Below are positions 1-39,401 of a stretch of DNA of 39,401 nucleotides, piece by piece. The stretch's first letter is position 1; each line of letters opens with the position of its first letter. This stretch comes from Fervidobacterium thailandense (GTDB lineage Bacteria > Thermotogota > Thermotogae > Thermotogales > Fervidobacteriaceae). A model generated the notes under the pieces. It saw only the letters and a list, made by a program, of their open reading frames with translations, was not told the origin of the DNA and did no database searches. The stretch lies in assembly GCF_001719065.1 (NCBI RefSeq), contig NZ_LWAF01000015.1:1-39401 (forward strand), read 5' to 3'. The translations under genes were made by a program, and so were the position numbers.

Positions 1-73
1 CTATTTGTGTTATTTTGTTTTTCTACCTGGTAAGTATGTCCACACCTATTCGTGGGTTTTTATAAAAAATTGC

Positions 74-102
74 TTGACAATATTAGAAAATTCTAATATA
101 AT
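74..102 (+). promoter_or_regulatory. sigma-A promoter of the arsR operon
   Basis: A perfect consensus -35 TTGACA (74-79) and -10 TATAAT (97-102) are separated by 17 bp. Transcription would start near 109, about 38 nt before the ArsR start codon. The spacer is almost entirely occupied by a palindrome (separate entry), so repressor binding would directly exclude RNA polymerase. Confidence 0.9.
80..99. promoter_or_regulatory. putative ArsR operator (20-bp palindrome)
   Basis: ATATTAGAAAATTCTAATAT is a palindrome with 9-bp arms around a central AA. It spans from the last base of the -35 region into the -10 box of the promoter driving the downstream ArsR-family gene. ArsR/SmtB winged-helix dimers classically bind imperfect palindromes over their own promoter, so autoregulation is the natural reading. 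That the operator belongs to this repressor is inference from position. Confidence 0.8.
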
Positions 103-146
103 GAAGTGCGTAGTCGTAATACCACCGATTACTGAAGGTGAGAGTA

Positions 147-455
147 ATGATGAAACTGGACGTAGAAAGGCTGGAAAAGGTCTCTGAATTACTTAAGATC
201 CTTGCCCATCCCGTTCGGTTGCAAATTTTGTTTTCGCTCGGATATGAGAAAAAGGAAAAGTGCGTGTGCGAACTTTTGGCAGAGACAGGCGTTAGTCAGT
301 CAAATTTGTCACAGCATTTGAGTATTCTCAAATTGGCTGGTTTAGTTAAGGATAGGCGGCAGGGGAATATGGTTTTTTATTCTCTTGCTTCCAACGATCT
401 TGTGAAACGGTTGCTTGATGTTCTGAAACCCGAATTTGTGTTAACGGAGGAGTGA
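147..455 (+). CDS. ArsR/SmtB-family transcriptional repressor
   Basis: A small winged-helix repressor of about 102 residues. The N-terminal LAHPVRLQIL helix is typical of ArsR proteins and the recognition helix region reads SQSNLSQHLSILKLAGLV, followed by a wing (DRRQGNMVFYSL). The KCVCELL segment matches the position of the CxC motif that binds As(III)/Sb(III) in ArsR, which favours an arsenic or thiophilic metal ligand. GTG 138 is also in frame, but ATG 147 sits 5 nt after AAGGTGA and is preferred. It is the first gene of an operon with a COG0701 permease and a thioredoxin-like protein; its stop is followed within 3 nt by the permease start. It probably represses its own operon through the palindrome at 80-99. 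Confidence 0.9.
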   Translation: MMKLDVERLEKVSELLKILAHPVRLQILFSLGYEKKEKCVCELLAETGVSQSNLSQHLSILKLAGLVKDRRQGNMVFYSLASNDLVKRLLDVLKPEFVLTEE

Positions 456-457
456 GA

Positions 458-1552
458 ATGAAAGAGTTGGTATTAATTGTATCTTTATTTTTGATCTTCT
501 ATCTTGTTCCCTTCGACAATCCTGCGGTGAATGAGAGCATTTTGAATGGTCTTAAGATGCTGAACGAGTATGCTCGAGAACACGTGTTACTCTGCCTGGT
601 TCCCGCTTTCTTTATTGCTGGTACGATTTCCGCTCTCTTGAAAAAGGAAACTATTTTAAAGTTGTTGAGTGCGAGGACAAAACGGTATATCTCGTACCCT
701 GTTGCCGCCACCGGTGGAGCTGTTCTTGCGGTGTGTTCTTGCACGATTCTTCCTTTGTTCGGTGGCATCTACAAAAAGGGAGCTGGTATAGGACCGGCAA
801 CAACGTTTCTTTTCGCAGGTCCGGCAATCAATATTAGTGCTGTTTTTCTAACAGCTCGTGTCCTTGGATGGGATCTTGGATTGGCGAGACTCATCGCGAC
901 GTTGACTACGGCTATTCTCATCGGACTTGTCATGGAAGTAATTTTTCAGGAACGTGGGACGGGGGACATTGTTAACTCTTCTGATCAATCCTCTCCGGAT
1001 GACCTGCGAACGTGGATTTTCTTCTTCCTCCAGTTAACATTTCTGGTTTTCTCAACGCTCAAAGTGAGCAAAGCTTTGAAGATTTGGTTATTAGTTACTA
1101 CAGGTTCTATTATCCTCTACATGGCTTTATTCATGCTCAAACGGGATGAAAGAGCACATTGGCTTTCGGAAACATTGGATTTTGCTAAGAGGATCCTGCC
1201 TTATCTATTCTTAGGTGTCTTCATCGCCGGGATACTGACGAAGGTGGTTTCCGAAAGGTTAATTACATTGGTGCTTGGACGAAATGATTTCTTCTCCAGC
1301 CTTCTGGCATCCATCATTGGGGCCTTCACTTATTTTGCTACACTAACGGAGGTTCCGATAGTCCAGGCGCTTCAGCAATTAGGTATGGCGAAGGGGCCAA
1401 CGTTGGCGTTGTTGATGGCTGGTAATTCTATCAGTTTGCCGAGTATGATTGTGATAACAAAGCTAATTGGCAAGCGCAGGGCTTTTGTGTACTTTGGGTT
1501 GGTGGTATTTTTCTCAGCTATCTCGGGATTTGTTTACGGATTGATGGGATGA
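458..1552 (+). CDS. COG0701 (DUF318/ArsP-like) permease
   Basis: A polytopic membrane protein of 364 residues with two related halves, the layout of the COG0701 permease family. The signature CSCTILPLFGGIYKKGAG is followed by TTFLFAGPAINISAV in the first half, and TYFATLTEVPIVQAL with LLMAGNSISLPSM in the second. Members such as ArsP export trivalent organoarsenicals; others have unknown substrates. The cysteines of CSC are conserved in the family and could bind the thiophilic substrate. ATG 458 lies 7 nt after GGAGG (446-450); an upstream GTG at 452 overlaps the arsR stop. Placement behind an ArsR repressor and before a CxxC thioredoxin-like protein supports a metalloid efflux role, but the substrate is not shown by sequence. 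Confidence 0.85.
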   Translation: MKELVLIVSLFLIFYLVPFDNPAVNESILNGLKMLNEYAREHVLLCLVPAFFIAGTISALLKKETILKLLSARTKRYISYPVAATGGAVLAVCSCTILPLFGGIYKKGAGIGPATTFLFAGPAINISAVFLTARVLGWDLGLARLIATLTTAILIGLVMEVIFQERGTGDIVNSSDQSSPDDLRTWIFFFLQLTFLVFSTLKVSKALKIWLLVTTGSIILYMALFMLKRDERAHWLSETLDFAKRILPYLFLGVFIAGILTKVVSERLITLVLGRNDFFSSLLASIIGAFTYFATLTEVPIVQALQQLGMAKGPTLALLMAGNSISLPSMIVITKLIGKRRAFVYFGLVVFFSAISGFVYGLMG

Positions 1553-1596
1553 TCAATTCTTTATACATAACTACATAACAAGGGAGGCTTAATGAA

Positions 1597-1842
1597 ATGA
1601 TCGAGAAGGTTGAAGTTTTTGGGAGAGGTTGTCCGAAGTGCAAACAGACGGTGAAGATACTGGAAATGGCGATAAGCGAACTGGGACTGAATGTGCAGGT
1701 GGAAAAGGTGGAAGACCTCACCGAGATTGTAAACCGAGGTATTGTATCGACTCCCGCAGTAGCGATTAACGGAAAGGTCGTCATTTCTGGCAGGATCCCA
1801 ACGCTGGAAGAGGTAAAGGAGCTACTCAGTAAGGAAGCGTAA
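1597..1842 (+). CDS. thioredoxin-like redox-active disulfide protein
   Basis: An 81-residue single-domain protein of the small thioredoxin_3 / redox-active disulfide protein 2 type. The beta strand IEKVEVFGRG runs into a GCPKC (CxxC) active site at residues 11-15, and a cis-proline segment STPAVAINGKVV follows, as in glutaredoxin/thioredoxin folds. GGGAGG (1582-1587) lies 9 nt before ATG 1597. It is 44 nt behind the permease and closes the operon. These proteins often travel with COG0701 permeases; a role in reducing the metalloid or permease thiols is inference. Confidence 0.88.
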   Translation: MIEKVEVFGRGCPKCKQTVKILEMAISELGLNVQVEKVEDLTEIVNRGIVSTPAVAINGKVVISGRIPTLEEVKELLSKEA

Positions 1843-1866
1843 GTTCAGCTGATAGACCACTGTGTA

Positions 1867-1893
1867 AAAACCGGCCCATCGAGGGCCGGTTTT
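1867..1893. terminator. bidirectional intrinsic terminator
   Basis: AAAACCGGCCC (1867-1877), loop ATCGA, GGGCCGGTTTT (1883-1893) forms a perfect 11-bp hairpin flanked by A and T tracts on both sides. It lies between the convergent ends of the arsR operon and the aminotransferase operon and can serve both. Confidence 0.9.
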
Positions 1894-3086
1894 CACTTTT
1901 TGTGCTTATTGTATTCTTCAATACCCTTGCCAAGAATCCTCACAGCATCGGCCAATTTATCCGCTTCCAAAACGTAAGCTATTCGGATTTCGCTCAGTCC
2001 AGCTCCGGGTGTTGCGTAGAATCCACTCAGTGGCGAGACCATCGTGGTTTTTCCATCGACGTTGAATTCCTTAAGCATCCAGATTATAAATTCCTCGGCG
2101 TTATCGACTGGTAATTTTGCTGCAAGGTAGAATGCACCTTCCGGTTTGTGGACTACGACACCGGGTATGTCTTTCATCGCTTCGTATGTAGCATCCCTTC
2201 TTCTCTGGTACTCGTCTCGTACTTCGTTTGTGTAACTCTCATCCAACGTGAGCAAACCGATGGCACCAAACTGTGTTGTCTCGGCCGGACAGAGTCTTGC
2301 CTGTGCAAATTTGAGAGCGTTCTTGTAAAATTCTTTGTTCTTTGTTACGAACGTTCCAATTCGAGCACCGCATGCACTGTAGCGTTTTGAGATGCTATCA
2401 ACCATTATTAGCTGGTCTTCGATGCCTTCAAAGTAAAATGCCGAAACGTGTTTACGACCGTCGAAAGTGAATTCTCTGTAAACCTCATCCGAAATTATAA
2501 CTAAGTTGTGTTTCTTTGCGAAATCAACGATTTGTTTCATCTCCTCGTAAGTGTACACCGTTCCAGTTGGGTTAGATGGGTTGGAGAAGAGGATCGCTTT
2601 GGTCCGTGGTGAGACTACTTTTTCAAATTCTTCCATAGGGGGCAACCTGTATCCGTCTTCTGGGTGAGCGGTTACTGGAACAAGTTTAACGTTAAGATAC
2701 GCAGCAAATCCCATGTAGTTAGCGTAGAATGGCTCTATAGTGATCACTTCATCGCCGGGATCGCATACGACACCAAGTGCAAACATTATGGCCTCGCTAC
2801 CGCCGTTGGTTATCATGATTTCGTCCGGTGTAACGTGTATGTTGTGCCTTTTGTAATACTGGGCAAACGCTTCCCTAAGCTCTAGCAACCCTTGGGAATG
2901 CGTGTACGCGACGACTTCGGGTTTGTATTTCTCTATATACTCGTACCATACTTTCGGGGTCTTTATATCCGGTTGACCTATGTTGAGATAGTAAATGTGT
3001 ATTCCCCTTTTCCTTGCCTCATCCGCGTAGGGAACCAAACGTCTAATCGGACTTGCCGGTGTTTCAAGCGCCCTTTTGGAAATCAT
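1893..3086 (-). CDS. class I/II PLP-dependent aminotransferase (aspartate aminotransferase-like)
   Basis: A fold-type I aminotransferase of 397 residues, full length for the family. Visible landmarks are the N-terminal NIGQPDIKTP, NGGSEAIMFAL for phosphate binding, SNPSNPTGTVY (Asn contacting PLP), ISDEVYREF (Asp and Tyr contacting the cofactor), the Schiff-base lysine in SISKRYSACGARIG, and the C-terminal carboxylate-binding Arg in SEIRIAY. Transfers an amino group from an amino acid to a 2-oxoacid in the cytoplasm; exact substrate cannot be read from sequence, though aspartate-type enzymes look most similar. ATG 3086 follows GGAGG by 8 nt. It is the last gene of the HIT-phosphodiesterase-YigZ operon and ends in the bidirectional terminator. 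Confidence 0.9.
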   Translation of the reverse strand: MISKRALETPASPIRRLVPYADEARKRGIHIYYLNIGQPDIKTPKVWYEYIEKYKPEVVAYTHSQGLLELREAFAQYYKRHNIHVTPDEIMITNGGSEAIMFALGVVCDPGDEVITIEPFYANYMGFAAYLNVKLVPVTAHPEDGYRLPPMEEFEKVVSPRTKAILFSNPSNPTGTVYTYEEMKQIVDFAKKHNLVIISDEVYREFTFDGRKHVSAFYFEGIEDQLIMVDSISKRYSACGARIGTFVTKNKEFYKNALKFAQARLCPAETTQFGAIGLLTLDESYTNEVRDEYQRRRDATYEAMKDIPGVVVHKPEGAFYLAAKLPVDNAEEFIIWMLKEFNVDGKTTMVSPLSGFYATPGAGLSEIRIAYVLEADKLADAVRILGKGIEEYNKHKK

Positions 3087-3123
3087 TTAGAATGCCTCCC
3101 TCTTGATTTTCGAAAAGGAAATT

Positions 3124-3732
3124 TTATTCTCGAACGTACACTTCGGCTGTCTCGATAACCTCCGGAAGATCGAGGCTGGATTCGGTGAGGACTTCAACAT
3201 AAGCATAATGCTCGTCGTAGGAAATATCAAGTATGTTAACCCCCATATATGCCAGCTGCTGCATCTTTTTGCCGTACGAAGGGAAATCAATCTTGAGTTT
3301 TTGCTTGTATGCTCGCTTTTTCACAATTATCTGACCAAGTTCTTTAGCATAACGAACTACTTCTTCCACACTCCGCGAATACGCTTCTATTAGCCCTCTG
3401 ATGCCGAGTTTGACACCACCGAAGTATCGCGTGACAACGACGGCCACATTCAAAAGGCCCTCTCTTCTAAGTACGTTCAACATAGGGACACCGGCCGTCC
3501 CGGAAGGTTCCCCCGCGTCTGACGAGAATTCGACGATACCGTTAACGGTTAGGATCCTGTAAGCTGGACAGTTATGTGTTGCGTCTTTGTATTTCTTACT
3601 TATCTCGGAAATGAATGTTCGAGCATCTTCGTCGGTTTCAGCATAGCTCAAGGTTGCGATGAATTCGGATCTCTCAATCTTAATCGTTCGTTCTACTCTA
3701 CCCTCGATAGTTTTGAATCTTTCAACGTCCAT
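3124..3732 (-). CDS. YigZ/IMPACT (UPF0029) family protein
   Basis: A 202-residue protein with the bacterial YigZ architecture: an N-terminal IMPACT domain with RSEFIATL, DATHNCPAYR, SSDAGEPSGTAG and VVVTRYFGGVKLGIRGLIEAYS, then a smaller ferredoxin-like C-terminal domain (about 140-200). The family is widespread and related to eukaryotic IMPACT; the biochemical role in bacteria is not settled. Its ATG lies 40 nt inside the 3' end of the upstream phosphodiesterase gene in another frame; no later in-frame start would keep the conserved N-terminus, so the overlap looks real and suggests translational coupling. Confidence 0.9.
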   Translation of the reverse strand: MDVERFKTIEGRVERTIKIERSEFIATLSYAETDEDARTFISEISKKYKDATHNCPAYRILTVNGIVEFSSDAGEPSGTAGVPMLNVLRREGLLNVAVVVTRYFGGVKLGIRGLIEAYSRSVEEVVRYAKELGQIIVKKRAYKQKLKIDFPSYGKKMQQLAYMGVNILDISYDEHYAYVEVLTESSLDLPEVIETAEVYVRE

Positions 3733-4286
3733 TTGGCTTGCATGTACACCTGCCCAGAATCAAGGTCGTAGAACTTTGCCGCAAACGTTTCATTTTCTAT
3801 TTCTATGACCAACACGCTGCGGGGAGTATCACCTTTTGGTAGTGACGGGCTGCCTGGGTTCATGACAACTTTACCGTCTATTTCTTCAATTTTCGCAACG
3901 TGGGTGTGTCCGTGGAATAGGAAGTGAACATTTTTGTCACTTAAAAAGTCTTTGATATCGTTTTCTTCAAAGATTTCTCCGTGCGTCATGAGCACTGCGA
4001 AGTCTCCAAAGTACTCCATCGAAACCTTTGGAACTTCCGGTAATTCAAGAACTTTCAAATCAACGTCCGCGTCGCAATTTCCTCTGATATAGTTTATGCT
4101 ATGTTTTTTCAACTCTTCCGCAAGGTCCTTCGGACTGTACTTTTCGGGAAATGGGTTTCTCGGCCCGTGATAGAAGACATCTCCGAGATGAAATATCGCA
4201 TCAAATTCTTTGAGGTTAAAAAGTTTACTAATATCCTCCCACGCTTTGACCGAGCCGTGGGTATCACTGATAACGAGAAATTTCAT
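3693..4286 (-). CDS. YfcE/MJ0936-type metallophosphodiesterase
   Basis: A 197-residue calcineurin-like phosphodiesterase. The binuclear-metal motifs occur in order: ISDTHGS (Asp, His), LGDVFYHG (Asp), RGNCDAD (Asn), MTHGE (His) and FHGHTHVAK (two His), followed by the family's NPGSPSLPKG segment. Relatives hydrolyse phosphodiesters with Mn2+ or Ni2+; the physiological substrate is unknown. ATG 4286 lies about 10 nt after GGAGGG. It is the second gene of the HIT operon and its 3' end overlaps YigZ by 40 nt. The C-terminal tail after the core is somewhat longer than in YfcE. Confidence 0.92.
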   Translation of the reverse strand: MKFLVISDTHGSVKAWEDISKLFNLKEFDAIFHLGDVFYHGPRNPFPEKYSPKDLAEELKKHSINYIRGNCDADVDLKVLELPEVPKVSMEYFGDFAVLMTHGEIFEENDIKDFLSDKNVHFLFHGHTHVAKIEEIDGKVVMNPGSPSLPKGDTPRSVLVIEIENETFAAKFYDLDSGQVYMQAKWTLKDSKLSRVE

Positions 4287-4347
4287 ACGTTTCTTGCCCT
4301 CCCTAAGCTTAAAGAATTGTTGAAAAAAGCTGATGTGGTTTTTGAAA

Positions 4348-4683
4348 TTAGCCTATGTGTCCCAAACGCCTGCCACCTATGACGTGAAAATGTATGTGTG
4401 GAATCTCCTGTCCAGCATCCTTTCCGTTATTCTGAACGATTCTGAAGCTCTCAAGTCCTTGTTCCTTTGTCACTTTCTTTATAACTTCAAATAGTCGCCA
4501 AAGTTTCTGCGAATCTTCGACTTGTAACTCGGTTACGGTTGGAACGTGTTTCTTGTATATGACTAGAAGATGCACAGGTGCTACGGGGCGTATGTCTTTG
4601 ATAACGATGAAGTCTTCATCTTCGTGCACTTTTTCGGAAGGTATCTGTCCATCGATAATCTTGCAAAATACACAGTCGGCCAT
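4348..4683 (-). CDS. HIT-family (HinT-like) nucleotide hydrolase
   Basis: A 111-residue histidine-triad protein of the Hint branch. It begins with the ADCVFCKIIDGQIPS segment typical of PKCI/HinT proteins and carries the triad HIHFHVIGGR near residue 95-104. Such enzymes hydrolyse AMP-lysine, AMP-NH2 and other purine nucleoside phosphoramidates. ATG 4683 has a strong GGAGGGG 7 nt upstream. It heads the operon with the phosphodiesterase, YigZ and aminotransferase, and its promoter must lie within the 3' end of the next upstream gene. Confidence 0.93.
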   Translation of the reverse strand: MADCVFCKIIDGQIPSEKVHEDEDFIVIKDIRPVAPVHLLVIYKKHVPTVTELQVEDSQKLWRLFEVIKKVTKEQGLESFRIVQNNGKDAGQEIPHIHFHVIGGRRLGHIG

Positions 4684-4738
4684 GTTACACCCCTCCTTGA
4701 ACGTAACTTTTTCGTTGTTCTTAGCTTTTTCTTATGTC

Positions 4739-5953
4739 CTATTTCACATTATACAATCGTCCATTGGTTTGTACTGTTTTGCCGGCTTTTGTACGAAAGA
4801 TGTAACCGATACCGTAATCGAAGATATGAAATTCGTTAACTGTGGATAACTTCAGTTTCGATATACTTCCTCTCCCGGTGTTCAACTTTCCTACCGTAGA
4901 CCTTACGAAGTTCAGGACCGAAAGGTCGCTAATGTTTATGGACTCAAAGCGCGAGGAATAAACATTCACGTTGGACATCGTGGAAACGTTCATAGTCCTG
5001 ATGAATGAGTTGTTGATGTGTACGGTGGCACAATTATCGATCTCAAGTGTTTCGATGTTGGAATCAACAACGTAAACCGTGTAAGAGGAACTGATTCTTA
5101 CGTACGGTGCGTTGATTTTTCTTAGCACCACGTAGTTGGCGTAATTTAGGTTAATGTTTCCCACCGACACTTCGTTGAGACACACCAGCGCGCCGCCGTC
5201 TGAGGACACGTTTGTGTCGTTCGCTTGTCCCGAAAGGTACAGCATCCCCTTGTCCGTAACTTGGAATTCCCCAGTACCCAGAACCGTTACCTTCCCTATG
5301 GAATAGAAGAGCCCTTTTATAATCAGGGTTGAATTCAACGTATGTTGGACAACTGCACCATCTTCGGGAATTATCGCCGAGTTGTCCGGCACAAGCGAGC
5401 GACCAATTAACCTGTACGGTGATCTTGATGCAAGCAAGAACTTCCGCCCGGAAATATTCGTGAGCGGAACTTGAGAGTCAAGAATGTCGAGTTTTTCCAA
5501 AAGTGGCGGCGTACACAACGCATCGGCAACGTTCCCAGCTTCGTCTTCCAAAGTGACCAAAAGCGGCTCGTTTCTTAAACGGTATTCGTTGCCGAACGCT
5601 ATTGGCTTTCCTCCACGGTCTTTCGGATCGTAAAACCTAACCGGTGTGTCGGAAACGAAGGAGAACCCCTCCGTGAGGGCGGATATCCTCCCTTCCGGAG
5701 GGGTTGTGTCGATGGTGATTTTGTAATCTTTTCCGTCTACCTTGACTGAGAGGGAACCATCCTCCAGGAGCATGCCGTCCAAGAATGTAAATTGGTACTC
5801 TTTGCCGTTTACCAGGAATTTCTTTCCGACATCAAATCGTTTTGTACCGATAACCGTTGGCAGGTGTAAATCGGCTAAAAGAAGCACGGTAAGAGCTATC
5901 AGGAAAAGTATCGAAGCTTTTCGTATCAAACGAAAAGATTGAGCTGTCAGCAC
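4739..5953 (-). CDS. exported or membrane-anchored protein with beta-solenoid-like repeats, function unknown
   Basis: I do not recognise this 404-residue protein as a named family. An uncleaved-signal-like hydrophobic segment (about residues 13-28, ILFLIALTVLLLADL) follows a basic start, so it is probably exported or anchored. Residues 30-250 are rich in short beta strands, including a stretch resembling a small extracellular domain (DEAGNVADA). Residues 252-377 are seven contiguous repeats of exactly 18 residues without gaps (separate entry), the signature of a beta-solenoid. Cysteines are few. The start is GTG 5953, which shares one base with the ileS stop TAG, with AGGTG about 11 nt upstream; translation is probably coupled to ileS. 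A structural or surface-binding role is only a guess. Confidence 0.7.
   Translation of the reverse strand: MLTAQSFRLIRKASILFLIALTVLLLADLHLPTVIGTKRFDVGKKFLVNGKEYQFTFLDGMLLEDGSLSVKVDGKDYKITIDTTPPEGRISALTEGFSFVSDTPVRFYDPKDRGGKPIAFGNEYRLRNEPLLVTLEDEAGNVADALCTPPLLEKLDILDSQVPLTNISGRKFLLASRSPYRLIGRSLVPDNSAIIPEDGAVVQHTLNSTLIIKGLFYSIGKVTVLGTGEFQVTDKGMLYLSGQANDTNVSSDGGALVCLNEVSVGNINLNYANYVVLRKINAPYVRISSSYTVYVVDSNIETLEIDNCATVHINNSFIRTMNVSTMSNVNVYSSRFESINISDLSVLNFVRSTVGKLNTGRGSISKLKLSTVNEFHIFDYGIGYIFRTKAGKTVQTNGRLYNVK
4748..4753 (-). promoter_or_regulatory. possible -10 element for the HIT operon
   Basis: On the minus strand TATAAT occurs about 65 nt upstream of the HIT start codon, inside the last codons of the exported-protein gene. 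No good -35 is seen at the expected spacing, so support is only the -10 match and the position. Confidence 0.35.
4823..5200 (-). repeat. seven tandem 18-codon repeats (54-nt period)
   Basis: Translated units, each exactly 18 residues, in order: DGGALVCLNEVSVGNINL; NYANYVVLRKINAPYVRI; SSSYTVYVVDSNIETLEI; DNCATVHINNSFIRTMNV; STMSNVNVYSSRFESINI; SDLSVLNFVRSTVGKLNT; GRGSISKLKLSTVNEFHI. Columns 8, 13, 16 and 18 are almost always hydrophobic, column 6 mostly Val, and column 11 is Ser in units 3-7. The nucleotide sequence is diverged, so the repeat is conserved at protein level only, consistent with stacked beta-helix coils. Confidence 0.85.
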
Positions 5954-8697
5954 TATCTGCGTTCACCTCTTAGCACCGCACTGCACCTTGGACACGTTTC
6001 GGGATGACTTTCATCTTTACCGGTATCGGGGTGGTACTTCCAACAGCGTTGACATTTTTCTCCCTCGGCGTGTTTCACAAGAACATCCACAAACTGCCCT
6101 GTCACGGCACCCTCTAAGTTCTCGTCGGTTAACGTAACAGCGGAGACGATGAAGAATTCATCGAGGATTCCCTCGTACTTTTTAAGGAGCGCGGCAATCT
6201 CTTCGTTCTTAGGTTCAATATAGACATGTGCATCAAGTGAATGTCCGATAAGATCGGAAGCACGAGCCTCTTCAAGGGCTTTAAGCACATCATCACGTAC
6301 CAAGAGTAGGTGCTGGAACTCCTCAAGTAGTTGCTCGTCGATGAATTCTTTCCTGACCTCGGGCCAGTACTCGAGGTGAACGCTCTCGAAACGTTTTGCA
6401 GGGCTTTCTTGGTACGCTTCCTCGGCTGTGAACGGGATGATAGGTGCCAGAATCTTGATGAGTGCATCGAGAATGTAGTAAAGCACCGTTTGCGCCGAAC
6501 GTCTGTAGATCGAGTCTTTGGCCTCAACATACAGCCTGTCTTTGAGTATATCAAGGTAGACAGCGCTCAGTTCGGTTGTGCAGTATTTTACGGTTGCGTT
6601 GTAGACTTTTGAGTATTCGAATTCTTCGTAGTAGGATGTGACCTGTTCTATGTACTTCTGGAGTCTTCCGAGTGCCCATTTGTCCAGAGGCAATAGTTTT
6701 TCGTATGGCACGAGGTCTGCCTCGGTAAAGTCGTAGAGGTTGCTAAGCAGGTACCTAATGGTGTTTCTCAGTTTTCTGTAAACTTCCACCTGCTGTTCTA
6801 TGATGTTCTTCCCAACCCTGATGTTGTCGAAGAAGTCGGTACTGGCCACCCACAGTCTCAGAATATCGGCACCGTATTTGTTGACGATTTCCATCGGATC
6901 AACAACGTTACCCAAGGATTTACTCATCTTCCGTCCTTGTTCGTCCTTTATGAACCCGTGAGTTACAACGGCTCTGAACGGCGCAACGCCCGTTTTTGCC
7001 GTTGAAAGGAATATTGAGCTTTGGAACCAACCTCGGTGTTGGTCGTCTCCTTCCAAGTACAAGTCCACCGGGAATTTTTCTCCCTTTGAGCGTATAACGG
7101 CTTCCCACGAGCATCCAGAGTCGATCCACACATCAAGAGTGTCGTAAGTTTTATCAAATTCACTTCCACCACACTTCGAACATGTGAAACCTTCTGGAAT
7201 GAAGTTCTCGACGTCCATCTCGAACCACGCATCGGTACCTTTTTCCCTTACTATGTTTGCAAATTTCTCGATCACTTTTGCGTCGAGTATAACCTCACCG
7301 CACTGGCGACAAACCACAGCTGGGATTGGCACACCCCAGACTCTTTGCCTTGAGATCGTCCAGTCCGGCCTTTCTTGGACCATCGCGGTGATTCTATTTT
7401 CACCCCAGGCCGGATACCATTTGACATTTCTGATCTGCTCAAGGACCTTCTTTCTGAGATCGTTCTTGTCCACGGAGATGAACCACTGTGGCGTTGCTCT
7501 GAATATGACCGGGCCTTTACATCTCCAGCAATGTGGATAGCTGTGCTGGATTTTACCGTACTTGATGAGCGCACCGTTGTTTTTCAAGTCCTCAACAATT
7601 ATCTTGTTTGCATCCCAAATTTTTAGTCCCTCGTATTTTCCAGCTTCCTTTGTGAACCTTCCTTCATCGTCCACGGGTGAGAGAACCGGTAAGTTGTATT
7701 TCAGACCTGTCTGGTAGTCCTCCTCACCGTGACCTGGAGCGGTGTGGACACAGCCGGTACCATCTTCGAGTGTCACGTAATCGGCGAGCACAACGACCGA
7801 AGTTCTATCGTACAGTGGGTGCTTGGTGAGTTTACCTTCGAGCTCAGAACCAAGGAACTTTTCAACGACCTCAAAGTGTACACCAGTTTCAGCCGAGAAC
7901 TTTTGAAGCAGTCCCTCGGCTACGATCCAATACTCTTCACCAACTTTTATCTTGGTGTACGTGTACTCCGGATGAAGCGCGATAGCAACGTTTGCTGGGA
8001 TGGTCCACGGTGTGGTCGTCCATATGACGATGTACGTCTTTGGGTCATCGACCATCTGGAACTTCACGTAAATCGACGGTGATTCGTGATCGTGATATTC
8101 AATCTCGGCCTCGGCAAGGGCTGTTTTACAGCTTGGGCACCAGTAAACCGGTTTATTGCCACGGTACACGTTACCCGTTTCAACGAGCGTTTTGAAAACG
8201 TCCAAAATATGGTACTCGTACTCCGGATCAAGGGTGATGTAAGGATTATCCCAATCACCCTTAACACCGAGTCTTTTGAATTGTTCTCTTTGAACGTTTA
8301 CAAACTTCAGCGCAAAGTCTTTGCAAAGTCTTCTTATCTCAACTGGTGTCTTATTCTTTGCTTCATCTCCTAGCATCGTCGTGACTCGGTGTTCGATCGG
8401 GAGTCCATGTGTATCCCATCCGGGAACATACGGAACCCTGTAACCACGCATCGTTTTGTACCTGGTCACGAAATCTTTCAAAACCTTGTTCATCGCCGTT
8501 CCGAGGTGGATATCACCGTTTGCGTACGGAGGTCCGTCGTGAAGAAGATACGTCGGAGCATCCGCTCGATACTCCAACGTCTTTTCGTATATCTTCTGTT
8601 CTTCCCACCTTTTCAGTATCTCCGGTTCTTTGTTTACAAGGTTCGCTTTCATCTGAAAGTTGGTCCTCGGTAAGTTCAACGTCTCTTTGTAATCCAA
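5953..8697 (-). CDS. ileS: isoleucyl-tRNA synthetase
   Basis: Class Ia synthetase of about 914 residues that charges tRNA-Ile with isoleucine and edits valine. The nucleotide-binding HIGH motif appears as HLGT within [17 protein letters not shown] (about residue 64) and the second signature as KMSKS near residue 600. The CP1 editing region ([26 protein letters not shown]) is intact. The C-terminus has the zinc-finger C-x2-C ... C-x2-C of bacterial-type IleRS (CQRCWKYH and CPRCSAV). GTG 8706 is in frame but overlaps the ribosome-binding site; TTG 8697 lies 6-8 nt after GGAGGTG and gives the expected [10 protein letters not shown] start. The leader is only about 50 nt, with no room for a T-box. 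It is followed by the repeat protein with a 1-nt overlap. Confidence 0.95.
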
Positions 8698-8753
8698 CTT
8701 AGACACCTCCGAACATCGAAAGTTTGTTAGTTTATCTCATCCCACTGAACATC

Positions 8754-8783
8754 AAAAAAGGGGAGTATTGCCCACTCCCCTTT
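8754..8783 (-). terminator. intrinsic terminator after the receiver gene
   Basis: On the minus strand AAAGGGGAGT, loop GGGCAAT, ACTCCCCTTT is followed by more T (TTTTTT in total). It ends the transcript of the response-regulator gene 25 nt after its stop and separates it from ileS. Confidence 0.9.
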
Positions 8784-8807
8784 CATGTAGTCGAGAGTGG
8801 GCAAATT

Positions 8808-9164
8808 TTACATGTTAATCAAGCGGCTTATAACTTCTTTGAGCTCAGTGAGATCCGAGGATTTCACCACGTAAGCATCCGCGGCCCAAGAGGCCATATC
8901 GCTTTTGTAATGCGAATAAGCGGTCAGGATTACGAGTCGAACGTCGCGCTTAAGTTCTCTGAGCTTTCCAGCAAGTTCTAATCCATTCATCCCGGGCATC
9001 TCAATGTCAATAGTCACCAGATCGTAAGGTTTCTCCTGGAATTTGGCAAGCGCCGATTCACCGTTCTCCGCGGTGTCCACTTCGTATCCGGCGTCCATTA
9101 ACTCCTCAGCAACAAGCAATCGCATATTAGGTTCGTCTTCAACTACAAGGATTCTCTTAGGCAT
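8808..9164 (-). CDS. single-domain CheY-like response regulator
   Basis: A stand-alone receiver of 118 residues with no output domain. All signature residues are present: the acidic pair in VVEDEPN, the phosphoacceptor Asp in TIDIEMPG, the switch Thr in LTAYS and the Lys in VVKSSD. ATG 9164 follows AAGGGGGG by 7 nt; a TTG 18 nt earlier overlaps that site and is unlikely. It has its own promoter (9201-9230) but also lies directly behind the DRTGG-PHP-HATPase genes, so it may be both co-transcribed and independently expressed. It presumably passes a phosphorylation signal by protein contact; the cognate kinase is not identifiable here, since the neighbouring HATPase lacks a phospho-acceptor His domain. 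Confidence 0.92.
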   Translation of the reverse strand: MPKRILVVEDEPNMRLLVAEELMDAGYEVDTAENGESALAKFQEKPYDLVTIDIEMPGMNGLELAGKLRELKRDVRLVILTAYSHYKSDMASWAADAYVVKSSDLTELKEVISRLINM

Positions 9165-9200
9165 ATTGTAACCCCCCTTCAAACGAGCGTGGCTAAAGTG

Positions 9201-9230
9201 ATTATATCATAGAATCTTTTACTTTTTCAA
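9201..9230 (-). promoter_or_regulatory. promoter of the receiver gene
   Basis: On the minus strand TTGAAA (9230-9225) and TATAAT (9206-9201) with an 18-bp spacer and a TGA extended -10. It overlaps the last codons and the stop region of the HATPase gene. Confidence 0.7.
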
Positions 9231-9232
9231 CT

Positions 9233-9775
9233 TCAATTCTTTTCAATGGAATTCTCCAGTTCGTTCAAAAATTCCATCAGTATGCGTACCTTTTCCGGTG
9301 CATCCAAACTTCCGATGTAGCTCCTTATAGTTTCGGATCTAATTTCGTAGCAATCGTCGTTGTAGCACCTGATTATGTGCCACTCGATGCCATCGTTCAT
9401 GAGCAAAATCAGGAAAACACCGGGTAGGTCACCCACAGGCTGACAATCGATATGGTCCTTTCGAAATAGCACCTCGGTTTTCGTACCCTTTCCCAGTTCC
9501 GAGTTGATGCGCACGTAACCACCGGTCGCTTCGGCCGCTTGTTTTAGAAACGGAAGTCCAAGACCGACGCGTCTAATCTCCTTGTCACGCGTGGTTGTGA
9601 ACGGATCGAAAATTTTCTCCAAAATATCCGGCCTTATACCACCGGCATCGTCTTCCACGGAAAAGTAGAATTCGTTTTCCGTTTCTCTTACCGTTACTTT
9701 CACACTCTTAGCACCAGCGTTTATCGAGTTTTCCGCAATATCGTGTAAATGGTCCGATAAAGTCAAAAGCGCCAA
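9233..9775 (-). CDS. stand-alone GHKL/HATPase ATP-binding protein
   Basis: A 180-residue protein whose first ~115 residues are a histidine-kinase-type ATPase domain: N box HDIAENSINAGA, G1 box DDAGGI, F box DPFTTTR, G2 box VGLGLPFLKQAAEATGG and GKGTKTEV. There is no DHp/HisKA phospho-acceptor domain and no sensor. The DHID..PVGDL stretch after the ATPase core resembles the small ATPases that sit beside DRTGG and PHP genes in electron-bifurcating [FeFe]-hydrogenase clusters. The start is TTG 9775, 5 nt after AAGGTGAT. It is the third gene of the DRTGG-PHP operon, 21 nt after the PHP gene. It could be a serine-kinase/anti-sigma-type switch or a kinase partner for the receiver; sequence does not decide. 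Confidence 0.85.
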   Translation of the reverse strand: MALLTLSDHLHDIAENSINAGAKSVKVTVRETENEFYFSVEDDAGGIRPDILEKIFDPFTTTRDKEIRRVGLGLPFLKQAAEATGGYVRINSELGKGTKTEVLFRKDHIDCQPVGDLPGVFLILLMNDGIEWHIIRCYNDDCYEIRSETIRSYIGSLDAPEKVRILMEFLNELENSIEKN

Positions 9776-9796
9776 GGTTTATCACCTTCTTTCAAG

Positions 9797-10531
9797 TTAA
9801 ACCTCCCAAAGTGTTCGTACCTGTCCACTCACAATCTTACGAATCACCATCTCCACCGAGATGGGCTCACCGTCAAAAACTTCCAGATAACTCTTTCGGA
9901 TACCCACCTCATCGGGTGTGTGCGCATCGGAAGAAGTGAGTACCACGTAACCTTTTTCCTTGAGCTTAAGCCACGTTTCCTTGCTACGCACCTCGACGAT
10001 GTTGGTACCCTCTGGAATCAAACCGAGCTGATACATCGCTCCGAACTTTCTATCCACGTGGGCAAGAACGGCAATTCCGTTGTGCGAACGAATCAGTTCG
10101 ATCGCATCGTCCAACGTCACGTTGGTGGGAAAGCCGAGATAGTACTCCACAAGTTCTGAGAAGTTCTCCTCTTCATCGAGTATTACCTGGTATCCAAAAC
10201 GCTCGGGATCGTATTCAAACTTATCCATCAATTCTTCCAAGGTTCTCGAGACTTTGAGAGCATCGTCTACCTTCGAAAAGTACCCCAGTACGTGCACGTC
10301 CTCGACGGTGTGTATCTCTATTCCCGGTACAAGCAGTTTGGAACCGCATTTCATCTGAAAAACTGGAACGTTTCTCGCCGAATTGTGGTCGGTTATTGAA
10401 AAGATTTCAAGTTCTTTGGCACAAATAATCGAAGGGACCATTATTAAATCCGCACACGGTGACAGGCAAGAATGAATGTGGAGATCCATTGCGAGCAACT
10501 TGGTATTTTCAATCCTTGAGTCCGAGCTCAT
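9797..10531 (-). CDS. PHP-domain metal-dependent phosphoesterase-like protein
   Basis: A 244-residue PHP-domain protein. Metal-binding motifs seen are DLHIHSCLSPC (His pair), SITDHNSARN (Asp-His), VPGIEIHTVEDVHVLGYF (Glu and His), VLAHVDR (His) and LTSSDAHTPDEVG (Asp-x-His) at the C-terminus, the order expected for the TIM-like PHP fold of the TrpH/YciV class. It probably hydrolyses a phosphoester, perhaps a nucleotide; the substrate is unknown. ATG 10531 has GGAAGG shortly upstream and lies 23 nt inside the preceding DRTGG gene, indicating translational coupling. A second in-frame ATG 14 codons later, just before DLHIHS, is a possible alternative. Confidence 0.88.
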   Translation of the reverse strand: MSSDSRIENTKLLAMDLHIHSCLSPCADLIMVPSIICAKELEIFSITDHNSARNVPVFQMKCGSKLLVPGIEIHTVEDVHVLGYFSKVDDALKVSRTLEELMDKFEYDPERFGYQVILDEEENFSELVEYYLGFPTNVTLDDAIELIRSHNGIAVLAHVDRKFGAMYQLGLIPEGTNIVEVRSKETWLKLKEKGYVVLTSSDAHTPDEVGIRKSYLEVFDGEPISVEMVIRKIVSGQVRTLWEV

Positions 10532-10841
10532 ACAACCTTCCCGCTACCTTGTAGGATGTTTCTGGAGAAACAAACAAGTTTATCCCTTCCTCTTTCGCTT
10601 TTTCAATCGTATCGTCCGGATAATCAAGTCCTTCGCACAGTACGATGGCCTTTACCCCGGTTAACGTTGCAACGGCAACGATGTTCACATGGCTTTGCAC
10701 CGTCATCCAGATGTTTCCCTGCTTGGCAGAGCGCATGACGATACTCAGTAAGTCTCCGACGTATCCACCGGTTATCTCGCAATCACCGGCAAAGTGGACA
10801 ACTTTTAAACCGAGTTTTTCAACTATTTCCGACAACCTCAC
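10509..10841 (-). CDS. DRTGG-domain protein
   Basis: A small cytoplasmic protein of about 110 residues consisting of one DRTGG-like domain. The core reads GDCEITGGYVGDLLS, followed by NIWMTVQSHVNIVAVATLTGVKAIVLCEG and a closing helix-strand unit. DRTGG domains occur beside CBS pairs in pyrophosphatases and in phosphotransacetylase, and alone in hydrogenase-associated operons; a ligand-binding regulatory role is usual. ATG 10856 overlaps the GGGGGG ribosome-binding site, so GTG 10841 (7 nt downstream) is preferred. It is the first gene of the module with PHP and HATPase proteins. Confidence 0.82.
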   Translation of the reverse strand: MRLSEIVEKLGLKVVHFAGDCEITGGYVGDLLSIVMRSAKQGNIWMTVQSHVNIVAVATLTGVKAIVLCEGLDYPDDTIEKAKEEGINLFVSPETSYKVAGRLYELGLKD

Positions 10842-10876
10842 AGCAATGCCCCCCATTGTTTAGTCGTTCACGAACA

Positions 10877-10885
10877 ATTATACCA
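10877..10885 (-). promoter_or_regulatory. extended -10 promoter of the DRTGG operon
   Basis: TGGTATAAT on the minus strand about 36 nt upstream of the GTG start. The -35 position falls in the T tract of the preceding terminator and is weak; the extended -10 carries the call. Confidence 0.6.
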
Positions 10886-10898
10886 TTCAAACATCTCC

Positions 10899-10931
10899 AA
10901 AAAAACACGTCTCCCACTTGGGGAGACGTGT
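10899..10931 (-). terminator. intrinsic terminator of the maltosyltransferase gene
   Basis: On the minus strand ACACGTCTCCC, loop CAAGT, GGGAGACGTGT followed by TTTTTT: a perfect 11-bp stem. It separates mmtA from the DRTGG operon. Confidence 0.93.
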
Positions 10932-10962
10932 AACATTAATCCTCGTAATTCAAAGTTCGTTT

Positions 10963-12969
10963 TCAATCGTTGTTGACGATAACTACCGCGAACTCTCCAG
11001 CGGGTAAGTTCACCGGTATAACGTTCGTTCCTTGGAGTGACAGGTTTCGCTTACCAAACCGGTTGATCATCGTAACCGTTTTAACGTCCACGTTCCGACC
11101 CGCGGTCTCGTTCACGTATATCTCAACGTACTTGTCAAACGCAAGATTCAGATTACCAAGGAGTATGAAGGCCTTATCTCCACTCCAGTAACTGTAATTC
11201 GCGGTTAAACCATCTTGATAGTTCAAATATACGTACCTGAATTCTCCTTTCAAAAGTTCCTCGTATTTGTCTCTAAGGTCCAGCAGCCACCTAAGGTATT
11301 CGTACATCTCGCCTTTCGATTGGTCCCAGTGGAACGCGTAGTAATCGAAGAACGCAAGTTTTCCGTAGAACTGATCATCGGGTGGTAGCACGGTCTTACC
11401 CCATATCGTGTTGTCCAACCCAAGGTTCATGGGCTGGAGTTCTTCAATCTCCTGGCCACTGTTAACGTACGGTATCGCGTTCGGTGCGAAGAACAAGATC
11501 GCTGGTGCGAGGTATTTGAGCTTTTGACCGTGTTCTCGTGCGACGATCCTCGGCGTATCCGGGGTCTCACACGATGCGATGAATGGTACTTCAAGGTTTG
11601 GCACAATCTCCTCAACGAACCTGTAGAATTCCTGTGGACGGGCCACCGCGTACCAACTGTTGCCAAGGATACAATCGTAACCTTCGGATTTTGCTTTCTT
11701 ATCGTTTTTCATCTCCAGTTCCTCAGCTATGAACGCGAACGCGGGATCTTCGCTACGCGCTTTCGAGATAATCATGTCTTGAAGTTCTTTCGGAAGAGCG
11801 TGTCCCATATCAATGCGCGCACCGTCAATTCCAAACCTCCGCTGATACGATGGGATGATATCTGAAAGGTATTCCCAGAGCTCCCTGTTCGGAACTTTTC
11901 CCGGGAATTTGCTGGATTTTACGACATCAAACAATACATACGGTGGCTGGTCTTCGGATACGTACTTCTGACTTTCAATTGGATGGTCGAGGTACAACCT
12001 CAGGAACGTCACGTCATCCCAAGTAGGCTGCGGATCGTTCACCCAATCCGAAAATCCGGGAGGTGTTATTATCCCAAACTCACGCGCGATGTTTGAAAGA
12101 ATATCTCCCTTCATCTTCTTAACTCTTTCCCATTTCTTGGGATTTAATTTATCGGGAGAGTACGTGAATTTCGTGAGATGTTTTTTCACCTCGGGATTAC
12201 TGTAAATTACCTCTAAATCCTGCGGGTCCGGTATCTTGAATGGCAGCTCTGGTATGCGAGGTGGCTTGTAACTCGCAGCTTCCTCGACCTTGATCCAGTA
12301 GAACCAATCTGGGTGCTCCCTGATCAAATCGCTGTCTCTTGCCGCAGTTCTTGGGATGAAATCCAAAACTACTCTGATACCAAGCATATGCGCCGCTTCC
12401 ACAAGTGCTTTGAATTGCTCTTCCGTGCTAATTCCCTTGAGCAACGGATCGGAATAACTCTCATCCAGTTCCATCGGGTTCTTAACCGCATACGGGGAAC
12501 CGATCTCACCCTTCTTAAATACGTCGCTCATTTTCGAGATGGGCAACATATAGAGCACGTTGATGCCCATGTTCCTCAGGTACGGCAAAAGTGCTATCAT
12601 TTTCAGAAACGTGCCAGATTCTTTGAATCCAAAGATATCTTCAGGTTCGAACGCACCAAATCCCTTGTGGTTGTACGCCACGGTGGCACGTGGAAGGGCT
12701 CCGTACATTTTGGCCTTCCTCAACCAACTTGGATCCTTCTCCCCACGCAGCGTTGCCAACGATTTTGTGTAATCCTCGCCCGTGTCGTTCTTCAAGATAT
12801 CTTCAATAATGAGATAGAAATACTCGTACGGATCGACGAAAACGTGGCTGTCCTTTTCGGAAACGGTTCCAGAATAGTTAGCAGGAAGCCATGCTTTCGG
12901 TACCGCGTAAAGTGGTTTCTTCTTGATATGGCTTTTCAGAAAGTCCGCCAACGCTTTTAGCTCATTCAC
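10963..12969 (-). CDS. mmtA: GH13 maltosyltransferase
   Basis: A 668-residue GH13 enzyme. It matches, as I remember it, the Thermotoga maritima maltosyltransferase along its whole length, including YNHKGFG, FIPRTAARDSDLIREHPDWF and GIITPPGFSDW. GH13 catalytic residues are the nucleophile Asp in RIDMGHALP (about 386), the acid Glu in IAEELE (about 416) and the third Asp in CETPDTPR (about 471). The enzyme moves maltosyl units between alpha-1,4-glucans in the cytoplasm. GTG 12969 follows AAAGGAGG; longer readings would start inside the promoter at 13010-13018. It is a single-gene transcription unit ending at 10899-10931. A C-terminal beta domain follows the barrel as usual. Confidence 0.9.
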   Translation of the reverse strand: MNELKALADFLKSHIKKKPLYAVPKAWLPANYSGTVSEKDSHVFVDPYEYFYLIIEDILKNDTGEDYTKSLATLRGEKDPSWLRKAKMYGALPRATVAYNHKGFGAFEPEDIFGFKESGTFLKMIALLPYLRNMGINVLYMLPISKMSDVFKKGEIGSPYAVKNPMELDESYSDPLLKGISTEEQFKALVEAAHMLGIRVVLDFIPRTAARDSDLIREHPDWFYWIKVEEAASYKPPRIPELPFKIPDPQDLEVIYSNPEVKKHLTKFTYSPDKLNPKKWERVKKMKGDILSNIAREFGIITPPGFSDWVNDPQPTWDDVTFLRLYLDHPIESQKYVSEDQPPYVLFDVVKSSKFPGKVPNRELWEYLSDIIPSYQRRFGIDGARIDMGHALPKELQDMIISKARSEDPAFAFIAEELEMKNDKKAKSEGYDCILGNSWYAVARPQEFYRFVEEIVPNLEVPFIASCETPDTPRIVAREHGQKLKYLAPAILFFAPNAIPYVNSGQEIEELQPMNLGLDNTIWGKTVLPPDDQFYGKLAFFDYYAFHWDQSKGEMYEYLRWLLDLRDKYEELLKGEFRYVYLNYQDGLTANYSYWSGDKAFILLGNLNLAFDKYVEIYVNETAGRNVDVKTVTMINRFGKRNLSLQGTNVIPVNLPAGEFAVVIVNND

Positions 12970-13009
12970 GATCGGTTCCTCCTTTCGAGCTTTGTTCGAA
13001 GCCGTGATT

Positions 13010-13038
13010 ATTATACCACACGACAAAAAACTCGTTCA
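13010..13038 (-). promoter_or_regulatory. promoter of mmtA
   Basis: Minus-strand TGGTATAAT (13018-13010) with a weak -35 TGAACG (13038-13033) 17 bp upstream. The start of transcription would be near 13003, leaving a leader of about 34 nt before GTG 12969, which supports that start codon. Confidence 0.65.
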
Positions 13039-13067
13039 GCAAAAAATATACGTTCCAATCGGCGTAT

Positions 13068-13096
13068 TTGAAAAGTTCAAAATTTTGTGATAAAAT
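13068..13096 (+). promoter_or_regulatory. promoter of the CDF-type gene
   Basis: TTGAAA (13068-13073), 17-bp spacer, TGA-extended TAAAAT (13091-13096). It lies about 80 nt upstream of ATG 13176. A weaker TTGACG/TAAAAA pair follows at 13102-13132. Confidence 0.6.
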
Positions 13097-13175
13097 TTCT
13101 TTTGACGCGTGAGGAAAAGAAATTGATAAAAATTTCCAATCAGAGGTCCGAATTCGGAATTTTCGGGTGATAGAC

Positions 13176-14093
13176 ATGAGGAAGCAGCTTGAAAAGGAAA
13201 AGGGAATCATCCTCTTTTCAATAGCGATGACTGTTCTTTCATCGGTTCTTGGTATTTCCATCGGTTTGATAGCGAACTCCCAACTTGTTCTATTCGATGG
13301 TGTGTATTCACTTGTTAGTTTTGCCTTGTCCTTAACCTCGCTCTACACGGCAAAGTTCATGGCCAAGAACGACTGGAAACGATATCCTTTCGGAAAGGCG
13401 GCCGCCGAGCCTTTGGTTATGATATTCAACTACACCGCTCTCATCTTCCTCGCAGCACAGTTCATTTTCAACAACATCAAAACCATCCTCGAAGGTGGCC
13501 GTGAGGTGAGAACTGGCATAGCTCTCATTTACGCAGTGATAACCACATCCATCTGCGCTGGGACTTATTTGATCATAAATAGATTTGCCAAGAACAGAAA
13601 CTCTGGTTTGCTCCAAGTCGAGGCCGACGGTTGGTTGTACGATACTTACACAAGTCTTTCGGTTTTGCTGACGTTTCTTACCGCACGCGTCCTCTCAAAG
13701 TACGGTGTACTCACCAACTATCTCCGGTTCATCGACCCAGCTGTTGTTATACTGTTTTCCGTTATGTTCATCAGGTGGTCGGTGAAGATGATTATAGAAG
13801 CCTCCAAAGAGATATTGGCCGTCTCTGCTGACGATGAGCTCACCGATAAGCTCGAGGAGATCGTCGAGCAGATCGAGGAAGAGTACAAGATAAAGGAATC
13901 GTTCGTTAGGGTATCGAGGGGTCGGCGAATCATCTGGGTGGAAATTGACTTTGTCGTGGATGATAACTCCCTTGTGAAAACTGTGAAAGACGAGGATGAG
14001 GTCAGGGCAAAAATTTACGACGCACTGAAGATGGCCAAGTGCGACAAGTGGGTTACCATATCCTTCACCACCAAACGAAAGTGGGCAAAGTGA
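13176..14093 (+). CDS. CDF-superfamily membrane protein lacking canonical metal ligands
   Basis: About 305 residues with four to six predicted membrane segments up to ~205, then a cytoplasmic C-terminal domain, which is the CDF (cation diffusion facilitator) layout. The family's YPFGKAAAEPL loop after TM2 and the EADGWLYDTYTSL segment of TM5 are recognisable. Hand-aligned to E. coli YiiP, the site-A ligands become: Asp45 kept (LFDGVYS), Asp49 to Ser, His153 to Leu, Asp157 to Tyr; the site-B His of FGHGKAE becomes Lys (FGKAAAE). So zinc or iron transport by the standard route is doubtful. ATG 13176 is 5 nt after GGGTGA; GTG 13167 overlaps that site. It stands alone and converges on the alcohol dehydrogenase gene without an obvious terminator in the 24-nt gap. 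Confidence 0.8.
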   Translation: MRKQLEKEKGIILFSIAMTVLSSVLGISIGLIANSQLVLFDGVYSLVSFALSLTSLYTAKFMAKNDWKRYPFGKAAAEPLVMIFNYTALIFLAAQFIFNNIKTILEGGREVRTGIALIYAVITTSICAGTYLIINRFAKNRNSGLLQVEADGWLYDTYTSLSVLLTFLTARVLSKYGVLTNYLRFIDPAVVILFSVMFIRWSVKMIIEASKEILAVSADDELTDKLEEIVEQIEEEYKIKESFVRVSRGRRIIWVEIDFVVDDNSLVKTVKDEDEVRAKIYDALKMAKCDKWVTISFTTKRKWAK

Positions 14094-14117
14094 CTAAGAA
14101 AAACCAACTTTACAACT

Positions 14118-15194
14118 TTAGGCCGCGAAATGTTCGAAAACCTTTCTGTACACCCCCGCAATCCGCTCTTTGTCGAATCTTCCCGGTGTGTTCCTTAGGA
14201 GAAAGTCCTTACTCATTTCGTCCGCCCAGCGTTCTATGTCCTCATCCGTTGCTGCAAAATTGAGCTTCACACCAAGCGTCTTAAGGTACGAGAGTAAATC
14301 TCCGTCGAAAATCCTTTTCACCGTTTCTACTTTCGAAGTTTCGTAGTACTCCAAGCAGAACGGTAGTGACACGCTCGACGCTATGCCGTGCCTGAGACTT
14401 TTCTCCGTGGTCAACGGATTTCCCATCGCGTGGGAAATAGTTGTTCCCGTGTGCGCGATAGCCATTCCTGCCAACAAGGATGCTAAAGCCATGTTCTTGC
14501 GAAATTCCAGTTCGTCTGGAAATTCCAGGACTTTTGGTAAGTTCTCCTTGGCAAGGTTCAACGCCTGCAAGGAAATTTGCTCTGTTAGCGGGGCGGATTT
14601 GGTCGAAAGGAAGCTTTCCACCGCGTGCGAAAGCGCGTCCAAACCAGTTGAAAGGGTCACATCGCGATCGAGCGTAAGCGAATACCTCGGATCAACGAAG
14701 GCCACCTTGGGAATCACACTTTCGTGCGCAAATCCTTTTTTCTTCCCAACCACAACCAAAACACTGTACGGTGTAACTTCGCTCCCGGTCCCGAAAGTCG
14801 TGGGAATGCAGACCAAAGGCTTGGCTCTTGAGTATTTAAGAGGACTGAACAAATCGGAAGTTGTTAGGGACTTATTTTCCAAAAGCACAGCGACCGCTTT
14901 CCCGCAATCCATCGCACTTCCGCCACCGATGGCCACGATAAGGTCCGGACCAAAGTTTCCAAGTTCGCTTATAATACGCTCGACGAGGGAAAGATCAGGA
15001 TTTTCTTTGACCCGGTCGAAAATCAGAATTTCTTTTTCCTTTAAGTTTTCAAGAACATCGTTGAGTGCTCCGTTGAGCTTTGAACTCGCCCCGGTAATTA
15101 CAAGCACGTGTGACCCTAAACTGTTCAAGACCTGCCTGTTTTTCTTAACGGCTTCCTCCCCGAAGAATACCTTTGTCGGCACTTGAAAGGCCAT
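14118..15194 (-). CDS. iron-containing (group III) alcohol dehydrogenase
   Basis: A 358-residue Fe-ADH family enzyme that interconverts an alcohol and aldehyde or ketone with NAD(P). The start MAFQVPTKVFFGE, the nucleotide-binding GGGSAMDCGK, FGTGSEVTPYSVL, and the metal-ligand segments TGLDALSHAVESFLS (Asp and His), AHTGTTISHAMG (His) and SLRHGIASSVSLP (His) are all present, so the metal site is intact. ATG 15194 lies after AAAGGAGG; a longer frame to 15227 would include that site. It is monocistronic, with a TGGTATAAT promoter at 15229-15237. Substrate cannot be told from sequence. Confidence 0.93.
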   Translation of the reverse strand: MAFQVPTKVFFGEEAVKKNRQVLNSLGSHVLVITGASSKLNGALNDVLENLKEKEILIFDRVKENPDLSLVERIISELGNFGPDLIVAIGGGSAMDCGKAVAVLLENKSLTTSDLFSPLKYSRAKPLVCIPTTFGTGSEVTPYSVLVVVGKKKGFAHESVIPKVAFVDPRYSLTLDRDVTLSTGLDALSHAVESFLSTKSAPLTEQISLQALNLAKENLPKVLEFPDELEFRKNMALASLLAGMAIAHTGTTISHAMGNPLTTEKSLRHGIASSVSLPFCLEYYETSKVETVKRIFDGDLLSYLKTLGVKLNFAATDEDIERWADEMSKDFLLRNTPGRFDKERIAGVYRKVFEHFAA

Positions 15195-15228
15195 CCGCCC
15201 ACCTCCTTTGAAACCAACTCTATTCAAA

Positions 15229-15237
15229 ATTATACCA
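15229..15237 (-). promoter_or_regulatory. extended -10 promoter of the alcohol dehydrogenase gene
   Basis: TGGTATAAT on the minus strand, 35 nt upstream of ATG 15194, with only a weak -35 (TCAATG, 17-18 bp upstream). It is back-to-back with the riboflavin operon promoter. Confidence 0.6.
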
Positions 15238-15257
15238 TGTCCAGTTTTACATTGACG

Positions 15258-15286
15258 TTGACAATCCCGAGAGTACCGTGTATCAT
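15258..15286 (+). promoter_or_regulatory. promoter of the riboflavin operon
   Basis: TTGACA (15258-15263), 17-bp spacer, TATCAT (15281-15286). Transcription would start near 15293, immediately before the riboswitch P1 stem. A second TTGACG directly precedes the -35. Confidence 0.75.
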
Positions 15287-15294
15287 ATTTGTGG

Positions 15295-15419
15295 TCGTAT
15301 ACTCTCGGGGCAGGGTGGAATTCCCGACCGGCGGTATAGCCCGCGAGCCCTCTTACGAGGGTTGATCCGGTGAAATTCCGGAGCCGACGGTGAAAGTCCG
15401 GATGGGAGAGAGTATACGA
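15295..15419 (+). promoter_or_regulatory. FMN riboswitch (RFN element) aptamer
   Basis: The RFN core is unmistakable: GGGGCAGGGTGGAATTCCC, then GACCGGCGGTATAGCC, CGCGAGCCC, GATCCGGTGAAATTCCGG and GCCGACGGTGAAAGTCCGGA. A long 12-bp P1 pairs 15295-15306 with 15408-15419. The element binds FMN in the nascent transcript. The nearby terminator (15465-15504) gives a premature-termination switch for the ribD-ribE-ribBA-ribH operon. The 5' strand CTCTCGGGGC (15302-15311) is identical to the terminator's 3' arm, offering a competing structure. Confidence 0.97.
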
Positions 15420-15464
15420 TGGCTATACGGATGTTCGGTACTTGTACCTCACATCCCTTGAGCT

Positions 15465-15504
15465 TAATTAAGCCCCGAGAGTTCTCTCGGGGCTTTAATT
15501 TTTT
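15465..15504 (+). terminator. riboswitch-controlled terminator
   Basis: GCCCCGAGAG (15472-15481) pairs with CTCTCGGGGC (15484-15493), extended at the base by AA/TT and an AATT/AATT closing section, followed by TTAATTTTTT. It stands between the FMN aptamer and ribD, so it is the expression platform and not a read-through end of an upstream gene. Confidence 0.93.
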
Positions 15505-15524
15505 AACTACGTTTAGTGTTGTGG

Positions 15525-16622
15525 ATGGTGAAGGGTGTGTTCGAACATGAATTCGAGCTTGAAGACGTAAAGTTCATGAAACGCGCGTTGGTACTTGCAA
15601 AACGTGGAATAGGGTACGTGAATCCCAACCCTCCCGTGGGGGCTGTCATCGTTAAGGACGGGGCCATCGTTTCCGAGGGGTACCATGAGAGGTACGGTGG
15701 ATTTCACGCGGAACGCAACGCGATTTTGAGGGCCTTGGAACGCGGAGTTGATCTATCCGGAACGACGATGTACGTAACCCTCGAACCGTGTGATCACTAT
15801 GGGAAAACACCACCGTGCACGGATTTAATAATTGAAGCTGGTATTCGAAGGGTTATAGTTGCTTGCAGGGACCCGAACCCCGTTAGCGGTGATGGCATCT
15901 CAAAGCTACGAAATGCCGGGATACACGTGGCGGTCGGACTTCTGGAAAGCGAGGCCAAAGAAGTTATGAAGTTTTTTATGAAATCAGTTGTTCAGAAACT
16001 TCCGTACGTTACTCTAAAGTACGCAAGTTCGCTCGATGGAAAGATTGCAGACCGCGGTGGAAACTCAAAGTGGATAACCAACGAACTGAGAAAGATCGTT
16101 CACAAGCTTCGCAAAGAGCATATGGCTGTATTGGTCGGTGCGGGTACGGTTCTTAAAGACAATCCGCAGCTGAACATCAGATTAGTCAAATCGAAAAAAC
16201 GTGCACCGATAAAAGTAATCCTCGACTGGGAAGGAAAGACTTTGCGCAAACGTGCCGAACTGAACGTTTACAGCCCGGAGTCTAAAGTGATAGTGTTCTC
16301 AAGGCTCGCTGACTATCCTGTGGAAGAACACATCCGCGTCATAAATGTAAGGGAGCCTATCGAGATTTTGAAAACACTTTGGACACTCGGAGTAGATTCG
16401 ATCCTGGTCGAGGGCGGTGCGGAGGTGTTCTCTCAATTTCTACCGTATGCGGACGAGATTTACGCGTTTTACGGCTTGAAAGTACTCGGTGATGGCAAAG
16501 GTATCTTCTCCGGAATCTCCAACACCATAGCCACTCCCTTCGAATATTGCATTACCAAGACCGTGGTGGCCAAAAACAGGTCCGAGTTTCTGGTGGTGAT
16601 GAAGAGGTGTTCACAGGGATAA
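15525..16622 (+). CDS. ribD: bifunctional diaminohydroxyphosphoribosylaminopyrimidine deaminase / reductase
   Basis: About 365 residues with an N-terminal deaminase domain and a C-terminal NADPH-dependent reductase domain, catalysing steps 2 and 3 of riboflavin synthesis. Zinc ligands lie in FHAERNAI (His-Ala-Glu) and EPCDHYGKTPPC (two Cys); NPNPPVGAV precedes them. The reductase begins near VTLKYASSLDGKIA and includes LVGAGTVLKDNPQL and ILVEGGAEVFSQFL. The start is uncertain: ATG 15525 and GTG 15516 lack a clear ribosome-binding site, while GGTGAAGGG (15527-15535) is too close to GTG 15537. That site is better spaced for an out-of-frame ATG at 15547 opening a seven-codon frame. First gene of the rib operon, 16 nt overlap with ribE. 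Confidence 0.93.
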   Translation: MVKGVFEHEFELEDVKFMKRALVLAKRGIGYVNPNPPVGAVIVKDGAIVSEGYHERYGGFHAERNAILRALERGVDLSGTTMYVTLEPCDHYGKTPPCTDLIIEAGIRRVIVACRDPNPVSGDGISKLRNAGIHVAVGLLESEAKEVMKFFMKSVVQKLPYVTLKYASSLDGKIADRGGNSKWITNELRKIVHKLRKEHMAVLVGAGTVLKDNPQLNIRLVKSKKRAPIKVILDWEGKTLRKRAELNVYSPESKVIVFSRLADYPVEEHIRVINVREPIEILKTLWTLGVDSILVEGGAEVFSQFLPYADEIYAFYGLKVLGDGKGIFSGISNTIATPFEYCITKTVVAKNRSEFLVVMKRCSQG

Positions 16623-17212
16623 TTCAGAGTGTCCAACCGGGAAATTTGAGCGGTGGAGTCTTGAAAATCAAGCGTTGCTGGGATGATCTAAGCTTGGGTG
16701 AGAGTGTGGCTGTGAATGGAGTTTGTCTTACCGTTCGAAGCTTTGACAAAGACTTCGTGTACTTTGACGTCGGCCCTGAGACGATAGGGAGAAGCAATCT
16801 TTCAAAATGCAAGTTTTTCAATCTCGAGCGCGCGTTGAAGGTGGGGGATAGAATCTCCGGGCATTTCGTCACAGGGCATGTGGACGGAGTGATCAGGTTT
16901 TTGTCAAAATACGTAAGCGGGAATTCCGTATTCTTCAAATTCGCCATGCCCAACGAACGGTACGCAATTGTTGAGAAAGGTTCGATCGCACTCAACGGTA
17001 TAAGTCTCACAATAGCAAAGGTTGACCTGGATTCGTTCATTGTGCAGGTGATTCCACATACACTTGAACAAACTAACTTAAAATATCTCAGTGTCGGGGA
17101 TCCGGTGAATTACGAGATAGACATCCTTGCTCGGTACCTGTACGGAGTCTTGAAAAACTCGAACGGAAAGGGAAAGGTGGAGGACGTAAAGTGGACAGCG
17201 GGAGAATGGTAA
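16607..17212 (+). CDS. ribE: riboflavin synthase, alpha chain
   Basis: A 201-residue protein with two tandem lumazine-binding domains. It begins at GTG 16607 (MFTGIIQSV), the usual N-terminus of this enzyme, overlapping the end of ribD by 16 nt. The first domain contains SVAVNGVCLTV and SNLSK; the second has RISGHFVTGHVDGV, GSIALNGISLTIAKV and IPHTLEQTNL. It dismutates two 6,7-dimethyl-8-ribityllumazine molecules into riboflavin. The 3' end overlaps ribBA by 22 nt, so translation of the operon is probably coupled. Confidence 0.94.
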   Translation: MFTGIIQSVQPGNLSGGVLKIKRCWDDLSLGESVAVNGVCLTVRSFDKDFVYFDVGPETIGRSNLSKCKFFNLERALKVGDRISGHFVTGHVDGVIRFLSKYVSGNSVFFKFAMPNERYAIVEKGSIALNGISLTIAKVDLDSFIVQVIPHTLEQTNLKYLSVGDPVNYEIDILARYLYGVLKNSNGKGKVEDVKWTAGEW

Positions 17213-18393
17213 ATCTGATTGAAATTGTCCGTGAACAGTTTCTGCAGGGCAAGCCTGTGATACTGATCGATCCAGAGCGCGAGGTGGAAGCTGATTTCGT
17301 CTATCCTGCCGAGTTAATAACTCCAGAGATCGTTGAGTTTGTAACAAAGTATGGCAAGGGACTTTTTTGTGTTGTGGGCCCTGAAAGTGAACTTATGGAA
17401 CGCGGTTTTTTCAAGCTGCCATCCAACTACGGGGCGAATTACTTCGTTCCCGTCGATTTTCCATCAACAAAACTGGCAACGGGTATTCCGGCTTCCGAAC
17501 GAGCCGTTACGTGCAACAAACTCGCCGATCGGAACACTATTCTGAAGGATTACAAATACCCCGGTCACGTGATACTCATAGGCGCGTCCTCTTTTTCCAA
17601 AAGAAAAGGGCACAGTGAGTCATCGGTGGAGCTGGTCAGGATGGCCGGATTCAGTCCTTATTCTGTAATTGTTGAGATTCTGGATGAAAAAGGCGATTCT
17701 CACAACCTCGAATATGCGTACGATATCGGGAAGCGTTTCGGGTTAACGGTACTCACGATACCGGAGGTTTGGTGGGAATACGTTCGTAGGGTACAACTTG
17801 TTACAGTTAAAGCACGTGCTTTCTTTCCAACAAAGTTCGGGACCTTCGAGATCGTATCTTTTGAAAACGAACTTGATTTTAAAGAACATTTCGCATTGGT
17901 AAAGAAGTACTGGGGTGTTCCCCTCGTCAGGATACACTCTGAATGTGTCACCGGTGATTGTTTGAGCTCTCTGAGATGCGATTGCGGTTCGCAGCTGGAA
18001 CGGGCACTTGAGATGATATATGCAAGCGGAGGTATTCTCCTTTACCTTAGACAGGAAGGAAGAGGCATCGGGCTCGCTTGGAAAGTTGCAGCGTACGAAC
18101 TACAGGATAAGGGAATCGATACTTACGATGCCAACGTACAACTCGGTTTCAAACCTGACGAAAGGGACTACGCCATCGCCGCTCAGATGTTGAAAGCCCT
18201 CGGTGCTACCGAAATCAAGTTGTTGACGAACAATCCAGACAAGGTCACCCAACTCGAAGCTTACGGAGTGGTCGTTCGCGAACGTGTTCCGCTGTTTGGT
18301 AAGTTGAATAAGCACAACTTAAGGTACATAAAAACGAAGGTTGAGAAATTTGCCCACAAGATAGACGTCAGTAACTTGAATGTGGAGGGATAA
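17191..18393 (+). CDS. ribBA: fused DHBP synthase / GTP cyclohydrolase II, with a divergent RibB half
   Basis: A 400-residue fusion supplying both precursors of riboflavin. The RibA half (about 200-400) is textbook: RIHSECVTGDCLSSLRCDCGSQ (zinc cysteines), YLRQEGRGIGL, DTYDANVQLGF and LTNNPDKV. The RibB half is unusual: the acidic motif reads DPEREVEADF where DDEDRENEGD-like is normal, RPGH becomes YPGH, and GHTEA becomes GHSES. The likely catalytic residues (the Arg-Glu, second Glu and Asp of the acidic loop, both His, and the Glu in VEIL) remain. GTG 17191 has GGAGG 7 nt upstream; ATG 17206 is less well placed. It is third in the operon and lies 3 nt before ribH. Confidence 0.92.
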   Translation: MDSGRMVNLIEIVREQFLQGKPVILIDPEREVEADFVYPAELITPEIVEFVTKYGKGLFCVVGPESELMERGFFKLPSNYGANYFVPVDFPSTKLATGIPASERAVTCNKLADRNTILKDYKYPGHVILIGASSFSKRKGHSESSVELVRMAGFSPYSVIVEILDEKGDSHNLEYAYDIGKRFGLTVLTIPEVWWEYVRRVQLVTVKARAFFPTKFGTFEIVSFENELDFKEHFALVKKYWGVPLVRIHSECVTGDCLSSLRCDCGSQLERALEMIYASGGILLYLRQEGRGIGLAWKVAAYELQDKGIDTYDANVQLGFKPDERDYAIAAQMLKALGATEIKLLTNNPDKVTQLEAYGVVVRERVPLFGKLNKHNLRYIKTKVEKFAHKIDVSNLNVEG

Positions 18394-18396
18394 CCG

Positions 18397-18873
18397 ATGC
18401 AGGTGTTCGAGGGAATGTACAACGGAGAAGGACTAAGGTTTGGCATCATCGTCTCTAGATTCAACAGCACCGTGACTGAGCGACTTCTCGATGGAGCTCT
18501 TGATTGCTTAAAACGACACGGGGTGAAGGACGAAGACATCGACATCGTCTGGGTTCCCGGTAGCGTCGAGGCTATTTACGCAATCAATTTGATGAGCAGG
18601 AAATCAGACAAGTACGACGCGTTAATCGTTCTGGCGGCGGTCATCCAAGGTGAGACTTACCATTTCAACATCGTGGCCAACGAGATTGGTAAAGCGGTGG
18701 CTCAGGCCAACCTTACCGGGGAAGTACCGGTAAGTTTCGGAGTACTTACCACCGAAACGGTGGAACAAGCACTTAACAGGGCGGGAATAAAATCCGGAAA
18801 CAAAGGATTTGAGGCCGCGATGGCCGCACTTGAAATGGCGAATCTGAGGAAAGAGTTAATAGCCGGCAAGTAG
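18397..18873 (+). CDS. ribH: 6,7-dimethyl-8-ribityllumazine synthase
   Basis: A 158-residue lumazine synthase. Active-site segments are FGIIVSRFN at the N-terminus, VPGSVEAI, VIQGETYHFN (His of the catalytic pair; Arg of the common VIRG is Gln) and VSFGVLTTETVEQALNRAG (conserved Arg), then GNKGFEAAMAAL. It condenses the RibB and RibD products to give the substrate of RibE, normally as a 60-mer or pentamer. ATG 18397 follows GTGGAGGG. Last gene of the operon; no hairpin terminator is seen before the tRNA promoter. Confidence 0.95.
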   Translation: MQVFEGMYNGEGLRFGIIVSRFNSTVTERLLDGALDCLKRHGVKDEDIDIVWVPGSVEAIYAINLMSRKSDKYDALIVLAAVIQGETYHFNIVANEIGKAVAQANLTGEVPVSFGVLTTETVEQALNRAGIKSGNKGFEAAMAALEMANLRKELIAGK

Positions 18874-18881
18874 TGGGGATA

Positions 18882-18910
18882 TTGAAATGTGAACGATGAC
18901 GTGGTATAAT
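18882..18910 (+). promoter_or_regulatory. promoter of tRNA-Ser
   Basis: TTGAAA (18882-18887), 17-bp spacer, TGG-extended TATAAT (18905-18910), 19 nt before the mature tRNA 5' end. Confidence 0.85.
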
Positions 18911-18929
18911 AAGTAACGCGAACTTGGAC

Positions 18930-19019
18930 GGAGGCGTGTCCGAACTGGCTAAGGAGCCGGTCTTGAAAATCGGTGGTGGTCAAACCACCGTGTGGGTTCG
19001 AGTCCCACCGCCTCCGCCA
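18930..19019 (+). tRNA. tRNA-Ser (anticodon UGA)
   Basis: A class II tRNA of 87 nt plus an encoded CCA. The acceptor stem GGAGGCG (18930-18936) pairs with CGCCTCC (19009-19015), discriminator G19016. The anticodon loop CTTGAAA places TGA at 18964-18966. The long variable arm GGTGGTCAAACCACC and the T arm GTGGG-TTCGAGT-CCCAC identify serine. A T-rich tract (19020-19034) follows and probably ends transcription. It decodes UCA and, by wobble, other UCN codons. Confidence 0.97.
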
Positions 19020-19030
19020 TTTTTATTTTT

Positions 19031-20332
19031 TTAAGATTGCCCGCCTTGCGAAGCGATTTCCAACATCCTCTTGTTGAGCTGCTCGACCTCCTGCTCAAAA
19101 TACCACGAAGACAGCATGAGTAGGAACCCGCAGATGAGCCAGAAGTAAGCGCTGACCTCCAGTGCCGCTCCAAGTGTTCCAAATGCCACGGAGAGGCTGC
19201 CACCTACGAACCTTCCAACTCCCGTTCCAACGGAATCGGTCAGGTTGAAAATGGAGAATATACGTCCCCGGTCTTTCGGCTCGTTGACATTCAAAAGCAT
19301 CATCTTCACGTTTGGACCTGTATATGAATCCATAAGCGCCGCGATGAAACCGAGCAAACACAGTACCACAAGTGAATAGAACTGTCCAGGAATGTAAGGA
19401 TACCTGAAAACGAGAACCGTCAGGAAAGTTCCAACTATCGTGGTGATTGCGGAAACGAACGGCACAAGTTTCTTGGACCTTCCGTAAATCTTCTCGCCGA
19501 GGAACCCACCGATGACGTTTCCTGCAATACTTCCCATCGCAAATATGAGGAATACGGTAGTGGCTTGATTTAGGTCCATTCCCTTTTCACGTTTGAAGAA
19601 CTCAATCATGAAGTAAGGAACAGCTCCCCATGGAATTGTGCCGGCAATCCCTTGGAAGAAAAGAAGGAGATTAGTTTTTATCCTAACCAGGTTTGCGTAA
19701 TCGGACAATTTCACAGAATAATGGTATTCGACCAATCCTTCTTCGAATCCTTCCTCGTGTGCACCTCTCTTGGGCTCTTCAATCAAGTTGAGAAGTAGCG
19801 GAATGAGAATGAGATTTGGAGCTGAAACCAGAATGAACGGGATGCGCCACCCGAAAACCCCTGCCGTGTAACCTGCCACGAGCATTCCTAAAATACCTCC
19901 GATGGTGGAGGCCAACCCAAGCACCGAGACGACTTTTCCGCGTTCCTTGTGGCTGAACAAATCACCGATCAGCGAGTAAGATATCGGGAACGATGCACCA
20001 ATTCCTATTCCGGTGAGTACACGCCACAGAAACAGCTCACCAAACGAACCGGAAATTGCGGTCAGCAGACAAGGAATCTCGCCAACGAGCACCGAAGCGA
20101 TAAGCAAGCGTTTTCTGTTGTAGATATCGGTTAAATACCCCCAAACTAAACTCACAAGAGCACCGATGATACTGAAAACTCCTCCGACCAGACCAATGTG
20201 GGAATCCGTTACCCCAAATTCAGTCTCGATCATTCCAATAACGGGGCTCATGACCATTTGATCCGCGTTCAGGATAACGAGAATGATGAAAAGGAGAAAG
20301 ACAATCCTTCGCCTGTTTGTTGAATCGCTCAT
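19031..20332 (-). CDS. MFS transporter (Spinster-like)
   Basis: A 433-residue, twelve-helix major-facilitator protein. The TM2-TM3 loop GYLTDIYNRKRLL, the TM4 ELFLWRVLTGIGIGASFPISYSL region, GWRIPFILV near TM6 and the DRGRIFSIFNLTDSVG segment in the second half fit a sugar- or lipid-metabolite MFS carrier of the Spns/UhpT-like type. The substrate is unknown. ATG 20332 overlaps the TGA of the upstream small broken gene (TGATG), with GGGGGG 8 nt before; a TTG at 20335 is less likely. The 3' end runs to within 12 nt of the convergent tRNA-Ser gene. Confidence 0.88.
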   Translation of the reverse strand: MSDSTNRRRIVFLLFIILVILNADQMVMSPVIGMIETEFGVTDSHIGLVGGVFSIIGALVSLVWGYLTDIYNRKRLLIASVLVGEIPCLLTAISGSFGELFLWRVLTGIGIGASFPISYSLIGDLFSHKERGKVVSVLGLASTIGGILGMLVAGYTAGVFGWRIPFILVSAPNLILIPLLLNLIEEPKRGAHEEGFEEGLVEYHYSVKLSDYANLVRIKTNLLLFFQGIAGTIPWGAVPYFMIEFFKREKGMDLNQATTVFLIFAMGSIAGNVIGGFLGEKIYGRSKKLVPFVSAITTIVGTFLTVLVFRYPYIPGQFYSLVVLCLLGFIAALMDSYTGPNVKMMLLNVNEPKDRGRIFSIFNLTDSVGTGVGRFVGGSLSVAFGTLGAALEVSAYFWLICGFLLMLSSWYFEQEVEQLNKRMLEIASQGGQS

Positions 20333-20625
20333 CAAGCAATCCCCCCATCGTAAGTTGCTGATAAAATCCTGTTCACAAGATTGGCAAAATTTGGCAAATC
20401 ACCATCGTTACCACAGTCTCGAATTAAACGTCTTTCTTTTCAACAAATCCACCGCACAACCGTTTGCCTGGCATCCTACGTTCAAAGTCCCCATCTTGTA
20501 CAGGTTCGCATCCACCTTAAAATACTCCCTTATTTCATCCCTTTCGGGAGTTTCTTCAAAATGTTCACCTCTTTACCGGTGCAAGAAAAGCGCGATAGAC
20601 TCTCGGTGATTTTTTGAATAATCAT
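20332..20625 (-). pseudogene. small gene split by two opposite single-base frameshifts, function unknown
   Basis: Read as is, ATG 20625 (after GGTGAG) gives a 31-codon peptide. Adding one T to the TTTT run at 20558-20561 and removing one A from the AAAA run at 20437-20440 yields one 97-codon frame ending at TGA 20332-20334. Segments: MIIQKITESLSRFSCTGKEV, then NIFEETPERDEIREYFKVDA, then NLYKMGTLNVGCQANGCAVD, then LLKERRLIRDCGNDGDLPNF, then ANLVNRILSATYDGGIA. The composition is protein-like throughout, with three Cys (GCQANGC, DCGND). The restored stop overlaps the MFS ATG, and a promoter lies upstream at 20655-20663, both as expected for a genuine first gene. It may be a decayed gene, or intact with two sequencing errors. 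I recognise no family. Confidence 0.6.
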
Positions 20626-20654
20626 TTTTCTCACCGTCTTTCGCCTTTGGAAAT

Positions 20655-20663
20655 ATTATACCA
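20655..20663 (-). promoter_or_regulatory. extended -10 promoter of the small gene-MFS operon
   Basis: TGGTATAAT on the minus strand, 30 nt upstream of ATG 20625; -35 is weak (TTCCTA). Confidence 0.6.
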
Positions 20664-20775
20664 CGCCTCCAATATGATAGGAAAATCGATCTGAAAAACG
20701 CAGCATTCCCGCGCTACAACATGCAAACAGTTTAAACGGAACAAATTGGGGCAAGATGGGGAAAATAGTTTGTTA

Positions 20776-20834
20776 TTCTAACTAATACGGTTAGAACACG
20801 TGGATTTGACAAAGCTGTTCTTTTGTGATAATTA
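20776..20834 (+). promoter_or_regulatory. promoter of the NSS symporter with upstream inverted repeat
   Basis: TTGACA (20806-20811) with TGA-extended TAATTA (20829-20834) at 17 bp. Nine bases upstream of the -35 is an inverted repeat TTCTAAC (20776-20782), 7-nt gap, GTTAGAA (20790-20796), a candidate regulator site. The rest of the 20664-20910 interval holds no convincing gene. Confidence 0.55.
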
Positions 20835-20910
20835 ATTCTCAGTTCCCTAAACATTGTATGCCATGACTTTCCTCACTCTGATCAAACTCGCTAACACGGA
20901 GGTGGCCGTT

Positions 20911-22464
20911 GTGGGTGGTAAGCGCGAGCACTGGGGAAGTAGGATAGGACTGATACTCGCGATGGCCGGAAACGCCATCGGACTTGGAAACTTTTGGAGG
21001 TTTCCGTACCAAGCCGCTAAGAACGGCGGCGGTGCGTTCATGATTCCGTATTTCGTGGCGTTCCTCTTCATGGGAATCCCGTTGCTGATTATAGAGTGGG
21101 CACAAGGCAGGTACGGTGGTCGCTATGGACACGGTACGATCGGACCGATGGTCTACCTCCAAACAAAGGAAAAGACGGGTATCAAATTTGCGCGGTTTTA
21201 TGGTGCACTTGCGGGAGCTCTGGCCCTCTCAGTCGTCGTATTGCTCAACTCCTACTACAACCACGTCATTGGTTGGACACTTGGCTACGCTTGGGAGACG
21301 GTAACGGGTAATTACATGCCCAAAGATGTGGATACCGGCGCGTATTTTGTAGGATATGTCCAGGACCCGGCCCGGGTTATGGTATTCTGGCTTATCACGC
21401 TCGTGATACTGTGGATCATCACAAGCAGAGGCATTCAAAAAGGATTGGAAAGACTTGCAAAAGTTGCCATGCCGGCGATTTACGTGTTTGCGCTTGTACT
21501 TTTGGTTAGAGCACTCACTCTTGGTTCGCCGGTCAATCCGGAATGGACCCCCATCAAAGGCCTCGATTACATGTGGTCACCACGCTGGAATGAACTCAAC
21601 TGGAGCGCGACGCTTGCAGCAGCAGGTCAAATCTTCTTTACACTCTCACTTGGCATGGGAATCATCCAGAACTACGCCTCTTACTTGAGGGATAAGGACG
21701 ATATCGTAACCTCGGCGGTTGCCACTGCTTCGTTGAATGAATTTGCGGAAGTGATTCTTGCTGGAACTATAGTGATTCCGATTGCTTTCACGTTCCTCGG
21801 AACCGAGGGCTTGAAGAGTGGTGTTGGACTGTCCTTCATTGCACTCCCGAACGTCTTCAGGGAGATGGTCGGCGGTAGGTTGTTCGGAACGTTGTGGTTC
21901 TTGTTGCTTTTCTTTGCCGGTATTACAAGTTCTATAGCCATGTTCAACTACCTTACGGCGTTCCTTGAGGATGAATTTGGTGTTGAGCGAAAGAAAGGTG
22001 CACGATTTGTCTTTGGACTTTACGTTATCACTGGGCTTCCTGTCGGGCTGGAACCCATCTTAACAAAAACGGCCGAGTTTGCATACCTCACGGAGCTCGA
22101 TAACTGGGTGGGAACATACTTCCTTGTTTTACTTGGCTTAGTTGAAATCATCGCAGCGGTTTGGTTCTTCGGTGATAAGGGACTTGAAGAAATTAACAGG
22201 GGAAGTTACTGGAAGATACCTCGCTGGTTCTACAACCTGGTCATGCGTGCGATTACCCCTCTATTCATCGCTATACTGCTCGTATTCTCGACCCTGGACT
22301 TTGTTAAAGCCGGTTACTTCAAGCTGATTCCTTCGTTTGTCGCCGACAAGCCCACGTTGATACCGTGGGTACTCGGGGCACGCATTATCCTTGCACTGGT
22401 GTTCGTACTGAACTACGTACTCACGTACAGAAGTCTTGGCGAGAAGCTAAACAACGGAAGGTGA
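20911..22464 (+). CDS. neurotransmitter:sodium symporter (NSS/SNF) family transporter
   Basis: A 517-residue LeuT-fold symporter. The TM1 signature AMAGNAIGLGNFWRFPYQA provides the Na+ and substrate carboxylate contacts, TM6 reads FTLSLGMGIIQNYASYL with its unwound glycine region, and about twelve hydrophobic segments follow. These proteins take up amino acids with Na+. GTG 20911 lies 8 nt after GGAGG (20898-20902) and gives the usual short N-terminus before REHWGSRIG; an ATG at 20854 is in frame but has no ribosome-binding site and lies close to the promoter. It is followed 5 nt later by a MetS-type small subunit, which points to a methionine/alanine-type MetPS system. Confidence 0.92.
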   Translation: MGGKREHWGSRIGLILAMAGNAIGLGNFWRFPYQAAKNGGGAFMIPYFVAFLFMGIPLLIIEWAQGRYGGRYGHGTIGPMVYLQTKEKTGIKFARFYGALAGALALSVVVLLNSYYNHVIGWTLGYAWETVTGNYMPKDVDTGAYFVGYVQDPARVMVFWLITLVILWIITSRGIQKGLERLAKVAMPAIYVFALVLLVRALTLGSPVNPEWTPIKGLDYMWSPRWNELNWSATLAAAGQIFFTLSLGMGIIQNYASYLRDKDDIVTSAVATASLNEFAEVILAGTIVIPIAFTFLGTEGLKSGVGLSFIALPNVFREMVGGRLFGTLWFLLLFFAGITSSIAMFNYLTAFLEDEFGVERKKGARFVFGLYVITGLPVGLEPILTKTAEFAYLTELDNWVGTYFLVLLGLVEIIAAVWFFGDKGLEEINRGSYWKIPRWFYNLVMRAITPLFIAILLVFSTLDFVKAGYFKLIPSFVADKPTLIPWVLGARIILALVFVLNYVLTYRSLGEKLNNGR

Positions 22465-22469
22465 GGAAG

Positions 22470-22577
22470 ATGTCAGGGCAAGCGTTACTTTTCATGCTCA
22501 TAAGCTGGGGTGTGATCATAGTTCTCACGGTCAGTTCGATGGTCACGATCCTAAAACGATCAAAGGAACAGAAATGA
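22470..22577 (+). CDS. metS: MetS-type NSS transporter small subunit
   Basis: A 35-residue single-helix membrane peptide: MSGQALLFMLISWGVIIVLT followed by VSSMVTILKRSKEQK. One transmembrane segment precedes a basic tail, the known form of MetS small subunits encoded directly after NSS symporters (MetP of Corynebacterium needs MetS for methionine uptake). ATG 22470 follows GGAAGGTGAGG, and the gene begins 5 nt after the symporter stop. It is easily missed because of its size. Confidence 0.85.
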   Translation: MSGQALLFMLISWGVIIVLTVSSMVTILKRSKEQK

Positions 22578-22582
22578 GATTT

Positions 22583-22614
22583 AAAAATGGTGGCGGTTCC
22601 GCCACCATTTTTTG
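22583..22614. terminator. bidirectional intrinsic terminator
   Basis: AAAAATGGTGGCGG, loop TT, CCGCCACCATTTTTT. A run of A on one side and T on the other lets it end both the NSS-metS transcript and the convergent recN-PP2C transcript. Confidence 0.92.
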
Positions 22615-22620
22615 TTAGCT

Positions 22621-23967
22621 TCAGAATACGTTTATAACCGTCACGTCGTCGAAGTTCAAAGTTACACTTGCTGGCAGCTTTTTCAAAATCGGTCCCACCT
22701 CAACGTTTTCGGTAACTATGGTCAAAACCTCCGGGTGCTTGTTCATTAGTATTCTCACGTTCTCGCCACACGCGTAACTTTTCAGCTCGTAAAGCAGGGA
22801 CAGGTATTTCTCATCCATGTTAAGTGAGACGAGATGCTCGTTCTCAAGATAGCAATAACTGTCATTCCTTCCGAACGCGATTATCGAGTAATCATCGGGA
22901 AATTCCGAGTAGAGCATCTTTAGCCTCGTCGGTACGTAGAAAGGAATGGCTTCCGCACTCAGTCCTGAAACATCCCTATCAAGAAAGTCTTTAAACATGG
23001 ACCAGGAAGTTCCACTGTTACCTGCCATCTTTTCGAAGGGTGAGTATATTCCATCGGTGTACAAGATGTAAGTTATGCCCTGCTGGAGTTCAAAAAAACC
23101 GACGTCTTCTTCTCCGTAATGTTCGTCGAAGAGTCCTATCGGAAATGTCCTCTTCATTTCAAGCTCGGAAAATCGCTTTCCATCGTACATAATTAAGTTC
23201 GGGTGCCCGCAATTGAGATATTCAACACCGTTCGACGAGATTTTGAGAAATATACCCGTTAGGTAGTTGTGGACCAACACGGGCTTTAGACTCAAGGAAA
23301 GTTCGTTTATCGTTTCCAAGAGCGAATCAGACTGTTCAAATGTGTAGCGAACGAGGGATTTGACAGCCGAACAGAGGAGCGCAGACTGAACCCCATGCCC
23401 GGATATGTCAGCCAAGTAAACAAGAACGCTGTCTTTATAGGATGCGAAATCGTAAACATCACCACCGACGTATTGGGAAGGGGCGTAATTGGAGGTTATC
23501 CAAAAGTCCTTGTGAAGACTAACGTGGGGTGGGAGCATCATCTTTTGTAGTTGTCGGGATAACTCCAAGTTCTCCTTGAGTTCCCGGTAAAGTGACTCTA
23601 TCCTCTCTCGACTTTTCTTTAATTCGATGTGTAGTGCAACCTTAGAAATGATTTCCACGTCGATCACTGGGAATTCCACAAAGTCGGATATCCCAACTTG
23701 GTAACTCTCCAAAAGGATGTGGTATTCTTTCCTGGGGATCATCAATATTATCGGTACCGTTGAGAGTGCAATGCTTGTTCTAAAATATCTTGCCCATTCG
23801 TAAGCCTTTTGGAGATGGGACGAGTAGAGTATGGCCAGTTCAAAATTATTGTGCTCGACCTCGCTCACATCCGAGACTTCAACAACGTCATAACCCACGA
23901 ATCTCAACAACTCCGCCACTTCAGCTGTGACGTTGAGATCCGACGTTAAAAAGAGTATTCTATCCAT
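22621..23967 (-). CDS. PP2C-type (RsbU/SpoIIE) phosphatase with degenerate receiver domain
   Basis: A 448-residue protein. Residues 1-120 have a receiver-like fold but the phosphoacceptor Asp position reads ILYSSHL and the conserved Lys position DFVEFP, so it is probably not phosphorylated. A helical linker with SRQLQKMMLPP (about 135-150), typical of RsbU/IcfG proteins, leads into a PP2C domain with GGDVYDF, LADISGHGVQSALLCSAVKS and the metal-binding FPDDYSIIAFG. Roughly 85 further residues form an unassigned C-terminal region. Such phosphatases act on STAS anti-anti-sigma proteins. The ATG lies 2 nt after the recN stop. No anti-sigma or STAS gene is adjacent. Confidence 0.87.
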   Translation of the reverse strand: MDRILFLTSDLNVTAEVAELLRFVGYDVVEVSDVSEVEHNNFELAILYSSHLQKAYEWARYFRTSIALSTVPIILMIPRKEYHILLESYQVGISDFVEFPVIDVEIISKVALHIELKKSRERIESLYRELKENLELSRQLQKMMLPPHVSLHKDFWITSNYAPSQYVGGDVYDFASYKDSVLVYLADISGHGVQSALLCSAVKSLVRYTFEQSDSLLETINELSLSLKPVLVHNYLTGIFLKISSNGVEYLNCGHPNLIMYDGKRFSELEMKRTFPIGLFDEHYGEEDVGFFELQQGITYILYTDGIYSPFEKMAGNSGTSWSMFKDFLDRDVSGLSAEAIPFYVPTRLKMLYSEFPDDYSIIAFGRNDSYCYLENEHLVSLNMDEKYLSLLYELKSYACGENVRILMNKHPEVLTIVTENVEVGPILKKLPASVTLNFDDVTVINVF

Positions 23968-23969
23968 CC

Positions 23970-25484
23970 CTATTCCCCCGATATCTTTTCCAAAAATTCT
24001 TCGCCACCCACCATCCTTCGTAGTTCCTCACGTTTACCTGCCTCGTCCAGCTCAACAACTTTACCAACACCATCGCACCGACGAATCGCAAAGTGTTTGT
24101 CCGCTACCGCCGCAATCTGTGGAAGGTGCGTTACAACGATAACCTGATGCCCTTTCGAAAGTTCCTTTAACTTGCTGGCCAGTTTCAGAGCGGTCATACC
24201 ACCAACACCGGCATCTATTTCATCGTAAACCAGGATGGGGGTGGAAACGATCGCAAGTTCAATCGCAAGCATTATCCTTGAAAGCTCACCACCTGATGCG
24301 ATCTTCCTCAAGGGTAACAGCTCTCCCGTGGGAAGTGTGTTACCCAAAAGCTCTATATCATCTGCACCGTCGTACTTGAGTTCCGTTTCGGTGAACTTGA
24401 ATTCGAGCCTTGCGTTCATGTTTAAATCCATAAGGTGTGCTTTAACGCTTTCAAGCAGTTTCGTAGCCGTTTCCTGTCTCCGTCTTCTCAACAACTCGCT
24501 CAATCTGATTAGTTCTTTCTCAACCTTCTCGCGCTCCGAGCTCGCATTCTTGAGAATCTCATATTCTCTGCGCTTTTCGGCGTAAAGCTTTTTCCAGTTA
24601 GCTAAGTTCTCAAGTACGTCTTCCGTTGTGGGGCCGTACTTTCGCCTTAGTTTCCGGTATGTCCACAATCTACTTTCGATCTCCTCGGGGTTTATGTCCT
24701 CAAGATTTGAGAGTTGCCTTCTCAGCTCGTTCGATAACTCGGCAACGTGTTCAACGATCACGTCGAGGTTCGAATGGTAATTTTCCGGAAGTTGGCTGTA
24801 CATCTTTCTCAGGATAAGCTCGATTTCCTCAAGCTGCTCTGATGCGGTTGTGTAGTTCTGAACGATCTGTTGCAAATTTGTCAGTTCCTTGTACTTCCTT
24901 TCGAGTTCCTCTTCCTCTTGTACGGATAGTTTGGCACGTTCCACTTCGTCGATCTTCTCAGAGAGCTCTTCCAGCTCTTTCTGAACATCTTCGGGTGTTG
25001 CCATCGAGAGTAGCCTTAGGATCTCTTGGTACCTACTGTAAAGCGTCCTGTACTCTCGTAGTATATCCTCGTTACCCGCAACGGTATCCAGGATCTTGAC
25101 GAAGAATCCTCGCTCGAAGAGCTTGATATGGGAATTTTGTTTGTGGATGGACACAAGATTCGAAAACACTTCCTGGACGAAATCCTTGCTTGCGAGCCTT
25201 CCATCGAACTTGTAGAAGGTTCTTCGATTCTTTCTTTCGACGCTGAACACATGCTGTCCCGCTTTTACCTCCAGGTCCTCAAGATCGTTCGGTACGTTCA
25301 CAACGATATCGGCACTGAAGGTATCTCCTCGGATATTCTGATAGTCCAGGAAAGAGCCGATGATATCAAGTAGCAACGATTTACCCGTTCCGGTTTCCCC
25401 AGTGATTACGTTGAGTCCCTCGGAAAAATAGATATCCACATTCCTTAGGTATACGTATTCATCTATGTGAAGCAGTTCTATCAT
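23970..25484 (-). CDS. recN: DNA repair protein RecN
   Basis: A 504-residue SMC-like ATPase acting in double-strand break repair. The N-terminal Walker A is GETGTGKSLLLD (about 29-40), a central coiled coil rich in Glu, Arg and Leu spans about 145-335, the ABC signature reads ASGGELSRIMLAIE and Walker B LVYDEIDAGVGG, followed by VVTHLPQIAAVAD. It is a little shorter than the usual ~550 residues, mostly in the coiled coil. ATG 25484 follows GAGGTGG closely; an upstream frame to 25502 covers that site. It is 27 nt after cdd and 2 nt before the PP2C gene. Confidence 0.94.
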   Translation of the reverse strand: MIELLHIDEYVYLRNVDIYFSEGLNVITGETGTGKSLLLDIIGSFLDYQNIRGDTFSADIVVNVPNDLEDLEVKAGQHVFSVERKNRRTFYKFDGRLASKDFVQEVFSNLVSIHKQNSHIKLFERGFFVKILDTVAGNEDILREYRTLYSRYQEILRLLSMATPEDVQKELEELSEKIDEVERAKLSVQEEEELERKYKELTNLQQIVQNYTTASEQLEEIELILRKMYSQLPENYHSNLDVIVEHVAELSNELRRQLSNLEDINPEEIESRLWTYRKLRRKYGPTTEDVLENLANWKKLYAEKRREYEILKNASSEREKVEKELIRLSELLRRRRQETATKLLESVKAHLMDLNMNARLEFKFTETELKYDGADDIELLGNTLPTGELLPLRKIASGGELSRIMLAIELAIVSTPILVYDEIDAGVGGMTALKLASKLKELSKGHQVIVVTHLPQIAAVADKHFAIRRCDGVGKVVELDEAGKREELRRMVGGEEFLEKISGE

Positions 25485-25511
25485 ATTCCACCTCGTGGTC
25501 AAGGAAATTTT

Positions 25512-25922
25512 TTACTTCTCGTGCTGTTTCAGCTCATCACCGCTGAAGCTCAGTGGCAACAGTTCGGAAACGGAGGTCTCCAGGTATTCTCCTTTCGTGT
25601 TTGCAAGGATCACCCGAAAGTTCCCGAATTCGGCCATTACTTGCCTACAGGCACCGCACGGTGAGACTGGTTTATCCGTATCGGCAATAACAACGAGAGT
25701 TTCGAATTCGCGTGCACCTTCCGAGACGGCCTTGAAAATCGCCGTTCTCTCAGCACAATTCGTAAGCCCGTAGGAAGCGTTCTCAACGTTAACACCTGTG
25801 AAGATCCTCCCGTCTTTTGCCACGAGCACGGCCCCAACTCTGAAGTTCGAATACGGTACGTACGCGTTTTCCAGCGCTCGCTTAGCAAGTTCCAAAAGTT
25901 TCCCGATCTCACGCTCTTCCAT
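25512..25922 (-). CDS. cdd: cytidine deaminase
   Basis: A 136-residue zinc-dependent cytidine/deoxycytidine deaminase of the homotetrameric class. Substrate and metal residues are visible in YVPYSNFRVGAVL, GVNVENASYGLTNCAERTAIF (Cys-Ala-Glu) and SPCGACRQVMAEF (two Cys). ATG 25922 begins 14 nt inside the end of the upstream CNNM/CorC gene; a GTG further up is less likely. Part of the CNNM-cdd-recN-PP2C operon. Confidence 0.94.
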   Translation of the reverse strand: MEEREIGKLLELAKRALENAYVPYSNFRVGAVLVAKDGRIFTGVNVENASYGLTNCAERTAIFKAVSEGAREFETLVVIADTDKPVSPCGACRQVMAEFGNFRVILANTKGEYLETSVSELLPLSFSGDELKQHEK

Positions 25923-27249
25923 CCGTATCACCACCCACCTTATCGTTCTTTTCAGATTTCTCCGCCTTTTCCTTTTTATCCTCTATCTTTATCAGAACTT
26001 TCTCAATTCTGTTCCTCGATGCGGCAACAACCTTGTAAGTGGTATTGCCTTCCTGGACCTGGTCACCGACCTTCGGAATGTGTTTGAACCTGTCAAGCAA
26101 GTAACCAGCAAGTGTCTCGAACTCTCCCTCCGGGAACTCGATTCTCAGCTCCCTCTCCAAGTCGTTCAGCGAGATCGTAGCATCGACTAAGTAAGTATTT
26201 TCCTCAATCTGTTTGATCCCCAGCGATTCGTGCTCATCGTATTCGTCCATGATTTCTCCGAATATCTCTTCGAGAATATCTTCAAGTGTAACTATTCCGG
26301 AGGTTCCACCGTACTCGTCGACAACAATCGCCATGTGCATCTTCTTCGACTTAAACTCCTTTAAAAGTTCGGAAACCGGCATTTGCTCTGGAACAAACAG
26401 CGGTTCACGCATTAATTCCTTCACACGCACCTTGTCAAGTACATCCGTTCCACGTGACGCGATGAAGGAGAGGATATCTTTCGCGTAACATATTCCAACG
26501 ACGTTATCGATGGTTTCCCTGTAAACTGGTAAACGAGAGTACTCCTCCTGGACAATAACCTCCACAACTTCCTTGATACTCTGGTTTTCTTCCACAGCAA
26601 CGATATCTATTCGTGGAATCATGATCTCCTTTACCAGAGTTTCGTCCATCGCAATCGTTCGCTCAATCATGAGACCTTCTTCGTGGTCTATTGAGCCTTC
26701 TTCGCGTCCTATTTCCACATAAGAAGCGATATCGTCTATCGTTATAAATGGTGCGTCTTGTACTACCTGGCCACCAAAGAGTTTAACAAACACGTTCGAT
26801 AACTTCACGAAAAACGATATTAGTGGAGAAAGTGCGTTGGAGAGTGGCACAACGACTTTTATACTCGTCTCAAAGAAACGTTCCGCGTTCTGTCGCGCCA
26901 GGATTTTTGGTGTTATTTCACCAAAGACGAGCAAGACGAACGTCATCACCAAAGTGGAGACGATGGCCGAAAGCGATTCAGAAACTATGACCCTCGAAAT
27001 CGTGACGGCTGCTATCGAGGACGCAAGGATGTTTACAAGGTTATTAGAGATTAGTAAACCGGTGAGGAGTTTGTTGAAAAGGTGAATTTCGCTCTTCTCC
27101 TCTTCTTCTTGTTTCTTTCGAGCAAGGTCACGAAGTTTATGTCGACTAACGGACGTCATCGCCGTTTCGGATGCGGAGAAAAATGCCGAGAGCAATATAA
27201 GTACGGCTATCGTGAAGATACTCCAGATGTAACTCAGCGGATCCTCCAC
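25909..27249 (-). CDS. CNNM/CorC (HlyC) family membrane protein with CBS pair
   Basis: About 446 residues: an N-terminal DUF21/CNNM transmembrane domain (roughly 1-190, with SAFFSASETAMTSVSRHKL and FGEITPKILARQNAE), a CBS-domain pair (about 205-330, IMIPRIDIVAVEEN and SRLPVYRE) and a C-terminal CorC_HlyC domain (FETLAGYLLDRFKHIPKVGD). Bacterial relatives are Mg2+ (or Co2+) exporters; the label hemolysin is historical. GTG 27249 follows GGAGGTG by 6 nt; ATG 27264 overlaps that site and longer frames run into the promoter. Lys/Glu-rich tail. First gene of a four-gene operon. Confidence 0.9.
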   Translation of the reverse strand: MEDPLSYIWSIFTIAVLILLSAFFSASETAMTSVSRHKLRDLARKKQEEEEKSEIHLFNKLLTGLLISNNLVNILASSIAAVTISRVIVSESLSAIVSTLVMTFVLLVFGEITPKILARQNAERFFETSIKVVVPLSNALSPLISFFVKLSNVFVKLFGGQVVQDAPFITIDDIASYVEIGREEGSIDHEEGLMIERTIAMDETLVKEIMIPRIDIVAVEENQSIKEVVEVIVQEEYSRLPVYRETIDNVVGICYAKDILSFIASRGTDVLDKVRVKELMREPLFVPEQMPVSELLKEFKSKKMHMAIVVDEYGGTSGIVTLEDILEEIFGEIMDEYDEHESLGIKQIEENTYLVDATISLNDLERELRIEFPEGEFETLAGYLLDRFKHIPKVGDQVQEGNTTYKVVAASRNRIEKVLIKIEDKKEKAEKSEKNDKVGGDTDGRA

Positions 27250-27306
27250 AAGGTGCACCTCCATGGGAAGAAGTTCAGTTCTTAATGTTAGACCTTTACG
27301 AATTTT

Positions 27307-27344
27307 ATTATACCATAAACTTCTCAGGATTTCCGTGGTATAAT
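27307..27344. promoter_or_regulatory. back-to-back extended -10 promoters
   Basis: On the minus strand TGGTATAAT (27315-27307) serves the CNNM operon; on the plus strand TGGTATAAT (27336-27344) serves the GGDEF gene. The two -10 boxes are only 26 bp apart, so each polymerase footprint covers the other. Neither has a good -35. Confidence 0.7.
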
Positions 27345-27420
27345 ATCGAAGGTACTCGCCTCTCACAGCGAGAAGAATTATTTTTTCTCTAACACGCATA
27401 TCGGGAGGTTTGGTTGAATA

Positions 27421-29022
27421 ATGGATTCAGAACAATTAAAAAGCAGAGATACAAAATCGGATGTAAAAAATCTCGCGAGGGTATTAGAAGAAGTTCTAAC
27501 ACTCGTTTCGGACACCGAAATATTCGTCTTAGTCGTTGATCTTGAAAACGGAAAGATTAGTTTCTCGAAAAACACTCCCGGTAGCTTGAAAAAAGAAACA
27601 CTCAACGAACTCAAGTATGAAGGCAAAAACGTATGGAGTTTTTTGCAGCACTTTAAGAATTCAGGGAAGAGAGCTTTAACGGACATTATCAAAGATGAGA
27701 AGGAAATATACCGTTTCACATGTTTGAAGTTAGAAAAAGATATCGTATGTTTTGGAGAAGTGATAACGAGAAAGGTACTCATAGATCAGTACATCAGTGA
27801 GCGGATAGAAACATTGACTTTGTATCTTGAGTTTGCTCCGGTGTTCTTTGTGGCACTCGATAAAGAGGGAAATATTACGTATGTAAATTCGTATACCTTG
27901 CAAAAAACGGGGTACGCACTTTACGAAGTTCTTGGAAATAATTGGTTTGAAATCTTCATACCTGAAACTGAGGTTGAAATCGTCAAGGGAGTCTTCAAGG
28001 ATATAATGAGTGGCAAGATAGAGCTACGGCAGAACTTCGAGAATGAAATAAGAACAAAAGACGGGCAAACGTTAACCATCTTGTGGGAGAATCGACTTCT
28101 CAAAAAGGGAGACGAAAATATTGGTACGATAAGTGTCGGAATCGATGTCACCGAACAAAAGGTTAAAGATTTCGAAGAAGAGGTTCTCATACGCTTGCTG
28201 AGTATTACGGCAGAGGTTGATTACCACACAGCTATAGAAAAACTCCGGACCTATCTTTCCGAACACTGCGGATTCGATTACTTGGTTTGTTCGATTAAAA
28301 CTTCCGAGGGTGAACAGACCTTTGAGCTCGTGTCGAATAACAACAAAGATTTAAATGAAGTGCAACTAAAAAGGATGTGTAAAGAGTTCTCCGATGGCTC
28401 GATAACCGTAATCTTTCACGTAGGAAAATTGCCAAAGTACGCATCCGAAAGTTGTTTAAAGAGTATTCTTCAGGTGATTCTCTCATTCTTTGAGAGAGTT
28501 TACTACATCCAGAAACTCGAAGAGGCGTCGTTCAGGGATGCGCTGACAGGTCTCTTTAATAGAAGGTACTTCATGATGAATTTGAAAACAGAAATACTGC
28601 GCGTTAAACGTTACGGAGTTACTTCAACAGTTGTTATGCTTGACATGGATGGCTTGAAGCAAATTAACGATACGTACGGTCACGATGTTGGAGATCTTGC
28701 GCTGAGGAAAGTTGCAAAAGTCCTCATCGAGAATACAAGGGCTACGGATTTATGCGCAAGGTACGGTGGAGATGAGTTCGTGATATTAATGCCAGAAACC
28801 GACTTGGGAAGCGCAAAGGGGGCTGTAATGAGGATTCTCGATAAGCTCCACAATAAGGTTGTGGGGAAAACGTCTCTGAGTTTCAGCGCGGGTGTGGCTA
28901 AGATATCTCCAGAGGATGATCCGGATGGTATTTCCGTCTTGAAAAGAGCAGACGAACTCCTCTACGCGGCAAAGAAATCCGGTAAAAATACGGTACTTTC
29001 CGAGACCGAGGCCTTATTTTAA
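27421..29022 (+). CDS. PAS-GGDEF diguanylate cyclase
   Basis: A 533-residue soluble signalling protein. Residues 1-125 are a PAS-like or unassigned sensory region, 135-250 a PAS domain (FAPVFFVALDKEGNITYVN ... TILWENRLL ... GISVGIDVTEQK-like ending), 255-360 a GAF-like region (LSEHCGFDYLVCSI), and 365-530 the catalytic domain with SFRDALTGLFNRRYF, DMDGLKQINDTYGHDVGD and the active GGDEF at about 449. The inhibitory RxxD is present (RATD, about 439-442), so c-di-GMP feedback is likely. ATG 27421 follows GGGAGG. The gene's 3' end overlaps the convergent lysO gene by 9 nt. Confidence 0.93.
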   Translation: MDSEQLKSRDTKSDVKNLARVLEEVLTLVSDTEIFVLVVDLENGKISFSKNTPGSLKKETLNELKYEGKNVWSFLQHFKNSGKRALTDIIKDEKEIYRFTCLKLEKDIVCFGEVITRKVLIDQYISERIETLTLYLEFAPVFFVALDKEGNITYVNSYTLQKTGYALYEVLGNNWFEIFIPETEVEIVKGVFKDIMSGKIELRQNFENEIRTKDGQTLTILWENRLLKKGDENIGTISVGIDVTEQKVKDFEEEVLIRLLSITAEVDYHTAIEKLRTYLSEHCGFDYLVCSIKTSEGEQTFELVSNNNKDLNEVQLKRMCKEFSDGSITVIFHVGKLPKYASESCLKSILQVILSFFERVYYIQKLEEASFRDALTGLFNRRYFMMNLKTEILRVKRYGVTSTVVMLDMDGLKQINDTYGHDVGDLALRKVAKVLIENTRATDLCARYGGDEFVILMPETDLGSAKGAVMRILDKLHNKVVGKTSLSFSAGVAKISPEDDPDGISVLKRADELLYAAKKSGKNTVLSETEALF

Positions 29023-29592
29023 GAGCCCGAGGAAAAAATTAACCATTACCGGTACCAGCATTGACACGATAAATCCGTGGCCGAACGAAATCAATGCCGT
29101 CTCACGATCCGAGTAGGATGCAACCAACCCGAGCAACGTGTCCATGGATGTCGCACCGGCAACGGAGATTGTTCCCAATTTCGATACTTTCATACCAAAC
29201 GGTACAAGAACAATACCCAAGAGCTCCCTCAAAACGTTCGAAAAGAACGAGATGCTACCGAGGTAGGCACTGTAAGAACTCGTGATGAGAATCGCCGAAA
29301 GACTGTACCAGCCAAAGCCCGAAGCGGCTGCCAATATTTCGAGCTTTTTCAACGGGAGAAAAAGCGAAGACAGTAAGACGAAAGAGAGTGTACCAAATAG
29401 CGTAGAAAATACGGCTATCGTTATGTTTTTCAAAAATCTGCGCTCAATCCTCTCCTTGCTTAAATCCAGACCAACAGCAAAGACGAGTGCGTAGAGGATT
29501 ACCTCCGTCGACCAATCTGGTAACGTGAAACGAAAGATCCTACCAAAGACGAGTCCAAGCACAACAGCGGAAAGAAGTATCACCGCCTGCAC
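29014..29592 (-). CDS. LysO family exporter, C-terminal component
   Basis: A 192-residue membrane protein with about six helices, corresponding to the C-terminal two thirds of LysO (YbjE). Family landmarks are LVFAVGLDLSK, the SGFGWYSLSAILIT stretch, LRELLGIVLVPFG and GATSMDTLLGLV. LysO exports lysine and thialysine in E. coli as a single ~300-residue protein; here it is encoded as two genes. The start is GTG 29592, 3 nt after the stop of the N-terminal component. Convergent overlap with the GGDEF gene at its 3' end. Confidence 0.85.
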   Translation of the reverse strand: MQAVILLSAVVLGLVFGRIFRFTLPDWSTEVILYALVFAVGLDLSKERIERRFLKNITIAVFSTLFGTLSFVLLSSLFLPLKKLEILAAASGFGWYSLSAILITSSYSAYLGSISFFSNVLRELLGIVLVPFGMKVSKLGTISVAGATSMDTLLGLVASYSDRETALISFGHGFIVSMLVPVMVNFFLGLLK

Positions 29593-29595
29593 ATC

Positions 29596-29919
29596 TCATT
29601 CCCCTTCCGACGGTCCGATCTTTCTCCGAGCCTTCTCATCTTTCCACGAATTGAAGAACCCGCCACTCGAGATTTTCTCCAGTAAAAAGGCGAAGAGGAA
29701 ACTTCCCGCACTCCCGAAAAGTGCGATTATAAACCCGAAAATTGCAATACTATCTATCTTTCCGAACAATTCATCGTTACTACCTATCCGCAACCCAAGG
29801 GAAAATAGAAGGAAAAAGGTAAGTACAAGGATGACCTTGTACTTACCTATCCATTTTGTATTGAGGAATCTTCCCAAAAAGAATCCCGCGAAGAAAACGG
29901 CCAGTACGTACCAAATCAT
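29596..29919 (-). CDS. LysO family exporter, N-terminal component (DUF340)
   Basis: A 107-residue membrane protein with three helices, matching the N-terminal DUF340 part of LysO (FAGFFLGRF, LLFSLGLRIGSN). A hydrophilic tail of about 25 residues replaces the linker to the C-terminal part. ATG 29919 lies one base after the asnS stop. The split is clean, with each part having its own start and ribosome-binding context, so it looks like a two-subunit arrangement, not a frameshift. Confidence 0.82.
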   Translation of the reverse strand: MIWYVLAVFFAGFFLGRFLNTKWIGKYKVILVLTFFLLFSLGLRIGSNDELFGKIDSIAIFGFIIALFGSAGSFLFAFLLEKISSGGFFNSWKDEKARRKIGPSEGE

Positions 29920-29920
29920 T

Positions 29921-31219
29921 TTACGGATGCACCCTGTAAAGCGTTCTTGCGAACGGGATTGCCTCTCTGATGTGTTCCAGTCCGGCTATCCAGGCGATCG
30001 TCCTCTCAACACCAAGTCCAAAACCACTGTGTGGTACACTTCCGAATTTCCTCAAGTCGAGGTACCAGTCGTATTTTTCAACAGGTAAGTTGTTCTCTTT
30101 CAATCTTTCCACGAGGAGATCGTAGTCATGTATACGCTGGGATGCACCGATGATTTCACCGTATCCCTCAGGTGCGAGTAAATCATCGCAAAGCACAACC
30201 TCCGGATTCGTCGGATCCGGTTGCATGTAGAAGGCTTTCGCTCCTCTTGGGTAGTGCGTTATGAAAACTGGACTGTCGAATTGCTTTGCAAGTACCGTTT
30301 CCTCGTCTCCCCCAAAATCGTCCCCCCATTTAATGTCAAACCCCTGACTCTGGAGGAACTTTACCGCTTCCGTGTATGTCATCCTTGGGAACGGTTTTTG
30401 GACCTTCTCGAGCTTGGAGACGTCACGACCGATAGCGATAAGATCGTCGTACGCGTGCTGCAAAACGTACTGAACGATGTAGTAAACAAGGTCCTCCTGG
30501 AGTCTCATGTTATCTTCATGTTCATAATAAGCCACTTCTGCTTCGTTCATCCAAAACTCGATAAGGTGTCTTCGTGTCTTGGATTTTTCCGCGCGGAACG
30601 TTGGTCCGAGGTTGTACACCTTTCCGAAGGCCATACAGGCTGCTTCAAGATAAAGTTGACCCGTCTGCGTCAGGTAAACTTTTCCGTAATCGAAATAGTC
30701 AACCTCAAAAAGGTTACCCGCCGTTTCACCGATCGCACCGGTGAAGATGGGAGTATCTATCTGCACGAAATTTCGTTCCCAGTAAAATTGCCTTATCGCC
30801 TTTATAACGGCATCCCTGATGCGCATGATGTGGAACTGTCTTTTGGACCTTAGCCACAGATGCCTGTGCTCCATGAGGTAGTCTATGCTGTGGTCGGGTT
30901 TTTGAATCGGGAAATCCTCCTGTGGGATTTGAACGGGATGCACCTCCGTTGCCAAAACCTCGACCCCGCCAGGTGCCCTCTCATCTTCCCGAACCTTTCC
31001 GCGTATTATGACAGAAGACTCCAACCTGAGCTTGTCAGCGTTCGAAAAATGTTCATTACCAATGGTCGATTTTTCAACGACAACCTGAACGAATCCGGTA
31101 CCGTCCCTGAAATCGATGAAGGCGATTTTCCCACTGGAGCGCTTCCTTCTCACCCAACCTCTCAATTCAACTTCCTCACCAACGTGCTTCTTCAACTCTT
31201 CTACGTACACCCAACGCAT
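29921..31219 (-). CDS. asnS: asparaginyl-tRNA synthetase
   Basis: A 432-residue class IIb synthetase charging tRNA-Asn. The N-terminal OB fold (about 1-105, LRGWVRRKRSSGKIAFIDFRD) precedes the catalytic core with TGAIGETAGNLFEVDYF, LTQTGQLYLEAA, motif 2 GPTFRAEKSKTRRHLIEFWM and motif 3 GFGLGVERTIAWI. The AsnRS-type insertion of AspRS from bacteria is absent, and the TGAIGETAGNLF segment favours Asn over Asp, though the close relationship with AspRS leaves a small doubt. ATG 31219 follows GGGAGG by 7 nt. First gene of the asnS-lysO operon. Confidence 0.92.
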   Translation of the reverse strand: MRWVYVEELKKHVGEEVELRGWVRRKRSSGKIAFIDFRDGTGFVQVVVEKSTIGNEHFSNADKLRLESSVIIRGKVREDERAPGGVEVLATEVHPVQIPQEDFPIQKPDHSIDYLMEHRHLWLRSKRQFHIMRIRDAVIKAIRQFYWERNFVQIDTPIFTGAIGETAGNLFEVDYFDYGKVYLTQTGQLYLEAACMAFGKVYNLGPTFRAEKSKTRRHLIEFWMNEAEVAYYEHEDNMRLQEDLVYYIVQYVLQHAYDDLIAIGRDVSKLEKVQKPFPRMTYTEAVKFLQSQGFDIKWGDDFGGDEETVLAKQFDSPVFITHYPRGAKAFYMQPDPTNPEVVLCDDLLAPEGYGEIIGASQRIHDYDLLVERLKENNLPVEKYDWYLDLRKFGSVPHSGFGLGVERTIAWIAGLEHIREAIPFARTLYRVHP

Positions 31220-31273
31220 TGAAAGACCTCCCTCCGATCATGTCTTACTCTCAAAACAACGTAATCTTTTAAA

Positions 31274-31305
31274 ATTATACCACAACATGGATTCCGTGGT
31301 AGAAT
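31274..31305. promoter_or_regulatory. back-to-back extended -10 promoters (asnS and NlpC/P60)
   Basis: Minus strand TGGTATAAT (31282-31274) drives asnS; plus strand TGGTAGAAT (31297-31305) drives the NlpC/P60 gene. The -10 boxes are 20 bp apart. The arrangement and the GGATTCCGTGGTA run resemble the pair at 27307-27344. Confidence 0.65.
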
Positions 31306-31347
31306 ACTCTGTGGAGAATTCCGGAAAATCGGAGGTGCTATCACCGC

Positions 31348-31896
31348 ATGAGGAGAATTGTATTGATTCTTGCCACGCTCTCAGTCACCCTTTTCGGGCT
31401 CGTACTCCTGGCAAGCACATCATCCACAGCATACAAGACGAGGGAATTGACGGCAAGTGAGATTGATAGGATGTTCACCGTACTGCGAGATCTAAAATCC
31501 ACACCCTACGTTTGGGGCGGAACTTCGGAGTACGGAATAGACTGTAGTGGGCTTGTGATATACTTACTGAACCAGCTCGGTTTTAAGAGATTCATATTCA
31601 AGAACACCTTAGTGTTTGACGTAACGGCCGATAATTTCTACAAGTACAACACAAAGCAACTTAAAAACTTGAGGGAACTGAGAAAAGGGGATCTCATCTT
31701 TCTCGACATGAACGAAGACGGTGTGTTCGACCACGTGGTTATCTTTGAGGAAATCGACAAGAACGGTGTACTCTGGTGTTGGGACGCTGCGGAGATGCCG
31801 GATGGTATCCACCAAAACAAGGTCGACCGGCGACCAATATTGAATCTAACGGGAAGAATTTACGTGTTAGGAAGAATTATGGTGGTAGTGCAATGA
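31348..31896 (+). CDS. secreted NlpC/P60-family peptidase
   Basis: A 182-residue protein with an N-terminal signal or anchor (MRRIVLILATLSVTLFGLVL) and an NlpC/P60 domain. The catalytic Cys is in TPYVWGGTSEYGIDCSGLV, the His in FDHVVIFEE, and a polar third residue probably in WCWDAAEM. Such enzymes cut peptidoglycan cross-link peptides at gamma-D-Glu-diamino acid bonds outside the membrane. ATG 31348 is 10 nt after GGAGGTG. Its TGA overlaps the ATG of the next gene (ATGA), so the two are coupled. Confidence 0.9.
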   Translation: MRRIVLILATLSVTLFGLVLLASTSSTAYKTRELTASEIDRMFTVLRDLKSTPYVWGGTSEYGIDCSGLVIYLLNQLGFKRFIFKNTLVFDVTADNFYKYNTKQLKNLRELRKGDLIFLDMNEDGVFDHVVIFEEIDKNGVLWCWDAAEMPDGIHQNKVDRRPILNLTGRIYVLGRIMVVVQ

Positions 31897-32474
31897 CCAA
31901 TCTCTTAAGCAACGTGCGAAGCTTTTTAAGGAGTATAATGAAAACTCTTTTTGAAATCATCAGAACAGGTAGGAAAAGCAACTATACGAGTAAAACGGTA
32001 ACACTTGCCATCATTCACTTCGATGGTCAGAACTTCGATGAACTTATTAGAACTTACAGGGAGGAACTTAAGGCCGCTTCAATCATCGTGGCAAAGAACG
32101 TCCCACCTGAGCTGGTAAAAGCTTACAAGAACGTATTTCACTCTAAGGACATTGTGCTTCTGGGAAAGGAGATCTACGTTAGAGGTTCAAACGTTGATTT
32201 TGCAAAGGAGGTCCAGGTGAACAAGCTGAGATCTTTCGAAAAGAGGAGATTACACGTTTTGGTGACAGACAATAAGAAAACCGCCTGGATGATTTCTCAA
32301 ATGTTCCCCTTTTACTGCGTCTGTCCTGGAGAACCGTTCGAGGAGACCGTGATCACCGCCCCAATTCCTCTCACGAGGAACTCCGACGGGTACTATTTTA
32401 GCAAAGTACCCTACAGAAGCCAGGTTACCCTCATCGATCTGAATATCGATATCATACGCGAGTTTTCAAAATAA
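31893..32474 (+). CDS. uncharacterised protein coupled to the NlpC/P60 gene
   Basis: A 193-residue protein I do not recognise. There is no obvious signal peptide; residues 1-30 may form an amphipathic helix (NLLSNVRSFLRSIMKTLFE). An alpha/beta pattern follows: VTLAIIHFDGQNFDELI, SIIVAKNVPPEL, KDIVLLGKEIYVRG, HVLVTDNKKTAWMIS and a C-terminal VTLIDLNIDII. The single cysteine pair is in FYCVCPGEPF. The 4-nt ATGA overlap with the peptidase gene suggests a joint function, possibly at the envelope, but nothing in the sequence names it. An in-frame opening extends upstream to 31776 but lies wholly inside the peptidase gene and was not used. Confidence 0.75.
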   Translation: MTNLLSNVRSFLRSIMKTLFEIIRTGRKSNYTSKTVTLAIIHFDGQNFDELIRTYREELKAASIIVAKNVPPELVKAYKNVFHSKDIVLLGKEIYVRGSNVDFAKEVQVNKLRSFEKRRLHVLVTDNKKTAWMISQMFPFYCVCPGEPFEETVITAPIPLTRNSDGYYFSKVPYRSQVTLIDLNIDIIREFSK

Positions 32475-32567
32475 AGAAAAATCTCATTAATATTCCCACG
32501 ATTCGTCCTCATTTTTCGATATGCTAACTGATGTTAGGGTATACTAACTCTCTGGTGATTTAGCCAT

Positions 32568-32588
32568 CCCACGCGTGGGTGGTAAAAT
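32568..32588 (+). promoter_or_regulatory. glpX promoter with palindrome in spacer
   Basis: CCCACGCGTGGG (32568-32579) is a perfect 12-bp palindrome placed directly before an extended -10, TGGTAAAAT (32580-32588). The same palindrome with nearby TTTTTT could be a poor terminator for the upstream gene, but the four-base centre and distance to the T run make that weaker. Upstream, GTTAG-GGTATA-CTAAC (about 32533-32548) is a second small palindrome. Confidence 0.45.
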
Positions 32589-32647
32589 TTTTTGTAGTCC
32601 ACAGTACTTTCCCGAATCTTTACCTGTCTGCTTGGGGGGTGTGGTAC

Positions 32648-33655
32648 ATGGAGAAGGAAATTACGCTGGAACTTGTGAGGGTGACGGAAGCTGCCGCTCT
32701 CATGGCAAGCCGTTACCTTGGTCGTGGTGACAAAGAAATCGTCGACAAAGCCGCATCAGATGCGATGCGCGGAATGCTCGACTACATCGAAATGAAGGGT
32801 ACCGTGGTTCTCGGCGAAGGTGAGAAAGATAAAGCCCCAATGTTGTACATTGGTGAAAGGGTCGGTCGTTGGGCTGACGATGATCCTGAACTCGATATTG
32901 CCGTTGATCCCATCGACGGAACGAGACTCGTTGCTTTCGGACTACCGAACGCGATAAGTGTCATCGCCGCGACTGAAAAGGGTGGAATTGAGTTCCTTCC
33001 AACTTACTATTCCTACAAGCTTGCCGTTGGGCCCGAACTTGCTGGAAAACTCGACATAAACGCAACGATTCGAGAGAATCTGAGGGTTGCCGCCGCAATC
33101 CTGGGAATGGAGATTTCGGAACTCACGTGCGTTGTTTTAAACAGGGACAGGCACAGGGAGATTATAGAAGAAATCAGGCGTGTCGGGGCGCGCATAAAGT
33201 TGATAAGCGACGGTGATATAGCTGCGGCGATCGCGACAGCATTACCGGAAAGCAACGTTAACATCTACATCGGTATAGGTGGTTCTCCGGAAGCCCTCCT
33301 GGCCGCCGCTGCATTGAAGTCCCTCGGAGGTGAGATTCAAGTTAAACTGTGGCCGATGGATGAAAACGAGCGCGCGAAGGTCATAGAAGCTGGTTACGAC
33401 CTTGAAAAGGTCTACCGTACGGATGACCTTATAAAGTCGGACAACGTAATATTCGCGGCGACCGGCGTAACAGACGGAGATATGCTGCGTGGAGTGCGAT
33501 TCCAGAAAAATGTTGCAATCACCGAATCGATCGTTATGAGATCACGCACGAGGACAATTCGAAAGATCATCGCCTATCACAACATGGCCTACAAAACTAT
33601 TCCGCTCAAGAGTGCGGGTGAAATAAAGTACATAAACGGGTTGCGTAGGATTTAA
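32648..33655 (+). CDS. glpX: class II fructose-1,6-bisphosphatase
   Basis: A 335-residue GlpX-type enzyme of gluconeogenesis, cytoplasmic and metal-dependent. Landmarks are ASRYLGRGDKEIVDKAASDA, VVLGEGEKDKAPMLYIGE, the metal/phosphate site DIAVDPIDGTRLVAFG, LISDGDIAAAIATALP, GIGGSPEALLAAAALKSLGG and AATGVTDGDMLRGVR. ATG 32648 follows GGGGGGTG by 6 nt; a longer frame to 32579 begins inside the palindrome and -10. It is monocistronic with a strong terminator at 33674. Confidence 0.95.
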   Translation: MEKEITLELVRVTEAAALMASRYLGRGDKEIVDKAASDAMRGMLDYIEMKGTVVLGEGEKDKAPMLYIGERVGRWADDDPELDIAVDPIDGTRLVAFGLPNAISVIAATEKGGIEFLPTYYSYKLAVGPELAGKLDINATIRENLRVAAAILGMEISELTCVVLNRDRHREIIEEIRRVGARIKLISDGDIAAAIATALPESNVNIYIGIGGSPEALLAAAALKSLGGEIQVKLWPMDENERAKVIEAGYDLEKVYRTDDLIKSDNVIFAATGVTDGDMLRGVRFQKNVAITESIVMRSRTRTIRKIIAYHNMAYKTIPLKSAGEIKYINGLRRI

Positions 33656-33673
33656 ATACGAAATTCTTAGGCA

Positions 33674-33712
33674 GACGGCCCTGACATGCCTCGGGGCCGT
33701 CCTGAGTTTTTT
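33674..33712 (+). terminator. intrinsic terminator of glpX
   Basis: GACGGCCC (33674-33681), 12-nt loop, GGGCCGTC (33694-33701), then CTGAG and TTTTTT. Confidence 0.88.
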
Positions 33713-33762
33713 ATACTACCTATGTCTTCAGATCAACCAAGACGAAGGAGGTTTAGACTTGT

Positions 33763-35370
33763 ATGGAACATCTTGGCATACTCAGCTTGCTTCCACCAGT
33801 TTTAATCATCTTCCTTGCCCTCGTCACAAAAGAGGTTATTTTCTCACTCTTCACCGGGATCTTCTTCGGCTACCTCCTCATCAGCAACTGGAACCCCCTG
33901 ATTGCAATGATAAAACTCACCGACGGAATAGCAACCGTGCTTAGCGATAGCTGGAACATACGGATTATCCTCTTCACCACGTTGCTCGCGGCGATGGTTG
34001 GACTTTTCCAGGCCACGGGGGCCGCGAAAGCCTTCGGAAGCTGGATGGCGCGTAAGGTAAAGTCAAGGGTCGGTACACTGATCGTGACATGGTTGTTCGG
34101 CATATTCATCTTCTTTGACGATTATTTCAACTGCTTGACCATCGGTACGGTTATGAGACCCGTCACGGACGAACAGAAGATTTCAAGAGCAAAGCTCGCT
34201 TACATCATAGATTCCACAACAGCTCCAATGGCGATACTTGCCCCTGTTTCAACGTGGGTAGTGACGATAATGAGCGTCATAAAGAACTCCGAAGGATTTT
34301 CAAAACTGAGTATGAGTGAGTTCATCTTCTTCCTCCTGGTAATTCCAATAAACCTTTACGCAATACTCGCTATATTGATGGTCTTCATGACGATTATCAG
34401 AGGCGATTGGGGCCCAATGAAGGAAAGTGAATCGTGGGCTCTATCCGATAAAGGCCTTTTCAATCCAAAATACGGTCAGCCGATAGGTCAGATTTCAGAA
34501 GAGATGAGCCACAAAGCCAAACCATTTGACATGGTTGTTCCTTTGGTCGTCTTTGTGACGTTGGCCATCCTCTTCTTCCCGATAACAGCTTACCTTGACG
34601 CAATTGACGGTGAAAAAGTTAAAACCTTCTGGGAAGCCACGAAAACAATGACTTTCTGGGAGGCATTTGTGAACACGGATTCTTCGAAAGCTTTCTCGTA
34701 CGCAGCGGTATTCTCGATAGTTTTTACTTCGCTATACTTTATGCTTAGGCGCGTACTCACAATTCAAGAAGTCGGTAACGGCATCATCATTGGTATAAAA
34801 TCGTTGGTGCCGGCCCTTGTAATCCTCAGTTTAGCCTGGACTGTTGGCAACATGATAAAGAACCCCGTTGAAGAGGGTGGTTTGGGCCTCGCAAAGTACC
34901 TATCCCACGTCGTATCATCTGGACATTTCCCAGCTTGGCTCTTGCCGTTTATCGCTTTCTTAATATCGTCAGCCATATCGTTCTCCACCGGAACAAGTTG
35001 GGGAACGTTCACGATAATGATACCCATCGTAATGCCGATCGCGGTTACACTTGCCGAAAAATTTGGGATTAACTCGGTAAACCTTGCAACGATATCGATC
35101 GGGGCCGTCCTCGGTGGTTCCGTTTTCGGTGATCATTGCTCTCCCATATCGGACACTACTATCCTTTCATCCACGGGAGCCGGATGTCCGCACATCGAAC
35201 ACGTTGTCACCCAGATTCCTTACGCTGTCTTCGTAATGGTGGTGTCTGCAATCGGTTATCTTGTAGCCGGGATCACAACGAACGTAGTTATCGGGTTAGT
35301 AACCGCAACAATAACCTTTTTCGTTGGATATGAGCTTGTCTTGAGGTACACAAGGAAATTTGCAAAGTAA
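33763..35370 (+). CDS. NhaC-family Na+/H+ antiporter-like transporter
   Basis: A 535-residue polytopic protein with about twelve hydrophobic segments. The first half contains the FGIFIFFDDYFNCLTIGTVMRP segment and IDSTTAPMAILAPVSTWV; the second half has ISFSTGTSWGTFTIMIPIVMP and GGSVFGDHCSPISDTTILSSTGA, all characteristic of the COG1757 NhaC group, which exchanges Na+ for H+ or malate/amino acids in some members. AAGGAGG (33745-33751) is 11 nt before ATG 33763, rather distant but with no better in-frame start. It is monocistronic, ending in the hairpin at 35399. Confidence 0.9.
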   Translation: MEHLGILSLLPPVLIIFLALVTKEVIFSLFTGIFFGYLLISNWNPLIAMIKLTDGIATVLSDSWNIRIILFTTLLAAMVGLFQATGAAKAFGSWMARKVKSRVGTLIVTWLFGIFIFFDDYFNCLTIGTVMRPVTDEQKISRAKLAYIIDSTTAPMAILAPVSTWVVTIMSVIKNSEGFSKLSMSEFIFFLLVIPINLYAILAILMVFMTIIRGDWGPMKESESWALSDKGLFNPKYGQPIGQISEEMSHKAKPFDMVVPLVVFVTLAILFFPITAYLDAIDGEKVKTFWEATKTMTFWEAFVNTDSSKAFSYAAVFSIVFTSLYFMLRRVLTIQEVGNGIIIGIKSLVPALVILSLAWTVGNMIKNPVEEGGLGLAKYLSHVVSSGHFPAWLLPFIAFLISSAISFSTGTSWGTFTIMIPIVMPIAVTLAEKFGINSVNLATISIGAVLGGSVFGDHCSPISDTTILSSTGAGCPHIEHVVTQIPYAVFVMVVSAIGYLVAGITTNVVIGLVTATITFFVGYELVLRYTRKFAK

Positions 35371-35398
35371 GTATAAGCTTAGGTAGTTGAACAAAACA

Positions 35399-35436
35399 GA
35401 AAAGGAGGACGGCGCCACAGCCGTCCTCCTTTTTTC
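35399..35436. terminator. bidirectional intrinsic terminator
   Basis: AGGAGGACGGC (35403-35413), loop GCCACA, GCCGTCCTCCT (35420-35430), flanked by an A-rich 5' side and TTTTTT 3' side. It serves the nhaC-like gene and the convergent GH65 gene. Confidence 0.93.
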
Positions 35437-35483
35437 TGCTCTTTAGTATCTGCTTGAGTATCTTCCAGTATCAACGGACCACA

Positions 35484-37757
35484 TCAACCCAAGATTTCAA
35501 AGCAATTTTCTCCGCGTTGGAGGTTGACGCGATTTCCCTTGATTTTCACCGGTACCTCGGCCTCGGTCTCGATACACAGTCTTTCTTTCGTCATCGTTAC
35601 TTTCAATGGCTTTCCTCTGAAATTTATTCTGAACGAGAGTGATTTCCAGTGCTCTGGCAACCAGGGCTCAAAATTCAATTCTCCACTCTTTTCCAAAGTC
35701 ATCCCACCAAAACCGTTTACAATGCACTGCCAGGCACCACCGGCCGAGGCGGCGTGGAAACCGTTGTTTGTGTTACCTTGGTTGTCCTCCAAATCAACAA
35801 GCACCGTTTTCAAGAAATAACGGTACGCGTTGTGTGTGTCACCGACCTTCAATCCCATAATGGAGTACATCGATGGACTGAGTGATGACTTGTGCATGGT
35901 TCTCTTTTCATAATACTCGTAGTTGACCTTCATCTCATCTTTCGTAAATTCCTCCGGTAACACGAGCATGAGCATAACAACGTCTGGCTGTTTAATCAAC
36001 TTCGTTTCTCCAAGCCTTGTCAGATCCACTGTTTTTGGCCACTTGGGTAAACCATTTTCGTTCCACTCGGTAATCTCGTGTTCTTCGAGCTGGAAGTATC
36101 CTTCAAACTGCTCAATCAATAATTCGCCTTCCTTTTTCGGAATGTAAATCTTTTCAGCAACATGCTTCCAAGACTCAACTTCCTCGTCGGTTAATCCCAG
36201 ATGGTACTTGAGTGCCTCAAATTTATCGGGATACCTTTCCTTCAGCCAATAATAATACTCTTGGGATTTCAGGAGATTCCACTTGGCAAGATAGTTCGTG
36301 TAAACGTTGTTGTTCACGTGCTCGTGGAATTCATCCGGACCGATAACACGGTTGATCTCGTACCTATCGTATCTTTCGTTGTATTCTACGCGCGAGGCCC
36401 AGAAGCGACCTATTTCAAAAAGCATCTCCGCTCCGTAATCTCTCATGAATTCATCATCACCGGTGACAATATGGTAATGAACCAGTGCCACAGCGATATC
36501 CGCGTTTATGTGGTACTCCTCATCTCCAGTCCAGATGCGAACCGGATTTCCAAGGTAATCTTCTCCCCACTTTGGAGTTACTTCCGTTCCATCGTCGGCT
36601 GACTCCCAAGGAAATTGCGCACCATTAAACCCATTTTGATGTGCGTTCTTCCTCGCACCAGGTAACGTGTTGTACCTGTACAGCAAAAGATTTTTCGCGT
36701 ACTCCGGGAGTGTGTATAAGAAGAACGGGAACATAAATATCTCAGTATCCCAGAACACGTGACCTTTGTAACCTTCACCATGTAGCCCGCGCGCACCGAT
36801 GCTGACAGTGGGATCATCGCTGGCACACTGGTAGAGGTGGAAGAGGTTGAACCTGATACCCAGCTGCGCGATGTCGTCACCTTCTATCTGAACATCCATA
36901 CGTTCCCAGACTTGGTTTACAATTTCAACGTGTTTTTTTAACTCTTGCTCCACACCCAAGGCAAAATAAGCCGCCATACCTGCGTCCGCGTCCCTTAAAG
37001 GATCCGGTGAGTGTCTTGAGGTAAATACCGTACCGTACTTCTCGATAGTGTACGTCTCGCCTTCCTTGACAAAGATGGTGTAAATTTCGGAAGGATTGTC
37101 CCCAATGAGTCTGTACTTCCTGAATTTCAGGACGTTTTCACCGTTAGAACCATAACCTTTCAGTGCCGTCCTGATCGCTATCAAGTGCCCCTTGTCGTGA
37201 GTTTTCACCAACGAGAATAATCCCGGTATCATCTCCCCAGCATTGAGTACGGTATAATGTTGGATCTTGTTGGCGGGATCAAGTTTTCCGTTGTACGTGG
37301 AGTTGTCTATGAAACTCTCGACAAATATCTTCCCGGAGAAATTGAGCGGTGTGAATTTGTAAATTACTCCGAATCTGTTCAAACTGCTTCTACTGACGAA
37401 CCTTTGTGAATCTAATTGGATCATTTTCCCGGACTTTAATTCAAGAACAGTCGCGGAGTTAAGCACCCCATTCTTCATATCCAGTAAGCGTGAGTACGAC
37501 TTGATTGTACACCTGTCCAAAACCAGCGGTTCACCATCGATGTAAATGTTTATGCCAAGTGGATCCGGCAGATTCACCAACTCGGTCACCTGGGCGTCGT
37601 GTTTATCGTAAATGCCAGCAACGTAAGTGCCTGGCATTTTGTAATTCGAGAATTCTTCAACACCTCTGAGGCTGAACGTACCGTTTGCCAAGGTAAACAG
37701 CGTTTCGTAAACGTAATTCTCGTCTTGAATGTAATTCTTGCGCTCAACTATCCACAT
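35484..37757 (-). CDS. GH65 family disaccharide phosphorylase
   Basis: A 757-residue GH65 enzyme, full length: N-terminal beta-sandwich (about 1-260), helical linker, (alpha/alpha)6 barrel, C-terminal beta domain. The start YETLFTLANGTFSLRG is typical. The general-acid Glu is in RVIGPDEFHEHVNNNVYTN (about 475); phosphate contacts are in KQPDVVMLM and the GFHAASAGGAWQ loop. GH65 phosphorylases split alpha-glucosides (maltose, trehalose, kojibiose, nigerose) with phosphate to beta-glucose 1-phosphate. The adjacent beta-phosphoglucomutase fits this reaction. The disaccharide cannot be told from what I can see. ATG 37757 follows GGAGG by 7 nt; 28 nt after pgmB. Confidence 0.92.
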   Translation of the reverse strand: MWIVERKNYIQDENYVYETLFTLANGTFSLRGVEEFSNYKMPGTYVAGIYDKHDAQVTELVNLPDPLGINIYIDGEPLVLDRCTIKSYSRLLDMKNGVLNSATVLELKSGKMIQLDSQRFVSRSSLNRFGVIYKFTPLNFSGKIFVESFIDNSTYNGKLDPANKIQHYTVLNAGEMIPGLFSLVKTHDKGHLIAIRTALKGYGSNGENVLKFRKYRLIGDNPSEIYTIFVKEGETYTIEKYGTVFTSRHSPDPLRDADAGMAAYFALGVEQELKKHVEIVNQVWERMDVQIEGDDIAQLGIRFNLFHLYQCASDDPTVSIGARGLHGEGYKGHVFWDTEIFMFPFFLYTLPEYAKNLLLYRYNTLPGARKNAHQNGFNGAQFPWESADDGTEVTPKWGEDYLGNPVRIWTGDEEYHINADIAVALVHYHIVTGDDEFMRDYGAEMLFEIGRFWASRVEYNERYDRYEINRVIGPDEFHEHVNNNVYTNYLAKWNLLKSQEYYYWLKERYPDKFEALKYHLGLTDEEVESWKHVAEKIYIPKKEGELLIEQFEGYFQLEEHEITEWNENGLPKWPKTVDLTRLGETKLIKQPDVVMLMLVLPEEFTKDEMKVNYEYYEKRTMHKSSLSPSMYSIMGLKVGDTHNAYRYFLKTVLVDLEDNQGNTNNGFHAASAGGAWQCIVNGFGGMTLEKSGELNFEPWLPEHWKSLSFRINFRGKPLKVTMTKERLCIETEAEVPVKIKGNRVNLQRGENCFEILG

Positions 37758-37785
37758 ACAGCTACCTCCTTCCCGAATCTCTTGT

Positions 37786-38436
37786 TCACCATTCGATCAG
37801 TTCGATGTCCTGACCAACGAACGATTCAATCACCCTGTCCGCATCCTTCAACGTTTCTCTGTTACCTACACCAACAACTTTCATGCAAGCTCTCTTTGCA
37901 GCCTCAATACCTGCGATCGCGTCTTCAAAAACGGTGCACTCCTCCGGAGCAACGTTCAACTCCTCAGCAGCTTTGAGGAAGACTTCCGGATCCGGCTTGG
38001 CCCTCGTTATCTTGGTACCGTCGATGATGACATCAAAAAAGTCTTTGAGTCCTATTCTTTCCAGAATGAGCATCGTATTCTTGCTTGCCGAACCTATCGC
38101 TATCTTTACACCATTTCTCTTAAGTAAATTCAGAAAGTCCATAACTCCGGGAAGTATTTCGTCTTCGGTCATCTGACTAATGTATTCGACGTACCAGTTG
38201 TTCTTTTTTTCGGCAAGTGCCATCTTCTTGCTCTCATCGTCTATTCTGATTCCACCGATCGAAAGGAGAATTTCGAGTGATTCCATTCGACTCACACCCT
38301 TAAGCCTTTCGTTATCCTTCTCCGTGAATTCAAACCCGAGCTCCGCAGCTAACCTTTTCCAAGCAAGATAATGGTACTTAGCTGTGTCGACAATGACACC
38401 ATCAAGGTCAAAAATACACGCTTTTGAACGCACCAC
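37786..38436 (-). CDS. pgmB: beta-phosphoglucomutase
   Basis: A HAD-superfamily protein of about 216 residues. Motif I is FDLDGVIVDTAKYHYLAWKRLA (nucleophile and acid/base Asp), the cap contains LKGVSRMESLEILL, motif II is IGSASKN, motif III RAKPDPEVFLKAA, motif IV VFEDAIAGIEAA, matching beta-PGM, not phosphoglycolate phosphatase. It converts beta-glucose 1-phosphate to glucose 6-phosphate. The start is one of two adjacent GTG codons (38436 or 38433) after GGAGGAGG; a TTG at 38457 lies upstream of that site. It sits between the ABC permease and GH65 genes, a coherent sugar-use set. Confidence 0.92.
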   Translation of the reverse strand: MVRSKACIFDLDGVIVDTAKYHYLAWKRLAAELGFEFTEKDNERLKGVSRMESLEILLSIGGIRIDDESKKMALAEKKNNWYVEYISQMTEDEILPGVMDFLNLLKRNGVKIAIGSASKNTMLILERIGLKDFFDVIIDGTKITRAKPDPEVFLKAAEELNVAPEECTVFEDAIAGIEAAKRACMKVVGVGNRETLKDADRVIESFVGQDIELIEW

Positions 38437-38485
38437 GGAAACCTCCTCCGTTCTCAATCTTCGTAACCCGTCTTACAACTTATTT

Positions 38486-39376
38486 TCAACCCTTGATCGC
38501 AACAGCCTTGCCACTCTCAACAAAGTACTTTTGGAAGGATAGGAATATAATTATCATCGGGACAGTCATGAATATGGATGCTGCCATCATATATTGCCAG
38601 TAGGTGTAGTAAGAGCTCCTAAAGAAATTGAGTCCGAGAGTTAACGTGTAGTTTTCTTTGCTACTCATGATTATGAGTGGCCACTGAAAATCATTCCAGG
38701 CACCAAGGAACGTGTATATCGAAAGTGCACTGATAGCCGGCAAAGCGTTGGGCAAGACTATTCTGAAGTACGTCCTGATGATTCCAGAACCGTCTATTCT
38801 TGCAGCTTCTTCGAGTTCTTTGGGGAAGTTCAAGAAGAACTGCCTCATCATAAAAAGCCCGAAGATACTCGTCAGTTTTGGCAAAAACAACCCCGTGTAC
38901 GTATTTATCAAACCAAACCGCACGAGCATGTTATACTGCGGTATTAACGTGACCTGGCCAGGTACCATCATCAACGCCAAAAAGAGGGTGAACCAGAAAT
39001 TCTTTAGAGGAAAGTTCAAACGAGCGAACGCATAACCACCAAGTGAGTTGAGTATCACATTTCCAAGCGTCAAAACACCGGCGTAGATCACCGTGTTCAG
39101 CAACCATCTTCTGTAAAGTGGTACGACCTCAAAGATGAGTCTGTAGTTCCTCAAAGTAAGTGGTGCACCGAACGCCGAAGGCCTTGGAAGCAGCCTCAAC
39201 TTCGGTGGCCAGTCGAATATGTTCACACCACGCTCGTTTCCCGCATCGTCGATGTAAGTGATAGGGGTTAATGATATCAGAATCGCCCAAGAGAACGGAA
39301 AGAGCGTTGCTATCGCGTAGATAATCAGTATCACGTAAGAGACAACAACTGGCCAGTTACTGCGCACCGCATTCAT
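38486..39376 (-). CDS. CUT1 carbohydrate ABC transporter permease (MalG-type)
   Basis: A 296-residue inner-membrane permease with six helices. The ATPase-contacting EAA loop reads EEAARIDGSGIIRTYFRIVLPNALPA, preceded by a MalG-type periplasmic segment before LTLRNYRLIF that is longer than usual. ATG 39376 follows GGGTGGTG by 6 nt; a GTG at 39388 overlaps that site. The partner permease and binding protein are presumably upstream, outside the window. Linked to pgmB and GH65, so it likely imports the disaccharide cleaved by the phosphorylase. Confidence 0.93.
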   Translation of the reverse strand: MNAVRSNWPVVVSYVILIIYAIATLFPFSWAILISLTPITYIDDAGNERGVNIFDWPPKLRLLPRPSAFGAPLTLRNYRLIFEVVPLYRRWLLNTVIYAGVLTLGNVILNSLGGYAFARLNFPLKNFWFTLFLALMMVPGQVTLIPQYNMLVRFGLINTYTGLFLPKLTSIFGLFMMRQFFLNFPKELEEAARIDGSGIIRTYFRIVLPNALPAISALSIYTFLGAWNDFQWPLIIMSSKENYTLTLGLNFFRSSYYTYWQYMMAASIFMTVPMIIIFLSFQKYFVESGKAVAIKG

Positions 39377-39401
39377 TGCAAACACCACCCTTTGGAAAGT
39401 C

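What the first reader, a model, noticed from the sequence alone, without database searches (positions are those of the whole stretch)
4739..5953. Exported protein with seven exact 18-residue repeats, translationally coupled to ileS
Residues 252-377 split without gaps into seven 18-residue units with aligned hydrophobic columns, as in a beta-solenoid. The protein has a signal or anchor helix and begins with a GTG sharing a base with the ileS stop. I know of no described family with this layout or a reason for pairing it with IleRS.
Basis: partly seen in the sequence, partly recalled or inferred. Interest (0 to 1): 0.62.

Follow-up and report, generated by a model that had tools for sequence, protein, structure and literature searches.

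The report
Phylum-wide exported Ig/beta-helix envelope protein
The gene encodes an exported protein with a stiff, coiled beta-helix rod that is inherited across most of the heat-loving phylum Thermotogota but has not been described as a family; its position next to ileS is a local accident, and it probably acts as a binding scaffold in the cell envelope.

Summary
ORF 5953→4739 (minus strand, 404 aa, GTG) shares one base with the ileS stop. It carries a strict 18-residue hydrophobic period (0 of 20,000 shuffles reach it). The regular array has eight units (252-395), not seven, plus part of a ninth. "Exact" means exact in length; the DNA is not tandemly repeated. AlphaFold2 gives a beta-solenoid with pLDDT about 98 behind a signal helix and an all-beta, Ig-like region. 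Structural neighbours are right-handed beta-helices, none close.

Pfam, NCBIfam and PDB have no matching sequence family. Profile searches find it in 82 of 103 Thermotogota genomes, and the gene tree recovers every taxonomic family (vertical inheritance). Residues 151-395 align without a gap in 20 species. Outer families have a lipobox (10 of 10); in the window's order it is gone or degenerate. Coil positions 5, 7 and 9 are conserved while outward positions on other faces vary, suggesting a binding or packing face.

The ileS link is confined to the window's genus and Fervidobacterium. Elsewhere the neighbours are a metallo-beta-lactamase-fold gene, mnmE or a small methyltransferase, so a functional pairing with IleRS is not supported. 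Best reading: secreted envelope scaffold, ligand unknown.

The parts
4739..5953 (-). Whole gene: exported Ig-like + beta-solenoid protein, 404 aa, GTG start, TAG stop (4741-4739)
5963..5970 (-). Shine-Dalgarno-like AGAGGTGA, 9 nt before the GTG; in frame it is part of the codons for the IleRS C-terminal LRGERR
   Evidence: sequence; same motif whether or not this gene follows
5873..5953 (-). Signal peptide, residues 1-27 (cleavage after A27 proposed by inspection; no lipobox cysteine)
   Evidence: sequence; helix 2-25 of low confidence in the model
5504..5872 (-). All-beta N-terminal region, residues 28-150, Ig-like (VDTTPP-type and DEAGN motifs)
   Evidence: strands, pLDDT about 90; Big_13/fn3 matches in distant homologues; aligned region
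5201..5443 (-). Entry coils of the beta-helix, residues 171-251, irregular; includes the conserved LLxSxSPY motif
4769..5200 (-). Eight regular 18-residue coils, residues 252-395
4742..4768 (-). Partial ninth coil, residues 396-404 (longer in Fervidobacterium orthologues)
5953..8706 (-). ileS, isoleucine--tRNA ligase; upstream neighbour in this genus and Fervidobacterium only
4348..4683 (-). HIT-family protein; downstream neighbour in nearly all family members (the more conserved link, sometimes with purA between)

Best explanation
A Sec-exported, non-enzymatic scaffold protein of the Thermotogota cell envelope. The N-terminal Ig-like region acts as a spacer, and the C-terminal beta-helix (right-handed type) of 18-residue coils forms a rigid rod. 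One face of the rod (the short strand at coil positions 5-9) is held conserved and presents a ladder of side chains to a partner, such as an envelope polymer, a sheath (toga) protein or another copy of itself. Ancestrally it was probably tethered as a lipoprotein; in the order Thermotogales it became a soluble periplasmic or secreted protein. Shown computationally: export-type N-terminus, fold by confident prediction, coil-length constraint, conserved face, vertical inheritance, lipobox presence and loss. Inferred: location beyond export, spacer role, absence of catalysis, binding as the function, and the ligand.
For: Fold: AlphaFold2 mean pLDDT 91-93, about 98 in the coils, pTM 0.88-0.89; Foldseek neighbours are mostly right-handed beta-helices. 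Constraint: no gap or insertion at residues 151-395 across 20 species down to about 25% identity. Conserved face: entropy at coil positions 5/7/9 is far below that at 12/14/15/17 (Mann-Whitney p = 3e-7 overall, 1e-9 within Fervidobacterium, 0.001 within Thermosipho-side genera), seen again in family f3 (p = 4e-4). No catalytic signature: invariant residues are mainly Gly, Pro, Ser, Leu and Asn spread along the chain. Distribution: 82 of 103 phylum genomes, usually one gene per genome; the gene tree recovers all families with the minimum 7 changes. Lipobox in 10/10 outer-family members, 0/20 in f1 and 0/5 in f3, with Lgt and LspA in all 15 genomes tested.
Against: No experiment or localisation data. 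No ligand or partner is indicated by synteny, because neighbours change between families. The face test was made after looking at the entropy table, so its p-values are descriptive; f3 and f2 are the partly independent checks, and the signal is weak in f2 (p = 0.09), where late coils carry insertions. Clean absence in Thermotoga shows the role is dispensable in that genus.
Confidence: 0.45

Rival explanations
1. A surface adhesin or outer-sheath (toga) decoration, displayed outside the cell rather than inside the periplasm.
For: Ig-like stalk plus beta-helix head resembles adhesins such as PfbA (3zpp in the Foldseek list); a lipid anchor in outer families; fast sequence divergence (long branches).
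Against: No surface-anchoring domain (SLH, autotransporter barrel) was found in the window protein or its homologues. The known toga proteomics used T. maritima (PMC3387000), whose genus lacks the gene, so there is no direct evidence either way.
Confidence: 0.22
2. A beta-helix carbohydrate-active enzyme (polysaccharide lyase, GH28-like hydrolase or epimerase) that trims an envelope or environmental polysaccharide.
For: Closest folds are such enzymes: GH28 exopolygalacturonase 2uve (E 3.6e-3), AlgE4 epimerase 2pyg (TM 0.53 to the solenoid), PL6 lyases.
Against: No match below E 0.001 in the PDB; no conserved cluster of Asp, Glu, His or Lys among invariant residues; strict 18-residue coils without the long loops that shape active-site grooves.
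Confidence: 0.12
3. A NosD-like periplasmic beta-helix that works with an ABC transporter in maturation or export of a substrate.
For: In family f2 the gene directly follows an ABC exporter gene; one distant homologue (L112) passes the Pfam NosD cut-off (26.0 against 23.6 bits); NosD of NosDFY (7o0y) is in the Foldseek list.
Against: The ABC neighbour is found in f2 but not immediately beside the gene in the other families; the ABC protein is a fused exporter, not separate NosF and NosY; the window protein has no NosD match.
Confidence: 0.08
4. A partner or regulator of IleRS, as the first reader's question about the pairing suggests.
For: One-base overlap here and short junctions (candidate starts from -3 to +30 nt) in the ten ileS-linked relatives.
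Against: It is exported; the link is limited to two genera; ileS stands apart in Thermosipho-side genomes; other lineages use other neighbours.
Confidence: 0.02

Closest known systems
Right-handed parallel beta-helix proteins (pectin-lyase-like fold; Pfam Beta_helix PF13229, NosD PF05048)
   Same: Parallel beta-helix of stacked coils after an export signal; Foldseek neighbours belong here; one distant homologue (L112) passes the NosD cut-off.
   Different: No direct Pfam match for the window protein; coils are a strict 18 residues, shorter than the usual 20-plus (general knowledge); no recognisable active site.
Bactofilins (PF04519)
   Same: Short beta-helix coils of about 17-18 residues (general knowledge).
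   Different: Bactofilins are cytoplasmic polymer-formers without signal peptide or Ig-like domains (general knowledge); no PF04519 match.
Adhesins with beta-helix heads, e.g. pneumococcal PfbA (3zpp)
   Same: Exported beta-helix.
   Different: Very weak structural match (E about 0.08, TM 0.43), no cell-wall anchor, no sequence similarity.
Thermotogales toga proteins OmpA1 and OmpB (PMC3387000)
   Same: Envelope proteins of the same phylum.
   Different: Those are an anchor protein and a porin; the present gene is absent from the genus in which they were characterised.

Membership tests
Right-handed beta-helix, pectin-lyase-like fold | Parallel beta-solenoid of stacked coils | tested here: met
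   AlphaFold2 models, (prediction, not a solved structure)
Right-handed beta-helix, pectin-lyase-like fold | Right-handed coil sense | tested here: inconclusive
   Coordinates not available; Foldseek neighbours are nearly all right-handed, but TM-scores are at most 0.53
Right-handed beta-helix, pectin-lyase-like fold | Match to a family profile (PF13229, PF05048, PF12708) | tested here: not met
   None for the window protein at E <= 1; NosD met only by the distant homologue L112
Bactofilin | PF04519 match | tested here: not met
Bactofilin | Cytoplasmic, no signal peptide | tested here: not met
   Signal-peptide-like or lipobox N-terminus throughout the family
Polysaccharide lyase or GH28 | Conserved catalytic acidic or basic cluster | tested here: not met
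   Invariant residues are mostly Gly, Pro, Ser, Leu and Asn, scattered
Polysaccharide lyase or GH28 | Enzymatic activity | not testable with these tools
   needs an assay
Bacterial lipoprotein | Lipobox cysteine after the signal helix | tested here: not met
   Met in 10/10 members of families f4, f7, f8, f9 and f11; not met in the window protein

The most novel reading that the evidence does not exclude
An undescribed, phylum-wide structural protein of the Thermotogota envelope, perhaps part of or under the toga, whose beta-helix face binds a repetitive envelope polymer along its length, and which lost its lipid anchor at the base of Thermotogales.
Probability: 0.25. Interest if true: 0.65.

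Novelty: new member of a known kind. Interest (0 to 1): 0.4.

Why it matters
The Thermotogota are defined by an unusual sheath-like envelope, yet few of its proteins are known. A mostly single-copy, vertically inherited exported scaffold present in most of the phylum but missing from the model genus Thermotoga would have been overlooked by work on T. maritima, and it is a ready candidate for localisation and knockout. The change from lipoprotein to free protein within one orthologous family is a clean evolutionary case.

Tried and rejected
Single-sequence scan of genome contigs found no relative; the alignment-based scan found five named loci, which supplied the alignment for structure prediction. 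PDB sequence search by phmmer and by profile gave nothing useful (best an IgA receptor fragment at E 0.0016 over the Ig-like region). The CBM_5_12 and GatB matches are chance (E 0.37 and 0.06). IleRS partnership was rejected on synteny. The Shine-Dalgarno as evidence for a special coupling was rejected, because the motif comes from the conserved IleRS tail. A hidden divergent copy at the Thermotoga mnmE locus was rejected: a methionine-synthase-like gene sits there (identified by eye from its sequence). The T. maritima toga proteome cannot inform on this gene. Literature searches found no paper on the family in the open library. Whether the family occurs outside the phylum was not settled.

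Full report
What is there. The gene lies on the minus strand, 5953 to 4739, and encodes 404 residues from a GTG. The ileS stop TAG (5955-5953) shares its G with that GTG, and AGAGGTGA ends 9 nt upstream. The period of 18 in residues 252-377 is not chance: F = 10.0 against 3.4 for the best of 20,000 shuffles, and it is the best period and position in the whole mature protein. Averaging hydropathy over 20 orthologues shows that eight units (252-395) follow the pattern and the one before does not. In the coil, positions 6, 8, 13, 16 and 18 are hydrophobic, position 11 is mostly Ser or Thr, and 10, 12, 14, 15 and 17 are polar. There is no DNA-level tandem repeat, so this is structural periodicity maintained by selection, not a recent duplication.

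Fold. With an alignment of the window protein and five named relatives (L067-L071), AlphaFold2 gives mean pLDDT 91 and pTM 0.88, with the solenoid near 98. The solenoid alone gives 92.7 and 0.89. Each regular coil has a short strand at positions 5-9 and a longer one at 12-18. Foldseek finds no PDB match below E 0.001; the nearest are right-handed beta-helix enzymes, tailspikes and adhesins (viral library). Handedness is inferred from those neighbours, not measured. Residues 28-150 are all-beta and carry VDTTPP and DEAGN motifs; distant homologues match Big_13 and fn3 in their N-terminal regions, so an Ig-like spacer is likely.

Family and history. Pfam and NCBIfam have no model for the window protein. 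A single-sequence search found it in 37 of 61 relatives; a 28-row profile found it in 36 of 45 genomes of the order and 82 of 103 of the phylum, usually one gene per genome. Some of the weakest of those hits cover only the Ig-like region and may be other proteins. The relatives with names are Thermotogota bacterium JZ-1, Fervidobacterium and Thermosipho, and the contig length of G056 equals that published for Kosmotoga pacifica (PMC5217533). The maximum-likelihood tree of 48 members has every multi-member taxonomic family as one side of a branch, with f1+f3, then f2, then the outer families: vertical inheritance with losses. Seven of seven genomes of genus g7 lack it. I take g7 to be Thermotoga, because the G031 contig of 1,860,725 bases equals the T. 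maritima MSB8 genome as I remember it. Their mnmE locus has a different upstream gene, so the absence there is clean.

Anchoring. All ten sampled members of families f4, f7, f8, f9 and f11 have a lipobox followed by mostly polar residues. None of the 20 f1 or five f3 members does. In f2 a cysteine, where present, sits inside the hydrophobic stretch. Lgt and LspA are present in all 15 genomes tested, so the absence in f1 is a property of this protein and not of the pathway. The outer-family proteins are also longer (589-755 residues) with extra N-terminal sequence.

Neighbours. In f2, f4, f8, f9 and f11 the gene is followed by a small methyltransferase (MTS) gene, the likely ancestral arrangement. 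In f3 it lies before mnmE, in g12 after a DUF2341 gene. In Thermosipho-side genomes it follows a metallo-beta-lactamase-fold gene. Only in the window's genus and Fervidobacterium does it follow ileS. The HIT gene downstream is conserved through nearly all of family f1 (not found in L035) and is the stronger link. In the five Thermosipho-side genomes checked ileS is followed by a terminator-like hairpin, yet the IleRS tail still reads VL(R/K)GERK with an SD-like codon run. The coupling therefore used a motif that was already there.

How it probably works. Across 20 species not one gap falls in residues 151-395 although identity drops to about 25%, so coil length is under strong constraint. The outward positions of the short strand (5, 7, 9) are much more conserved than outward positions 12, 14, 15 and 17 (p = 3e-7). 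The same holds in f3 (p = 4e-4) and weakly in f2 (p = 0.09). These positions were chosen after seeing the table for f1, so f3 and f2 are the better tests. That is the pattern of a rod with one working face. Without conserved catalytic residues I favour binding or scaffolding in the envelope. The ligand, the exact location and whether the face binds a partner, a second copy or its own N-terminal region are inference or unknown.

Verdict. A real and well-supported beta-solenoid family, undescribed in the libraries searched and broadly inherited in one phylum. It is built of known folds and its ileS link is incidental. Interest is moderate: an overlooked envelope protein rather than a new kind of system.

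Noticed in passing
L102 (G031) and L103 (G025), mnmE locus: The gene is cleanly absent in all seven genomes of genus g7 (apparently Thermotoga) and in g9; a methionine-synthase-like gene occupies the place upstream of mnmE.
   Followed up: yes
L104-L114 and L065 against f1 and f3 members: Lipobox present in all sampled outer-family members and absent in f1 and f3: a switch from lipoprotein to free exported protein within one orthologous family.
   Followed up: yes
L052, L055, L059, L060, L061 (family f2), C-terminal coils: The last coils carry insertions of 2-4 residues, so the strict 18-residue length is relaxed in f2 but not in f1.
   Followed up: partly
L050 6920-7774 and L054 8506-9390 (family f3): A DUF2341-domain protein gene directly precedes the solenoid gene, overlapping or abutting it; it may be a partner in that family.
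   Followed up: no
window 8808-9775, minus strand: A stand-alone receiver domain (124 aa) and a stand-alone HATPase_c protein (180 aa) sit together just upstream of ileS; the receiver stays next to ileS in Fervidobacterium.
   Followed up: partly
L115-L119 (Thermosipho-side ileS loci): The IleRS C-terminal motif VL(R/K)GERK encodes a Shine-Dalgarno-like stretch even where no gene is coupled downstream.
   Followed up: yes
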